The notes under the pieces were generated by a model. The model saw only the letters and a list, made by a program, of their open reading frames with translations, was not told where the DNA came from and searched no databases. The position numbers and the translations under genes were made by a program. A stretch of 64,000 nucleotides of DNA from Methanosphaera sp. BMS (lineage in GTDB: Archaea > Methanobacteriota > Methanobacteria > Methanobacteriales > Methanobacteriaceae), in contig NZ_CP014213.1 of NCBI RefSeq assembly GCF_003268005.1, positions 434,001-498,000 on the forward strand. Direction: 5' to 3'. Shown here piece by piece: positions 1-64,000 of the stretch; positions within the stretch are counted from its first letter, which is position 1; each line of letters starts with the position of its first letter.

Positions 1-127
1 CATTATATTTTTTATCGCTAATAATGTTTTCATATGCTTTTTATTAATGCGTTATATCCTGTCAAGTTGAAGTAGGAATCATAAGGGTTTCTTATTAAAA
101 AAGTTGGGGGGTAAAGGGGTTGTTAAA

Positions 128-226
128 TATAGTTATAACTATAAGAAAGACTTAAAGTATACGATATCTTTATATAGTATGATGTTAAGAGTATTATTAA
201 AAACAATAAAAACCGACTGAAAGTCG
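128..226 (+). promoter_or_regulatory. Probable promoter/operator region of the TetR-CPBP operon
   Basis: The 299 bases before the first gene contain a perfect 16-bp palindrome (128-143, TATAGTTATAACTATA), a TATA-like box at 169-176 (TTTATATA) and a small hairpin at 214-226 (CGACT, loop GAA, AGTCG). A start site about 25 bases after the TATA box would leave a leader of roughly 100 bases that includes the hairpin. The palindrome lies just upstream of the TATA box, where an autoregulating TetR-family protein could bind. This is inference: an AT-only palindrome of this size can arise by chance. Bases 1-127 contain no gene; a G-rich stretch at about 104-119 is the complement of the C-rich tracts seen after several genes in this window. 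Confidence 0.4.
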
Positions 227-299
227 AAAAAAGATTGATGAAAATATGAGGTTAATTATGATATGAAAACCCCTAAATCTTTAATTAATGGAGGCAACC

Positions 300-914
300 A
301 TGAAAAAAGGTGAAAAAAGGAAACAGATGTTATTAAAGATTGCCTATGATATGTTTCTCACAAAGGGATATGAAAATACCCCCGTCGACGAAATCATAGA
401 AAAAGCACAAATAGCTAAAGGCACATACTACTACTATTTCCAAAGCAAAGAACAGATGCTCGAAGAAGTCATAGACATGATGATTGAACATGAGGCCGAA
501 ATGGCAGAACAGATTATCAGAACGGATATTTCAGTACCGCAAAAAATAGTCGGAATACTTACATCAATGAAACCTACCGAAGCAGAACAACCCATAAAAA
601 ACACACTTTTCCAAGAGGAAAATGTGTTAATGCACCATAAGGTTAGAAAAAAACTGATTGATACACTTACTCCACTTTTATCCGAAGTTATAGAAGAAGG
701 AGTAAATGAAGGCATCTTTAAATGCGACAATATACCTGAACGTGTTAAGATGCTCCTTATCATAAGTGATGGTACATTTAATGAAGCTACATTCAGTCAA
801 CGGGACATTGCAGTCTTCATAGACATGACTGAAAAACTTCTCGGAGCGGAAAACGGAACGATGAATTTCATATACAATCTGATTGATAAAACCGATATGG
901 AGGCGGTCGAATGA
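300..914 (+). CDS. TetR/AcrR-family transcriptional regulator
   Basis: A 204-residue protein with the typical TetR layout: an N-terminal helix-turn-helix (roughly residues 10-55, including the conserved AKGTYYYYF turn) and a helical ligand/dimerisation domain. I chose the ATG at 300 because GGAGG at 290-294 sits 5 bases before it; an in-frame ATG at 288 has no such site. The stop overlaps the start of the downstream CPBP protease gene by 4 bases (ATGA), so the two are translationally coupled and the regulator probably controls that operon. The ligand cannot be predicted. Length and fold are normal for the family. Confidence 0.9.
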   Translation: MKKGEKRKQMLLKIAYDMFLTKGYENTPVDEIIEKAQIAKGTYYYYFQSKEQMLEEVIDMMIEHEAEMAEQIIRTDISVPQKIVGILTSMKPTEAEQPIKNTLFQEENVLMHHKVRKKLIDTLTPLLSEVIEEGVNEGIFKCDNIPERVKMLLIISDGTFNEATFSQRDIAVFIDMTEKLLGAENGTMNFIYNLIDKTDMEAVE

Positions 915-1750
915 ACAATACAGGAAACTACAAATATAAGCCAGTACTCTTTTTTGTGATGGCATATGTTTTTACATGGATATTTTGGATTCCGGCAATC
1001 TATTTGCCAGAAAGCATCAGTCCATTACTCATGCTGGTAGGCCTTATGGCTCCAGCTATTGTATCTACAGTTTTCATTATGATGTCAAAATCAGATGCAC
1101 TTAAGCAGGACTTTAAGAATAAGATATTAGGCTTTTACAAAGTAAAATGGCTGAACGTACTTTGGGCCGTAATTGTATTTGCTATTGTTATAGTCTGTTC
1201 TATCATGTTGTCACTACCTTTTGGACAGTCGCTTGGCCAGTTTTCCTTCACTGAAGGCTTTTCTTTCACTGGAGTTGGAATAGCCGGAGCATTCATTACC
1301 ATTACGATTGCTTCGATAATTGAGGAAGTGGGATGGAAAGGATACTGTGAGGATTCAATCGGTAACTATATGAACTGGTTTTGGGAATCCATGATTTTTG
1401 GAGTGCTATGGTCTTTATGGCATCTTCCCTTAATCTTTATTTCGGGAACGTATCAGGCAGGACTTATGGTGAATCCTCTTTATGTGATTAACTTTTTCGT
1501 AAGTGGAATCCCAATGGGATTTGTTATTACATGGGTCTATCTTGAAAGTGACCGTTCGATATTGGCTTGCATGATATTCCATTTCTTCGTTAATTTCATG
1601 CAGGAGAAAATAGCGTTAACTCCAGAGACAAAGTGCCTGGAGACAATTGTGATAACTGTGCTTACAGTTATTATAATCATGGCTAAAAAAGACATGTTCT
1701 TCGAAACTAATCATGTCGGAAGACTACTTGAATACAGTAACAGAGATTAA
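911..1750 (+). CDS. CPBP-family intramembrane metalloprotease (CAAX protease-like)
   Basis: A 279-residue polytopic membrane protein with about eight hydrophobic segments. The CPBP/Abi signature is visible: the paired glutamates of motif 1 in EEVGWKGY (E138, E139, with Lys at the usual Arg position), motif 2 WHLP near residue 170, and motif 3 HFFVN near residue 223. Members are membrane-embedded proteases related to Rce1; in microbes roles include protein maturation, peptide resistance and immunity. It overlaps the TetR gene by 4 bases and has its own GGAGG site inside the end of that gene, so this is a two-gene operon. The substrate is unknown. Confidence 0.85.
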   Translation: MNNTGNYKYKPVLFFVMAYVFTWIFWIPAIYLPESISPLLMLVGLMAPAIVSTVFIMMSKSDALKQDFKNKILGFYKVKWLNVLWAVIVFAIVIVCSIMLSLPFGQSLGQFSFTEGFSFTGVGIAGAFITITIASIIEEVGWKGYCEDSIGNYMNWFWESMIFGVLWSLWHLPLIFISGTYQAGLMVNPLYVINFFVSGIPMGFVITWVYLESDRSILACMIFHFFVNFMQEKIALTPETKCLETIVITVLTVIIIMAKKDMFFETNHVGRLLEYSNRD

Positions 1751-1830
1751 TAAAATAAAAAGGTTATCTGAAGATTAAATTAGATTATAACTAGTTTACA
1801 AGGATGTTTTAAAAATAATCAAATAAAAAA

Positions 1831-1855
1831 CCCCTAACCCCCACATAACTCTTTT
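1831..1855 (+). terminator. C-rich tract followed by T-run, likely terminator
   Basis: A C-rich tract (CCCCTAACCCCCAC) followed by CTTTT stands out strongly in this AT-rich sequence about 80 bases after the CPBP gene. Similar tracts follow the adhesin gene and, on the minus strand, the gene ending at 43149. Archaeal termination uses T-runs; linking the C-rich part to termination is my inference from recurrence. Confidence 0.4.
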
Positions 1856-1962
1856 AATAAAATGGGTAACCTGTGAATATGTATAATAATTCGATTAAAA
1901 AAAAGATAATGTGATGCATATAAAATATGCAATAATATAAGTCAACAAATCATAATCGCTAT

Positions 1963-2571
1963 TTAAGTGATTGTTTCACCTTTAACCTCTTCAATCTGAT
2001 CATAAAGGAAATCCTCATCAATACCCAACTCATTAAACTTATCCTTCATATCCGTGTGGACACTTAAAAATGAATCGGCCTCCAACTTATATTCACTGGT
2101 CTTATTACTATAATCACTAATCTCCTTATTTTTATCTTCAATCAAAGATAAAGTTCTTGATGCTCCAATCTGACCATTCTGATATTGTTCATAAATATCA
2201 GAACCCTCCAACATAGTAGTATAAGTCCTATTTTCACTATTCAAGCGATTAATCTGAATATCAATAAATTCAATGTAAGATTCATTAGAAAGCTTAGACT
2301 TCAAATCCTGCAACATTAAAACTTCTTTGGAAGTAGTGTTAATTGATTCCAGGGTATACTCTTTAATGTCCTTATTTGACGGTGCGGTTTGATTTCGTAT
2401 TATATCACCCTTAGCATCACTTTTATTTTCAATGTCACTGATATTCTTAATACCATTATAGAATGCCTGTACTTCCAGATCATGCAAATATCCCGAAATG
2501 CCAATATAAGCTAGGGGAGCTATGATAATAATTAATAAAACTATAATTATCAACTTGTTTCTTTTTTCCAT
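1963..2571 (-). CDS. Membrane-anchored extracellular coiled-coil protein
   Basis: A 202-residue hypothetical protein. A short basic N-terminus is followed by one very hydrophobic segment (about residues 8-26, rich in Ile/Leu), then a charged helical region with many Asn and Ser residues. The layout suggests a single-pass membrane anchor with the rest outside the cell. The start is supported by GGTGAT placed 5 bases before the ATG. No catalytic motif or named domain is recognisable. It lies upstream of, and in the opposite orientation to, the TetR-CPBP operon, with no sign of co-transcription. Confidence 0.7.
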   Translation of the reverse strand: MEKRNKLIIIVLLIIIIAPLAYIGISGYLHDLEVQAFYNGIKNISDIENKSDAKGDIIRNQTAPSNKDIKEYTLESINTTSKEVLMLQDLKSKLSNESYIEFIDIQINRLNSENRTYTTMLEGSDIYEQYQNGQIGASRTLSLIEDKNKEISDYSNKTSEYKLEADSFLSVHTDMKDKFNELGIDEDFLYDQIEEVKGETIT

Positions 2572-2642
2572 ACAATATCACCATGTATATTTATGTGTAA
2601 TATATATGTACCTTTCAAATATTAAAGGTACAAGATTACTTT

Positions 2643-2831
2643 TTACACTTTGACATGTACCAACAATTTATTTTTACTTCCCAATTCAAATGAAGTTACA
2701 GATTCATGTTTGGTAAATAATTGATCCAAACGTAAATGTTCTATTCTCCCATTTATACTTTCCATGAAAAGTTTTAACATATTCTTACCAAACTCTTCAT
2801 TTTTCAATCTAGGGTATATCCTCTCAAAACA
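2643..2831 (-). pseudogene. Remnant of an unidentified gene
   Basis: Reading the minus strand from 2831 to the stop at 2643-2645 gives 62 open codons with normal-looking composition (for example the run NGRIEHLRLDQLFTKHESV), but the frame starts directly after a stop codon and the only Met codons are internal without a ribosome binding site. It looks like the 3' end of a decayed gene. I cannot name the family. The rest of 2572-2923 holds nothing I recognise. Confidence 0.35.
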
Positions 2832-2923
2832 TCAATAAAATACTGGAAATATATTTTAAAAATAAAATAACTCCTTATAAAATAAAGTGATGAAGTGGAT
2901 ATTTTATCAAAAAATCCAATCAT

Positions 2924-3334
2924 TTAACTCATATAATCCTGATATGTATTTCCTTTACTATCTCTGGTGGTTAATACATTAGTTTTAGGATTATATGATT
3001 CTTTTATCCCACCTTTTGTATCTATATGTTGAACACCATTACTATCAGTGTATTCTTTCACATAATCACCATATTGTGCCGAATAATGATATCCACTATC
3101 TGAATTGCTTTTCTTAGATGAGCTACTGGTTGTTTTTTTAGTAGTTGTTTGTGTGGATGTATTATTGGTAGTATTGTTACTTTCATTTAATGAAATATTG
3201 GATGAATTGTTCACAACAGTGGTATTATTTGAATCCGTAGAGTTACCATTGTTACCAAGCAAAATGGTAGCTGATATAACAGATACACATATTATTATCC
3301 CTACTGCTAAGATTAGCAAACTTCTTTCTCTCAA
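2924..3334 (-). CDS. Short Asn/Ser/Thr-rich membrane-anchored surface protein
   Basis: A 136-residue protein starting at TTG; the choice is supported by a strong AGGAGGT site 7 bases upstream. Residues 6-27 form one hydrophobic segment, followed by a linker made largely of Asn, Ser and Thr with several N-x-S/T sequons, then a Lys/Ser stretch and a C-terminal 55-residue domain rich in Tyr, Gly and Asp. Two others in the window (12833-13567 and 43149-43550) share the anchor-linker-short C-terminal domain design, but their C-terminal domains differ. Probably exposed on the cell surface and glycosylated; the function is unknown. Confidence 0.7.
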   Translation of the reverse strand: MRERSLLILAVGIIICVSVISATILLGNNGNSTDSNNTTVVNNSSNISLNESNNTTNNTSTQTTTKKTTSSSSKKSNSDSGYHYSAQYGDYVKEYTDSNGVQHIDTKGGIKESYNPKTNVLTTRDSKGNTYQDYMS

Positions 3335-3339
3335 ATGAT

Positions 3340-4276
3340 TACCTCCTAAGATTAAATGTAATATGTGTAAATATATATTTTTATCGTATATTAATTATTA
3401 CTATGATAATACACTCTCATATTTCTTTAATGTTTGTGTTTTTCATGAACAATACACTTATGACTACTCCACTAAAAATCACACAATTCACAAGTTTCTG
3501 AATAAAAAAAACAAACATCATTCTCAATAATCAAAGTCACAATAGATTCCATAACAAAAAAAGATATGAAAAAGAGGACATGGCTTGGAATGAGAAAAAA
3601 ATCATTGAAATATATGCTGAAAGACAAAAACTCTAACAAAGAAAGACATGCCACATGGAAGAGCAATATAAAAAATATGCTAGGAATCTAACTCTTCGAT
3701 TGTCCCTCAAAAGACAGAATGTCTATCAAAAAAATTAACCAACGTAATAACAGGTTACATATTGATTCAACCATGAAACTAAATATCGCATCCACATTAA
3801 AGTAGCACAAGAAAAAAATAATAATAAATACAATAAATAGATAAAAAAATGAATATACAATGTTAACTCTGACCAAATAACAATTGCAATATCTTCTAAA
3901 TATGATTTCACTTCTCTTCTAATGTAATTTAATCTTCTTTTTTTCTATATATTGGTTATTAAGTCATAACAAGTTTGGAAATTAATTTTCAAGAAAACGT
4001 ATCTTTTTAATCTGGAGAATAAGTATATAAACTTCAACATAGATAACATATAATTAGTAAAAGTCCATATTTCTATGGCTTTTGAAAAACATGAATTTAT
4101 TCTAATTGAAAGTAATAAACTCATTGTTCATAAAGATATTTGTATTACTTTATGTTCGAGAATATTGTTTATATGTAATTTAATGGGGATGAATCTCTAA
4201 AAAAGAGTATATTCAATTTATTTTCAAACAATTAATAATATAATTTTCTTAATGTAATGATTATAAAGTGATAACG
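3340..4276. other. Intergenic region without a supportable gene
   Basis: About 930 bases of AT-rich DNA. Short open frames on the minus strand (3472-3666 and 3688-3876) have hydrophobic, low-information translations and no ribosome binding sites, so I do not call them. On the plus strand 3540-3660 has scattered coding-like stretches broken by stops, possibly a decayed gene that I cannot identify. Confidence 0.5.
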
Positions 4277-4741
4277 ATGACGGAATTAAAATGTAAAGAA
4301 TGTGGAAGCACTGATATAGTTCAAGAAGGAACCCAATATCTATGTCAAGCATGTGGTACAAATTTTTCAGATGAAAACCTGAATCAAGACGAGGTTGAAG
4401 CAACAAACAATCAAACACCTCAACAATATGATGGCACAACACAACAATATGGTGCTGAACAGCAGAATACATACAATCAGCAGCAAGTACCTGCAAAAAG
4501 AAAAAGTATGATCATTTCAATGATATTATCAGTAATACTTGTAGGATTTGGATTAGTATATCTAGGATTTATAAAAAGATGGCTCGTTGCTCTAGTCATA
4601 TCTATTGTATTGTCAATATTGTTTTTACCCTTAGGTTTCATATGGTTTTTATACATGTTATATGACACATATGCATGTACTAATGCTATAAACAACGCTC
4701 AAGTACTACCTAAATTAGCTGGTTTCATTGACATGGACTAA
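4277..4741 (+). CDS. Zinc-ribbon and TM2-like membrane protein
   Basis: A 154-residue protein with a zinc ribbon at the N-terminus (CKECGS, then CQACG, residues about 6-25), a Gln/Asn/Thr-rich linker (about 30-75), and two or three hydrophobic segments in the C-terminal half with a TM2-like pattern (GFGLVYLGFIKRW). Start: an in-frame GTG lies at 4268, but AGTGAT at 4267-4272 is correctly placed to serve the ATG at 4277, which I prefer. It stands alone between long non-coding stretches. Its function is unknown; small zinc-ribbon membrane proteins of this kind are common in methanogens. Confidence 0.8.
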   Translation: MTELKCKECGSTDIVQEGTQYLCQACGTNFSDENLNQDEVEATNNQTPQQYDGTTQQYGAEQQNTYNQQQVPAKRKSMIISMILSVILVGFGLVYLGFIKRWLVALVISIVLSILFLPLGFIWFLYMLYDTYACTNAINNAQVLPKLAGFIDMD

Positions 4742-4853
4742 AGTTTATAAATTACCTTTTTTTAAATTTTTTTATCATTTTTTTCAACACCAAATATGGA
4801 TTTTTTCGTGACATAATTTTAAATTAAGTGTATGTATATATTGAAATTTCATA

Positions 4854-4930
4854 TTTTTAATCGACTCGATTTTTGATAATTTGATTTTATTAATCTAATG
4901 TTAACATCGTACCGATTAAAATCTACTTTT
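4854..4930 (+). repeat. 77-nt dispersed intergenic repeat, copy A
   Basis: Begins TTTTTAATC and ends TACTTTT, exactly 77 nt, with ATTTT at positions 16-20. The ends can pair: TTTTAATCG (4855-4863) is perfectly complementary to CGATTAAAA (4913-4921). Three more intergenic copies of identical length occur at 7175, 32977 and 42851, all in the same orientation. A TATA-like stretch (TGTATATATT) lies about 15-25 bases upstream. The nature is unknown: a small RNA gene or a non-autonomous element are both possible. Confidence 0.6.
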
Positions 4931-5132
4931 AAAATTTTAAAGATAATGATTTATATTATAATATTTAATAAGTTAAATATTGAAATTATTTATCTAGTAT
5001 TTTATTATTTTAAAGTCGATATTGAATTTTTATTTTTTCACATAATCAATGTACATGTGTAGGTATCATTTTTGAATAAATATTGAAAATATTAATATCT
5101 TCCAATGAATAACAACTGAACTCCAAAAGATA

Positions 5133-5237
5133 ATGGATTCCAGTCAAGATGCAATAATTATATATGAAATATCGGAGAAATATTTAAATAGAGAACTAAT
5201 TGGAATAGAAATAAATCCGATGGAATTGATTACCTAA
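5133..5237 (+). pseudogene. Possible fragment of a DNA methyltransferase gene
   Basis: A 34-codon open stretch contains LNRELIGIEINP, which resembles the end of the SAM-binding region of DNA N6/N4 methyltransferases (a common form is NRxxIGIEIxxxY). There is no ribosome binding site, and coding-like sequence continues in other frames up to the IS630-type element at 5342. It may be a decayed methylase remnant, but the match rests on one short motif. The remainder of 4931-5338 has no gene I can support. Confidence 0.25.
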
Positions 5238-5389
5238 CCATCCTCAGTGAAAAATACATTTTCAATGGTGGACAATCATCACCCTATTTTCAAGGTTTTA
5301 TATTACTTATTTCTCAAGAATACGGAAAAATTTCGGTTTTATAGTAACTTACCAAACTTTTAATATATATGTTTTATATATATAATATT

Positions 5390-5872
5390 ATGTCAAGAAA
5401 AAGTGAAATTAATGTGGATAATAAAACTAATATTACAGAGATTAGAAAAGAATTAGCTGGATGTAAAGATACTGTAAGGTATTATGAACGTCTAATAGCT
5501 ATGGAATATATTTTAAAAGGTCATACTATCAAAGAAGCGTCTGAATTTGTTAATGTGTCATATAATACAGTCCATAGATGGGCTAAAATTTGTGAAAAGA
5601 GTGGATTAAGTGGTTTAAAACCTAATTTTGGTGGTGGAAGACCCTCTAATTTATCATTTGATCAATTAGTTGAATTGGACCAATATATAATGAATCATAA
5701 AGGTATGACCCAATTAGATGTATTAAATCATGTTAAAAATGAATACGAGGTTGAATATAGTTTAAAACAAATAGGGGTTATCGTAAAGAAATTAGGATAC
5801 AATTATAGTAAAGCATATCCTAGATTTTCTAAAACTCCCGATGATGCCGAAGAACAACTAAAAAAAACTTAA
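5390..5872 (+). CDS. IS630-type transposase, N-terminal frame (orfA)
   Basis: Encodes the DNA-binding half of the transposase: a helix-turn-helix at about residues 30-75 (GHTIKEASEFVNVSYNTVHR) followed by a winged-helix region. I place the start at the ATG at 5390 rather than 5369, because the protein then begins MSRKSEINV, matching MAGKSKINV in the second copy. The frame ends CTA AAA AAA ACT TAA. The heptamer A AAA AAA at 5860-5866 allows a -1 slip into orfB; the same sequence ends orfA in the other copy, so this is programmed frameshifting rather than damage. Confidence 0.85.
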   Translation: MSRKSEINVDNKTNITEIRKELAGCKDTVRYYERLIAMEYILKGHTIKEASEFVNVSYNTVHRWAKICEKSGLSGLKPNFGGGRPSNLSFDQLVELDQYIMNHKGMTQLDVLNHVKNEYEVEYSLKQIGVIVKKLGYNYSKAYPRFSKTPDDAEEQLKKT

Positions 5873-6705
5873 AAGAACATTATGTAACTCAAAAAGACAT
5901 AATAGTTTTATTTGACGAATCCTCATTTCAAAATCAACCTAATAGAATTAGAACCCTATATAAAAAAGGAACAAAGAATATGGCAATTGTTTCACCATAT
6001 AAATTTAAAGTAAATGCAACAGGTTCATTAACAATTAATGGTAAAAGTGATTTACTCACTACTCACTCTTCAACAGCTCCAGAAGTAGCTTTAGCATTAA
6101 TAAATCTTAGATTATCTAATATGAATAATTTAAATAACAAAGATATACTTTCAACAATAATTAATGATATAGACCTTTCTGAAGAAGAAGTAACGAAGGG
6201 TTTAAACTCTAAAAATATGCCCAAAGATAAATTCTTAGAACTTATTGGAAAAACACTAGATAAATATAGTGAAGAAAATTTAGAAACTATTGCAAGAATT
6301 TTAAGTAAAAAATGTAAAAGCGTTTCGACAGATAATGTCTCTAAAAGAAGAAATGAACAAAGAGAAATTATTCTAGAGTCAATTGATACAGAACTAGTTA
6401 GAGAAATATGTAATAAAGAAGACAGAATATGTTTAATTTTAGATAATTACAGCACTCACAGATCAAAATATATTCAAGAAGTGGCTAAAATATTGAATAT
6501 TACTTTAATTTATTTACGACCTTATTCTCCGCATTTAAACCCTATAGAACAAATATGGATAATATTAAAAAGAAAACTAAAACAATACGACTTAGAATCA
6601 GAAGAATTTCTCAATAATACAATAATCCAATCCTATGCTGAAATAATCAATGATAATCATGTCATTAATAACTGGTATGAAAAATATATACCAAAAGTTT
6701 GGTAA
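5866..6705 (+). CDS. IS630-type transposase, DDE catalytic frame (orfB)
   Basis: The catalytic half, entered by -1 frameshifting at 5866. The three acidic residues are visible: the first Asp in VLFDESS just after the shift, upstream of the first in-frame ATG (5980); the second in LILDNYSTH; and the Glu in LNPIEQIW (DDE_3 type). Because the first Asp lies before any ATG, the protein is active only as the orfA-orfB fusion. The C-terminus runs into the right inverted repeat. Confidence 0.85.
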   Translation, partial: NLKEHYVTQKDIIVLFDESSFQNQPNRIRTLYKKGTKNMAIVSPYKFKVNATGSLTINGKSDLLTTHSSTAPEVALALINLRLSNMNNLNNKDILSTIINDIDLSEEEVTKGLNSKNMPKDKFLELIGKTLDKYSEENLETIARILSKKCKSVSTDNVSKRRNEQREIILESIDTELVREICNKEDRICLILDNYSTHRSKYIQEVAKILNITLIYLRPYSPHLNPIEQIWIILKRKLKQYDLESEEFLNNTIIQSYAEIINDNHVINNWYEKYIPKVW

Positions 6706-6713
6706 GTTACTAT

Positions 6714-7085
6714 AATCTCATTAACTATATTTTCATTCCATACCTGGATATGGGTTACCTGCTTATTGTTGTTAATGAATGCTACCTGAATCCATGTACC
6801 GTCATGATACGGATACTATATGCACCATTGTATACCTTAAATCCGTGTTCTATCGGTGCATGACCGAAGGGATCCCAAACGACCAATATTACCTTTTGCA
6901 TAACTCCTCTAGGCGGAACGTGCCTTTTTACATCAACGCTATGATTGGTGTTTTGGAACTATTATTTGAAACAATTTGCTTCTCTTCTAACTCTTGAGCA
7001 TCATAAAATCCTCAGCTACGACAATACCCGTGAATACCAGTAATACCATCGCTGCTACTAATATTATAGCATTTCCTGTTCTCAT
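6714..7085 (-). pseudogene. Broken gene for a small secreted or surface protein, cut by IS630-type copy 1
   Basis: On the minus strand a strong GGAGAGGAG site precedes an ATG at 7085 that opens a good signal peptide (MRTGNAIILVAAMVLLV, cleavage likely near VVA-ED). The frame stops about 32 codons later; coding continues in other frames, giving YDAQELEEKQIVSNNSS, then a 49-codon stretch with VVWDPFGHAPIEHGFKVY, then VAFINNNKQVTHIQVW up to the element. After removal of the element and one TA the frame ends within 8 codons. So the gene carries at least two or three frame breaks plus the insertion. The original family is unknown. Confidence 0.5.
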
Positions 7086-7174
7086 AAAATTCTCCTCTCC
7101 ATTTAATAATTATTCTTGTTATTTATAAGATTGCTATAATAATAACTCATATATAAAAGTTATGAAAAAAGGTA

Positions 7175-7251
7175 TTTTTAATCCATTCAATTTTCATATC
7201 ATAGCCTATAATTTACGGGCTCTAAACGTCAATGGATCTAAGCATACTTTT
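7175..7251 (+). repeat. 77-nt dispersed intergenic repeat, copy D
   Basis: Starts TTTTTAATCCATT and ends ATACTTTT, again 77 nt. Its interior is most like copy C at 42851 and is more diverged than copies A and B; the terminal pairing is weakened. It lies about 100 bases beyond the 3' end of the esterase gene. A TATA-like sequence (ATATATAAA) sits about 20 bases upstream. Confidence 0.5.
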
Positions 7252-7354
7252 CCTTTTTTATCACTTCATTCCCACTCTGGCAGTATAATTAGCTTAATAC
7301 TCCATTATGTGTTCTGTATCATATTTTAATGATTTCTTTACATTTAAAGCTTAA

Positions 7355-8236
7355 CTACTTCTCTAAGATTACCTCAACAATATGTTTGTATGCATCCTTT
7401 GATTCCGGAACCAATGGATAAATCGGGTACACATGAGTCATGTTCTCACCGATATTCAATTGGGCATCGACACTGGCATCTTTCAGTTTCTCATAGAATT
7501 TGACGACATCAGGGTAGAATACTTCATGTGTTCCAACGAATAGGGTAGTTTTTGGAAGCTTTGAAACATCACCATATAACGGACTTATCCTGTAATCCTT
7601 CACATCCAATTTTCCCGCCCAGGTCTTGCCCATTTCACGAATACCATCCACTCCAAGCATGGGATCAAATTCAACCTCATCATAATCCCCGGACATTGAC
7701 ACGTCAAGCCAGGGAGAGATAGCAATCAGGTTAACCGGTTGAGTCAAGTCATTTTCTCCAAGATATTCACAAAATGCCACCGATAAGCCTCCACCAGCTG
7801 AATCACCCATTATTATGATAGGCTTATCCGTTTTTAAAAGTGATTCGTATAGTCTTGTTATGATTCCATAGGTTTCATCATATGTATGATTTGGAGCAAG
7901 TGGATATATTGGTGCAAATACCGTTGCATTGACATCCTTTGCAAGCTTATCACAGAATATGATGTGAGGCTTTCTAATCTCGTTTACATATATTCCACCA
8001 TGAAGATATATGACCACATGCTCGCTATCCGGGTTATCATTAAAGACTATCATCTGACAGCCATGAAGCGTTTTGCTTTCAACCTTGCTTTGATATAATA
8101 TCTTCGGCAATTTGTAGGTCTCATCCTCCTCTTGTGATCGCTGCTGCATATGTTCATCGGCCTTTTTGGCATCATCAACGTATTCGCGGTGCTTTTTATC
8201 CATTACCTTTTCCACAATCCTTGACATTTTTGACAT
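7355..8236 (-). CDS. Alpha/beta hydrolase, HSL (hormone-sensitive lipase)-type esterase
   Basis: A 293-residue cytosolic protein with no signal peptide. The oxyanion motif HGG (in IYLHGGIYV, near residue 80), the nucleophile GDSAGG (near residue 144) and the catalytic His in MTHVYP (near residue 267) identify the alpha/beta hydrolase-3 family. These enzymes hydrolyse carboxyl esters, often short acyl esters; the substrate here is unknown. GAGGAAT placed 6-7 bases before the ATG supports the start. The gene appears monocistronic. Bases 7252-7354 are non-coding. Confidence 0.88.
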   Translation of the reverse strand: MSKMSRIVEKVMDKKHREYVDDAKKADEHMQQRSQEEDETYKLPKILYQSKVESKTLHGCQMIVFNDNPDSEHVVIYLHGGIYVNEIRKPHIIFCDKLAKDVNATVFAPIYPLAPNHTYDETYGIITRLYESLLKTDKPIIIMGDSAGGGLSVAFCEYLGENDLTQPVNLIAISPWLDVSMSGDYDEVEFDPMLGVDGIREMGKTWAGKLDVKDYRISPLYGDVSKLPKTTLFVGTHEVFYPDVVKFYEKLKDASVDAQLNIGENMTHVYPIYPLVPESKDAYKHIVEVILEK

Positions 8237-8833
8237 AAATTATTCCTCAATAGTTATCTGTTATGATGTGTAATTTTATATATCTACTCATTTATATACT
8301 TGTCATCCAGGATTAGCCTTTAAATCTGGTAAATCAAGGGATATTTCATTTGTCAATCGTATTGGAGGTACCGTTTAATCCAAACAGGTCTTGAACAGTC
8401 AATATGAAAAACTCCCCCATATCAGCGTTATTATATTGTTGACATGCTTGAATAAGCATGATGAGGATCATCATGAATAGGTTCACTGATAGAAAATGAA
8501 ATCCAAATCACATTTCTACTATTAGCCTGCACGTAGAATGTGTACTGGAATGTAATCAACATAACATTCACATAAATATCCCATTGATTCTATGCATAAG
8601 AAAACAATGCTGACCGTAATATTATCCTGCATTATCACACTCATCCGCGTTGATGGAAAAAACGACTTCAGAATGCTTTCTAAAAAGCAATATTTCCAGA
8701 ATCACAAAAGCCTACTGAATTTAATATTGGATAAAAATAAGTATTAGTTAAGAAAAAACATTAATTAACTTATGTTATTCAAAATATAAGGATTCTAATA
8801 TTAAAAAATATAAACTTTAAAGGAAGATTGGAT
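8237..8833. other. Intergenic region with possible decayed coding sequence
   Basis: Nearly 600 bases without an intact gene, and visibly less AT-rich than other spacers here, which suggests former coding DNA. On the minus strand around 8400-8560 about 40 open codons can be read (including HDDPHHAYSSMST) before stops. No family could be assigned. The 3' end leads into the promoter of the adhesin gene. Confidence 0.35.
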
Positions 8834-11710
8834 ATGAAAACCAGGAAGATAATACTGTTGGTTGCACTGCTTGTAGTACTTATGGGTGCAGTAAGTGCTA
8901 CCGGTGTTTCAGATGAAACACTTGGTGATGATACGTTAGATTCAAGCGATAGGGTAGCACAATATACTACACCTGCAACTGTAGAGGAAAGTGTAACAAG
9001 CCAACCAAAAGAAAGTAAGAAAATAGTAAAAGAAGAAAAGAATAGTAAAACCGCAGGTAAAACATATGATGTAAATGACTATGACACACTACACAGCGTG
9101 CTAACAAGTGACGTATATGACAGGCTGACATTAAACATCAAATCAAACGTCAAACTAAAAGGCAACACAGAACTCAACGAAGCAATAAAAACAGTGACAA
9201 TAAACGGAGGCGGAAAAACGATTGACGGGAGTAACTACTATCAATTCCTCAGAATCGAATCAGCTAATGTAACAATAAACAACGTTAAGATTATCAACTG
9301 TTATTCAACGGATAACGGTGGAGCAATATATAACTCCAATGGTAAACTAATCATAAATAATACTGTACTGAGCAATAACATTGCCTACGATGATATAAAT
9401 CGAAAAGATAACTATGGTGGAGCAATATACAACGATAAGGGTATTTTAAACATCAGCAACTCTACACTCAACAACAATCAGGTACGTACTGATGGATGGG
9501 CTGGAGATGCTTCTGGTGGAGCAATATACAACAACAACGGTAAACTCACAATAAGTGCGTGTAAACTAAACAACAACTCCGTATTAGGATATAACGGTAA
9601 CGGGGGAGCAGTATACACGGGTGGAAAAGCAACCATAACAAACACTACCTTGAATAACAACAGGGCTAACAGCAACGCAGGTTCCAGTTATGATGGTTAT
9701 GCCTATGGAGGAGCGATATATAACGTCATGGATTTGACAATGGAAAATATGACGGTAAATAACAACACCGCAGTTAAGGAATCACGTATGTCAACTTATA
9801 ATAATGGAGCAATATATAACTCCAAGGGTAATCTAATCATCAATAACGCCACACTAAAAAATAATATAATCGCAATATGTAGTAACGGTACTTTGACCAT
9901 GACAGACAGCCGGATAAACAATGACACAATAGACAATGATCATGGAAAAATGACGATAAACAACTCCACACTAAACAACAACTCATCAATATCCAACTAT
10001 TACGGCAATATAATACTAAATAATTGCACGCTAAAAAACAGTAAATATGTATATAATGGTACTATGTGGAGTGGATTTGACGTTACCGGTGGAGCAATAC
10101 ATAACATGTATAGTACCATGACCATAAATAATTCTATATTAAAAAATTATGAACTATACTCGGTTAATGATGATGCCGCCGGTGGAGCAATATACAATTA
10201 CGAGGGTAAGATGACCATAAACAATTCATTATTAGACAACAATACAGTTAAGGGAGAATATGAGGATAACACACTTGGAGGAGCAATCTACAATGAGGGA
10301 GATTTAATCATCAACAACACCACCTTCACAAACAATACGGCACCATCCGGTGGGGCAATATACAATGAGGGAAACCTTAGCATAACCAACTCTATACTGG
10401 CAAACAACAAGGCCACATATGGAGGGGCAATATTCCACAATGGAAGTAACTTCAACATGACAAAAAGCATATTCACCAATAATACCGCAATCAATGGAGC
10501 GGCAATCTATAATCATGGAAAAGCATCAATCGAAGAAAACACATTCCAGACAAACAAGGCACAAGTCGATGGAAAAGCCATAATAAAGGCGGTATATGCA
10601 ACAACATCAAACAATACCAACGCGGAAACATCTAAATATAGTGGAACAATATACACGAGAACATATGCCGATGTAACAATAATAAACAATATATTTGACG
10701 ACGGAATAAAGTATACAAAGACAACAGTACAAACAAATAATGGAATAATAGGAGAAAAACTAACATTAAAGGCAACAGTAACCGATACAAATAATCAAAA
10801 AGTTAATGAAGGAAACCTGATATTCAAACTAAACGGAGTAACCATAAAAGACAACGGAAAACTAACCGGCAGCAATAATCCACTTAAGGTCAAAGTAGCC
10901 AATGGAACAGCCACTGCCACGATAAAACCCGACCTGGATATGAGAAATGCCGACAAGCTCACAGCACACTACATCGGAACAGACCTGTATAACGCCTCTG
11001 CCAGCAGCACGGCCAAAATACAAATAATACAACGTAACGCCAGCATAGTAGTATCAACCAACGTAAAAACAATCAAACAGGGACAGGTGCTAACACTAAT
11101 AGCAAAAGTATATGATACCACCAATGGTAAAAAATCAACCAACCTGACAGCATTCAATGACCAATTCGTCTACTTCAAGGTAAACGGCATCACACTAAAA
11201 GACACAAAAGGAGCAATGCTCAAAGTAAAAATAGTAAACGGTACCGCTACCACCCAATACACAATACCACTGGGACTATCCGGTGTAACAGACGGCAAGA
11301 CCATGACACCAAAAAATCACACCATACTCGCCGGTTTCTACAACAAAAACTACCAGGAAGACATAAGAAACACGACGTACTTCCAGGTAGAAAGATCAAA
11401 CATCACCATAACCATAACAAACGCTACCGTAAACGCCAAGACACATAAACTGTCACTCACCGCTACAATCAGGGACTACCTGGGCAATATCGTTAAAGGA
11501 CCAAACAAGTGCGTAATAAAAATCAACGGCATCAGCCTCAAAAACGGTACACAAGCAAGGTACTACTATTCAACAGATGGAATACTCAACATCCAGAACA
11601 TTGACATACCATCATACACCAACTATAAGACAATAGAGATAGTAACACAGGACAGACTCGCATATAAAAGCCAAAGAAATACCACGACAACCATAAAAGT
11701 AACCAAATAA
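8834..11710 (+). CDS. Adhesin-like surface protein, beta-helix with Ig-like repeats
   Basis: A 958-residue exported protein. It has a signal peptide (MKTRKIILLVALLVVLMG, cleavage after about residue 22), a low-complexity segment, a long right-handed beta-helix (about residues 95-620) built from repeats of the type GGAIYN...LTINNS.LNNN, and three Ig-like repeats of about 105 residues (about 640-958; for example GEKLTLKATVTD). Such adhesin-like proteins are abundant in Methanosphaera and Methanobrevibacter and are thought to bind host or partner-cell surfaces. There is no C-terminal membrane anchor, so retention must rely on other means. I chose the ATG at 8834 over the in-frame TTG at 8828. 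Base composition is richer in C than the neighbours. Confidence 0.9.
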   Translation: MKTRKIILLVALLVVLMGAVSATGVSDETLGDDTLDSSDRVAQYTTPATVEESVTSQPKESKKIVKEEKNSKTAGKTYDVNDYDTLHSVLTSDVYDRLTLNIKSNVKLKGNTELNEAIKTVTINGGGKTIDGSNYYQFLRIESANVTINNVKIINCYSTDNGGAIYNSNGKLIINNTVLSNNIAYDDINRKDNYGGAIYNDKGILNISNSTLNNNQVRTDGWAGDASGGAIYNNNGKLTISACKLNNNSVLGYNGNGGAVYTGGKATITNTTLNNNRANSNAGSSYDGYAYGGAIYNVMDLTMENMTVNNNTAVKESRMSTYNNGAIYNSKGNLIINNATLKNNIIAICSNGTLTMTDSRINNDTIDNDHGKMTINNSTLNNNSSISNYYGNIILNNCTLKNSKYVYNGTMWSGFDVTGGAIHNMYSTMTINNSILKNYELYSVNDDAAGGAIYNYEGKMTINNSLLDNNTVKGEYEDNTLGGAIYNEGDLIINNTTFTNNTAPSGGAIYNEGNLSITNSILANNKATYGGAIFHNGSNFNMTKSIFTNNTAINGAAIYNHGKASIEENTFQTNKAQVDGKAIIKAVYATTSNNTNAETSKYSGTIYTRTYADVTIINNIFDDGIKYTKTTVQTNNGIIGEKLTLKATVTDTNNQKVNEGNLIFKLNGVTIKDNGKLTGSNNPLKVKVANGTATATIKPDLDMRNADKLTAHYIGTDLYNASASSTAKIQIIQRNASIVVSTNVKTIKQGQVLTLIAKVYDTTNGKKSTNLTAFNDQFVYFKVNGITLKDTKGAMLKVKIVNGTATTQYTIPLGLSGVTDGKTMTPKNHTILAGFYNKNYQEDIRNTTYFQVERSNITITITNATVNAKTHKLSLTATIRDYLGNIVKGPNKCVIKINGISLKNGTQARYYYSTDGILNIQNIDIPSYTNYKTIEIVTQDRLAYKSQRNTTTTIKVTK

Positions 11711-11712
11711 AA

Positions 11713-11735
11713 CCCTAACCTCCACCCCCTTTTTC
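11713..11735 (+). terminator. C-rich tract plus T-run after the adhesin gene
   Basis: Directly after the stop codon lies CCCTAACCTCCACCCCC followed by TTTTT. The position, 2 bases past the stop, and the similarity to 1831-1855 and to the minus-strand tract at 43115-43146 suggest a transcription termination signal. Confidence 0.5.
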
Positions 11736-11876
11736 AACAATGGATTACTATAAGTAAAAAAGATATTTAAATCACTACAGTAGACATTGATGACAATTTG
11801 TAATATAAATTATTGAAGATAACCACCTATCAATGATGGATTTTCCACATAAATAAATCATGAAAGTATACCAAAT

Positions 11877-12665
11877 CTAGAATCCAAAGAATTTAAATCT
11901 ACTTAAATGTTTCCGCATAGTATTTCTTGAATTGGCAGATAACTTTTGATTAAGCAGAATGTCTGCATAATCCTCGTAGTAGTAAATAGCATTATGAAAT
12001 GAATTGAATTCTAGGTAAACTTCATCATCCAGTTTGTCCATAATATCATTAAGCAACTTACATGCGAACTCATATTCCTCAAGATTTACTAATTTCTTAA
12101 TATCCTCTCTCATAAACTGTTTCAATGGCTTAGCTAGAGAATTCATATCATAATAACCACCATAGCTAAAACCGGGAGCCTTAGCATTATTAAATATTCG
12201 ATTAAGTTTCTTTTCATATTCCTTCTTATCAATCAATGAATTAGTCTGGAAGTGTTTAATAAAATCATACTTAAACTTCGGATTATTTCTAAATTCCTTT
12301 TTAAGAAACGAATTAATCTTTGTTTGACTTATATTTTTTAATATATTCTCAGTATCCACATTCAAAACTGATTCATTCTTATCATAATACTTTCTATGAT
12401 CTTCTAATAACTCTGGATATTCATCGATAAACTTCAAAAATATGGCTTCATGCAAACAATGTGATTTACTTGAACATGAACAGAACACATCAAGAAACAA
12501 ATCCTCTTCCAGCAATAACTCCACATTAAACTCACGACTTGTTTTAACCTTTCCCTTAATTGACTGAGGTGTATGTTCAATATCCACAATTTTACCCTTA
12601 AAATTCTCAACCTTTTCCAGGATGCTTTTACTATACATATATCTCCAATTATCCATACGAATCAT
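11877..12665 (-). CDS. SWIM-type zinc-finger protein
   Basis: A protein of about 262 residues. Residues about 56-75 carry the SWIM pattern C-x-C-x(5)-C-x-H in FCSCSSKSHCLHEA, a zinc-binding module found in nucleic-acid-associated proteins (bacterial SWI2/SNF2 partners, transposases). The rest is helical and charged with no recognisable catalytic motif. The start is uncertain: TTG at 12668, ATG at 12665 and ATG at 12656 are in frame, and none has a strong ribosome binding site. The gene is divergent from the surface-protein gene at 12833. SWIM proteins often accompany helicases, but none is adjacent here. Confidence 0.7.
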   Translation of the reverse strand: MIRMDNWRYMYSKSILEKVENFKGKIVDIEHTPQSIKGKVKTSREFNVELLLEEDLFLDVFCSCSSKSHCLHEAIFLKFIDEYPELLEDHRKYYDKNESVLNVDTENILKNISQTKINSFLKKEFRNNPKFKYDFIKHFQTNSLIDKKEYEKKLNRIFNNAKAPGFSYGGYYDMNSLAKPLKQFMREDIKKLVNLEEYEFACKLLNDIMDKLDDEVYLEFNSFHNAIYYYEDYADILLNQKLSANSRNTMRKHLSRFKFFGF

Positions 12666-12832
12666 CAAATAATTATTTCAAACAATATAATTTCTATATA
12701 ATATATTTAATTTTTCAGTTTATATATGTCAACTTCCCAAATATTCTAAAAGATAATAATATCTCCAATATAATATGAAATTATTTATTACCATTAGGAT
12801 AATATAATTTAATATAAAGGAGGGAAAAAAGT

Positions 12833-13567
12833 ATGAGAAAAAATTTCAAAATCCTGCTAATGGGAGTACTGGCACTAATTCTTGTAGCCTCTGCAGCTGC
12901 ATATGTGCTACTTACACCACAATACAAACAAATAGAACTAAACGGATACAAAATGGAAGTACCAAAAAGCAATGCAGAAATAAGTATGATAAATAACAAC
13001 TACAGAACATATGAGGATAAAGAAAACAACATAACAATAAAATCATATGCATTAATCAATCTAAATGAAACCAACTATACAGGAGCAGGTGATGTAGGAG
13101 CACAGGTAGGATTCAACATAGGAAACAATACCACAATAGAAAATAAGACAGTACTAAACCAAAGCGGAAAATACACATACTATGACTTAACCGCATATCA
13201 AATGATAGTAATCACGGCAGACAATTATGAAACAATGTCACACATACTAAAAACATTAAACAAAACAGACATACATCCAAATACAGAAAACCTGACGGTA
13301 AACTTAACATCATTAAACAACACCAATGATACAAACAACACAACAACAACCACTAAAAAGACCCAATCAACGACTAAAAAAAGCAGTTCAACTTCAAAAA
13401 AATCAGGCAGTGATACATTTTATGTAAGTGATCCAGAAGGTAGTGGAGAATATGTTGGCGTAGGAGAAGGAACATACCGAAAAAAATCAACAGGGGAAGT
13501 CTATGTTGAATATGGTAGAGGTAACTTTAAACGCAGAGCCGATTTAGATAATAAAGTAGGTTATTAA
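12833..13567 (+). CDS. Membrane-anchored Asn/Thr-rich surface protein
   Basis: A 244-residue protein with a strong AAAGGAGGG site. The N-terminus has one hydrophobic segment (about residues 6-27), then a folded domain of about 120 residues rich in N-x-S/T sequons, a Thr/Ser/Lys linker (about 165-190) and a C-terminal module rich in Gly and Tyr (SGEYVGVGEGTYRKK). The linker and the short C-terminal module resemble those of the proteins at 2924-3334 and 43149-43550. Probably a glycosylated surface protein; its function is unknown. Confidence 0.7.
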   Translation: MRKNFKILLMGVLALILVASAAAYVLLTPQYKQIELNGYKMEVPKSNAEISMINNNYRTYEDKENNITIKSYALINLNETNYTGAGDVGAQVGFNIGNNTTIENKTVLNQSGKYTYYDLTAYQMIVITADNYETMSHILKTLNKTDIHPNTENLTVNLTSLNNTNDTNNTTTTTKKTQSTTKKSSSTSKKSGSDTFYVSDPEGSGEYVGVGEGTYRKKSTGEVYVEYGRGNFKRRADLDNKVGY

Positions 13568-13952
13568 GATAAACTACTTGTTATCTTTTATCAATCTACT
13601 TTTTGATAATAGATAAACTGAATATTACAGTTTATTACTAGTTTTAACTATATTTTTATTAGATTATTATTTACATAATTGATTTAAGTTTCTTTTATTT
13701 CATTTTTTGAAATATAACTTTTGTCTATTTCTAAAATAAAACTTAAAAATTCCTTTGTTAAAAAAATAACTCGTTATTTGTTTAATTCAAGAAGTGTTTA
13801 ATTAGGATTGGATACTTAAGGAATCTATTAATTTGCAATTACAAATAAACTAAACTTATCGAGTCATTATTGTATTATAATTATTGTTTAAAAAAAAATT
13901 ATATTATAATTTATTTACATATTATTATTTAACAAAGTTTACGGTGATTTTA
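13568..13952. other. Intergenic region upstream of mcrB
   Basis: About 385 AT-rich bases. A small inverted repeat (AAACTG...CAGTTT, about 13615-13635) follows the surface-protein gene and, with the nearby T-rich stretches, may help end its transcript. No gene is supportable. The 3' part must hold the promoter of the mcrBC operon, but the many AT-rich stretches do not let me single out one TATA box. Confidence 0.4.
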
Positions 13953-16169
13953 ATGGATAATCAATATGATTTACTTGCTAACAGAATTAGAACTTATTTG
14001 GATGAAAACAATCTGGGGGATTTTTCAATAGATAACTTTGAAGAAAAATATAAATTCTTCTATGACATGTTTTCTCCGGAAATATTGGAAAACTTGGATG
14101 GCAAAGAGGCACGTGATAGAATATTTATGCATGATGGTGATAGAAATAATTTATGTTATCTTATAGAGGCATCTCCTGAATATCGTAGTTTTTGTGGGGG
14201 TATTCGTGGCGGAACTGCATATAAGTTTAGCTTGTTTAAAAAGGAAAGTGGCCAATGGGCAACTGGTTCTTCTAAAAAGAATAAAATACTTAGTGATGAT
14301 GAATCTATTGAGATAGCTACACGTATACGTGATGCAATGGTTGATGGTGCTAATTACATAAGGAATACTGCATTGAATACGGTTGAGGATTATGTTAAGT
14401 TAGGTAAAAAATTAGAGGAAATCTTCAGTAATTGTCCTGTTAAGCCTACTAATTCATGGATTCACAAGTATTATTCCATTATTTTCCCAGAATATATACC
14501 TATATGTCATAAGGATGAAATGAAGAAGGATATGATTAGAAAATTTTCCTTAGAACCTTTAAATGATTTTTGGGCAAATGATGGACAGTTATATTTATTA
14601 TCCAAAAAATCTGGAATAAAGTTTTATTCCTTATTTGATGAATCCATAGTAAGTTTGTTTTATAAGTGGGAAAATCATATGTGGACCGATAAATTTGATA
14701 AACGTAATTTGGTTGGAAAAAACTTTATTAAGTACTGGGCTTTTACTCCAGGTATATTGGCTAATAGGGCCGATTTATGCTATGATAATTCGCTCATGGC
14801 TATGGGATGGAATTATCTTGGGGACTTAAACCAATATGAAGATAATTTTGATGTTGCTATCGCAGATATAATAAAGAAGAATGAAAAGTTAAAGATGAAA
14901 CCTACCTCAGCATTAAGATCATTACATGGTATTTATAAAGATATTAAAGCAGGGGATATCATTTGCATAAGAAGAGGATTAACTACTATCATTGCAGTTG
15001 GTCGAGTAACAGAAGAATCAAAATATTTCTATGATGAAACAATTGATAATTCCACAGAGGATCCTTTTTATCAGTTAAGAGATGGAATTAATTGGTATAG
15101 ACTTGAAGAGGAATATAAACTGAAAAATTCTAAATTTCTAAGGGATACATTATATGAAATAACTGATAAAAGAATCATCAATACTATCCGTCAATTTGAG
15201 GATAAAATTCCACAAGAAAAGATTCCAGAACAACAAATCGTCACAGATAACTCTTTAAGTAGAAACATAATATACTTTGGAGCACCAGGTACAGGAAAAA
15301 GTTATACATTAAATAAGGATAGAAAAAAGCTTATTTTAAATGATGACAATTATGAAAGAGTAACATTCCATCCTGATTATTCTTATGCACACTTTGTTGG
15401 TTCATATAAACCAGTATCATCAGAAAATGGTATATCCTATGACTATGTTCCCGGTCCTTTCATGAGAACACTTGTTAAAGCTTATCGAAATCCTGGTGAA
15501 AATTATCTATTGATAATTGAAGAGATAAATCGTGCCAATGTTGCAGCAGTATTTGGGGATGTATTCCAATTATTAGATCGTGACAAGACGGGCTCTTCAC
15601 GTTATCCAATTGAAGCATCAGAAGATATTAAAAAATATATGGAGATGGAGTTAGATGAAAATTATAAGAAAATTATGATACCCTCCAATATGTTTATATG
15701 GGCAACAATGAACAGTGCTGATCAGGGAGTATTTCCTATGGACACTGCATTTAAGAGAAGATGGAAATTCAAGTATTTTGGTATAGATAATAATGAGGAT
15801 TTAATAACGGACATGACTGTAAATTTAAACGGTAATGAAATTTCATGGAATGAGTTAAGAAAAGCAATCAACGAGGAATTGCTAAATTATAAGATTAATG
15901 AAGATAAGTTGATTGGTCCATTCTTTGCCTTTGATGAATATGTGGGGGAAAACATACCTATAGATGAGTTTAAGGAAACATTTAAGAATAAGATTTTAAT
16001 GTATCTATTTGAGGATGTTGCACGATCTAAGAGAAACATATTGTTTTCAGGAGTAGGTAATAAAGGTAACTATATCTATTCACGTATATGTGATGAGTTT
16101 GACCGAAAAGGTGTGGAGATTTTCTGTAACAATATTACTGAGCAGTTTATTGATGATAATGGAGATTAA
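13953..16169 (+). CDS. mcrB: McrB-like GTPase of a type IV (modification-dependent) restriction system
   Basis: A 738-residue protein. GGTGAT at 13943-13948 fixes the start at the ATG at 13953 rather than the earlier in-frame codon at 13884. Domains: an N-terminal region of unknown fold (1-150), a PUA/EVE-like segment (about 260-370; YWAFTPG...GDIICIRRG) likely to read modified DNA, and an AAA+ domain with Walker A GAPGTGKS (about 442), Walker B LLIIEEINRANV (about 520) and the McrB signature variant TMNSADQG (about 586; MNTADRS in E. coli). McrB hexamers use GTP to drive McrC-dependent cleavage. The mcrC gene follows after 3 bases. Confidence 0.9.
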   Translation: MDNQYDLLANRIRTYLDENNLGDFSIDNFEEKYKFFYDMFSPEILENLDGKEARDRIFMHDGDRNNLCYLIEASPEYRSFCGGIRGGTAYKFSLFKKESGQWATGSSKKNKILSDDESIEIATRIRDAMVDGANYIRNTALNTVEDYVKLGKKLEEIFSNCPVKPTNSWIHKYYSIIFPEYIPICHKDEMKKDMIRKFSLEPLNDFWANDGQLYLLSKKSGIKFYSLFDESIVSLFYKWENHMWTDKFDKRNLVGKNFIKYWAFTPGILANRADLCYDNSLMAMGWNYLGDLNQYEDNFDVAIADIIKKNEKLKMKPTSALRSLHGIYKDIKAGDIICIRRGLTTIIAVGRVTEESKYFYDETIDNSTEDPFYQLRDGINWYRLEEEYKLKNSKFLRDTLYEITDKRIINTIRQFEDKIPQEKIPEQQIVTDNSLSRNIIYFGAPGTGKSYTLNKDRKKLILNDDNYERVTFHPDYSYAHFVGSYKPVSSENGISYDYVPGPFMRTLVKAYRNPGENYLLIIEEINRANVAAVFGDVFQLLDRDKTGSSRYPIEASEDIKKYMEMELDENYKKIMIPSNMFIWATMNSADQGVFPMDTAFKRRWKFKYFGIDNNEDLITDMTVNLNGNEISWNELRKAINEELLNYKINEDKLIGPFFAFDEYVGENIPIDEFKETFKNKILMYLFEDVARSKRNILFSGVGNKGNYIYSRICDEFDRKGVEIFCNNITEQFIDDNGD

Positions 16170-16172
16170 TTT

Positions 16173-17516
16173 ATGGATTCAGTCTATGTTAGACAATTGC
16201 AACATTACTCAATAGGATACCTAAATGATTTGTTGGGTGAAGACATTCAAGAAAAGCTGTCTTATCATAGCATTGTCAAATATGATGCAGGTACAGGCCA
16301 ATATCAGTTCCATTATGTGGGTGTAATTATAGTGGATGATATGGTCATAAATTGTTTTCCAAAGTACATTCATGACAAGCAAAATATAAAAGATGATTTT
16401 AAACAGGTAATAAATGTCATTAAAAAATATGAAGCATCAAATGAAGATGTGAGCTATGATGATATTGAAATAGAAAATATTTCATTCAACCTACTTCCAA
16501 TGATGCTATTTTTCATTGAGGATTATTATGAAAATGGTGTATACACGAGAATTCGTAACATACTTGAAGAAAATGGAGATGGAGAAATTGATTGGGATAG
16601 GACAGTAAATAATAATGTGGCATATTTAATAGAAGACAAGCCTTTTTACACCCAGCTTGATACTAAATATAAAATCAATGATTTGTATGACTATTTCAGA
16701 ATGTTACATGAATATATCATAACAGAATGTTCCAAGTATCTTGAAAAAAGAGAATTATTGGATTTATTTGATTTAACACCAGTTGAGCTTAGTGAAAATT
16801 CACTTGAAGATTTTGGACAATTGGATTTCATATTAAACAGGTTACAAAAAGAGTTAAATATTGAATTTAATACACATAAACGAAAATTATTACAGGTAAT
16901 GTATTCATACCTATCAAACAAAAATATCTTTAATGAAAATGACAATCTAGTCTTGTATGGTACAACAGCATATCATGATGTATGGGAAAAAATATGCAAA
17001 TTCGTATTTAATGATAAATTAAACAAAAAACTATCTAAATTAAAATTACCAACACATTTAAATGAAAAATATGATGCTGATGATGAATTATTAAATGTCA
17101 TAAAAAGACCTGTTTGGATGTTAAATGATAAAGCTCCCAGAGAAAGTGACACATTCATCCCAGATATTGTAACAATTAAAGATGATAAGTTTACCATATT
17201 GGATGCAAAATATTATGATTTAAAACTAGATGATGTAATTACAGGTCAACCCGGACTAGAATCTATAACTAAACAATACCTATATGAACTAGCCTTTAAG
17301 GAATTTATACAAGATCATGGATTTAAAACAATAAAAAATGCCTTTTTATTTCCAACACAAAAAACAGATATATCTAATGAGGGAAAAGTAACACTGGAAA
17401 TATTAAATTCCCTTGGATTAGAAGATATTCAGATAATAATGTTACCTGTACATTTAATGTATGAATGTTATCTAAAAAATCATAAACTTAACATTTCTAC
17501 TTTAAAATTAGATTAA
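16173..17516 (+). CDS. mcrC: McrC-like nuclease subunit
   Basis: A 447-residue protein, the partner of McrB. The C-terminal PD-(D/E)xK nuclease core is visible: IPDIV (Asp near residue 330), ILDAKYY (Asp and Lys near 343) and a following Gln/Tyr-containing helix (TKQYLYEL, near 367). The N-terminal part matches McrC's McrB-binding region in position. The start has GGAG in the end of mcrB, 3 bases between the genes, so translation is coupled. The gene converges with the minus-strand gene ending at 17736; the 220-bp gap contains only AT-rich sequence. Confidence 0.9.
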   Translation: MDSVYVRQLQHYSIGYLNDLLGEDIQEKLSYHSIVKYDAGTGQYQFHYVGVIIVDDMVINCFPKYIHDKQNIKDDFKQVINVIKKYEASNEDVSYDDIEIENISFNLLPMMLFFIEDYYENGVYTRIRNILEENGDGEIDWDRTVNNNVAYLIEDKPFYTQLDTKYKINDLYDYFRMLHEYIITECSKYLEKRELLDLFDLTPVELSENSLEDFGQLDFILNRLQKELNIEFNTHKRKLLQVMYSYLSNKNIFNENDNLVLYGTTAYHDVWEKICKFVFNDKLNKKLSKLKLPTHLNEKYDADDELLNVIKRPVWMLNDKAPRESDTFIPDIVTIKDDKFTILDAKYYDLKLDDVITGQPGLESITKQYLYELAFKEFIQDHGFKTIKNAFLFPTQKTDISNEGKVTLEILNSLGLEDIQIIMLPVHLMYECYLKNHKLNISTLKLD

Positions 17517-17735
17517 ACATTATTAATCTTTTATAATATTAACTATAAACAGGATATATCTATGTTTAATGTATAGTTCTCTTATTTTGGGTAATATTAG
17601 TATATATTAACTTTATTATAATATAATGTGGAAAAATGGGGGAAGAGGAATTAAAGTTTAATGGGGAAATGTTTTCTAAAATTATATGGATAGTCTATGG
17701 ATGTATTAATTATGGAATATCCTAATATGCTCTAT

Positions 17736-19202
17736 TTATAATTTAATTGTTTCAAATAATTCTTCTTTATCTTCATTATTTACTGTTAATTCTATTGTCA
17801 CATCCATTTTTTCTGAATTTACTTTATGTATTGAAATATTATCCGTATATTTTCTGGTATAATATAGTAAATCAAGTAATGTGTCATATTTATTTATTTC
17901 GATTTGACATTTAATTATTATTAAAGTGTTTTCAGCATATTCTTTGGTTAAAAGATCTGTTTCTATATTTTCCGTTTCTTCTGTTTCTATGGTATCAGTA
18001 ATGTCCTCTTCGGAAATAATTTCAAGATTATAAGTAATTTTACCATCAATAATCTGTTTTGTTATCCTATTTTCATGGGTAAACTTATTCAATGTATTGA
18101 AAAAGGTATCCTGTTCCAATTTTAATTGATATTCTTTCATTAATCGTTCTTTTAATGTGGTATATAAATCATTGTAATGTATCTGCTTTGTTTCTGATTT
18201 TTTCAAGAGTTTATCTAATAATTCACTTAATCTTCTTTGATTATTATCTTCATCTTCAGATAATATGTGAATATTTTCGTTTTTATTAGTTTTTTGTTTA
18301 TCTTCCTCTTCAACATAATTTAGTTTAATATTAAAATAGGTTCTATTATTATCATGGAATCTATCTACATAGGGGTATGTTTGGAATAATAATGACGTGA
18401 AATAATTATTGAAATCTTTTTTGGAAATCTTTTCATTGTATCTGTTTTTAAGATATAATGAAAAATTATTGTATATGTCATCTAATGAGACATAGGTATC
18501 TTCTGTTGGTCTATCTATTTCTTCAATAGTATTTTGAATAAATTCTTTTAGTCTTTTTATAACTTCCTCATATTTAATTTCTTTAATAAATGTTAGATTT
18601 TCTGTTTGTTCAAAGTTATTTTCATATAATTGACTGATTTCATCTTGATTATATAGCTTAACATTTTTCAGGGCAGATTTTTCGTTTTTATTCACATAGA
18701 ATTTTTTTAAATTAATAATGTAATATACAATTTCTTCTAACTGTTTTACACGAGAAAATCGGTAATCATCAATATTTTCCTGTGATTTCTTAAATTCATC
18801 AGCTAATTCAAATTCTTTAAATACATGTATGTCTAAAACGTTTTTATCAACTATCTTATATATTACCCATCCATATTCATGCATATTAGATAAGTTCAAT
18901 GATGTTTCATCATTTTCAGAATATTTTTGAATGTACATCTCCAATACTTTCTTATTTTTCCAATGATAAACATCATAATTTTTGAATAATAATCCTACTT
19001 CTTCTAATGTCTGCAAATTATATTGAATAGTAATTGGATTAACAATTCCTTCTTGGATAAGATGATTTTTTGTAAAATAATCATGATCCTTTATTTTAGG
19101 ATATTTTTTTAGAATTTTTACAGCATTAATTTTTTTATTACAATTTGCACATACCTTTTTATCATCAGAAACTTCACAATTACAATAATAACAAGTATTC
19201 AA
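17736..19202 (-). CDS. Zinc-ribbon protein with tandem winged-helix-like repeats
   Basis: A 488-residue protein. It begins with a treble-cysteine zinc ribbon (CYYCNC, then CANCNKK, residues 4-22), then a winged-helix-like segment (about 40-95), a middle region, two repeats of a domain resembling the winged helix found near phage primases (about 210-297 and 322-396; the second ends IDGKITYNLEI), and a C-terminal alpha/beta domain (about 420-488). The 1187-residue protein at 47861-51424 has the same parts in the same order with more copies. It lies 15 bases after the AbrB-repeat gene and is probably the last gene of that operon. A role in nucleic-acid binding is inferred; no catalytic motif is seen. 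Confidence 0.65.
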   Translation of the reverse strand: MNTCYYCNCEVSDDKKVCANCNKKINAVKILKKYPKIKDHDYFTKNHLIQEGIVNPITIQYNLQTLEEVGLLFKNYDVYHWKNKKVLEMYIQKYSENDETSLNLSNMHEYGWVIYKIVDKNVLDIHVFKEFELADEFKKSQENIDDYRFSRVKQLEEIVYYIINLKKFYVNKNEKSALKNVKLYNQDEISQLYENNFEQTENLTFIKEIKYEEVIKRLKEFIQNTIEEIDRPTEDTYVSLDDIYNNFSLYLKNRYNEKISKKDFNNYFTSLLFQTYPYVDRFHDNNRTYFNIKLNYVEEEDKQKTNKNENIHILSEDEDNNQRRLSELLDKLLKKSETKQIHYNDLYTTLKERLMKEYQLKLEQDTFFNTLNKFTHENRITKQIIDGKITYNLEIISEEDITDTIETEETENIETDLLTKEYAENTLIIIKCQIEINKYDTLLDLLYYTRKYTDNISIHKVNSEKMDVTIELTVNNEDKEELFETIKL

Positions 19203-19934
19203 AATAAAAACCTCCTTCTACTCAAATTCTAAGTGGATAATATCTGTCTTATCCAGTAATAAATTCCATTTAGCAATTTCATAAGATCTTATATTAAATA
19301 AATCCATTAAAATATCATCAGGAATAAAATAATAAGAACTATAATTAAAAGATACTTCCTCTGATATTCTATATACTAGTTCATCTTGATTAGTTAAATT
19401 GTTATTTATCAAATCATCAAGTTTTAATATTTCAATATATAACATTTGTTGTGAATTTTTATAAACTGATAAAACAAACCAATCATTTGCATTCAAATTC
19501 ACTTCCTTACGTAAATTTTTTGGAAAAACAATTCTTTTTATATGATCTTTGAGAATAAGTTTGCTTTGATCTATAAGGAGGGAATTATTTTTAATTTCAT
19601 CGATACAAACAGAATTATTTAAAGGTAGGATATATACATATGATTTATCATCAACCATGTCATGTTCAAGTTTTATAAGATCCTTGTGTGTAAATGAAAA
19701 TATATTATTTACCATTGATGGTACTTTAACAGTATTACCGGAATTTAGTTTTACCTTGAAAGTTTTAATAACGTTATAATCTCTATTTAATTGTTCAAAC
19801 GATAATATATTTTGAATATTATCTTGAGAATCCACACATAAATTCCAGTAAACATCCTCTTTAGAACTTGAATATAGTACATTACCAAACTTAAATGATA
19901 GATTTTATATACTAATAAAAACATAGTATTATAC

Positions 19935-20417
19935 ATGGCAGGAAAAAGTAAAATTAATGTTCTGAACGTTACATCTAAATCAAAACTCGATGAAGCTATT
20001 AGTGAATATGTTACAGCTCACAGATATTATCAAAGATTAATTGCTATGAGAATAATTGCTGAAGGCAATACTATTCAACATGCAGCAAATATTATCGGAG
20101 TTAAATATCAAACAGTTCATGGTTGGGCAAAAAAATGTGAAGCTGAAGGTATTGAAGGATTAATACCTAACTTTGGTGGTGGTAGGCCTTCAAAATTATC
20201 ACAATATCAACTAAAAGAATTAGATGAAAAAATTCAAAACAGCCCTAGAATGAATATAAAAATGCTTAAAAAGCTCATAGAAGAAGAATATAAAGTTAAA
20301 TATACTTATAAACAAGTATGGGTTATTGCAAGAAAATTGGGCTATTCTTATGTTAAAATTTATCCAAAATTCTCACAATCACCAGAAGATGCTGAATATC
20401 AGTTAAAAAAAACTTAA
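19935..20417 (+). CDS. IS630-type transposase, N-terminal frame (orfA)
   Basis: A 160-residue DNA-binding half with a helix-turn-helix (GNTIQHAANIIGVKYQTVHG, about residues 40-65) and the shared run LIPNFGGGRPSKLS. It ends TTA AAA AAA ACT TAA, with the slippery heptamer A AAA AAA at 20405-20411 placed exactly as in copy 1. No upstream ribosome binding site is obvious; translation may start on a nearly leaderless transcript. Confidence 0.85.
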   Translation: MAGKSKINVLNVTSKSKLDEAISEYVTAHRYYQRLIAMRIIAEGNTIQHAANIIGVKYQTVHGWAKKCEAEGIEGLIPNFGGGRPSKLSQYQLKELDEKIQNSPRMNIKMLKKLIEEEYKVKYTYKQVWVIARKLGYSYVKIYPKFSQSPEDAEYQLKKT

Positions 20418-21238
20418 AAAAACACGATGTTAAAAAAGATGATTTAATAATCTTTTATGACCAATGTAAAGTATTAACTGAACCCTATGTAGGTAGAGGA
20501 TTATTTAAACAAGGAATGGAACATGTCAAAATAGTAAATGGTAACAAAATCACGTCAAACTTAGTTGGTGGACAAGCAATAAATGGAAATTCCGTACTAT
20601 GTTTAACCAAATCTTCAACAGCACCAGAAATAGCAATATCATTCATGGAAATCAGATTATCAAACATTACCAACAAATCAACCTACAATAAATTAGATCA
20701 AATACTAGACGAAGTAACGGATATAGACGACATAATAAATGATTTAATAATCGAAGACAACTTATCTACAAAGGATTTTATAGCAAAAATAAAAAGATCA
20801 TTAAAACGAAACAAAAATGATTCAACTGAAAAATTAGCTGATAAAATCAGAAAAAACTGTAAAAACCAACTATTAAACAACATAACAAAACGCAGAAATA
20901 AACATAAAAAGATCATAGAAGTATTATTAAATGAATCAAAAATTAAAAAAGAATTAAAATCTGAAAAACCAATTAAATTAATTTTAGATAATTTTAAACC
21001 ACATAGCTCCAAATTCATATCTAGAATTTGCAAAATATTAAATATTGATCTTATATTTTTACCAACAAGATCACCTCATTTAAATCCAATAGAACAAGTT
21101 TGGAGACTAATTAAAGCAGAAATCAGAATGTTATATATTCAAAATCAAGCTCACTTAGAACAAGTAATCATGAAAGTTTTTCCTGAAAAAGTAAATGAAA
21201 TCTCAACTGACAAATGGGTTGAATCATATATCAAATAA
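20411..21238 (+). CDS. IS630-type transposase, DDE catalytic frame (orfB)
   Basis: Read after a -1 shift at 20411. The acidic residues expected for a DDE_3 transposase are present: Asp in IIFYDQ soon after the shift and before the first ATG (20516), Asp in LILDNFKPH, and Glu in LNPIEQVW. Copy 1 has FDES where this one has YDQ, but the Asp is kept. The frame ends just before the right inverted end, and no internal stops or frame breaks are seen. Confidence 0.85.
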   Translation, partial: NLKKHDVKKDDLIIFYDQCKVLTEPYVGRGLFKQGMEHVKIVNGNKITSNLVGGQAINGNSVLCLTKSSTAPEIAISFMEIRLSNITNKSTYNKLDQILDEVTDIDDIINDLIIEDNLSTKDFIAKIKRSLKRNKNDSTEKLADKIRKNCKNQLLNNITKRRNKHKKIIEVLLNESKIKKELKSEKPIKLILDNFKPHSSKFISRICKILNIDLIFLPTRSPHLNPIEQVWRLIKAEIRMLYIQNQAHLEQVIMKVFPEKVNEISTDKWVESYIK

Positions 21239-21345
21239 GTTAGGTAATAAACTATATTTCAAATTATCTACAATACCACTTGTTAAATTAAGGTTAAAAG
21301 ATTTATTTCCAAGAACTTTTGAAATACAACTATAAACTATCATAA

Positions 21346-22083
21346 TCACACCATCTTATTAATTCTGAAGAAGAACATATTCCTGTTTAAATAACATGAA
21401 AATAAAATATATTCATCATCGAGGATACCTAAATAATCGGCAATTTTTCTAGGAATAGGAATACCAATTGAAGCTACGCCATTATAATCATAAACTTTAA
21501 TAATTTTTCTTTCTATCAAATTAAAATCCGGAAAATCAACGTACTCATTTACTTTAGTATAAATTGCATAATAATCAGAATTTCGTTTATATAATGATAA
21601 AACTAAAAAATTATCATTAATCTTTAATAAATTATTCAAGGATAAATTCAAAGAAAAACTGTTATGTGACTGTCTAATTATATTATTATAATACAAGGCA
21701 ATAGATTCATTATCAAAATTTTCTTCAAAATAATTTAATGAAAAATCCTCCCCTATTTTGTAATATTCAACGTCTTCTGTTATATTTCTAAAGATTTTAT
21801 AATCAGCAGTAATATATTTCATAAAAAAATCAGGAATATAAATATAATACTTTTCGTTATATTTTTTAATGAGTGAATTAACAGAAAAATAAACATTAAA
21901 AACATCCTTATTTAAAGAATCAACATCTGTAATATAACAGTTAAGGCAATCCTCCTCAACTTGAACAAACCATACCATACTTAAACTAGTTGTAATTTTC
22001 GAATCATTAATAAAATCAAAAGGTAATTCTAAATAATTATTATCATTTAAAACTTCCACATTCACACTATAATTATTTGACAT
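21346..22083 (-). CDS. AbrB-like tandem-repeat protein
   Basis: A 245-residue protein whose start is supported by GGGGTGA before the ATG. It appears to be built from about four repeats of 45-60 residues that each start with a beta strand and a short helix like the AbrB/SpoVT swapped-hairpin fold; the last is the clearest (IGIPIPRKIADYLGIL). Single AbrB domains dimerise to bind DNA, so a chain of four could form a complete internal dimer pair; that is inference. It is the first gene of an operon with its split paralogue and the zinc-ribbon protein. No enzyme motif is seen. Confidence 0.6.
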   Translation of the reverse strand: MSNNYSVNVEVLNDNNYLELPFDFINDSKITTSLSMVWFVQVEEDCLNCYITDVDSLNKDVFNVYFSVNSLIKKYNEKYYIYIPDFFMKYITADYKIFRNITEDVEYYKIGEDFSLNYFEENFDNESIALYYNNIIRQSHNSFSLNLSLNNLLKINDNFLVLSLYKRNSDYYAIYTKVNEYVDFPDFNLIERKIIKVYDYNGVASIGIPIPRKIADYLGILDDEYILFSCYLNRNMFFFRINKMV

Positions 22084-22533
22084 AAAAATTCACCCCATAA
22101 TACTTTATATTAATAATATATCTGAAATTACTCATATAAACTTATTTCATCAAAGTTTTTTTCATATTCTAAAAATGTGATAGTTATTAACATTACAAAT
22201 ATTTATTTAAGTATTTGGCTATTTAATAAATTATACTTAAATAAAACCTCTTTTTAAGATTTTATGTTAGAAAATAATGTTTATTGCTTTTTATTATGGA
22301 TCTATAATGTATCTGTGCTATAACTTACATAAATAACTGAATTTTCAAATAATATATAAACTATATTTTATCAGGAAATATAACTAACTTTTTTTAGCAA
22401 ACCCCTATTTTTTATTTCTAAATAGTTTTACAATAAACAATTTTTAAAAACCATCATCAAATCTTATTATATTAAATACTTCTATTTAACATAAACAATA
22501 TTAAGAATAATAAATTATTGTGGGCTGAATAAA
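22084..22533. other. Divergent intergenic region
   Basis: About 450 very AT-rich bases between the divergent AbrB-repeat operon and the helicase operon. It must carry both promoters. I see no open frame with a ribosome binding site and no strong palindrome. Confidence 0.4.
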
Positions 22534-25500
22534 ATGGTAAAACTAGATGAATATCAGATAAAAGCAGTAACATATGATGAACCATTCAAATTACTGGTTC
22601 CAGCAGGTCCCGGTGCAGGAAAAACACGTGTATTAATAGAACGTGTAAAGTACTTACTGGAAAATGGTGCAAAGCCAGAATCATTCTTAATTATAACCTT
22701 CTCCAGAGAGGCAGCAAATGAGTTAAAAGAAAGATTAAGTGACAGTAAAGATGGTATTGACATTCATGAAGTAAACAAGATGCAAATCAGTACTATTCAC
22801 AGCTTTTGTAATGAACTCTTAAGAGAATCAGGAAAGAGTGGATTTAACATATTGGATGATGACTTTGATGAAAGAAAAAGTATGTTTATCAGGCGATATC
22901 GTGACGAGCTTGGATTAAAACGTGAAGCACGTATAAGTGGAAGTAAACTAGGTAGTGTAATAAAAAAATTCAATGAATACTCCACATTCAATGTAAACAC
23001 GCCTAAATTAACCGAGTATATCAGGGAAAATTATCCTGTTAGCCAGGAATACCTGGACTTAATAGCCAGCTGTGGTGAAGGAAAGGACTTTGAATACCCA
23101 TATGAGGACATATTTGCCGATGAAGAACTACGTACAAGTGCATCCAATGCCCAGTATCTAGCAGTGGCAGAGGCATATCCAAAATACTTGGAATTATTGG
23201 AAGAAAATAATTATCTTGACTATAATCAACTACAGATAAAAACACTGGAATTACTCGAGGAAAATCCAGATATAGCACTAAACAGTCGATTCAAGAACAT
23301 TCTCATCGACGAGTTTCAGGATACTGACCCTATACAGATGAGAATATTCAAGCATTTCATGGATGACTATGAATCATTTACCATAGTGGGAGATGATGAT
23401 CAAAGTATTTATGGATTCCGTGGAAGTGTACCAGATTACTTTACAAATTTCATAAAAAAATATGGAGCAGATGAACAGATCTTAATAAACAACTACCGCT
23501 CAGGTAAAGAAATAGTTGAATTTAACGAAGAATACATTCAACCATACCGTGGAATGGACAAAGAATTAAAAGCAGCAAATACATTTGATAGTGCTGTTTA
23601 CTCATTACCATATAAGAATAAGGATGAACAGGGATATAACATTGCAAGTCTGATAAAATATCTTAAAAATAGTGGAAAACTCAAGTCTTATAATGATGTG
23701 GGAATATTAATGCGTTCTGTAAACAATGATGCATTAACTTCTATTATCAGGGAACTTAAAAAAGAAGATATTCCATTCGACATGCCGGTTTCAACAAGTA
23801 TAACTGACTGTGATGAAGTAAAGGCAATCATAACACTATTATGGTACTTAAAAAGTGACGGTGATAAATACATACCAACAAAATGGGAACAAAACTGGCT
23901 TAATTTAACATGTTTTGATAATCCATACTTCAAATTAACTGATAATACAATAGAAATATTAAAAAACAAGGAATGTGAATATCAACAAAAAGTCTTGGAA
24001 GTAGCACGTAGAATATATCAGGAAAATAATGTAGAAATAGAATCATTAGACTCTTATAATGAAATATTTAAACAGGAACATGCTCTAAGAGATCAAATAT
24101 TTGAAGAAGCAGGAAGACCATTTACACTAGGACACATGACTATGGATGAAATGGTAGACTTGGGAATAAGTGATGAAGAAGACCTTAAATTCTTTGGCTA
24201 TCTTAACTATCTTAAAGAAAATCAAGAATCAGCCAACAAAGATAAAAGCACACTACTTGAAGTATACTACTTACTGTTGGATATGCTAGGCATAACAGAA
24301 AATCGATTCGAGCAAGAAAACGAGGAAAACACGAGAATATTATTAAACCTTGCACTGCTTAGCCAAACCATAGCAAACTATGAAGAAATAGAATGGAAAC
24401 ATGATTTAAACGGATTATTCTGGTATATGTCTGCAAATCTTGATAAAAGAACAACGCCTGAAATAAAAGAAGAACGTGATGCAGTACAAATAATGACAAT
24501 ACACAAATCCAAAGGACTTCAATTTGAAGTAGTAATAGTAGGAAACATCACACGTACCTACAATGATATAAAAGATTTGGATAAAAAAGCTCAGGAAGAA
24601 CCAAAAACATGGGATAGTTTCCTTCATCAGCCAACATTTCCAACCCCAATAGAATACCTGAAATATAAGGATGGAACAAGACGGGATGAATTAATAAGAG
24701 AATGCCTGGAAGAAAAAAGAATATTATATGTGGCAATGACTAGGGCTAAAAGAATACTCGTACTATCCGATTGGGTTTATAAAAATGATAATCCAGCATC
24801 AGAAGTTATAAAACAGATGAAAGAAAAAATACCTGCATTTAAAGACTTAACATCTGATAACTATGAAGATCTTCCACTAGCATATGACTTTGAAGAAAGC
24901 ACAGATGATACACCTAAAGAAGAAACTATTGATATAAGTTATACAAGCTTCTCAGACTACAGACAATGTCCACATGACTATAACGTTAAATATAACTATG
25001 GATTCAGAAGTACACCAAACGAGTACGTACTCATGGGAACAATAGCACATGGAATAGTCGACCAGATACACCAGAGGCATATCAACGGTCAAGAAGTGAC
25101 AGATGACGTGATAGATGAAATATTTGCCAAGACAGAACATTACAATCGTAACATAGACCCTGAAGACCATGAATACCAACTGGTTAAAGAAGCCATACAT
25201 AAATACTGGGACGAGGATGGAAAAACATGGGATATAATGGCATCAGAATATCCATTCCACGTAATAAAAACAGGCTACAACCTAACCGGAAAAATTGACT
25301 TAATAGTCAAGGAAGGCAATGATATTACAGTAATAGACTTTAAAACAACAGAAAAACCAATAAAAGAGGCCGATAAGAAGAAGTATCTGGAGCAACTAAG
25401 TATCTATGCAATAGCACTACGAGAAGACCCACAATACAAAGACTACAACATCAAAAAAGGAATAATCTACACAATAAAAAACAACAAACAATACCACTTT

Positions 25501-26634
25501 GACCTAACAGATGAAATAATATTCAACATGGAAAAAGAAATAGAGGAAACCGTAGAAAAAATAAAAAACCATGAATATCCACGCTGCAACAAGGCCAACT
25601 GCCAGTCATGCAACCGTTTTAAAACACTATCCAGTTTCGAGGATATAATAGAAATGATAAAATCCGAGTTTAATGGTGACAGGCAACATGACCGACAGAT
25701 TATACAACAGGCAATGCATGACTATGCAGCTCATGCATATGGAGAGGAGATAATCAGGGAACTAGGACGAATGCTATGGGACTACTTAACTCCAGAAGAA
25801 CAGGAAGAATTCAAAAAAGCAGTAGATACAGATCAACCAATAGTCGGCATGTTAAATGATGTTATCAGCCATATCAATGAGAGTAAAAGTGATGAAGCAT
25901 TGGATATACTGGAAAACTTCCTAAAAAAATATCCAAGAACATTCTCTGATGATAATGTAAATGAATATCATAGCTTCAACAATCCAATTGAAGAAGTCCT
26001 ATTTATGAAATACATCCAACCTGAAAAAGAAGTAAGGATAATACCACCAAATGCACCATGGTTTGATGTATACTATATCTATGGAAGACTACTAGTAGAA
26101 CATGAAAGGACCGATGAAGCAATAAAAATCTTTAAAGAAGCACTAAAAATAAATCCAGTTTCAACAGCAACACTACTAATGCTCGCACAACTACATGAAA
26201 AAGACCTACAAGAATACTTCAAATACTCAATGGAATCCTTAAAATATGCATATCAATACCAAGAAGTAGCAGAAAGCTACCGAAAAATAGCAGATTGCTT
26301 CTACAGAAAGGAAAAATATGAATTAGCAGTGGCAATATACCTAAATAGCATGTTTTTTGAAAGTATAATACCAAAAGAAGTAGAAGAAATAGAATCCAAA
26401 GGATATGATGTAAACTTTACAGAAGAAGAAATAATAACTAAACTAGCCGAAAGTGGTGTGCCACCACGTGGAAATCCAGAGGTAGTAAAAACAATCAAAG
26501 ACTTAGCAGAAGAATGTGAAGCACATAAAGACTATGAAGCAGCAAGATTCTTTTATACCAAACTCTTGAACATGACCTATGAAACAGAGCTAATGGAAAA
26601 ACTAGGACAACTGGAAGAATTAATGAAGAAATAA
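22534..26634 (+). CDS. UvrD-type helicase fused to an Fe-S PD-(D/E)xK nuclease and TPR repeats
   Basis: A 1366-residue protein. The SF1 helicase motifs are intact: Walker A PAGPGAGKT (22-31), motif II LIDEFQDTD (about 255), motif III GDDDQSIYGFRG (about 284), motif V TIHKSKGLQFE (about 655) and motif VI YVAMTRAKR (about 732). An AddB/Cas4-like nuclease follows: GKIDLIV and VIDFKTTEK (about 917-938) with four cysteines placed as in Fe-S staple nucleases, one before the core (RQCPHDY, about 811) and three after it (RCNKANCQSCNR, about 1016-1026). The last 200 residues are TPR-like. It leads a five-gene operon of zinc-ribbon and TPR genes. TPRs on such a protein suggest protein partners; the system itself is not one I can name. 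Confidence 0.85.
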   Translation: MVKLDEYQIKAVTYDEPFKLLVPAGPGAGKTRVLIERVKYLLENGAKPESFLIITFSREAANELKERLSDSKDGIDIHEVNKMQISTIHSFCNELLRESGKSGFNILDDDFDERKSMFIRRYRDELGLKREARISGSKLGSVIKKFNEYSTFNVNTPKLTEYIRENYPVSQEYLDLIASCGEGKDFEYPYEDIFADEELRTSASNAQYLAVAEAYPKYLELLEENNYLDYNQLQIKTLELLEENPDIALNSRFKNILIDEFQDTDPIQMRIFKHFMDDYESFTIVGDDDQSIYGFRGSVPDYFTNFIKKYGADEQILINNYRSGKEIVEFNEEYIQPYRGMDKELKAANTFDSAVYSLPYKNKDEQGYNIASLIKYLKNSGKLKSYNDVGILMRSVNNDALTSIIRELKKEDIPFDMPVSTSITDCDEVKAIITLLWYLKSDGDKYIPTKWEQNWLNLTCFDNPYFKLTDNTIEILKNKECEYQQKVLEVARRIYQENNVEIESLDSYNEIFKQEHALRDQIFEEAGRPFTLGHMTMDEMVDLGISDEEDLKFFGYLNYLKENQESANKDKSTLLEVYYLLLDMLGITENRFEQENEENTRILLNLALLSQTIANYEEIEWKHDLNGLFWYMSANLDKRTTPEIKEERDAVQIMTIHKSKGLQFEVVIVGNITRTYNDIKDLDKKAQEEPKTWDSFLHQPTFPTPIEYLKYKDGTRRDELIRECLEEKRILYVAMTRAKRILVLSDWVYKNDNPASEVIKQMKEKIPAFKDLTSDNYEDLPLAYDFEESTDDTPKEETIDISYTSFSDYRQCPHDYNVKYNYGFRSTPNEYVLMGTIAHGIVDQIHQRHINGQEVTDDVIDEIFAKTEHYNRNIDPEDHEYQLVKEAIHKYWDEDGKTWDIMASEYPFHVIKTGYNLTGKIDLIVKEGNDITVIDFKTTEKPIKEADKKKYLEQLSIYAIALREDPQYKDYNIKKGIIYTIKNNKQYHFDLTDEIIFNMEKEIEETVEKIKNHEYPRCNKANCQSCNRFKTLSSFEDIIEMIKSEFNGDRQHDRQIIQQAMHDYAAHAYGEEIIRELGRMLWDYLTPEEQEEFKKAVDTDQPIVGMLNDVISHINESKSDEALDILENFLKKYPRTFSDDNVNEYHSFNNPIEEVLFMKYIQPEKEVRIIPPNAPWFDVYYIYGRLLVEHERTDEAIKIFKEALKINPVSTATLLMLAQLHEKDLQEYFKYSMESLKYAYQYQEVAESYRKIADCFYRKEKYELAVAIYLNSMFFESIIPKEVEEIESKGYDVNFTEEEIITKLAESGVPPRGNPEVVKTIKDLAEECEAHKDYEAARFFYTKLLNMTYETELMEKLGQLEELMKK

Positions 26635-26671
26635 TTCTTTATCCTCTTATTTTATTAAGTGGTGATTTTAA

Positions 26672-28429
26672 ATGTCAAAAGTAGAAAATTTAATAAATAA
26701 AACTAAGGAATTACTAAAAAAAGATGATTATCCTGAAGTTATTGAAACATGTGCTGATATACTTGAAATAAACTCTGATAATGAGTTTGCACTTCGATTC
26801 ATGGGAATATCAAATTTTCACCTGAAAAACTTCAAAGAATCAGAGAAATACCTTGAAAAAGCGTATCAAAACAATCCAAAATATGATAAAATCGTAGAAG
26901 ATTATGGTATGGTATTACTGGAATTAGATAAACTTGATAAAGCATTATCATTATATGATGATTACTTCAAATCTCCAGATATTTATAGAAAAAATGAAGT
27001 CAAAAAATATTTCATTACATTAGCTAAGGAATGCTCCTATAGAAATAAAATAAATGAAGCACTAAAATGCTATGATTATTATCTAAATCATCAAATAGAT
27101 GAAGAAATATTATCTTCAAAGATTAATTTATTAATACATCTAAAAAGATTTGATGATTGCATGTCCTGTTATGACTTATTGATTGATTTAGAAGATGATG
27201 AGCATAAGTTATCAGGATTATATTATGATAAAATACTTTGTCTTGAATTTAAAGCATTAAAATTATATGATAAATTTATTAAAGAACAAAATAGGGTTTA
27301 TCCTGATGGAATGTATGTTCAGCCTATAAATTATTATGTTTATTTGGAAGAGATGTACACTTGTTATACTAAATCTTTGGAGATATTTTGGAAAAAGGTA
27401 TGTTTTGACAAAGTTGAATTAAAGTCATGGTATAATCATTTATCGAATAATTTAGCAAATAATACTAACCCCGAAGAATTTTTTGATAATTTATTTAATA
27501 TTGATTCTGAAGATACAATGGGTTGGTGTAATAAAATTGATTCGATAGGTTATGTTTTTAGAGATTATGCGTATAATTATTATGACTTACTTTTGGAAAG
27601 AAATCCGGATTCAATCCAAATACTCAATAAAAAGGCTGAATTCTTATATTATTCTAAGCCAACAGTATCTTTAAAGTTATATGAAAGGATATTAGAACTT
27701 AATGAATATGATAAGGATGCATTAAAACAAAAACTGCGATTACTTTATAAATTAAAATGGTATGGTAAAGCATATGAATTCATTAAATCATTACCTGATA
27801 ACATGAATGGAATTACAAGTGAAATATCAGACATTGCAGAATTATTAACTGATAATAAAAAGTATTCCGAAGCCATCTATTGCTATGAAAAATTGTTACA
27901 ATATAATCCATCTGAAATTTCTTCCATAACAAATATCAAGAAAATATGGAAAGAAGCGGGAATGAAAGAAGCTAAAAAGAACAGTAAATATTACCTTGAT
28001 TGGATTGATGTAATCATTTCACGTAATGATGTAATATGGTGTCCAAAAGAGGGATGTAATGGAAAATTATGTCATATAGTTCAGGGATTTAACGGAAAAA
28101 GACTCTTGGGAAGAAATATGATACTGGGGGAATATATTGATTGTGATGAAAACGCTACACATTATTGTCCTAAATGTAAAAAAGAATATGAATATGGCGT
28201 AGAATGCTTTAATTATGATATGAATGATTCTGTATTATATGAATATGCAGTTACATTAATACTAGCCATCAAACATTATATTTTAAATAGTTATACAAAT
28301 GAAGAAAATATTAATATTTTACAAGAACGATTATATACTGAATATCACTTGGATAAAAGAGAAGTTAATGCTTTTATAAACAAATTAGAAAAATTAAATT
28401 ATATAAATAAAATGATTACTTTGAACTAA
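26672..28429 (+). CDS. TPR-repeat protein with a zinc-binding domain
   Basis: A 585-residue protein with GGTGAT 5 bases before the ATG. Residues 1-440 form about ten helical TPR-like repeats (for example YLEKAYQNNPKYDKIVEDYG). A zinc-binding domain follows (WCPKEGC...KLC near 455 and HYCPKCKKEY near 497), then a helical tail that may be a small winged helix (about 525-585). It starts 37 bases after the helicase gene, which also ends in TPRs, so the two proteins probably act together. No catalytic motif is seen. Confidence 0.7.
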   Translation: MSKVENLINKTKELLKKDDYPEVIETCADILEINSDNEFALRFMGISNFHLKNFKESEKYLEKAYQNNPKYDKIVEDYGMVLLELDKLDKALSLYDDYFKSPDIYRKNEVKKYFITLAKECSYRNKINEALKCYDYYLNHQIDEEILSSKINLLIHLKRFDDCMSCYDLLIDLEDDEHKLSGLYYDKILCLEFKALKLYDKFIKEQNRVYPDGMYVQPINYYVYLEEMYTCYTKSLEIFWKKVCFDKVELKSWYNHLSNNLANNTNPEEFFDNLFNIDSEDTMGWCNKIDSIGYVFRDYAYNYYDLLLERNPDSIQILNKKAEFLYYSKPTVSLKLYERILELNEYDKDALKQKLRLLYKLKWYGKAYEFIKSLPDNMNGITSEISDIAELLTDNKKYSEAIYCYEKLLQYNPSEISSITNIKKIWKEAGMKEAKKNSKYYLDWIDVIISRNDVIWCPKEGCNGKLCHIVQGFNGKRLLGRNMILGEYIDCDENATHYCPKCKKEYEYGVECFNYDMNDSVLYEYAVTLILAIKHYILNSYTNEENINILQERLYTEYHLDKREVNAFINKLEKLNYINKMITLN

Positions 28430-28448
28430 TATTAAGTAGGTGATAATT

Positions 28449-29126
28449 ATGGGTTCTAGAATAGATTTTCATTGTAGTAAATGTGGTAAACAGTGGGTTG
28501 AAGATTTTCAATACTTTTATTTGATGAGTGATGATAGAATTGAAGAAAGTGGATTAATGTTTTTAACTTCACAAATAGAAAGACGGTCTGTAGCTAAAGG
28601 TTCTGTATATGAAACTTACTGTAGAGATTGTGATAAAGATATAAAATTATATTTAATAGAAGAAGTTAAAACAGAATATCCCTCAATAGATCAAAATAAA
28701 ATAATAGAAGAATATAAACATAAACCAAATATAATATTTGGAGATTATACAGATTTTAAAGATGGAATGAAAGTAAAATGTTGTAATTGTGGTGAAGATA
28801 TTATTTTAAAGGCAGATTATGACCTTGAAATGGAATTTAATTTAAATTGTAATTCTTATAATATGTTTTGTGGTTATTGTCAGGAATATACTACAGTTTA
28901 TGCGATTAAACCACCACTAAGAGAATATACAACAAAAGAAGCATACGAAAAAATTGAAAAACTAATAGATGAAAACAGTTTAGTAGGATTTGCTAAAGAT
29001 TATGAAGGAATATCAGAAATCAATTGTCCATTCTGTGATAAAGAGATACCAATACAAAATAGTTTTGATAAATGTCCAAAATGTGATGGAGAACTAAAAT
29101 GTGTGGAGATGATGATGTATGATTAA
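28449..29126 (+). CDS. Multi-zinc-ribbon protein
   Basis: A 225-residue protein. GGTGAT at 28439-28444 supports the ATG at 28449; an in-frame GTG at 28440 lies within that site. It carries six Cys pairs: CSKCG, CRDCD, CCNCG, CGYCQ, CPFCD and CPKCD, which would make about three zinc ribbons. The first and last parts resemble the 145-residue protein encoded at 29519-29956 (FHCSKCGKQWVEDFQYFY versus YKCNNCGNTFEWEDFYLI). It is the third gene of the helicase operon. Zinc ribbons in this setting may bind nucleic acid or partner proteins; that is inference. Confidence 0.65.
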   Translation: MGSRIDFHCSKCGKQWVEDFQYFYLMSDDRIEESGLMFLTSQIERRSVAKGSVYETYCRDCDKDIKLYLIEEVKTEYPSIDQNKIIEEYKHKPNIIFGDYTDFKDGMKVKCCNCGEDIILKADYDLEMEFNLNCNSYNMFCGYCQEYTTVYAIKPPLREYTTKEAYEKIEKLIDENSLVGFAKDYEGISEINCPFCDKEIPIQNSFDKCPKCDGELKCVEMMMYD

Positions 29127-29165
29127 TAAGTATTCCTTCATTAATTATTTTAGGAGTTTTAAACA

Positions 29166-29468
29166 ATGGTAAAAATAAAAGATATACTGGAAAAATTAAG
29201 CCCACATCTGAGCTACGGCGAAGCGATAATGAACATAGAACTGGGAGATGTGGATTTTGATAACTTCAAACAAGAAGGTGATTTTTTTTATGTATTTTCT
29301 AATTCAAAAAATCCAAATATCAGATTAAGAATAAAAGAGGACTTTCCATTTAGGGTAGTATTAATAAAAAGAGAAGGTAATAGTGCTTATGGAACAACAT
29401 GGAATGGAATAGAATCTATCACTTGGGTAGAAGAAAAGGAAGAATTTGTAGAGAGGTTATTCGAATAA
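29166..29468 (+). CDS. Small hypothetical protein in the helicase operon
   Basis: A 100-residue soluble protein preceded by AGGAG. It has a mixed alpha/beta pattern with a short helical start (VKIKDILEKLSPHLSYGEA) and no recognisable motif or membrane segment. It sits 39 bases after one zinc-ribbon gene and 50 bases before the other, in the same direction, so it is probably part of the same transcript. Confidence 0.6.
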   Translation: MVKIKDILEKLSPHLSYGEAIMNIELGDVDFDNFKQEGDFFYVFSNSKNPNIRLRIKEDFPFRVVLIKREGNSAYGTTWNGIESITWVEEKEEFVERLFE

Positions 29469-29518
29469 TGAAAATTAATATATATTTTAAATTAGTAATA
29501 ATAATGGAGGTAAAATAA

Positions 29519-29956
29519 ATGGCACAAATAGTAGATTATAAGTGTAATAATTGTGGAAATACTTTTGAATGGGAAGATTTTTATTTAATATACCGTAAAG
29601 ATGGTGAAATAGTTGAAAATGAATGTTTAATGATAACAAGTCGTGAATCTTATGAATCTGATTTGAGAGGAGAAGCATTATTAACCTACTGTGATGATTG
29701 TAAGAAAAAAGTTAAAATTTACACGGTTGATGAAGAGTATTCTGAAGAGGATAAGAAAAGATTTGGAGAAGAAATTAAAGAATACATGAAACATAAACGG
29801 CCTAGAAATACTATAAAAACTTTTATTGAAGAAGTTGATTATGAAAACATATCCTGTCCTAAATGTGAGAAGAAATTATCATTAGAATATACGTTTAGTA
29901 AATGTCCAAAATGTGGAAGTGAAAATATAGTTGGATATGTAACAATGGCTGATTAA
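29519..29956 (+). CDS. Zinc-ribbon protein, shorter paralogue of the multi-ribbon protein
   Basis: A 145-residue protein with a good GGAGGT site. It has four Cys pairs: CNNCG, CDDCK, CPKCE and CPKCG. It looks like the 225-residue protein encoded at 28449-29126 with the middle ribbon removed: the N-terminal (CNNCGNTFEWEDFYLI) and C-terminal (CPKCEKKLSLEYTFSKCPKC) segments match. It is the last gene of the five-gene operon. Two paralogues of unequal length in one operon suggest a heteromeric complex; that is inference. Confidence 0.65.
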   Translation: MAQIVDYKCNNCGNTFEWEDFYLIYRKDGEIVENECLMITSRESYESDLRGEALLTYCDDCKKKVKIYTVDEEYSEEDKKRFGEEIKEYMKHKRPRNTIKTFIEEVDYENISCPKCEKKLSLEYTFSKCPKCGSENIVGYVTMAD

Positions 29957-30176
29957 ATAAGATTATTTTCATTTATTTTTTTGATGTAATATCAACGAAT
30001 AATTTTAAAACCAATTAAAAAAAACAAGTATACATTCTATTCATAATTATATCGTATGATTTCTTAAATAACACAGTAAATAGTAAATTTTATTGACAGT
30101 TATCTTCTTTTTTTCATATAAGATATATATTATGAAAATATAAATATTAATAATATAAAACATGGAGTTAATAAAA

Positions 30177-32465
30177 ATGGAGAATAGTGTTGAAGTAACA
30201 TGTTATGGTACAATAAACAAAATTAAAGGAAAAAATCTACGACCTTCATATCAACATCAAATTGAGGCAAAACAAAGTTTGGATAAAATGAATGAACATG
30301 ATTCATTCAGTACTTTATTGGTTCTTCCAACGGGTGGTGGTAAAACATATACTGCTGCTACTTGGATTATGAGAAATGCTATTAATAAACATAAAAAAGT
30401 TATATGGATTGCACATAGACAAATGCTTATTGAACAGGCATTAGAAACTTTTAAAGATTATCCATATGAAGAATATCTTCCAAATATTTCTAGTTTTAAT
30501 TTTAGAATTATTTCTGGTAATAAAAATCATGATCGTATGGTAAACATTCAAGAAAATGATGATATATTATTAATCAGCAAAGATAGTGCGGGTAAGAATC
30601 TTGAAAAGCTTAATCAGTGGATAGAAAATGAATCAGAAGTATACCTGATAATTGATGAAGCTCATCACTCAACTGCAAGAACTTATCAAAGAATTATTGA
30701 ATATTTCAAAGATAATGTGACTAATGTTAAACTTATTGGTTTAACTGCTACTCCTATGAGAACAGCAAAACGTGAACAAGCATTATTAAGTCAAATATTC
30801 TGTGATGGTATTGATGAAGATACTGGTCTAGTAGTTATGGGAAAAGATGTTGAAGATAATGAAAAAAAGAAAGGTATATGTTATAGAATTCCATTAAAAG
30901 ATTTGATGAAAAATGAAATCTTATCTACCCCTATTAGAGAATCTACAGATACAAACTTAGATATTCCTACTTTATCACCAGATGAATTAAAGAAAATAAA
31001 CAATTCGGATAAACTACCTAAAGAGTTAATTGATAAAATGAATAATGATGGAACTCGTAACAGGGTTATAGTTGATAAATACCTTGAAAATAGAAGTAAA
31101 TATGGGCAAACAATTGTCTTTGCTATGAGTCAGAATCATGCTATAGGATTGAATGCTGTTTTCCAGAAAAATGGTGTTAAATCAAATTATATAATTTCAA
31201 GTGTTCAGAATGATATGGGATATAAGATAGATCAAGAACGTAATGAAAGAATAATAAATCAGTTTAAAAATAATGAGTTAGAAGTTCTTATAAATGTAAA
31301 TATATTGACTGAAGGAGCAGATATTCCACAAACAAAAACTGTATTTTTAACAAGACCCACAACTTCAATTATCCGTATGACGCAAATGGTGGGTCGTGCT
31401 TTACGTGGAGTTAAGGCAGGTGGGACAAAAGAAGCATATATCATATCTTTTGTTGATAAATGGGAAGATAAAGTTGCATGGGTAACTCCTGAATTAATAT
31501 TTAATGATGTGGATGTACTACCTGAAGATCCTAAAGCTTCCAAACCATGTCAAATGTCTATAATAGCTATTAGTAAAATTGAAGAATTTGCTAAAATCCT
31601 TGATGATTCTATAGATACTAGTAAACTTGATGCTGTACCATTTGAAAAACGTATTCCAATAGGAATGTATTCTTTTTCATATGATAAGGAAGAAGGAACA
31701 GATTATTCTTATCAGGTTATGGTTTATGATAGTACATGTACATCATATGCACAATTCTTAGAATCATTGGATAATAAAGAAATATTTGAAGAATTTGGTA
31801 TTGAAGATGAATATCTCAAAGAAGAAGATTTAAAAGTCATGGCAGATTATGTTAAAGAAAAGTTCTTCAATGAAGATATGATTCCACCATATGATGAAAA
31901 TGATATATGCGAAATATTAAATTATTTTGCTTCACAGAAGTTAACTCCTGAATTTTATACATTTGATGAGATAGATAGAAATAATTTAGATGTCTCAAAA
32001 ATAGCTGAAAAAATGATTCAAGAAAAATATGATCCAATTCAACAAATGGAATATATAGAAGAACAATGGGATTTAACAGATATTAATATTTTAAATATAT
32101 TTTACAGTAATAACTTTGATTTATTTGTAACATTGATACAACATGAAATTTTTAAACAACTAAAATCACCTAAAAAAGTACATAATATAATTTACGGAAC
32201 TAAAAAATATGAAGAACTAACCTTATATGAATTATCTAAATTTGCACCAAATGAAGCTGAGAAACTTAAAGAGAAAATATTTGAAGATGCTAAAGATAAA
32301 AACGGAAAATATACTTGTCATCAATGTGGTATAAACTCAAAATATAAAGCTGGATTTGAAATAGATCATATAATACCAATGAATGAAGGTGGACTAACAA
32401 CAGAAGATAATTTACAATTGTTATGTAGAGGATGTAACAGACTTAAAGGAGATAAAATTGATTGA
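30177..32465 (+). CDS. SF2 DEAH-box helicase with C-terminal HNH nuclease
   Basis: About 762 residues. GGAGTT at 30164-30169 lies 7 bases before the ATG at 30177, which I prefer to the in-frame ATG at 30162. Helicase motifs: LPTGGGKTYTAA (about 50), IDEAHHSTA (about 158), LTATPMR (about 190) and ILTEGADIP...QMVGRALRG (about 375-415). The C-terminus is an HNH nuclease: CHQCGINSKYKAGFEIDHII, then two further cysteines of a zinc site in LLCRGCNRLKGD. Helicase-HNH fusions of this kind behave as restriction-like effectors. A small gene overlaps its end by 8 bases. Confidence 0.85.
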   Translation: MENSVEVTCYGTINKIKGKNLRPSYQHQIEAKQSLDKMNEHDSFSTLLVLPTGGGKTYTAATWIMRNAINKHKKVIWIAHRQMLIEQALETFKDYPYEEYLPNISSFNFRIISGNKNHDRMVNIQENDDILLISKDSAGKNLEKLNQWIENESEVYLIIDEAHHSTARTYQRIIEYFKDNVTNVKLIGLTATPMRTAKREQALLSQIFCDGIDEDTGLVVMGKDVEDNEKKKGICYRIPLKDLMKNEILSTPIRESTDTNLDIPTLSPDELKKINNSDKLPKELIDKMNNDGTRNRVIVDKYLENRSKYGQTIVFAMSQNHAIGLNAVFQKNGVKSNYIISSVQNDMGYKIDQERNERIINQFKNNELEVLINVNILTEGADIPQTKTVFLTRPTTSIIRMTQMVGRALRGVKAGGTKEAYIISFVDKWEDKVAWVTPELIFNDVDVLPEDPKASKPCQMSIIAISKIEEFAKILDDSIDTSKLDAVPFEKRIPIGMYSFSYDKEEGTDYSYQVMVYDSTCTSYAQFLESLDNKEIFEEFGIEDEYLKEEDLKVMADYVKEKFFNEDMIPPYDENDICEILNYFASQKLTPEFYTFDEIDRNNLDVSKIAEKMIQEKYDPIQQMEYIEEQWDLTDINILNIFYSNNFDLFVTLIQHEIFKQLKSPKKVHNIIYGTKKYEELTLYELSKFAPNEAEKLKEKIFEDAKDKNGKYTCHQCGINSKYKAGFEIDHIIPMNEGGLTTEDNLQLLCRGCNRLKGDKID

Positions 32466-32964
32466 ATATTATACGCCAGAACAATTAGCATATTTTTGCT
32501 ATGAAGAAAAATATGATCTTCTAAAAGTTAATAATTTAGTTGAAAAAATTTATCGTGAAGAATATTCTTTTATAAATAAGAATTATCACGATAATCAAGA
32601 ATTATTCCTAGAGGAAATATTGATGTATCAAAGTTTTTTAACATATGAAGAATTATATGATAATCAGGTTAAACATCATATTGATATTAACAATCATTTG
32701 GAGAAATATGAGAAATTTATAAATGATTTTTCTCCAAATTTCTTTTTGATTACACGTTTGATTTTATTATATCATCGAAAATATAGAGTAATCAAGTTAC
32801 GAACATTACTCAAAAAATTTGGATATAAAAAGAGATCACCATTCATAATTCAAAAAATTAGGGACAATGTGATGTTTTATCATTTAAAAATATATATTGA
32901 TGGTGAATTGGTAAATATTGAAGATTGTGATTTGGATGATATGATAACATTTAGATTATATTAA
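32458..32964 (+). CDS. Small protein translationally coupled to the helicase-HNH gene
   Basis: A 168-residue protein starting at TTG (32458), 8 bases inside the end of the helicase gene. GGAGAT at 32448-32453 is correctly spaced for this TTG, and no ATG lies nearby in frame. The protein is helical, acidic in its first half and basic near 110-130 (KYRVIKLRTLLKKFGYKKR). No family is recognised. The coupling suggests a partner subunit, regulator or immunity-type protein for the helicase-nuclease. Confidence 0.65.
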   Translation: MIEYYTPEQLAYFCYEEKYDLLKVNNLVEKIYREEYSFINKNYHDNQELFLEEILMYQSFLTYEELYDNQVKHHIDINNHLEKYEKFINDFSPNFFLITRLILLYHRKYRVIKLRTLLKKFGYKKRSPFIIQKIRDNVMFYHLKIYIDGELVNIEDCDLDDMITFRLY

Positions 32965-32976
32965 TATTTTTTTATA

Positions 32977-33053
32977 TTTTTAATCGATAGGATTTTTCAT
33001 ATCCATATTCTACAATTGCTATATTAACATTGTAGTGATTAAAATCTACTTTT
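32977..33053 (+). repeat. 77-nt dispersed intergenic repeat, copy B
   Basis: Starts TTTTTAATCGATAGGATTTT and ends AATCTACTTTT, 77 nt. TTTTAATC at 32978-32985 pairs with GATTAAAA at 33037-33044, and the next pair would be a G-U. It begins 12 bases after the stop codon of the small gene at 32458-32964. The last 20 bases are almost the same as in copy A. Confidence 0.6.
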
Positions 33054-33258
33054 AATTATATTGAATAAGATGTTTGTTATTCTTATACTTAAATATATTA
33101 TTCATATAATTATAATATATACTTTTTATTATATCATATGATTTACCCGATTCTTGAATTTTTTAATGATTCCATGTATATGTAATAATATGATAATTGA
33201 ATTTTTTACCTAAATATGTTTTGATAATCATCAAAATACTTTTTTAACTACTGATTTT

Positions 33259-35490
33259 CTACTCCATTTCATCATTGTTTGCCATTAATTCATCTGAATT
33301 AATATATTCGGCACCCAAAAATCTTTTTACTATAAAGTATTTTTTTCCATCATCTTCATCAAACTCTAAATATGAAAGAATCCTATATCTATTTCTTGGA
33401 ATTTCCTCATCTTTTTCAAGATATATATTCTCATCATCAATGTCTTCTATGTAATATTCTTCAAATACGTGTTCACCAGTATTGTAAATATACTCTTCTA
33501 AATATACTCCATTGTAATCATCATTTTCCATATCTTTTAGTATATCTATGTCCTCTAAATATGCCTTTGGAACTATTAGATTATCATCTTCTTCATTCAC
33601 CAGGTAGTTTATATCATTTTCAGTGACATATGTTTCACCATCTTCTATTGGCCTAACCTTTCCAAAATAATCCACTACTTCATTTTCATTTGTTTTAAAA
33701 GTATTTATATTGTATGGAATGTAATAAGGGGTATATAGTGCATTGACTTCCTCTTTTGCTTCAAAAAACTTGAATATCTCAGTATCTGGTAAGAATAAAG
33801 GTATTAATTCTAATAGTTTTTCATCATCTTCTTCAACCACATCCCTACATACAAAATGATATTCTGTTTTATTTGAAGTGGGATATTCTAGCTCTAATAT
33901 GTATTTTCCTTCAAAGTCATATTTTGATGCCATGGATGCATGTTCTTCATCAAATACTCCAGATACTGGAATGTAAAAAGAACAATTGAGCATATAATCT
34001 AATATTGAATTATATGTTTCTCCGAATATTGTAACTTTTTCAACTTCATCAATTTCTTGTTCATTTCTATTTAGTACTCTTAACATGTCAAATTGTGAAA
34101 TATTTCTATGATGTGATTTTTCTGCTTCTTTTATAGCATCTTTGGAAATAGTTATTGTCACTAAATTTAAATAGTCAATTAAGTATTCCATAGCATCATC
34201 ATCTAATTCTTTAAGATTTAATTCTTTTAGAATCTTTTGTATGTGTTTTTTGCTAATTCCTTCCGGTAAGTTTTCATCATCTTTATTTTTAGGAACGTAA
34301 TTTTCCTGATATTTGCTACGTCGTTCTTGTTTTAGGAGGGCATATTCTATACAGTTACCTATTAAGTTCTTAAATTCAGGATTGTCTGCATAAAGTAGGT
34401 TGGTCATATTAATTTGTCCTAACTGGACCATATTTTCATCATTAATTTCAAGGTCACTATTTTCTTCAATATAATCTAGAATTATGCTTCTTTTCATCGG
34501 ACCCATATTGCGTGTACTTGTAGCTCCATCATCATAGAATTTAAGGGTATTATCATCTAAAACTCCAAATCTATCAAATCGTATCCATTGAATTTCAGCA
34601 CCATTTAATGCAATCATCATCACAGTATCTGTTCTACCACTATCTGTAGCATAAGGAGTAACTTTTAAATTAATAATCTCATAATTACCATCTATTTCAA
34701 CACGTAAACTCCTGTAGTAACCTACAAATTTACCTCCTGTATTATCTACTTTCCGGTAAAATACTCCTAAATCTTCTATAAACTTATATTTACCAAGTGA
34801 TAAATCATCAATTTTATGGGAAGTATCTAGTAAGCAATCTCTAAAATTAAGAATATATGGCTTTAATTCATCTCTTGTCTGGAAATGTATTGCTTTTGTT
34901 TTATCATCATAATCTTTATTCATCTCTTTTTCTTGTATTTTTTCATTAAATAACTCTTCAAGAGAATATCTATTATAGGAATATTCTGGTATTGGTTCTG
35001 TTTTAATATTTGCATAATCCAGTAATTCATCATATGTTGGAGCATTAACAAGTCTGGTGTAATTATTATTCTCATCTTTTTTAAGAAAATCAGCTTCTAA
35101 ACCATTTGTAACCATTATAACAGGTATATTTAATCGTTCAGCATAACCTTTGGCCTGGTCATATACATCTTCAGTTAAATCAACAGTTTCTGCTTTACAT
35201 TCAACTACCATGAGTAATTCTTTTTTATCAGATTCACCAGATATCAACAAGTCCATCCGTTGATTATTATCATGATAATGTGCCTCTGATTCTTCAATAT
35301 CCATAGCAGCATATGTTATATTAAGTTCCTTATTTAAGTACTCAATTATTTTTTGTCTAACATATTCTTCAGAATGCTGATTAGGACTTACCACACGATA
35401 AATACCTTTAAGTTTATCATACACTTGAAGTTTACCATCTTTATTAACTATCTCCGGATTATCATATTTACTTAAATCAATTTTCATCAT
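33259..35490 (-). CDS. HsdR_N-type PD-(D/E)xK nuclease with a long uncharacterised C-terminus
   Basis: A 743-residue protein. Residues 35-150 match the N-terminal nuclease domain of type I restriction R subunits: QRMDLLIS (D80), VVECKAE (E97, K99) and the following helix VYDQAKGYAERLNIPV. There is no helicase: the remaining 590 residues lack Walker motifs and are very acidic towards the end. The middle (about 190-330) has a beta-rich pattern. No methylase or specificity subunit is adjacent, so this is not a classical type I system. It is divergent from the histone-fold gene, with 105 bases between them. Confidence 0.7.
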   Translation of the reverse strand: MMKIDLSKYDNPEIVNKDGKLQVYDKLKGIYRVVSPNQHSEEYVRQKIIEYLNKELNITYAAMDIEESEAHYHDNNQRMDLLISGESDKKELLMVVECKAETVDLTEDVYDQAKGYAERLNIPVIMVTNGLEADFLKKDENNNYTRLVNAPTYDELLDYANIKTEPIPEYSYNRYSLEELFNEKIQEKEMNKDYDDKTKAIHFQTRDELKPYILNFRDCLLDTSHKIDDLSLGKYKFIEDLGVFYRKVDNTGGKFVGYYRSLRVEIDGNYEIINLKVTPYATDSGRTDTVMMIALNGAEIQWIRFDRFGVLDDNTLKFYDDGATSTRNMGPMKRSIILDYIEENSDLEINDENMVQLGQINMTNLLYADNPEFKNLIGNCIEYALLKQERRSKYQENYVPKNKDDENLPEGISKKHIQKILKELNLKELDDDAMEYLIDYLNLVTITISKDAIKEAEKSHHRNISQFDMLRVLNRNEQEIDEVEKVTIFGETYNSILDYMLNCSFYIPVSGVFDEEHASMASKYDFEGKYILELEYPTSNKTEYHFVCRDVVEEDDEKLLELIPLFLPDTEIFKFFEAKEEVNALYTPYYIPYNINTFKTNENEVVDYFGKVRPIEDGETYVTENDINYLVNEEDDNLIVPKAYLEDIDILKDMENDDYNGVYLEEYIYNTGEHVFEEYYIEDIDDENIYLEKDEEIPRNRYRILSYLEFDEDDGKKYFIVKRFLGAEYINSDELMANNDEME

Positions 35491-35595
35491 AATAACAAAA
35501 CCATATATTTAATAATTCTACAATTAAAATATTATATATAATTGGAATAAAATAAATATTTCGTAAAAAATCAGATTATAATAGAGAGGATATAA

Positions 35596-36039
35596 ATGAG
35601 TGAAAATAGAGAATTAATACTAAATTCAATAAAAACAAATGGCAAACAGATAACTGATGATGCATTAGATAATCTTGAAGAACTTTTAAATGTAGTTGAA
35701 GAGGATCCTTTTGAAACTTTTAATGATAAAATTAATTATATAAATTGGATTACAACGAGGGCAATTCAAGTAGCTAGTGATGCTAAAAGAGATGTTATTA
35801 TAGAAGAAGATTTTCAAATTATGCTTAGAACACCTAAAGATGATGTCACATTACCATTTACACCAATCAAAAGATTAATAGATAATAACACTTCAAAAAA
35901 TATAAACAAAGACGCAGCAATACAATTAACATCAGATCTTGATGAATATTGCAGAGGATTATTACTAACGGCTGATAATATTGCAACAGAAAAAGGACAT
36001 AAAAAAATTATGAAGGAAGATATAGATCAATCAATATAA
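35596..36039 (+). CDS. Pseudodimeric (two-domain) histone-fold protein
   Basis: A 147-residue protein. Residues 86-147 align without gaps to archaeal histones such as HMfB: LPFTPIKRLI matches LPIAPIGRII, and KKIMKEDI matches RKTIKAEDI. Residues 6-77 form a second, more diverged histone fold with about 16 extra residues in the central helix; it keeps the Arg-Asp clamp (R65, D72), whereas the C-terminal fold has His135 with D142. Ordinary histones here are about 68 residues long; fused pairs are known in Methanopyrus and haloarchaea. It sits between the HsdR_N nuclease gene (divergent) and the giant helicase gene (convergent, 9 bases apart). A role in the defence island is inference. Confidence 0.75.
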   Translation: MSENRELILNSIKTNGKQITDDALDNLEELLNVVEEDPFETFNDKINYINWITTRAIQVASDAKRDVIIEEDFQIMLRTPKDDVTLPFTPIKRLIDNNTSKNINKDAAIQLTSDLDEYCRGLLLTADNIATEKGHKKIMKEDIDQSI

Positions 36040-36048
36040 TTACTAGTA

Positions 36049-39000
36049 TTACTCATTATATTTTTTAATTATATCCTCCTTTAAGACATATCCTTCTTTT
36101 TCTAATGTAATAGTATCAACTTCTAATTCTTTTAATAGGGGAGTACATCTTTCTTTAAATATTTTACCCATTGATTTATAACCAATTAAACTGGAAGCTG
36201 TTTTAAGCAAATCCTTTTCATCCAAACAAGTATTTAATAGTAATGATATGATAATAGATTGTTTAAGCTCCATATCAGATATTGTTTTTATATTAGGTTT
36301 TTCTCTTCTTCTAACATATTTTAAAGTATACTTTCCATAATAATAAAAGTCATTATCTTCAATTATAGGAAATATGTTACAAACTCCCTTGAGATTCATA
36401 TCTATTTCATTTTTAAATTTCTTGGTTGCACTTGTTCTACCTAATGCTTCTTTTACTCTAGAATAAATATCATTAACATGAATAGGTTGTTCACATAGGA
36501 TTATGTCTCTAATCAATTGTATATTATTTGAATAAGGCGTTTGTGCTTTAAAGTATTCATAATCTTTAACATATTTATTTATTTGTTCCTCCTTGATTTC
36601 TTCCACAGTTTTAACTTCTAATTCGGGTTCAAAGATTACTTCTTCTTTCTCAAGTATTTTTTCGTCATCTTTATGTTTAATTGCATATTCAACTGCTTCT
36701 ATGAGTCGTTTTTTACTATCATTCTGATTATAGAACCAATCCCAGGACCATATTCTGTAGAATGTCCATCCCAGGTTTTCTAGTACATCTTGACGAAGTC
36801 TATCTCTATCTCTAGCAGAACGGGATGAATGATAATTTGCACCATCACATTCAATTGCTAAAAGGAATCTGTCGTTATCATCTGGATCAACTAGTGCTAA
36901 ATCTATTCTATAACCTGCTATTCCAACTTGTTTTTCTATCAGATAACCCTTTTCATCTAGGTAGTTATATACACTTTCCTCGAAAGGTGAATCAAAGTCT
37001 TCTCCAGTTCTATAGTTTTTAGGAAACTCCTTTTTCTCTGCAAAATATAAATAATTTTTAAGTACTTGTGCTCCACGTGAGGCTTTTTCAGGTAATTCTA
37101 AATCGGATGATTTGAAGTTAGCAAATATCACACATCTTTCTTTTGCACGGGTAATAAGTACATTTAATCGTTTTTCTCCTCCATCTCTATTTAATGGTCC
37201 AAAGGTTGGTGATAATTTATGATTTATATCAAATCCATAACCTATGGAGATAAGGATAATATCTCTTTCATCTCCTTGTATGTTTTCTAGGTTCTTTATG
37301 AAAAATCCATCTTTCTTATCTTGATCAAAGAATGGAAACATCTCGGGATTATCTTTAAGTTTAATTTCTAGCTGATCCTCGATAGCATCACGTTGTGCTG
37401 TACTGAATGTTCCCACACCTACGGTTTTTTTATCACCATATTTTCTAAATACTTTCATTGCATAATCTATGATGTTTTTTGCTTCTTTAATATTACGTCT
37501 ACTTTTTCCTCGATCATAAACGCTAGTTGGATCATATTCAAATTGAATTCCAAGCTCATGTGAATCTTTAATTGTTGATGGGAAAACATTTAAATTATTG
37601 TTATAAAATTCCATATTTGAAAATGCTATTAAGGAGTCATGTTTACTTCTGTAATGCCATTTTAACATTTTAGATTCAAATGATGTTTTACTTAACTCCA
37701 ATATACTTTCAATACCCTCTGTGTCATATTCATCAGGTTCTTCATCTTCTTTTTCTAATGATACATCAAAGAATGATGTTGGAGGTAATTGTTTGGTATC
37801 TCCCATTATAACGTAATGTTTTCCTCTAAGTAATGCTCCTATTGAATCTTCAACTTTTACTTGACTGGCTTCATCAAAGATTACATAGTCAAAGTAAGAC
37901 TCGAAATATTTTGAATCAAGATATTGGGATATACTCATTGGACTCATCATTAAACATGGTTTAATATCTTTTAAAATTGGTTGGATAATGCCTAATATTT
38001 GTCTTATCGGTTTGATTTTACGTTTTTTACCAATTTCCTTATTTAACATGCCTAATGGTGAATTCATGGCTAGTGATGAAGCCGTATTTGGTCTTTTTCC
38101 TGCAAGTTGTTCTTTTATTCTATATTGATTTAATTGTAATGATTTTCTATCTAACTGTTTGAATTCTTCAATCTTGTTATTGTGAATATTATAGTTGAAT
38201 TTTCTTAAAATAGCATTATTTTGTTTGATATCATTTATACAATTGTTTAAAAAGTTATATTCAAATAAATCTACTATGGAATCATATTTTATTTGATCTT
38301 GTTTAATTAAATCAATTATTTCATTCGTATATTCATTACTATATTCTTGACATAATTCTATGAATTGATGATAGGTATGTAATGAATTTTTATTCTCCTT
38401 AAGTTCTGTTAGTAGCACATTGAATTTTTCATCACTTTCTAAAAATATTCTATCAAAAATATACTTATCATCTATTTTAAGAGTTGTGGTGATTATATCG
38501 AATAACTCTTTAGTTTCATTGTATTTGTTGTTTAGTTGTGTTGTTAGTTCGTTTGGTGTTGGGTTGTTTGTTTGTAGGTAGTTTATTGTTTGTGTTGTGT
38601 ATGTGTTGTTTTGTATTTGTTTGTTTAGGTTTATCATTTCATTTAGTTGTGTTGTTAGTTCGTTTGTGTTACTTTTTATTGATTGGTAGTTTTTGAAGTA
38701 TTTTTTACCATTATCATCGTTTGAGTGGATTTGGTTTTGGAGTTGTTGGATTTCTTTGATTTTGGATAGTTGGTTTATTATTGTTGGGATATTGTTTGGT
38801 TCGAATGATGGATCGGTGGAGTGTAGTTGGGTTGTTATCTCTTTTTTTCTGAGGTATGTTTCTTTATTGTCGTATATTTGTTTGATTATTTTGTTGAATT
38901 CTGTGTTTTCTTCTGTGAATATGTTTTCGAAGTTAATTTTGTTTTTTATTTGTAGTGTTGTTGTTATTTTTTCATATTGTTCTTTTGTTTGGTTGTATTT

Positions 39001-42000
39001 GTTGTTTAGTTGTGTTGTTAGTTCGTTTGGTGTTGGGTTGTTTGTTTGTAGGTAGTTTATTGTTTGTGTTGTGTATGTGTTGTTTTGTATTTGTTTGTTT
39101 AGGTTTATCATTTCATTTAGTTGTGTTGTTAGTTCGTTTGTGTTACTTTTTATTGATTGGTAGTTTTTGAAGTATTTTTTACCATTATCATCGTTTGAGT
39201 GGATTTGGTTTTGGAGTTGTTGGATTTCTTTGATTTTGGATAGTTGGTTTATTATTGTTGGGATATTGTTTGGTTCGAATGATGGATCGGTGGAGTGTAG
39301 TTGGGTTGTTATCTCTTTTTTTCTGAGGTATGTTTCTTTATTGTCGTATATTTGTTTGATTATTTTGTTGAATTCTGTGTTTTCTTCTGTGAATATGTTT
39401 TCGAAGTTATATTTGTTTTTTATTTGTAGTGTTGTTGTTATTTTTTCATATTGTTCTTTTGTTTGGTTGTATTTGTTGTTTAGTTGTGTTGTTAGTTCGT
39501 TTGGTGTTGGGTTGTTTGTTTGTAGGTAGTTTATTGTTTGTGTTGTGTATGTGTTGTTTTCTATTTGTTTGTTTAGGTTTATCATTTCATTTAACTGTCT
39601 ATTTAATTCATTTGTATCACTAGCTATTGACTGATAATTTGTGAAATATCTTTCACCAAAATAATCTTTTCTATGCACTTCTTCTCGGATTTTTTGAATA
39701 TAATCAATATTTTCCAGTTGTTCTAAAATTCTTGAAATGTCGTTAATATCAAAAGAGGGGTCAATAACTCTTAATTCTGAAATAATCTCTTTTTTACGTT
39801 TAAGTGTTTGTTGAATTTCAATACATCTGTCATATAAAACAGAATCGTTAATTAATTCATTTCTTACAAGTAACTGACTTTTAACTGAAATTAACTCATT
39901 ATTCTTAGATATAATCTCATTAAAATCATTTATAATTACTTCTTTATCCACTTCTCTATTATAATAAGAATTAAATTCATTTTTCAATGTTTTAAATTCT
40001 GAATCCATGAATTTAAACATTTTATTGCTTTTTTCTATAAATAAATTTAATTTATATTCTAGTTGATTATCATTTAACGCATTCTTTAATGGAGATTGAT
40101 TAACAAAATCAGATAGTTGCTTAAATCTATTTATCATGTCCGGATTATTTTCAACAAAATAAATATTCACTATAGAATCATCAATAATTCTTTTTATATT
40201 ACTTAACTGGCCACTATAATTGTTTACATTTATATCAAGAGAATTAAGATTAATATATTTTACTTTGTTTTGATATTCTGTAATGTTTGTTATTAAATTT
40301 GATAGTTCTTCTGTTGAGTCACAGTATGTTTTATCATTTAAGAAGTTTATCTTATCATTTAATTCGTAGCAGGAATAATTTTTATCTTTATTTATTCCTG
40401 TCGTGGCATAGATGTTGTTTTTTATGGTAATAAGGTTTGTGTATTGGTTGTTGTATGTTTCGATGTCTTCAAGTAATGTATTGGTTTCATCTATGTTTAG
40501 ATTATCTATATTTGGTGAGTCTTTTAATTGGTCATTTATGGTTGATAGTTCTGTAGTATATTCTTCCACATTTAATTCAAGGCTATTGGTGTTAATGGAT
40601 GTTATTTCATTTTGATATTCTGTAATGTTTGTTATTAAATTTGATAGTTCTTCTGTTGAGTCACAGTATGTTTTATCATTTAAGAAGTTTATCTTATCAT
40701 TTAATTCGTAGCAGGAATAATTTTTATCTTTATTTATTCCTGTCGTGGCATAGATGTTGTTTTTTATGGTAATAAGGTTTGTGTATTGGTTGTTGTATGT
40801 TTCGATGTCTTCAAGTAATGTGTTGGTTTCATCTATGTTTAGATTATCTATATTTGGTGAGTCTTTTAATTGGTCATTTATGGTTGATAGTTCTGTAGTA
40901 TATTCTTCCACATTTAATTCAAGGCTATTTGTGTTAATGGATGTTATTTCATTTTGATATTCTGTAATGTTTGTTATTAAATTTGATAGTTCTTCTGTTG
41001 AGTCACAATATATTTTATCATTTAAATAAGAAATTTTTTCATCTAATTCATCAATAAGGTAATTATTATCACTGTTAATACCCGTAATATTATAAATATC
41101 ATTTTTTAAAGAAATTAAATTATTTAAAGAATTATCAAATGAATCAATAGCTGAATATAACTCATCAAATTGAGAATCATCAATATACTCAATATCAAAT
41201 CCATACCAAAAATTCTTCTTAACCGGTGCTACAAGTTCATAAATAGATGCTATCTCAGTTAAGTTATTTACAGTCTCTTGACGTAGTTTTTTTGTCATAA
41301 GTTGTGGATTATTGATAGTGTAATTATGAATAACCTGATTATTATCATTTAAAGATTTTTCAACCACATTTAAAGAACCTATAATAGTATAAGCATTCAA
41401 ACCAGTATTACCATATTCCTTAAAAATTTCCACTGAATAATCATTCAAATCTTGTTTAAGTAAGTCCAACTTGTCAAGATCAGATGTATCCTTCAGTTTT
41501 TCATAATTTAACTGTAATGTTCTATCCATCTCATCAAGAAAATCCCTTTTATTGTATTTGGCACCATGAATTTCAAGACAAGCATCACCTAAACCCACAC
41601 TATCCAGTCTAGATTTAACAACATCAAGAGCAGCCTTCTTTTCACTGACAAATAAAATCGATTTCTCATTTGCCAAAAGTTCAGATATGAGATTAACAAT
41701 AGTCTGAGATTTACCCGTCCCAGGAGGACCTTCAACAACAAGATCTTTACCCTTAATAATCTCTTCAATAACATCAACCTGTGATGAATCAGCATCTAAA
41801 ACATTATATACCTCATAAGAACCCTTAGAATCTAAATTATTTGTATAATCAGTATCATAATCTAATGAAGGTGTTTCACCACCAAAAAATAGATTTTTCA
41901 CATTATTTGATTCAAGATTAGGCCATTGATTAAATTCCAAATCTTTATACATGACAAACTTTTTAAAATTAAAGTTAGCTAGGTAAATATCTTTAGTTAT

Positions 42001-42648
42001 TCTCCAATCTTGCTTAGCTAGAAATTTATTAACATTACTTAAATACTCATTTAATTCCTCTCTATCATTCAATTCTTCAAATAATGGAAAATCAAGACCT
42101 TGTTCTGATAATTTAAATTGTAATGATAAATTAGAACGAATATCATCGTCATTCCATGATAATTTGAAGGATGTTTCAATAGATTCTCTTTCTAACTCTA
42201 CAGGGATTAATATTAAAGGGGCAGAATACTTATTATTACTTTTAGGATCAATCCATTCAACAAAACCTAATGCTAAAAATAAACTATTAAAACCTTGTTC
42301 TTGAATCATGGATCTATTATCATTTAAAGAACGTAATAACCATCTATTCAAAGTTTTTTCTTCCAAATTAGTTTGCAAATAGTTATCAGTATGTGATTCC
42401 TTAACTTTATCAAAACTATGCCAAGTATTATCCTCTTGGACAAAACTTCCTTTTCTAGGAAGAAAACCCATTCTTTTTTGTTTTAAAATTAACAAATCAA
42501 ATAATTCAACAATATTCTCATCTACTATTTCGAGAGATTTGGCAGTCTTTTTAAAATTAAGAAGTTTATTTCTCATGGACATATCTAATAACTTTTCACG
42601 ATACTCTGTTATCTTATTTACAATAATTTCATTTTCATTAGCAATCAT
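36049..42648 (-). CDS. Giant DUF4011/SF1 helicase with Vsr-like nuclease and DUF3320
   Basis: A 2199-residue protein. Order: DUF4011 at the N-terminus (YREKLLDMSMRNKLLNF, about 17-33), Walker A GPPGTGKS (about 305), a coiled-coil insert of about 1250 residues, helicase motif II FDEASQ (about 1588), later SF1 motifs (LITRAKERC, about 1830), a Vsr/MTES_1575-type nuclease (YRIDLAL, then AIECDGANYHSS, about 1890-1985), and a DUF3320-like end (about 2050-2110). Such proteins are known defence genes. Unusual here is the length of the insert between motifs I and II, with two sets of near-identical tandem repeats. It converges on the histone-fold gene. The start has GGGG about 8 bases before the ATG. 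Confidence 0.85.
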   Translation of the reverse strand: MIANENEIIVNKITEYREKLLDMSMRNKLLNFKKTAKSLEIVDENIVELFDLLILKQKRMGFLPRKGSFVQEDNTWHSFDKVKESHTDNYLQTNLEEKTLNRWLLRSLNDNRSMIQEQGFNSLFLALGFVEWIDPKSNNKYSAPLILIPVELERESIETSFKLSWNDDDIRSNLSLQFKLSEQGLDFPLFEELNDREELNEYLSNVNKFLAKQDWRITKDIYLANFNFKKFVMYKDLEFNQWPNLESNNVKNLFFGGETPSLDYDTDYTNNLDSKGSYEVYNVLDADSSQVDVIEEIIKGKDLVVEGPPGTGKSQTIVNLISELLANEKSILFVSEKKAALDVVKSRLDSVGLGDACLEIHGAKYNKRDFLDEMDRTLQLNYEKLKDTSDLDKLDLLKQDLNDYSVEIFKEYGNTGLNAYTIIGSLNVVEKSLNDNNQVIHNYTINNPQLMTKKLRQETVNNLTEIASIYELVAPVKKNFWYGFDIEYIDDSQFDELYSAIDSFDNSLNNLISLKNDIYNITGINSDNNYLIDELDEKISYLNDKIYCDSTEELSNLITNITEYQNEITSINTNSLELNVEEYTTELSTINDQLKDSPNIDNLNIDETNTLLEDIETYNNQYTNLITIKNNIYATTGINKDKNYSCYELNDKINFLNDKTYCDSTEELSNLITNITEYQNEITSINTNSLELNVEEYTTELSTINDQLKDSPNIDNLNIDETNTLLEDIETYNNQYTNLITIKNNIYATTGINKDKNYSCYELNDKINFLNDKTYCDSTEELSNLITNITEYQNKVKYINLNSLDINVNNYSGQLSNIKRIIDDSIVNIYFVENNPDMINRFKQLSDFVNQSPLKNALNDNQLEYKLNLFIEKSNKMFKFMDSEFKTLKNEFNSYYNREVDKEVIINDFNEIISKNNELISVKSQLLVRNELINDSVLYDRCIEIQQTLKRKKEIISELRVIDPSFDINDISRILEQLENIDYIQKIREEVHRKDYFGERYFTNYQSIASDTNELNRQLNEMINLNKQIENNTYTTQTINYLQTNNPTPNELTTQLNNKYNQTKEQYEKITTTLQIKNKYNFENIFTEENTEFNKIIKQIYDNKETYLRKKEITTQLHSTDPSFEPNNIPTIINQLSKIKEIQQLQNQIHSNDDNGKKYFKNYQSIKSNTNELTTQLNEMINLNKQIQNNTYTTQTINYLQTNNPTPNELTTQLNNKYNQTKEQYEKITTTLQIKNKINFENIFTEENTEFNKIIKQIYDNKETYLRKKEITTQLHSTDPSFEPNNIPTIINQLSKIKEIQQLQNQIHSNDDNGKKYFKNYQSIKSNTNELTTQLNEMINLNKQIQNNTYTTQTINYLQTNNPTPNELTTQLNNKYNETKELFDIITTTLKIDDKYIFDRIFLESDEKFNVLLTELKENKNSLHTYHQFIELCQEYSNEYTNEIIDLIKQDQIKYDSIVDLFEYNFLNNCINDIKQNNAILRKFNYNIHNNKIEEFKQLDRKSLQLNQYRIKEQLAGKRPNTASSLAMNSPLGMLNKEIGKKRKIKPIRQILGIIQPILKDIKPCLMMSPMSISQYLDSKYFESYFDYVIFDEASQVKVEDSIGALLRGKHYVIMGDTKQLPPTSFFDVSLEKEDEEPDEYDTEGIESILELSKTSFESKMLKWHYRSKHDSLIAFSNMEFYNNNLNVFPSTIKDSHELGIQFEYDPTSVYDRGKSRRNIKEAKNIIDYAMKVFRKYGDKKTVGVGTFSTAQRDAIEDQLEIKLKDNPEMFPFFDQDKKDGFFIKNLENIQGDERDIILISIGYGFDINHKLSPTFGPLNRDGGEKRLNVLITRAKERCVIFANFKSSDLELPEKASRGAQVLKNYLYFAEKKEFPKNYRTGEDFDSPFEESVYNYLDEKGYLIEKQVGIAGYRIDLALVDPDDNDRFLLAIECDGANYHSSRSARDRDRLRQDVLENLGWTFYRIWSWDWFYNQNDSKKRLIEAVEYAIKHKDDEKILEKEEVIFEPELEVKTVEEIKEEQINKYVKDYEYFKAQTPYSNNIQLIRDIILCEQPIHVNDIYSRVKEALGRTSATKKFKNEIDMNLKGVCNIFPIIEDNDFYYYGKYTLKYVRRREKPNIKTISDMELKQSIIISLLLNTCLDEKDLLKTASSLIGYKSMGKIFKERCTPLLKELEVDTITLEKEGYVLKEDIIKKYNE
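38521..39590 (-). repeat. 474-bp in-frame tandem repeat (2.25 copies) inside the giant helicase gene
   Basis: Period 474 bp (158 codons): 38521-38994, 38995-39468 and a partial copy to about 39590. Copies are nearly identical in DNA; visible differences include AATTTTG versus TATATTT near 38934 and 39408. The coding strand is strongly A/C-rich here (the plus strand reads mostly T and G), unlike the rest of the gene. The encoded repeat is a coiled coil rich in Asn, Thr, Gln and Lys. Near-identity points to recent duplication or gene conversion. Confidence 0.9.
40268..41024 (-). repeat. 342-bp in-frame tandem repeat (2.2 copies) inside the giant helicase gene
   Basis: Period 342 bp (114 codons): 40268-40609, 40610-40951 and a partial copy to about 41024. 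The two full copies differ at only a few positions (for example TATTGG versus TGTTGG in the part coding for ETNTLLEDIE). The repeat is independent in sequence from the 474-bp repeat in the same gene, so the helicase insert has been expanded by two separate events. Confidence 0.9.
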
Positions 42649-42850
42649 ATACTTAGCCCCGAATCATTTATATTATATTTATAATAAGGACTATTAAAAA
42701 TTAGCTATGGTTAAAAAACATTATAGAAATAATATATTATTTATGGGATATCTATGATTTTTTGATTTATTATTAAAGTAATTTCTATTGTAATTTATTT
42801 CAAAATAAAAAAAATATATCAATAATTATTGTGTCAAAAATTAATTCCTA

Positions 42851-42927
42851 TTTTTAATCCATTGGATTTTGAAGTAACATATTTTACATTCATGTTCTTA
42901 CGGATGTGGCTATCAAAGATTACTTTT
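42851..42927 (+). repeat. 77-nt dispersed intergenic repeat, copy C
   Basis: Starts TTTTTAATCCATTGGATTTT and ends GATTACTTTT, 77 nt. The terminal pairing is only partly kept. It lies in the 500-bp gap between the giant helicase gene and the surface-protein gene at 43149. The rest of that gap (42649-43148) has no gene. Confidence 0.55.
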
Positions 42928-43114
42928 AATTAGGTTAATGATATGATTAATTATATTTATGGTTATTTGATATTCTGTATCAATACTTACTCCTGACTTT
43001 TTATATTTGATTTAATAATAATTTTTTATAATATTTGTCATAGTACATGTATATCTAATACATAAATAATACAATTTTCTATGGATATTAATTAAGATAT
43101 TTTCTCATTTTGAA

Positions 43115-43146
43115 TAAAAAAAAGAAGTTTGAGGGGTAGTGGTTAG
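43115..43146 (-). terminator. C-rich tract plus T-run after the surface-protein gene
   Basis: On the minus strand, just past the stop at 43149, the sequence reads ACCACTACCCCTC, a short purine/pyrimidine mix, then CTTTTTTTATT. It matches the pattern of the tracts at 1831 and 11713. It probably ends the transcript of the BrxHI-like gene and the surface-protein gene. Confidence 0.45.
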
Positions 43147-43148
43147 TA

Positions 43149-43550
43149 TTAAATAGGGTAGTATCTATATGCACCATCACTATCTAAATGACGTTTAACT
43201 GTTTGACCAGTCTTTTTATCTCTATAATAAATATCTGTTTTTGTATTTATTCTTTCTTCATTTTCACCAACATCCCAACGGGATTCAATAGTGTTACCTT
43301 CAACACTATTGGATGAAGAACTACTTTTACTAGTACTTGACTTTGATTTTGTTGTTGATTTGGTTTTAATTGTACTGTTATTTGTTTGATTGTTAGTAAT
43401 ATTTGTTGAGTTGTTTGTACTGTTTACAGTAGTATTATTTGTTGTATTATTTATAGTATCATCATTATGGGTTAATATTAACGTAGCACAGATTATACTA
43501 ATACATACTATTATAGTTATACATATGATTATGATTGTCTTTTCTCTCAT
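43149..43550 (-). CDS. Short Asn/Ser/Thr-rich membrane-anchored protein
   Basis: A 133-residue protein: a single hydrophobic segment (about residues 5-26), a linker of Asn/Thr/Ser with many sequons, a Ser/Lys stretch, and a 45-residue C-terminal module (IYYRDKKTGQTVKRHL). It is the same design as 2924-3334 and 12833-13567. It begins 32 bases after the end of the BrxHI-like helicase gene, on the same strand, so it could be the last gene of that operon or simply a neighbour. The ribosome binding site is weak (TGATAAT). Confidence 0.65.
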   Translation of the reverse strand: MREKTIIIICITIIVCISIICATLILTHNDDTINNTTNNTTVNSTNNSTNITNNQTNNSTIKTKSTTKSKSSTSKSSSSSNSVEGNTIESRWDVGENEERINTKTDIYYRDKKTGQTVKRHLDSDGAYRYYPI

Positions 43551-43582
43551 ATTATCATTTAAAGTATTTATAATGAATTATG

Positions 43583-45748
43583 TTACTCATTATTTAATTC
43601 TTTATAGTTTAATCCACTTACTATTTCCATATTTGTGTGTGTTACCAAGTCTTGTAAATCATCAAAGTTGAAAATTAATCCTTTAATAGTAGTCTCTTGT
43701 TGTTCTTCTGGTAAATATGGACTATATTTTGTTCGGAATTCTTCTATTGTAATAGAATTTAAATATGTTTCAGTCTCATGATTAATATTGTTTTCATCTA
43801 AGTTATTATAGAATAAAACTATATCTTCAACTATATCATCGGGTGATACTAATTTAATATAGTAATCATTTTCTTCTGATTCAATAATTTCAACATGTTC
43901 TGATATTAAATTGCTTAATAAAAGATTAACTTTACCTCCAGCAAAAGTGTAGATATGTATTACTTGAAGATCTTCTTTATATCTAAATGTTATCGGAACT
44001 ATGTTATAATTTAAATTAAATTCTTTTGTATATTCAATTAAATTTTTTAACCATATATTGAATTTATCATTGAATTTTTCTAGTAATGTATGATCAAAAT
44101 TATCAAGTAATATATCATATATTTGTCTACATAGCAGATATGATTGATATTGATTTCCAGAGTTCCATCCAGGAATTTCTTTAGTTTTTGGAGATTTTTT
44201 TACATAAATTATATAATTGTTATAATCAATTTCAGTTATTTCCCAGTATTGACCACTTAAAATGAATCTTGCACCTGATTTTAATCCAAATACATAAAGA
44301 ACATCTAGTTCTCCAATTTCTTTAAGACCATTTTTTATTTTAAATGATGTTGATGTGGTAAATACGGAATAAAAATTAAGGAAATTCATTTGACCAAATA
44401 GTTTTTCAAATTCATAACCTAATGATAATTTTTTACCTATCAAATCTAATATCTTGGAATCAACTAAGTGTTTAATCAATTCTTTATATGTGTCCTTTGA
44501 AATGTCCTTAAATACATACGTGTCATGTAATATGTAATATGCATCAGGAATGTTTATTTCTGTCTTTTGGAAGATAATACTGAGAATTTGATGTAAATAA
44601 ATATCCAATGCATATTTACGTATATTAATATCTTCCACTTTATTTTCATATGATAAATTCATTTGAGCTAAATATTTTAAGCTGGTAATATCATCAGATG
44701 TAAAGAGTAATGCTCTCTCTATTTTACTTTTTCTACCACTTCTACCAATTTTTTGCATAAAAGAACTTATTTCATTAGGTGGTGTAATCATAGAGACTAC
44801 ATCAATATTTCCAATATCGATTCCAAGTTCTAATGTGTTAGTACTAACCATAATTCCTTTTTCTTGATTTTTAAACAAATCTTCATTTTCTTCACGTAAA
44901 TCTTTATTAATGGATGAATGATGAAGATAAATGTTTGTATCTAATTTATCTTTTAATAAAGTGTTAATTTCTTCAACACTTTGTCTTGATTTACAAAATA
45001 ATAATAGTTTTTTGTTAGAATATGGTTTTAAATTTTCAGCAATCTCCATTTTTTTATCATAAAATTGGGTTTTATATTTTATGACAGGTTTGGCCGAAGT
45101 TTTTATTACCTTAACTGGATTTTTATAATCAATCCACTTTGAAACTACCTCTGGATTTCCTACTGTAGCGGATAATCCTATTTTTATAAATCCATCCGTA
45201 TATTCTGTTAATCGTTTAAGTAATGAATTTAACTGTATTCCACGTTCACTTTCAATAAAATAATGTATTTCATCAATGATTACATATTTAATGTTTCCAA
45301 ATATTTTCTTCTTTTGACCTTCACTTTTATTTATTAACATTACTTCTAATGATTCAGGTGTTGTTAATAAAATATCCGTGGGTTTTTTAAGATATTTATT
45401 TTTCATTGATACTGATACATCACCATGCCATTTTGTAGCACTAAGTCCAAAATATTTATTCCAGGAATGTAAACGTTTATCCATATCATTAATCAAAGCT
45501 TTTAAAGGAGCAATATAAAGTACACTAGTTGCATCTAAACTTTTAGTAATTAAATTATTGTATATTGGGATTAATGCTGCTTCTGTTTTACCACTAGCAG
45601 TAGGAGCAATAATTAATGAATTTTTATTATTTAATATTATAGGAATAGTTTCTTTTTGAATTTCAGTTAAATCAGTCCACCCTAAGTTGTTTTGTAGAAA
45701 ATATTTTAACTTATAATCCAATAAGCCTAATACATCATTACCAGTCAT
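43583..45748 (-). CDS. Lhr-like DEAD/DEAH helicase, BrxHI-type
   Basis: A 721-residue SF2 helicase: IAPTASGKTEAAL (motif I, about 38), TPESLEVML, IIDEIHYF (motif II, about 160), GLSATVGNP (motif III), STNTLELGIDIG and IGRSGRK (motifs V and VI). The layout matches Lhr-type helicases and BrxHI of BREX loci. The start is the ATG at 45748 (a TTG precedes it); it overlaps the BrxD-like gene by 11 bases, so the two are tightly coupled. No PglZ, PglX or BrxC gene is present in the window, so this is not a complete BREX system. Confidence 0.8.
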   Translation of the reverse strand: MTGNDVLGLLDYKLKYFLQNNLGWTDLTEIQKETIPIILNNKNSLIIAPTASGKTEAALIPIYNNLITKSLDATSVLYIAPLKALINDMDKRLHSWNKYFGLSATKWHGDVSVSMKNKYLKKPTDILLTTPESLEVMLINKSEGQKKKIFGNIKYVIIDEIHYFIESERGIQLNSLLKRLTEYTDGFIKIGLSATVGNPEVVSKWIDYKNPVKVIKTSAKPVIKYKTQFYDKKMEIAENLKPYSNKKLLLFCKSRQSVEEINTLLKDKLDTNIYLHHSSINKDLREENEDLFKNQEKGIMVSTNTLELGIDIGNIDVVSMITPPNEISSFMQKIGRSGRKSKIERALLFTSDDITSLKYLAQMNLSYENKVEDINIRKYALDIYLHQILSIIFQKTEINIPDAYYILHDTYVFKDISKDTYKELIKHLVDSKILDLIGKKLSLGYEFEKLFGQMNFLNFYSVFTTSTSFKIKNGLKEIGELDVLYVFGLKSGARFILSGQYWEITEIDYNNYIIYVKKSPKTKEIPGWNSGNQYQSYLLCRQIYDILLDNFDHTLLEKFNDKFNIWLKNLIEYTKEFNLNYNIVPITFRYKEDLQVIHIYTFAGGKVNLLLSNLISEHVEIIESEENDYYIKLVSPDDIVEDIVLFYNNLDENNINHETETYLNSITIEEFRTKYSPYLPEEQQETTIKGLIFNFDDLQDLVTHTNMEIVSGLNYKELNNE

Positions 45749-46997
45749 CAAATATCTCTTCTTCAGTTTCTATTGAATTTTCTTCTTCTTTGAATAATTT
45801 AATAATCTCTTCTTTATTATTCAATTGTTCTTGGTTTTGTTCAACTGTATCAAGTACACTTATTAACTCACGAATATATGTTCTAGGTACAATAACTCCA
45901 CCAGTAAGGCCAGTATTAGCAACACGTATGTCTATAAATTCACTAACAGCTTCTTTAGCATTACTAATATCCCATTGATATGTTTCTTGATGCATGTCTA
46001 TGATTAAATCAGAAATTTTTTTAACATCATTTTCCTTAAAACCATGTAAATTAACGATAGGAGTTCTAAGATCATCATAATCACTTTCTAGAACATTAAC
46101 TATTCTGCTGTATAATGCATCATATGACTTTACACCCTTCTTTTCATCTTCATAGAATTGTTGTGTACCTGCAAATACAAATAGCATGCCATTAAATGTT
46201 CCATTGTTACAGTTATCATATATATCTCTCATATAATTATAGGCTACAGAACGTGATTTTTCTAGTGGTGTTTTAAGAATAAATTCTGCCTCATCAACTA
46301 AGATTATAAGACCAGAGTAGCCGATTGAATTAATAAATGTGGATAAAGCTGTTAAAAAGTGGAAAGCATTTTCCTTTGTAACATCACCTTTAACACCAAA
46401 CTTTTTCTTTTCAGTAAAAGGTATATTTGAATCTCCTCTTAGCCATGCTTGGGCATAATTAGCAGTTTCGTCATCATGTTCTTCTCTAGCATGGAAATAT
46501 TTTTCAATAGCAGTAGCAAATGAATTGGAACAGTCCCTAGTAGCTATTAAGTCCTCTTTAATACGATGTTCAAGGTATTCCTGTCTTTCCTCTATTTCAT
46601 CGTCATCTTCATATTCATCTTCAGCTTCAACTTTAAGTCGGGTAATCCACCGGTCAATAATATGATTTAATGATTCTCCTGTCTTACATTTTAATGTCTT
46701 AGCGATTTCCTTGTAAATATTTTCAATCTTATGAAACTGAAGATTCTGACTAAGAGTAATTCTAGAAACAACAAAATTATCATTAAAAGCAGTTTCTTCT
46801 ATTAACTTTAAGAAAAATGATTTACCGGCACCAAACTCACCATTAATGAACTTAGTAACAGCAGTACCATTTTCAACTCTGTCTAATATATTTTTAAATT
46901 CATTAAGTTCATCTTCTCTACCAACTGAAAAATCCAGAATAGATTCTCGAGGTATATTCCCATTTTTCAAGGCATTTAATGTATCTTGATAATCCAT
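45738..46997 (-). CDS. BrxD-like (DUF2791) P-loop ATPase
   Basis: A 419-residue ATPase with Walker A GEFGAGKS (53-60), Walker B LIILVDEAEF (about 232-241) and the sensor run FAGTQQFYEDE (about 280). It is of the type found as BrxD beside Lhr-like helicases. There is a long acidic stretch at about 125-140 (EAEDEYEDDDEIEERQE). The ribosome binding site GAGGAG lies in the end of the EVE-like gene, with 3 bases between the two genes. It probably loads or gates the helicase encoded downstream. Confidence 0.8.
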   Translation of the reverse strand: MDYQDTLNALKNGNIPRESILDFSVGREDELNEFKNILDRVENGTAVTKFINGEFGAGKSFFLKLIEETAFNDNFVVSRITLSQNLQFHKIENIYKEIAKTLKCKTGESLNHIIDRWITRLKVEAEDEYEDDDEIEERQEYLEHRIKEDLIATRDCSNSFATAIEKYFHAREEHDDETANYAQAWLRGDSNIPFTEKKKFGVKGDVTKENAFHFLTALSTFINSIGYSGLIILVDEAEFILKTPLEKSRSVAYNYMRDIYDNCNNGTFNGMLFVFAGTQQFYEDEKKGVKSYDALYSRIVNVLESDYDDLRTPIVNLHGFKENDVKKISDLIIDMHQETYQWDISNAKEAVSEFIDIRVANTGLTGGVIVPRTYIRELISVLDTVEQNQEQLNNKEEIIKLFKEEENSIETEEEIFDDW

Positions 46998-47000
46998 AAC

Positions 47001-47777
47001 CTATTTCTCCTCATGACTAAATATAATATATCCATAATTTTTTGATTTACCCATAGAATCATATAATAAAACATTTTTATCAGAATCTCTGGAGGGAACA
47101 TGTCTGAAGTTTAATTTCCAAACATTTAAAGAATAATATTTTTTAATTTCATTTACCGGTATTTTAATGTTAAAATCCTTTAAAATACCATTAACAATCT
47201 TTATAAATTCAATAATATCCATCTGTTTAAGCTTTTTATTCATATTTAATAAATCATAGGTAGTTTTAATAATATTCAATAAGAAAGTATCATAATTAAT
47301 AGTAATATCAGATAAATACAATGGTTTTTCACTAATCAAATGTTCACAATCAAGTATAATTTCCATATCCTCTCTTGTAACTTCAACAATTTCTTTACCA
47401 GAAAGACTATCTAAGGATAATTTATCTTTAATAGTAGTAAACAAAATTGGGTTTTTAAAATATTTAATACTCTTCAAAAGGATTTTCTTTTTAGATTCAA
47501 AATAACCGAATAATTTTTTATCATTTTCATAAATCCTATCCACCATAGTCAAGCCTATAATAGAATAAGTATTGTTTAACTTAGATGAGATAAGAACAAT
47601 ATCCCTATAATTTATCTTGTTGATATTAACTGACTTTTTTTTAATAGCTGCTATCTTATTCTCCGATAAAACATTATTCAAAATATCCTGGTTAACATTG
47701 AAAATCCAAAATTTCGTTTTATCGTTGCATTTTTCTAATAATACATTATTTTTAATAATTAACCCACCTATATTCAT
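47001..47777 (-). CDS. EVE/PUA-like domain protein, first gene of the BrxD-BrxHI operon
   Basis: About 258 residues. Residues about 20-130 follow the EVE/PUA pattern: FWIFNVNQDILNNVL, then KINYRDIVLISS, IIGLTMVDRIY, and the closing ELTEEDYEIIL-like segment (EVTREDMEIIL). EVE domains bind modified bases such as 5-methyl- or 5-hydroxymethylcytosine, so this protein may be the target sensor for the ATPase-helicase pair. The C-terminal half is helical and unknown. The start is unclear: TTG at 47798 and ATG at 47777 are in frame, and an AGGTGGG at about 47763-47769 lies after both. Confidence 0.6.
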   Translation of the reverse strand: MNIGGLIIKNNVLLEKCNDKTKFWIFNVNQDILNNVLSENKIAAIKKKSVNINKINYRDIVLISSKLNNTYSIIGLTMVDRIYENDKKLFGYFESKKKILLKSIKYFKNPILFTTIKDKLSLDSLSGKEIVEVTREDMEIILDCEHLISEKPLYLSDITINYDTFLLNIIKTTYDLLNMNKKLKQMDIIEFIKIVNGILKDFNIKIPVNEIKKYYSLNVWKLNFRHVPSRDSDKNVLLYDSMGKSKNYGYIIFSHEEK

Positions 47778-47798
47778 TAATGATTGTAAATATATCAA

Positions 47799-47860
47799 TA
47801 ATAATATATTTATTGCAATATATATTTATATATAATAATTAAATCAATTGTGGGATTTAG
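47799..47860. promoter_or_regulatory. Compact divergent promoter region
   Basis: Only about 62-83 bases separate two long divergent transcription units. A TATA-like sequence (TATATTTATATATAA, 47821-47835) is about 26-40 bases before the ATG at 47861, so that transcript probably has a very short leader or none. The minus-strand promoter must overlap the same AT-rich stretch. Shared control of the two units is therefore likely, though inferred. Confidence 0.4.
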
Positions 47861-50800
47861 ATGGTATACTGTAAAATATGCTCAAAAATAACAGTAAATG
47901 ATAATGAGTTATGTAAAGTCTGTCAAAATAAACGAAAAGCAGCAAATATTATAATTAATTTACAAGATAATGTAAATTTTAAAAAATACATTACAAAGAC
48001 AAAATTATACAATATAGGATATACTGATGTTATACGTTTAGAAGATTTAGTATGGACATTAAATGAAACAAATGTAATAAAAAAAATCAACAATGAAGAA
48101 TACGAATGGATAGACTTAGATTTACTAAAGAAATTTGTAGAAAAATACGATGAAAAAAATGGGCAAGATTTTAAAATTACAGAAATAGTAAGTGATGAAA
48201 ATCAAGATAACTGCATGTATTGTGGTAAATCAATACCAAAATCATCTAAAAAGAAAAAAATATGTAAAATATGTAAAAAAACTAGAAAAACACTTAAAAA
48301 CATAAAATTCATAGACTCATTTGAATATACTCTTAATATAGATGATATGATACAAGAAACATCTAAAGAAGAATATCAAATAGAAGGAATAATCTTTGAT
48401 CTAATTGAAAATGACTTAATAAAAAAAATAGATGAAAAAAATTACCAAAAAATCCCAGAAAACATAGAACAATACTTAAAAGAACATGAAGACATCAATA
48501 ATAAAATAAATCAGAGTAAAAAGCAAAAAGTTGATAAGAAGATAAGTAAAACAAAGATTTCAGATGATACAACTAAAGAAAAAGTTGATATTGGAACTAA
48601 TTCTACCAATGAAACTAATGAAATTAAATCTACTATTGAAAATAAAACTCCTAAAAACGAATCAAAACCATTATTCATCGTAAATACGGATAATCCCCAT
48701 ATATCTTATATCGAACCTGCAGGATGGGTATCATATAAAACAATTAATAGGAATACATTAAATATCTCTGAATATAATGAATTAATTGAAATTCCACAAT
48801 CACCTGAATATTATCCATCAAAAGTATATATACTAAAAGACTTTGAAAATCTAAAATGGATTAAAGAGTTAAATAAATATTACATATATACAAAAGGTTA
48901 CAAAGATTATCAAAATGTAAAAATATATACTTCTTCAGATATTGAAGAAGAACTCAAAACTTCTCAAATCAAAGAAACTAAAAAAACAGAAACACATGAT
49001 AAAGTAAATAATATCTCTGAACAAGAAAATAATATTCCTAACAATAATGCAATATTCGATGAATTCTTTAATAAACATATTACAATTTCCGAAGATGAAA
49101 AATCATGGATAACATATGATGAATTATTCAATATATTCACAAAATATGTTTGTGAAGAATATCAAATAAAAATACCTGAATTGGGAGATAATGGATTTAA
49201 TGTCTTGATATATTCAAAAATTAAGAAAACAAATGGAATAAAAACTAAAAATGTTAATTCAATAATAGAATTTAATTTAATATATGATGATGCTAAATTA
49301 AATAAAAAACAATCAAAGGATACAATAGAAAAAACTGAATTTGAAGACATGAAAGTTGATAAAGAAAACAAAGAGCAAATAAATAATAAGAAATTATCAT
49401 TTTCACAAATAACAGAGGTGAATAAATTATTAACAGACTTTTTAAATGAAAATATTAAAATACTGCCAAAAAATGCAAATACAAATGATTTAACACAAAA
49501 AGACATATATGAATCATTTGAAAAGTACCTTAAAACAAAAAATAGTGTAATTGATTATTCAGTATTTTCTTATAGTTTCCAAAATATTGTAGCAAATACA
49601 AGTGGAATAAATAGGCTAATTGATGAGGATAATATATATTATAATTTTGAATATAAAGAACACCTAATGAATTTAGATCAAAGTGAAAACATTAGTAAAA
49701 AGCAAGTTACAAAAGATACAACATCAAAAGTTGAAAGTATCAAGGGCAATTTGGAAATATTTGATGAATTCTTCGAAAAACACTTAAAATTTACTAACAA
49801 TGGTAATTGGATAAAAAAACAAAGATTATACACACTTTTTAATAATTATGCTCTAAATAATTATAATGTGGAAATACCTGAAACTGGATTAGACGGTTTT
49901 AATTCAATATTACGAACTAAAAAGAAAACTATTAAAAATTTAGAAGAAAGAATTAGAAATGGAAAAATAGAATATAACTTGAAATATAACCCACAAAAAG
50001 AAAAAACAGAAGATAAAAAAACTCAAGATAAATTAACTATTGAAGATGAAATTGTCGATATAGAATTCAAACGATTAGAAGAATACTTTGAAAAATATAT
50101 ACAAATATTGGATAAAAAAGTTGATAAAAAGGATATAACAAAAAAACAATTATACATGAGTTATAATAATTATTATAAAGAAGAATATGGAGAAGAAATC
50201 TCATATGCTGACTTCACATCGTCTTTTATAAAGTTATTATCAAAGCATTCTGATATATATTCAGTAGTGGTTGGATCAATAGTTCATTATAATGTAGATA
50301 TTAAAGATACCTCAGAAGAAGTTAAGGATAACAATGTGGATGAAAATATTAATGAAACAACTGCTCAAAATAAACCAAACAAGGAAATATTTGAAGAATT
50401 TTGGAATAAACATATTTTGGTAATCGAGGATATGGATGATGGAATAACAACAAGTGAATTATATGACTATTATAAAGAATACTCTAAAAATAATTATAAT
50501 ATTGGGATAAAACAATATGGTGTTAGAGGATTTCAATCATTATTATCTAAAAAAATAAAAGAATCTTCAAATGAGGTATTTTCAAGAGTTATTAAAGGAA
50601 AATTAAAATACAACTTAAAATATGTCCTTAATAAAAATGATATTGAAATTGAGGATAAGAATATAAAAGATGAAACTAAGAAAGAAAAAGTAACTGAAAA
50701 GTTAGATATAATACCTGTAAATATCAAAGAATATTTCAAAAATAAAACTACTAAAGAGATAGAAACTACTGATGAATTAATTATAGTTTATAATGACATT

Positions 50801-51424
50801 GTACATGTTAATGAATACTTATCATTAATTAAATTGTTTACAAATACGAAAGATTATCTAAATAAAATAAACATCAGTTGGATAACTGATGATGAAATGA
50901 ATGTAAATATTGAGTATATTATTAAAAAGGAAAAAATGGGGATAAATCATTCTTTAGTAGCAAATAAAGTTATCCATGAAAACAATATGGATACTGGAAA
51001 AGAAAAAACAGAATATAATCCTAAAACTAAAAAAACCGTGAAAAAATTCACATTAGAAGACCATGAAAATTTAAAACCAGAAAATCCATCCTATAATTTA
51101 TTCAATATATTGAATGAAAATATATTGAATATTGATAAAGGGGTGTCAAGAGCGATACTGAAGAAATTTGTAGGTTATAAAAAAAATAATAAACGTTTTG
51201 CAGATATTATAATTAGAAAATCATCATTAACTCTAAGTTTATATATTCCAATAAAAGAAATTGTAGATCCAAGAGGTATATGTATAGACATTACAAATAA
51301 AGGTAGTTGGACTAATGGGTTAATAGATGTTAAAATATATGATGTAGCAGAAATAGGATATGCAATGAATTTAATAATCCAATCTTATGAATACACACAA
51401 AATAATTATCAAAGGAGTGAATAA
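47861..51424 (+). CDS. Giant zinc-ribbon protein with five winged-helix-like repeats and DUF5655
   Basis: A 1187-residue protein. Two zinc-ribbon/winged-helix modules come first (CKICSK...CKVCQNK at 4-23; CMYCGK...CKICKK at about 118-137). A middle domain (about 285-370) is followed by five tandem repeats of about 80-95 residues starting near 397, 520, 632, 732 and 841; a typical one runs from IFDEFFEKHLKF to GKIEYNLKY and resembles winged helices next to phage primases. Then come an alpha/beta domain (about 955-1015) and a DUF5655 domain (about 1075-1187, including DPRGICIDITNKG). It is the expanded paralogue of the protein at 17736-19202. It is divergent from the EVE-BrxD-BrxHI operon. No catalytic motif is visible. 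Confidence 0.7.
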   Translation: MVYCKICSKITVNDNELCKVCQNKRKAANIIINLQDNVNFKKYITKTKLYNIGYTDVIRLEDLVWTLNETNVIKKINNEEYEWIDLDLLKKFVEKYDEKNGQDFKITEIVSDENQDNCMYCGKSIPKSSKKKKICKICKKTRKTLKNIKFIDSFEYTLNIDDMIQETSKEEYQIEGIIFDLIENDLIKKIDEKNYQKIPENIEQYLKEHEDINNKINQSKKQKVDKKISKTKISDDTTKEKVDIGTNSTNETNEIKSTIENKTPKNESKPLFIVNTDNPHISYIEPAGWVSYKTINRNTLNISEYNELIEIPQSPEYYPSKVYILKDFENLKWIKELNKYYIYTKGYKDYQNVKIYTSSDIEEELKTSQIKETKKTETHDKVNNISEQENNIPNNNAIFDEFFNKHITISEDEKSWITYDELFNIFTKYVCEEYQIKIPELGDNGFNVLIYSKIKKTNGIKTKNVNSIIEFNLIYDDAKLNKKQSKDTIEKTEFEDMKVDKENKEQINNKKLSFSQITEVNKLLTDFLNENIKILPKNANTNDLTQKDIYESFEKYLKTKNSVIDYSVFSYSFQNIVANTSGINRLIDEDNIYYNFEYKEHLMNLDQSENISKKQVTKDTTSKVESIKGNLEIFDEFFEKHLKFTNNGNWIKKQRLYTLFNNYALNNYNVEIPETGLDGFNSILRTKKKTIKNLEERIRNGKIEYNLKYNPQKEKTEDKKTQDKLTIEDEIVDIEFKRLEEYFEKYIQILDKKVDKKDITKKQLYMSYNNYYKEEYGEEISYADFTSSFIKLLSKHSDIYSVVVGSIVHYNVDIKDTSEEVKDNNVDENINETTAQNKPNKEIFEEFWNKHILVIEDMDDGITTSELYDYYKEYSKNNYNIGIKQYGVRGFQSLLSKKIKESSNEVFSRVIKGKLKYNLKYVLNKNDIEIEDKNIKDETKKEKVTEKLDIIPVNIKEYFKNKTTKEIETTDELIIVYNDIVHVNEYLSLIKLFTNTKDYLNKINISWITDDEMNVNIEYIIKKEKMGINHSLVANKVIHENNMDTGKEKTEYNPKTKKTVKKFTLEDHENLKPENPSYNLFNILNENILNIDKGVSRAILKKFVGYKKNNKRFADIIIRKSSLTLSLYIPIKEIVDPRGICIDITNKGSWTNGLIDVKIYDVAEIGYAMNLIIQSYEYTQNNYQRSE

Positions 51425-51425
51425 A

Positions 51426-51854
51426 ATGCCAAAAATATTTAAAGAATTTTACGATGCACTAACAGAAAACTTAGACTCATACAACGGTCAATACGCTTCA
51501 TTTATAGACAATGGACCAAAATTATATAAACTATTGTCAAACTTACTGATGAATTATAATAAAGAACTAGATTCTGAAGATAAGATGAAAATCAATGCTG
51601 CAATATCATACTATGTAGTACCATTAGATGTTATACCGGAATCAGAATATGGTCCCTATGGATATATTGATGATATTTATATCTGTGTATATGTAATCAA
51701 AGACTTAATAAAAAAATATGGAATTGAAGAAATAAATCAATTCTGGGAAGAAATAGAAGAACTATCAGAAGTAATAGAAGAATCATATGAAAAAACAACA
51801 ATTCTTCTAGATGATACTGATGAAATATTAAAATATATAGGATTAATAGAATAA
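51426..51854 (+). CDS. DUF1232 (YkvA-like) protein
   Basis: A 142-residue protein. AAAGGAGTGA at 51411-51420 and a 1-base gap after the preceding stop fix the start at 51426; an earlier in-frame codon at 51387 lies inside the upstream gene. The DUF1232 signature is clear: AAISYYVVPLDVIPESE followed by GYIDDIYICVYVI (about residues 60-95). Its function is not established; the domain occurs alone and in defence-associated genes. It is the second gene of the operon led by the giant zinc-ribbon protein. The C-terminus is acidic and helical. Confidence 0.8.
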   Translation: MPKIFKEFYDALTENLDSYNGQYASFIDNGPKLYKLLSNLLMNYNKELDSEDKMKINAAISYYVVPLDVIPESEYGPYGYIDDIYICVYVIKDLIKKYGIEEINQFWEEIEELSEVIEESYEKTTILLDDTDEILKYIGLIE

Positions 51855-52009
51855 TCATAGAGGGGTGACAATTATTTTTTGAAAGTTAATTGTAGTTGTC
51901 ACTTTGGTCATAGTTAACATTGATATATTCATATTATCTATTTTTTTGTATTTTTAATTTTATCCTCTATGAATATTGTGTTTCTTTTATGTTGTGTATT
52001 TTATCATGT

Positions 52010-52690
52010 TTTGGGTTGTTGCCATAGCAATTGTTCTGTTTTTGAACTTTTTATGCCTTTTACGTGATATAATCTGTATTTTAGTGTATATTTATAGTAT
52101 GTGAATCTTGGTTCTACATTTGGCATCCTGTCTTTGTATTTTTCTCGTGCTTCTGGTGTGTGCTTGCGGTGTTTTAGTTTCATGGTTGAATCATTTATGT
52201 AATCTGTTATTACTTTGGGGTCATTTTAGTTGATATGTATTTGTCTTTGGATGGACAATTGGAACAGTTAACTCCATAGTAAATTATATTGTCTAGTTTT
52301 CAGGTGGTATATCTTTTTTTGTTTGAGTATTTGTCCTTTGGGACATAACAATTATTTTTCTCATTCCGGTCATGTAATTTTTCCAATCTTTTTTTGTTGT
52401 TCTTTTTTCGGTCACTGGATCTTCACAGTTTATATTTTGCTGATGCTAATCATTTATCAGGCAGGTAAAGCGTTATTTTTTTTCTTTGATTTTATGCTTT
52501 TTATCTTGTCCTAGTTGTAATATCCAAAATCTGATAGTACTCTATATCAGAGCATTGTTCATGGAATTCTTCTGGTGCTATGTTTAGTGCTTTTTGTATG
52601 TATATATCTTATGATTTTTCAATCAGGATATGAGTTGTTTTGATTGATTCCTCTGTTGAGTGTCAACTGCTATTATTAATCCATTTTTAC
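52010..52690 (-). pseudogene. Decayed IS1182-type transposase gene
   Basis: On the minus strand several broken pieces can be read in the right order: VDTQQRNQS near 52665 (like the conserved V-D-x-x-x-N-x-x-D region), a Cys-containing NCSNCPSKDKY near 52260, and then KYKDRMPNVEPRFTYYKYTL and YRLYHVKG near 52050-52150, which match the end of IS1182 transposases. Stops and frame shifts separate them. The plus-strand open frames across this region (52323-52514, 52704-52931) are not real genes. The rest of 51855-53081 is AT-rich with nothing recognised. Confidence 0.6.
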
Positions 52691-53081
52691 ATATATAATT
52701 ATCATGAATTATTGTACGTTATCCAAAGGTAAAATAAAATGTTTGATTATAATCTCTTCTTTCAAAATCATAAAAAATTTACCAATATCTATATTTTACT
52801 ATATAATATCTATTACAACCCAATATATAAATATATTTAACAAAAACGTAAAAATTTTATTAAAGTTTGATTATAAAATTATAAATAATACAAAACGTAG
52901 TAAGATTTTTATAGAAAAAATAACCAATTAAATTGTAGAAAAAAAATGGAAAAATATAATAATTGTGCACCCTTTCCCCTAATATAAAGAAAAAAACCTA
53001 ATTTATTTTCAAAATATTTAAACAAAATATATCTTTCATAACGCCTTGTTTTCTAAAATAAAAAAGCAAGAATCAGATTAA

Positions 53082-55172
53082 CTAATTGTCATCTCTTTTT
53101 ATTTTTTGAGTTGTATCATATGCCTGTTTAATTAATTTATAAACATAATTAATATCATCTTCTTTTTTAAGATATACCATAGTATTGCCAGTACCATAAT
53201 GTCCTATATCAGTTAAATCATTACATAATCCTTTAGGGTCCTTTATTTTATCTATTCCAATATCTAAGTATAATTTTAATCCTTGCTTTTGAGGATCTAT
53301 TTCCGTAAAATTTTTAGTTGTTTTGAATACGATATATTGTTTGTTAAATATTTGAATAACATTTTCATCTATATCTAAAATCATATCTGATAATATGTTA
53401 TATAATTTTCGAGAATGTGTATGTTCTTCCAAATGTTTGTGATCATTAATTGTATATACCATTCCTGTTTTTATTTCTTTAATTTCTTCTAATTTCTTTT
53501 CTATTTCTGATGTAACTAATGGATATTCCCAAATTGATTTGATTTCGTTGAATAATATGTCTGCACGATTATTTATCTCTTTTTCGTTCCATGAAGTTAG
53601 ATTTGATAAATATTTATTTAAATGTAATTTAGAATCTTTAAAACCCTCTTCCATATTTAATTTTTCATCAAATGTTTTATTGCCCATTTCTGAATTTCTA
53701 GCTGTTAAAGTTAAATTTCCTATTGTATTTAAATATGTTTCATGAATTTCTTTATAGTTTTCACCTAAACATTCCTTCCATTGACTATTTAAGTTTTGTG
53801 GCATTATGTGTTCTATAGTACAATTTTCCACAATTACAATTTCTTTATTATGATAATTTTCTAGTTTATATAGCATGTGTCTTCCATTTTTATTGTAAAT
53901 CTTTTTGGTTTTACATGATTCTTTAAACTCTTCATCTTTTGGGAATCGTTTATTATCATTTTTCGGATATTGTAGAAGATTTACAATAAATGAATTAAGA
54001 TAATCCTCCTTATCTATGGATTTATGAAGTATTAAAAATACTGATCCCATAGCATTTGTATTTAAACTACAAACATATCTTCGTAGAACATAACTTTCAA
54101 TATATTTAGTAATTTGAATGAAGTCTTCTTTAGTTAAATTTATTTCTGGATTGACATAATCATCATAAACACTTAATAAAAATCTATATACAACTGTATT
54201 ATTTAGACTTCGAAGACTGTCAAATACTCTTTTAAGATCTTCATCTTTTTCATTTCCATAAAACATATTATTATAGTATTCTGCATTACTATGAATATCT
54301 TTAACTAGTAATTTAATATTATCTCCATACTTAAGATTTGCATAATGTTTAAATTCCTTATAAATATCGGAATTAATAGGATTATTTAGTTTTGACATTA
54401 AATATGAACTAAAAAATAAATCAAAGTCTTTTTCATCAATATCGCTAAAAATAGATTCGATATTTTTCCAATAATCATTATAAAGAGTTTTTTGATCTTT
54501 AGAATCCATAAGAACATAGTTACGAATCAAGTCACTATTTGTAAGTTTTTTTCCAGTAGAATTTAAACTTTCAAAAATTGATTGTGGTTTATCCTCTCTT
54601 TGCAAACGAACTGAAATGAAAATTAATTTATTAAAACCTTTCCAAAAAATTTCCATATCCTCATTAGATAAAAGTTTATTAAAATATTTGTAGTTTTCTT
54701 GAATATTTATGGAGTCATTATCATCAAAATCCAATTTCTTATCTGAAAATATTGAAGATATGATTTTATCTAATGTCACATCATCTTTTTCACGCAAATA
54801 AAGTTTTTTAGTCTTTTCCATGTTATTATTAATAATATTATTATTAAAAACCCCCATAGCATAATTTTTATTAATTTCTTTATATTTTTTACAAAAACTA
54901 CATAATAATAAGGTTAGTGTTGTTATACGTTGTTGTCCATCAATAATATCTAAATCAGAAATAGAACCAATGACACCATTGTCTTCGACTTTATAAACAA
55001 TAGACCCAATAAAATAACTTTGCCTATCATCATTAGCTCCGATTTCCATTATGTCATTAAATAATTCTTTACATTCTTCTTTACTCCAACTGTATTCTCT
55101 TTGATAAAGGGGTATGTTCATATTAATTTGTTGACTAATAAAATTTTTAAAATAAAATTCTTGAACCTGCAA
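53082..55172 (-). CDS. GmrSD-type DUF262/DUF1524 protein with C-terminal DUF5655
   Basis: A 696-residue single-chain type IV restriction-like protein. The DUF262 domain has IPLYQREYSW (about 20) and IIDGQQR (about 77-82), the NTP-handling motif. DUF1524 has a His-Me finger nuclease motif CTIEHIMPQ (about 450). A DUF5655 domain closes it (about 580-690; DPKGLCNDLTDIG), clearly related to the C-terminus of the protein at 47861-51424. GmrSD enzymes cleave DNA with sugar-modified hydroxymethylcytosine. The start is TTG, with AAGGAG about 9 bases upstream. Transcribed alone. Confidence 0.88.
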   Translation of the reverse strand: MQVQEFYFKNFISQQINMNIPLYQREYSWSKEECKELFNDIMEIGANDDRQSYFIGSIVYKVEDNGVIGSISDLDIIDGQQRITTLTLLLCSFCKKYKEINKNYAMGVFNNNIINNNMEKTKKLYLREKDDVTLDKIISSIFSDKKLDFDDNDSINIQENYKYFNKLLSNEDMEIFWKGFNKLIFISVRLQREDKPQSIFESLNSTGKKLTNSDLIRNYVLMDSKDQKTLYNDYWKNIESIFSDIDEKDFDLFFSSYLMSKLNNPINSDIYKEFKHYANLKYGDNIKLLVKDIHSNAEYYNNMFYGNEKDEDLKRVFDSLRSLNNTVVYRFLLSVYDDYVNPEINLTKEDFIQITKYIESYVLRRYVCSLNTNAMGSVFLILHKSIDKEDYLNSFIVNLLQYPKNDNKRFPKDEEFKESCKTKKIYNKNGRHMLYKLENYHNKEIVIVENCTIEHIMPQNLNSQWKECLGENYKEIHETYLNTIGNLTLTARNSEMGNKTFDEKLNMEEGFKDSKLHLNKYLSNLTSWNEKEINNRADILFNEIKSIWEYPLVTSEIEKKLEEIKEIKTGMVYTINDHKHLEEHTHSRKLYNILSDMILDIDENVIQIFNKQYIVFKTTKNFTEIDPQKQGLKLYLDIGIDKIKDPKGLCNDLTDIGHYGTGNTMVYLKKEDDINYVYKLIKQAYDTTQKIKRDDN

Positions 55173-55315
55173 AATTACAACTCCTTACATTATTAATGAA
55201 TATTATATTATATGTTTAATTTTAATAAAAAATCTTGTTCTCAAAATATTAAAATTATTCTATGTAATAGATATTGAACTTCCTGAGAATTTAAACACAG
55301 AAATGAATACAACAT

Positions 55316-55495
55316 CAAATGACTGAAAAAACAAAGATTGAATGCTAAAGGTGGAACCACGATTCACTACAAGAAAAAAACACTAAAATACAGACAATAC
55401 TATCTAAAAGGACTAGATTTGCAAAAACAGAAATTTAATGGTAATAATCCTAAACATATGAAAAATACACAACATAGAACTTCAACAAAAAGATA
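55316..55495 (+). pseudogene. Second IS1182-type transposase remnant
   Basis: A short plus-strand frame reads KKKTLKYRQYYLKGLDLQKQ, which corresponds to KYTLKYRLYHVKGI in the remnant at 52010-52690 and is the C-terminal part of an IS1182-type transposase. It is bounded by stops. The remaining bases of 55173-55704 contain no gene; the last 60 hold the promoter of the next operon. Confidence 0.5.
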
Positions 55496-55704
55496 ATCAA
55501 ATAGGAATATAAAAAATATAATAATTCATATAAGAGACACCAACAAGACTTGAATTGTCTAGAACATACTCTCAAATCATAATTGTTGCAGGGTCTCTAA
55601 GTTGTATTATTTTGAAAATATGCATGATAAACATTATAATGGATGTCCAACAAACATAAATTTGTATAGTAATTATTTATTAATTATTTATTCCGGGGGA
55701 TAAA

Positions 55705-56682
55705 ATGAATATACTAGGAATTGATATAAAAGAAAAAGTTTTAAAAGATTATTATCCTAAATTATTGACAATTCTTTTAAAAGACCATTCCTCCAATAAA
55801 AATATCATTTGGGCAACAGATGATTATAAACGTTATGGTAAAGGTTATGAAAAAACTTCAAGAATCTTTTCTAAATTAATTACTGGTGATAATGGATATA
55901 TTATTAAACCAAGAATTAAAAAAACAGATAATCAACAAACTTCAAGAAGTCGTGATAATGGGGAAGTTTTTACTCCTTCATGGATTTGCAATAAACAGAA
56001 TAATTTAATTGATGAAAAATGGTTTAATTATAAATATGTATTTAATCAGGAAAATGGGAATAAATGGGAAACAAATACTAACAAAATTAAATTTCCAAAA
56101 GGAAAGAGATGGCAAGATTATATAATGGATATTAGATTAGAAATTACATGTGGTGAAGCACCATATATTGTAAGTAGATATGACACAGTAACAGGAAATT
56201 ACATTAATATAAAAGATAGAATTGGTCTTTTAGACAGAAAATTAAGGATTGTTTCTGAAAATACTGATAATCAAATTGATTGGTTGTATTGGGCTAAAAA
56301 ATCTATTGAGAATATTTATGCTTATGAATTTCAAGGAGATAACCTACTTTTAGCAAGAGAAAATATTTTATTTACTTTTATAGATTATTTTAATCAAAAA
56401 TTTGATAAGAATCCCGATTTTGATTTGATATATGAAATAGCGAATATAATTTCTTGGAATATTTTTCAAATGGATGGTTTAAAATATGTGGTTCCATATT
56501 CTTGTCAAACTGAAAAAAAGATTATTGTCACATTATTTGGAAAGGAAGTAGAAGAAACTCAATGTATTGGTTGTAAAAAAGATTATGTTGATCAACATAA
56601 TGGAGTATATTCTAAAATTAAAGATTGGGAAACTGGAAAAACAATTAAATTTATTGATTTAATCAATAAGGGGGAAATATGA
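55705..56682 (+). CDS. Restriction-modification M-subunit-like protein
   Basis: A 325-residue protein with GGGGGAT before the ATG. It has the start of a DNA methyltransferase fold: EVFTPSWICNKQNNLID (about 87-103), a SAM-motif-I-like LEITCGEAPYIVSRYD (about 145-160), and YEFQGDNLLLARENIL (about 205-222), but no NPPY catalytic motif. That motif is present in the C-terminal part of the next protein. The genes overlap by 4 bases (ATGA). The two proteins may together form one methyltransferase, or this one may bind SAM or target DNA without catalysis. Cysteine pairs near the end (TQCIGCKKD) may bind zinc. Confidence 0.7.
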   Translation: MNILGIDIKEKVLKDYYPKLLTILLKDHSSNKNIIWATDDYKRYGKGYEKTSRIFSKLITGDNGYIIKPRIKKTDNQQTSRSRDNGEVFTPSWICNKQNNLIDEKWFNYKYVFNQENGNKWETNTNKIKFPKGKRWQDYIMDIRLEITCGEAPYIVSRYDTVTGNYINIKDRIGLLDRKLRIVSENTDNQIDWLYWAKKSIENIYAYEFQGDNLLLARENILFTFIDYFNQKFDKNPDFDLIYEIANIISWNIFQMDGLKYVVPYSCQTEKKIIVTLFGKEVEETQCIGCKKDYVDQHNGVYSKIKDWETGKTIKFIDLINKGEI

Positions 56683-59600
56683 TGATTAATTCTAATGAAT
56701 TTGTGGATACTTTTAGTTATAAAATTATTTATATTTTCACTATAAATGATGAATTTCATAAAGGGCGATTGAAAATAGGTGATACAAGTATTAGTACTAA
56801 TAAAACTCCTGACCAATTACCTCCTAATTGTCATGAGTTAAATGTTGAAGCTAAAAAAAGAATAGATAGTTATACAAAAACAGCTGATATAAAATATAAT
56901 CTTTTACACACAGAATTAGCTATCATAACTTACAATAAAGAAGGGGTCTTAATATCCGAAGCATTTAGGGATTATGATGTCCACAAAATTTTAGAAAATT
57001 CAGGAATTCCAAAAAAATCAGTGGGTAGAGCTAATGAATGGTTTGAAGTAGACCTTGAGACAGCTAAACTAGCTATCAAAGCAAAAAAAGAAAATGAAGA
57101 TAATCTTTCGGGTACAACTACTATGAAAGGTTATACTCCCATAATATTCAGGCCAGAACAAGAAACAGCTATTGAACAAACTATTGAACGATTTAAAAAA
57201 CAAAATCGCATGTTATGGAATGCTAAAATGCGTTTTGGTAAAACATTAACTGCTTTAGAAGTTATTAAACGTAAAAAATTCAAAAGAAGTATTATTATAA
57301 CTCATAGACCTGTTGTGGATAAAGGTTGGTATGAAGATTTTAATAAAATTTTTTATGATAAAGACAATTATAAATATGGTTCTAAACAATCTGGTTACTC
57401 ATTATCAAAATTATTAAATTCCGGAAAAAATTTTGTATATTTTGCTTCTATTCAAGATTTAAGGGGATCTAAAAAGGTTGGAGGAATTTTTGATAAAAAT
57501 GATGAAATTTTCAATTTAGATTGGGACTTTGTTATTATTGATGAAGCACATGAAGGAACACAAACTGACTTAGGTCAAAATGTTAAAGATACAATAATTA
57601 AAAAAAGAACAAAAGTTTTAGAATTATCTGGAACTCCATTTAATATTCTTGATCAATATGATGATTTAGACATCTATACTTGGGATTATGTGATGGAACA
57701 AGAAGCTAAAGATAATTGGGATAGACTCCATTGTGGTGATTCTAACCCTTATGAAGAATTACCCAAAATGCACATCTTCACATATGATTTAGGAGAAATG
57801 CTAAATAATAATCAGTACGATGATATAGAGGATAAAGCATTTAACTTTAAGGAATTCTTCAGAACATGGACTGGAAATATTGAACAAGATTTTAAAGTAA
57901 TGCCTTCGGATAAAGAAGAAGGAGATTTTGTTCATGAAGATGATGTTAAAAGTTTTTTAAATTTAATATCTCGAGAAAATGAAAATAATAATTATCCTTT
58001 CGCTAGTGAAGAATATCGAAAGTTATTTAAACATTCATTTTGGTTGCTTCCGGGAGTTGCTGAAGCTAAAGCATTTAGTAAATTATTAAGAAATCATCCT
58101 GTCTTCAGTGCATTTGAAATTGTGAATGTTGCTGGTGAGGGAGATGAGGAAGTACATAATATCGAAGCTTTAAAAGACGTTAAAGAAGCTATTGATAAAG
58201 CGGGGGAAGAGGGTTACACAATAACATTATCTTGTGGAAGATTAACAACTGGAGTAACTGTTAAAGAATGGACATCTGTCATGTATTTATCAGGATCTTA
58301 TTCTATTAGTGCATCTAATTACCTTCAAACTATTTTTAGAGCCCAGTCTCCTTGTAATAAATTTGGAAAAATGAAAACTGATTGTTATGTTTTTGATTTT
58401 GCACCGGATAGAACTTTAAAAGTTATTGCTGAAGCTGTTCAACTTTCTACAAAAGCAGGTAAAACATATGATAAGCAAAAAAATGCACTTGGGAAATTTT
58501 TAAATTATTGTCCGGTTATTTCAATAGATAATACTGGGATGAAACCATATAATGTAAGTAATATGCTTCAACAACTTAAAAGAGCATATGCAGATAAGGC
58601 AGTGCAAAATGGTTTTGATGATACAAGTTTATACAACGATAATCTCATGAGTTTAACAGATATGGATTTAGATGAATTCGAAAAACTTAAAGAAATTATT
58701 GGAAGTTCTAAAGCACAAACAACACCTAAAAATATTGTGATTAATGATCAAGGATTTACAGATGAAGAAAGGGAAAAGCTTGAACAAATACAGAAAAAAC
58801 CAAAAAAACAAAGGACACTTGAAGAAGAAGTTGAATTAAAACGACTTAAAGAATTAAGAAAACAAAAACGAACAGCTATTTCAACTTTAAGAGCTATTTC
58901 AATTAGAATGCCTTTGTTAATATTCGGTGCTGATATTCCTATTACTCAAGATTTTAAACTTAGAGACTTTTTAAATGAAAACATTGTTGATCAAAAATCT
59001 TGGGAAGAGTTTATGCCTCAAGGTGTCGACAGAGAACTTTTTGAAAAATTTATCAAATATTATGATGAAGAAGTATTTGTTGCGGCAGGAAATAAAATAA
59101 GACATATAATTAAAGATTCTGATAACTTGTCTGTTGAAGATCGTATTAGAAAAATTACAAAATTACACTCATGTTTCAAAAATCCCGATAAAGAAACAGT
59201 CTTAACACCATGGCGTGTAGTAAATATGCATTTAAGTGATTGTTTAGGTGGATGGTGTTTTTATGATGATACATTTGATGTAAAAGAAGGTATTTTAGAT
59301 AAACCACGTTATATTAGTCATGATGATGTTACTTCTGAAGTATTTAATGATAAAAGCCAAATTTTAGAAATTAATTCAAAAACAGGTTTATATCAATTAT
59401 ATGTTGCATATAGTATTTATAAAAATAAAGTTACTTCTTATAATAATGAATTATCATTAGATGAACAACAGTTTATTTGGTTAGATGTTATAAAAAATAA
59501 TATTTTTATCATTTCTAAAACTCCAATGGCTAAATCTATAGCTAAACGGACATTATTAGGTTTTAGAGAATCGAAATTTAATGCACATTATTTTGATGAT

Positions 59601-60704
59601 ATGATAAATCAATTTGAAAATAAAGATAATCTTCTTATTAAAAAACTTTCAAAACCAAGTTACTGGAATATTAAAGGGGTTGATAAAATGAAATTTAATG
59701 CAATTGTTGGAAATCCACCTTATCAAGAGATGGATGGTGGTGCTAATGCTAGTGCTAAAAATATATACCCATATTTTGTTAATGTATCTAAAAAATTACA
59801 TCCAAATTATGTATCATTAATTATTCCTGCTAGATGGTATACTTCAGGTAAAGGTTTAGATGATTTTAGGCAAGATATGATTCATGATAAACATATAATA
59901 AAATTATTTGATTATGTGGATTCTAAAGACATTTTTCATACTGTTGAAATAAAAGGAGGAATCTGTTATTTCTTAAGAAGTGAAAATGAAGAAAAACCGT
60001 GTGAAATTGTGTATCATAGTGATGAAGGAATACAACATTCTACTAGATATTTACATGATTTAGGCGAAATTTACATCAGAGATGAAAGAATTATTTCAAT
60101 AGCTCATAAAATAATTGATAATGATTTTGAAGCATTTGATACTATTATATCAAGTCTCAAACCTTATGGTCTTAGAGGAGATTTCTTTAAAAATCCTAAA
60201 AAATATGATTTACCTGAAATTTTAGAAGATAAAGTTAATTCAAATGATTTAGCTATATATGGTCTTGAAAATAATAAACGAGTTTATAAATATGTACCTA
60301 AAAATTATCCACTACCTAAAAAAGAAGGATTGGATAAATATAAGTTGTTTGTTAATCGTACATATGGAAATGGAAAATTAGGGCAGGATAATCGACCTAC
60401 TCCTGAAATTGGAAAACCGGGACAATTATGTACTGAAACATTTTTACAAGTAGGTCCTTTTGAAAGTGAAATAGAAGCACAAAATGCATTAAAATATATG
60501 GAAACCAAACTTTTCAAATTGTTAGTTGGTATAAATAAAACAACTCAAGATGCCCCTAAAAGAGTTTATACTTTTGTTCCTATGCAAGATTTCACAGAAT
60601 CTTCTGATATTGATTGGAATGGATCAGTAAGTGAACAATTATATGAAAAATATAATTTAACTCAAGAAGAGCAAGATTATATTGAAAAATTAATTCTAAA
60701 ATAA
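56679..60704 (+). CDS. GIY-YIG nuclease / DEAD helicase / Eco57I-like methylase fusion
   Basis: A 1341-residue protein. N-terminal GIY-YIG-like domain (about 10-130: IIYIFTI, LKIGDT, RIDSYTKT, NEWFEV). SF2 helicase: WNAKMRFGKTLTALE (about 178), VIIDEAHEG (about 287), LELSGTPF (about 312), and TTGVTVKEW...TIFRAQSPC (about 520-555). C-terminal methylase part with catalytic NPPYQEMDGG (about 1012) and LIIPARWYTSGKG (about 1048), like Eco57I-type adenine methylases. It is coupled to the preceding gene by a 4-base overlap and has GGGGGAAAT as ribosome binding site. The motor, nuclease and methylase in one chain resemble type I/ISP-like restriction-modification, with the GIY-YIG domain as the cutter. 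Confidence 0.82.
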   Translation: MMINSNEFVDTFSYKIIYIFTINDEFHKGRLKIGDTSISTNKTPDQLPPNCHELNVEAKKRIDSYTKTADIKYNLLHTELAIITYNKEGVLISEAFRDYDVHKILENSGIPKKSVGRANEWFEVDLETAKLAIKAKKENEDNLSGTTTMKGYTPIIFRPEQETAIEQTIERFKKQNRMLWNAKMRFGKTLTALEVIKRKKFKRSIIITHRPVVDKGWYEDFNKIFYDKDNYKYGSKQSGYSLSKLLNSGKNFVYFASIQDLRGSKKVGGIFDKNDEIFNLDWDFVIIDEAHEGTQTDLGQNVKDTIIKKRTKVLELSGTPFNILDQYDDLDIYTWDYVMEQEAKDNWDRLHCGDSNPYEELPKMHIFTYDLGEMLNNNQYDDIEDKAFNFKEFFRTWTGNIEQDFKVMPSDKEEGDFVHEDDVKSFLNLISRENENNNYPFASEEYRKLFKHSFWLLPGVAEAKAFSKLLRNHPVFSAFEIVNVAGEGDEEVHNIEALKDVKEAIDKAGEEGYTITLSCGRLTTGVTVKEWTSVMYLSGSYSISASNYLQTIFRAQSPCNKFGKMKTDCYVFDFAPDRTLKVIAEAVQLSTKAGKTYDKQKNALGKFLNYCPVISIDNTGMKPYNVSNMLQQLKRAYADKAVQNGFDDTSLYNDNLMSLTDMDLDEFEKLKEIIGSSKAQTTPKNIVINDQGFTDEEREKLEQIQKKPKKQRTLEEEVELKRLKELRKQKRTAISTLRAISIRMPLLIFGADIPITQDFKLRDFLNENIVDQKSWEEFMPQGVDRELFEKFIKYYDEEVFVAAGNKIRHIIKDSDNLSVEDRIRKITKLHSCFKNPDKETVLTPWRVVNMHLSDCLGGWCFYDDTFDVKEGILDKPRYISHDDVTSEVFNDKSQILEINSKTGLYQLYVAYSIYKNKVTSYNNELSLDEQQFIWLDVIKNNIFIISKTPMAKSIAKRTLLGFRESKFNAHYFDDMINQFENKDNLLIKKLSKPSYWNIKGVDKMKFNAIVGNPPYQEMDGGANASAKNIYPYFVNVSKKLHPNYVSLIIPARWYTSGKGLDDFRQDMIHDKHIIKLFDYVDSKDIFHTVEIKGGICYFLRSENEEKPCEIVYHSDEGIQHSTRYLHDLGEIYIRDERIISIAHKIIDNDFEAFDTIISSLKPYGLRGDFFKNPKKYDLPEILEDKVNSNDLAIYGLENNKRVYKYVPKNYPLPKKEGLDKYKLFVNRTYGNGKLGQDNRPTPEIGKPGQLCTETFLQVGPFESEIEAQNALKYMETKLFKLLVGINKTTQDAPKRVYTFVPMQDFTESSDIDWNGSVSEQLYEKYNLTQEEQDYIEKLILK

Positions 60705-60818
60705 TTTATGAGTTAATAATTTTATTTTTTCTTTTTTTGATTTTATAGAATAATTATCGTTATAGTAGTAATACACTAAAGAATAAGTATTTATAGTAAA
60801 AATAGAATAGATATTATT

Positions 60819-61793
60819 ATGCAAACTGAAAATATCTATTCTATAAATAAGTATATGAATTCTAGACAACTTAAACTTTTCGATTTTGAAATGCCAAGAC
60901 ATAAAACCCCTTCGTTAGTTCAATTATCAAAAATTGAAAAGTCGATTTAACTGGCAATAGGATGTTGGATTTTGTTTTAACAGCATATAATTATGCTAAA
61001 CTAACATTTAAAAAGTATTCTTCACAATATTCTAAACAAAAATACACACAACCACAATTATTTGCAATTTTAGCATACAAAACATACAATAAATATGATT
61101 ATAGGAACATAATAGAAAATTTAAATGTATCTACAAAATTACAAAAGGCTTTAAATCTTAAAACAATACCTCATTATACAACTATCCAAAAATTCTTCAA
61201 AAAACTACCAGTTAAAAAATTAAATCAAATTAACACATTACTTTTACAACAGTTCCCACTATATGAATGTTATTTCAGTTTAGATGGAACAGGATTCACT
61301 AATTCCTATTCAGATATATATTACAACAACAGAACTAAAAAAACACGTCGAAGTTATATCAAAAATCACATTACAGTGGATTCAAAATATATGTTAATAA
61401 GACATCACAATGCTACAAAAGGACCAAAATATGATATAAACTTTGCAATAAGTGCAATACGAGCAATACGATGTTATAAACCAATACATATTAGCAGATA
61501 AGGCATATGATACAGAAATTATTAAACAAACAATTATTGAAGAAACAACTGCATTACCAGAGATACCAGTAAAAACAAGACAAAAACGTGGTACATATAG
61601 AAGCAAATGTAGAGTGATATTCAGACCTCGGGTATATAGATTCAGAAACCAAGTTGAAGGAGTAAATAGTGTTGAAAAAAGAAAATTTAGTGGAATAAAC
61701 AACAGTAGAAGCACTAATTTACAAATAAAAGAAACAAAAATGAAAAATGTGTTTTATACCATTTACCAATCAATTCAAATTGTACAAAAATAG
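60819..61793 (+). pseudogene. Broken DDE transposase gene (IS4/IS5-like), three fragments
   Basis: Three frames follow each other: 60819-60950 (43 codons, ends PSLVQLSKIEKSI), 60962-61501 (first Asp in YFSLDGTGF) and 61452-61793 (second Asp in LADKAYDTE, Glu region VEGVNSVEKRKFSG). The first frame stops just before the second begins, and the second and third overlap with a +1 shift near a repeated GCAATACGA at about 61455-61470. Two frame breaks make an intact transposase unlikely. I found no convincing inverted repeats at the ends. Bases 61794-62014 contain a local GC-rich spot (CCAGGGGGCCGAC, about 61842) of unknown meaning. Confidence 0.7.
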
Positions 61794-62014
61794 GGATTTC
61801 TACAGAGCCAAATATATACTCTTCAGCTTTTTTTTATTTACCAGGGGGCCGACAAAAATATGATTTTTTTACTATTTTAAAAAAAGGATAGTTATAAAAG
61901 TATAGCATTAAGTTTTCAATACTATACTTCATAATATATATAATATAATATTATAATTATTTATTATATTATAAAAGATATCAAGGATATAATTCACTTT
62001 TTAATGTTTTACAT

Positions 62015-62439
62015 CTTTACAATTTTTGTAAAGAATTATTTTTACTTATTCTAAGTATATGTTTATTCGGAACTTTAACCCTGTCAAAATTGTACTCCTG
62101 TTCTTTGATTTCATCACGATATTTCCTGATATACTCATCAAATTCTCGCTTAGTTGTTGCAGTTTGACTTGTTATCATCGTACGGGTATCTTGAGGTATT
62201 ACGTTATGCAGATTTAGCATTTTAGACAAAAGTGAAGTGTATTTTCCATAATATACATAATATTCATCATCACACATTTTCTTTACATTTTCCTCATCAT
62301 TGTAAAGTTTTTCTTCATTAAATTGCATTACATCCCGTAAAGCATTTGCATCATTTTTGTGAAGATTCTTTACATTTTCATTACATTTGTAAAACTTTTT
62401 TTCATCATTTTTCTTTACGTTTTCATCAATTTTGTAAAG
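62015..62439. repeat. Four CTTTACA...TGTAAAG inverted repeats in the ribbon-helix-helix gene
   Basis: Inverted repeats at 62015-62033 (loop 3-5, spans the stop codon), 62281-62307, 62368-62393 (last base of the right arm changed) and 62413-62439 (one change, ACG for ACA). The three internal ones also share the filler ATTTTC-TCA. They encode the repeated ENVK motif, so they could be protein repeats, operator sites, or both. Confidence 0.6.
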
Positions 62440-62688
62440 AGGAGTCTCAGTGACTATCTTTTCACTTTCCTCTTTTTTAATTGTTTTAAGTGATTCAATA
62501 CATTCTTCTATGGCACTAAGTCTTGAATATCTATAGGCATTTTCTCTGCGTAAATCATAGAAATCTATACATTTTCTGACATACTCTGAAGTGTTAAGTC
62601 CTGATTGTTTTATTTTTTGTTCTTGAGTCTCTGTTATTCTTACGTTAATGTTTTTTATAGTAATCACCTTTTTTATTAGAGAATTCAA
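62017..62688 (-). CDS. Ribbon-helix-helix-type DNA-binding protein
   Basis: A protein of up to 223 residues. Residues about 12-45 fit a ribbon-helix-helix domain: INVRITETQEQKIKQSGLNT, then SEYVRKCIDFYD, as in plasmid copy-control and partition repressors. The rest is charged, with repeats of the type ENVKK...EKKFY (about 85-145). The start is unclear: TTG at 62688 and GTG at 62667 are in frame, while a good AGGTGAT lies at 62662-62668, 4 bases before an ATA codon. Inverted repeats CTTTACA...TGTAAAG occur inside the gene and over its stop codon. A large tandem repeat lies upstream. It resembles a plasmid or integrated-element control gene. Confidence 0.6.
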   Translation of the reverse strand: MNSLIKKVITIKNINVRITETQEQKIKQSGLNTSEYVRKCIDFYDLRRENAYRYSRLSAIEECIESLKTIKKEESEKIVTETPLYKIDENVKKNDEKKFYKCNENVKNLHKNDANALRDVMQFNEEKLYNDEENVKKMCDDEYYVYYGKYTSLLSKMLNLHNVIPQDTRTMITSQTATTKREFDEYIRKYRDEIKEQEYNFDRVKVPNKHILRISKNNSLQKL

Positions 62689-62811
62689 TATTTTTGTAAA
62701 TTTAAAGTTATTAACAGTTTTTTTGATGATTTTATATTATTAATAACTTTTTGTTGAAAAAATAAAGGATTTTCAACAGTTAATCGTATGATTTTTCTGA
62801 TGAGATAAATC

Positions 62812-63263
62812 ATAACGGTAGAAAAAAATTATTCATTGTTTTGAAAAAAATTTTTTTCTAAAATGCTATTTGTAAGTGGTAAGAATATCCGGGTAAATTG
62901 TGGTAATTCTAGTTAAAATTACCAAGATTATTCCTTAAATTTAGGAAAACCTAAAAAAAAATAACAGGTAATTATCACTTAAAAATCCATAAATAATTTT
63001 TAAATAAATTCTATAAAAAAATAAAGCATCAACAACTACATAACGGTAGAAAAAATTATTCATAGTTTTGAAAAAATTTTTTTCTAAAATTCATTTTGTA
63101 AGTGGTAAGAATATCCGGGTAAATTGTGGTAATTCTGGTCAAAATGACCAAAATTATGCCTTAAATTTAGGAAAACCTAAAAAATATAACGGGTAATGAT
63201 CACCTTAAAATCCATAAATAATTTTTAAATAAGTTCTATAAAAAGATGAAGTATTGACAACTA
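62812..63263. repeat. About 228-bp direct tandem repeat, two copies
   Basis: Copy 1 is 62812-63039 and copy 2 is 63040 to about 63263. Each begins ATAACGGTAGAAAAAA, has a conserved 40-base core (62871-62910 and 63097-63136, including TAAGAATATCCGGGTAAATT), a hairpin TTTAGG-AAAA-CCTAAA (62940-62955 and 63166-63181), and the tail AAAATCCATAAATAATTTTT. There is no coding capacity. With the adjacent ribbon-helix-helix gene it resembles a replication, partition or control region of an integrated element. Confidence 0.8.
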
Positions 63264-63393
63264 TGGAAGTATATCAATGGAGTTAGCAAAAAATTCCATA
63301 ATTTTTTTCCATAAATGTATTATATTTAGATAAATAAATCAAGGTGATAAAAACGTTAAATAATTGAATAAAATTTTTTCCTTTAGAAAAAAG

Positions 63394-63434
63394 TTTGTGC
63401 TACAAATTTTAATATTCAAAAAATGTAGCACAAA
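63394..63434. promoter_or_regulatory. Long inverted repeat TTTGTGCTACA / TGTAGCACAAA
   Basis: Perfect 11-bp arms at 63394-63404 and 63424-63434 separated by 19 AT-rich bases, followed by an A-run on the plus strand (a T-run on the minus strand). It could be a terminator for a minus-strand transcript, an operator, or part of an origin-like region. No gene is identifiable in 63435-64000, which is AT-rich throughout. Confidence 0.45.
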
Positions 63435-64000
63435 AAAAATTTTACAAAAAAAAGGTTATAAACAGTTAATATTGAAAATAATCCCATTAAAAAAATTAAC
63501 GGGAATCAATTAGAATACAACTTCCCATTTAGGTAAATATGATTAATAAAAAGGTTTAATTACATCATAATAATTTTTATATAAAATACATGGGCTAATT
63601 CATAATAATTATAACTCCTATAAGTCTTATTAAAGTCAATTAGTCTTAATTAATTTTTATACCTATTAATTAGACTCTGATTAAGATTTTAACAATCAAA
63701 TACAATATTTTTAATTTGCTACAAAAAAGTATTTGTGAATAGGTAGTCTAATAAAATTTCATTAAAGAAATCACTAGTCGACCTATTACTTAATAATATC
63801 TCTAAACAGAAAGAGTAGAAAAGGGAGAATCTGACTATTTTTCACATTAACATGACACGGTTTCTATATATTTTGATTAAAACATATTGGCTGTATTTTA
63901 GGAATTATTCGAAAAATCATCGGATCAAAATTAATATATTCTAATGTAATAATCCACTTTTTCTTCTATATATATTTATAATTTATATTTTTAATTATAT

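Follow-up and report, generated by a model that had tools for sequence, protein, structure and literature searches.

Acidic archaeal histone doublets are a known kind of protein (PMC13260811, PMC13088155), and the acidic doublet cluster has a median of 143 aa and a pI of 4.7 (PMC13260811). In HMk from M. kandleri (1F1E) and the halobacterial acidic doublets, a single acidic chain of about 145-150 aa contains both histone folds, and HMk-type proteins serve as a main chromatin protein. Capstone variants, which are single-fold, conserved by descent and pair with other histones, are marked at HMfB position 49 by a hydrophobic or an acidic residue, the latter predicted to stop dimer-dimer stacking; examples are Msp_0383 and Msm_1260, from Methanosphaera stadtmanae and Methanobrevibacter smithii, and Methanosphaera has unusually many histone paralogues (PMC7776873). 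The genes for RdgC- and IHF-associated histones are conserved partners of a particular non-histone gene (PMC11390915).

The window analysed here (the whole stretch of 64,000 nucleotides from Methanosphaera sp. BMS) encodes a protein that resembles HMk and the halobacterial acidic doublets in carrying two folds in one acidic chain. The preliminary description had placed a two-domain histone-fold protein at 35596-36039, with a C-terminal fold aligning gap-free to archaeal histones and a second, diverged N-terminal fold with an insertion in its central helix; our searches bear out each of these points. The gene and its parts are as follows:

35596..36039, plus strand: acidic double-histone-fold protein P0001, 147 aa (ORF, Pfam, NCBIfam, pI 4.51)
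35602..35826, plus strand: N-terminal histone fold, residues 3-77 (shuffles, AlphaFold2, NCBIfam, residue mapping)
35695..35718, plus strand: loop inserted in the N-terminal fold at residues 34-41, splitting its alpha2 (AlphaFold2, gap in the MAFFT alignment)
35848..36033, plus strand: C-terminal histone fold, residues 85-146 (Pfam, NCBIfam, PDB histones, AlphaFold2)

The reading frame opens with the ATG at 35596, closes with the stop at 36037-36039 and has a GAGAGG-like ribosome-binding site immediately 5' of it; the N half of the product (pI 4.21) is more acidic than the C half (pI 5.63). The evidence for a histone fold is strong in the C-terminal half (PF00808 at residues 85-146, E=4.7e-8) and weaker in the N-terminal one. 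The C-terminal fold also matches the NCBIfam model archaea_histone (residues 87-145, E=8.7e-10) and the solved HMfB and HMfA structures in the PDB, gap-free in the case of HMfB, and judged by these matches it is an unmistakable archaeal histone. The N-terminal half alone gave no histone match in Pfam, just KIX/SPATA19 noise; among 18,950 NCBIfam models its sole match was archaea_histone (E=0.006, residues 47-73), and its score against a home-made Methanosphaera histone HMM was reached by none of 5000 shuffles.

The alignment supplied to AlphaFold2 for structure prediction consisted of 48 singlet histones and extended over the C-terminal half only; in the resulting model the N-terminal half nevertheless shows helices in a histone-like order as well (alpha1 at residues 3-14, alpha2 split into 21-33 and 42-62, alpha3 at 70-77), where pLDDT was about 80-87 outside loop 34-41. 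A run on the doublet sequence alone was set aside as uninformative (pLDDT 54.6). The best Foldseek matches of the model in the PDB include single-chain H2A.Z-H2B, 1f1e (rank 7, probability 1.00), Sos and archaeal histones. Comparison with the fused histone of Methanopyrus, proposed in the preliminary description, thus gave a divided outcome: the helices of two folds are predicted, but the model (pTM 0.49) superposes on 1f1e across both folds with an rmsd of about 18 A, and its two folds are not packed as an intramolecular handshake. Since the handshake is absent from the model, we take the two histone folds as a result and infer from them that the doublet is probably a self-contained pseudodimer. 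Apart from this feature of the model, it departs from HMk-type doublets in four respects: identity to 1f1e is 14%, alpha2 of the N-terminal fold is broken, the protein coexists with ten ordinary singlet histones instead of acting as the main chromatin protein, and its gene lies in a defence island beside a histone-tailed nuclease.

The residues that contact DNA set the doublet apart from the singlets of the same genome. Each of the five own-genome singlets compared retains HMfB R10, R19, K53 and T54, and most of them also have H49. The C-terminal fold has R93, N102, K136 and K137 at these four positions, so that R10 and K53 are kept, R19 is lost and T54 is changed; the N-terminal fold has L, Q, D and V, and all four main DNA contacts are gone. 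HMfB position 49, the dimer-dimer residue at which H49 supports stacking, is occupied by D62 in the N-terminal fold and by E132 in the C-terminal fold. The fold-defining and clamp residues are retained in both folds, the clamp being R65/D72 in the first and H135/D142 in the second, as had been described. By this mapping the doublet has lost most canonical DNA contacts. Taking into consideration (i) the pI of 4.5, (ii) the lost contact residues and (iii) the acidic position 49 of each fold, we read the sequence as evidence against strong canonical DNA binding, and the best explanation of the protein appears to be that it is not a genome-packing histone. The preliminary interpretation, in which the doublet would shield or mark self DNA, bend DNA or act in anti-silencing, therefore holds for the two folds and the defence setting and is less well supported in its proposed jobs: all of them assume DNA binding, and an acidic, contact-poor sequence speaks against binding of the strong, canonical kind.

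The doublet resembles the capstones in that position 49 is acidic in each of its folds (E132, D62), and differs from them in joining two folds in one chain. The E49 singlets compared keep the RKT loop, whereas the doublet has lost most DNA residues; an ordinary E49 singlet is also encoded in its own genome. In a maximum-likelihood tree the C-terminal fold falls beside the E49 clade with support of 99/99 and an end branch of 5.85, and the topology test leaves an alternative placement standing (p-AU 0.43). Descent of the C-terminal fold from capstones is, on this sequence comparison, favoured but not established.

The gene divergent to the doublet encodes the nuclease that the preliminary description had classed as HsdR_N-type, which Pfam confirms. 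Its features are:

33259..35490, minus strand: HsdR_N-type nuclease with a histone-fold extension, 743 aa (ORF, Pfam, NCBIfam, alignment)
35053..35370, minus strand: HSDR_N_2 PD-(D/E)xK nuclease domain, residues 41-146 (PF13588, E=1e-19)
34075..34251, minus strand: cryptic histone fold, residues ~414-472 (profile searches, shuffles, reverse search)
33262..34053, minus strand: highly acidic C-terminal tail, residues 480-743 (pI, Pfam, NCBIfam)

The nuclease motif D80...E97-x-K99 is conserved in the aligned relatives, and the PD-(D/E)xK motif is intact. A second histone-bearing protein at this locus emerged when PF00808 was searched against the complete 2.87-Mb genome: 12 places matched, namely ten singlet histones, the doublet and the stretch 34075-34251 on the minus strand of the window (E=0.026), which lies within the nuclease gene. 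Nuclease segment 395-490, searched alone, had PF00808 as its top Pfam match (E=0.010), with TFIID-31kDa, another histone fold, second, and its sole match among 18,950 NCBIfam models was archaea_histone (E=2.7e-4, i.e. 0.00027); the full-length protein matched that NCBIfam model with E=0.0065. The score of the fold against the histone HMM was reached by none of 5000 shuffles. In 152 genomes the matches to the extension were mostly short histone-sized ORFs, and seven of these proved to be singlet histones. The fold was missing from the Pfam scan of the full-length protein, and its histone-profile scores of 16.5-21.3 bits lie under the curated cut-offs of 21.4 and 50. The claim of a histone fold at residues ~414-472 of the nuclease rests on the agreement of independent searches together with its adjacency to the doublet, and on this basis the three unusual histone folds of the genome lie in two genes 105 bp apart.

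Stand-alone proteins of the HsdR_N family (PF13588), which are about 400 aa long, resemble the nuclease: they align end to end with its residues 1-405 and share the D...ExK motif. The three relatives compared, which measure 396-402 aa and come from the same genome (a paralogue), from genome G005 and from a Hymenobacter plasmid, all end where the histone fold begins, and the histone fold and acidic tail (residues ~410-743) have no counterpart in them; the fold, with the tail, is therefore an added module. The tail, of about 263 aa, has a pI of 4.05 with 69 D/E against 21 K/R, and it matched no known family in Pfam or NCBIfam. The own-genome paralogue (~400 aa, C1:166425) has no histone fold and lies beside another DUF4011 helicase gene, with a 517-aa gene between them (G000:C1:160277-167585); the same order of HsdR_N, 517-aa and DUF4011 genes is found on contig C92 of G005, and HsdR_N proteins and DUF4011 helicases may be recurrent partners.

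The histone fold of the nuclease was missed in the preliminary description, and its presence points to a protein-protein role of the doublet with the nuclease. Histone folds are built to pair. Taking into consideration this property and that: (i) the two odd genes are adjacent, (ii) the doublet has lost most of its DNA contacts, (iii) position 49 carries opposite charges in the two proteins, E132 and D62 in the doublet and K458 in the nuclease; a protein partnership is the most economical reading, although the compatible charge pair is suggestive only. We hypothesize, with confidence a little short of even, that the doublet serves the histone-tailed HsdR_N nuclease as its dedicated partner protein, either a regulator or a docking subunit. 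The doublet would dock on the C-terminal histone fold of the nuclease, through a dimer-dimer four-helix-bundle contact or a handshake exchange, and once docked would hold the nuclease inactive, or position it on DNA, until infection. Both the physical contact and the direction of control are predictions of this model, and the arrangement suggests that a histone-type interaction was recruited to control a defence nuclease. The use of a double fold for protein contacts and not for DNA packing, putative here, is a likeness to the Sos histone domain (1q9c was among the Foldseek matches) and to bacterial double histone folds and further non-chromatin double folds; those act inside a single chain or have no known partner, whereas the doublet has a candidate partner in the neighbouring nuclease, and the likeness comes with no demonstrated sequence kinship. 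RdgC- and IHF-associated histones differ in having other partners and folds, single histone folds and no nuclease. The idea that the nuclease fold and the N-terminal fold of the doublet are recent copies of each other was rejected, their alignment being no better than the chance level of other proteins in the window.

The same pair of genes could serve to read chromatin. The nuclease fold would then pair with itself or with the ten host singlets and sense wrapped (self) versus naked (incoming) DNA, and the doublet, as a decoy or a capstone-like plug, would occupy the nuclease fold or terminate histone filaments at the site and so protect the host. Such a role is in keeping with the unusually many histone paralogues of Methanosphaera and the published E49 capstones (PMC7776873), with the acidic position 49 of both doublet folds, with the place of the C-terminal fold beside the E49 clade and with the basic residues K419 and R462, which the nuclease fold keeps at HMfB positions 10 and 53. 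We nevertheless consider it rather unlikely, as the equivalent of R19 is E428 in the nuclease fold and the tree placement is not firm, given the p-AU of the alternative. Similarly on the unlikely side is a broader reading as a chromatin-based defence module, where a nuclease with a fused histone fold and a purpose-made doublet would tell packaged host DNA from naked DNA, or a histone-fold inhibitor would restrain the nuclease.

Archaea that wrap their DNA in histones need their defence nucleases to tell host chromatin from invading DNA. A nuclease with a built-in histone fold and a private histone doublet offers a small, concrete and testable system for this question of self and invader. If the partnership is true, the roles of prokaryotic histone folds would extend from packaging to the regulation of immune proteins, and for the chromatin-based module we know of no earlier case in which histone folds give a prokaryotic immune nuclease its specificity or its control.

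The preliminary description had put the doublet in a defence island, between the nuclease and a DUF4011/Vsr-like helicase gene, and the surroundings agree with this:

35491..35595, between the divergent doublet and nuclease genes: AT-rich intergenic region, 105 bp (inverted repeats only)
36049..42648, minus strand: DUF4011-SF1 helicase-MTES_1575 nuclease of the ProA/Hhe/PDC-S37 type, 2199 aa, convergent neighbour of the doublet
43583-46997, minus strand: Shango- or BREX-like pair of a BrxHI/SngC-type helicase and a BrxD/SngB ATPase
53082-55172, minus strand: GmrSD-type enzyme (type IV restriction) that contains a DUF5655 domain
22534-26634, plus strand: UvrD helicase-PDDEXK-TPR protein, 1366 aa, followed by TPR and zinc-ribbon genes

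With an HNH-helicase gene also present, the doublet and the nuclease of this gut methanogen lie in a dense Methanosphaera defence island, and from this setting the pair may be assigned a role in antiviral defence. The ProA/Hhe-type helicase gene, whose DUF4011 and MTES_1575 domains were recovered with Pfam, ends 10 bp past the doublet stop. Its central region contains long, near-perfect, in-frame tandem repeats with spacings of ~342 bp and ~474 bp and duplicated antisense ORFs at 40412/40754 and 38693/39167, and relatives of the 2199-aa protein match chiefly residues 1-600 and ~1270-2190.

The 105-bp region is a probable shared promoter region of the doublet and the nuclease, which brings in a third explanation: the doublet could control transcription from this promoter or of the island as a DNA-associated factor resembling NF-Y/NC2 or a capstone, the histone fold of the nuclease being incidental. 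PF00808 spans eukaryotic histone-fold transcription factors too, R93 and K136/K137 are kept in the C-terminal fold, and divergent genes across an AT-rich region would suit a local regulator. We hold this to be quite improbable, since the doublet is acidic overall, its N-terminal fold has none of the four main DNA contacts, the explanation accounts in no way for the nuclease fold, and a search of 35491..35595 for operator repeats returned inverted repeats only, with no clear operator.

Searches of 152 Methanobacteriota genomes, IMG/VR and plasmids gave no relative of the doublet or of the nuclease extension; for the doublet, GTDB contigs gave singlets only and no full-length relative, and phages likewise gave no full-length relative. 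Three matches that seemed to reach the N-terminal half (L117, L122 and L157) proved to be singlets with unrelated upstream sequence, and the other matches of the doublet or of its N-terminal half, in all collections searched, were ordinary singlets or unrelated proteins. PF00808 had 157 matches at E<=1 in 20 Methanosphaera-group genomes, and among the matches listed (all but ~3) there was neither a second double-fold ORF nor another histone fold in a long ORF. Co-occurrence of the doublet with an HsdR_N or DUF4011 gene in related genomes, as suggested in the preliminary description, did not appear: the 152 genomes yielded no relative of the doublet and no recurrent partner-gene association for the doublet or for the nuclease extension, and 20 helicase neighbourhoods examined hold no doublet and no HsdR_N-histone fusion. 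The pair of doublet and histone-tailed nuclease is thus known from a single genome in the collections searched, and conservation, with no relatives found, gives no support.

This last result, with the very long branch and with no conservation that would show selection, would fit a passenger, by which we mean a histone variant, decaying or specific to this lineage, that was caught in a fast-changing island and has no functional connection with the genes beside it. However, the doublet has an open frame, both of its folds retain their clamp and fold-defining residues, helices are present in each half of the AlphaFold2 model, and the only other non-singlet histone fold of the genome sits in the adjacent gene, which leaves a mere passenger a distinctly unlikely explanation beside the partnership with the nuclease. 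In the main texts of the mostly open-access papers searched, we found no study that links histone folds with defence islands or with nucleases of the restriction type; the combination of such a nuclease, bearing a histone fold, with a neighbouring histone doublet was likewise absent from these papers and is seen once, here.

Two further arrangements of histone genes were observed in related genomes. In three of them (L094, L096 and L098) a canonical singlet histone lies ~3-5 kb from a ProA/Hhe-type helicase in a shared gene order, which we treated as synteny, rejecting the idea that such helicases are regular companions of histones. At G003:C1:1496929-1497116 a histone gene is apparently in two halves, found as separate matches to profile positions 1-35 and 35-64, and is probably a pseudogene.
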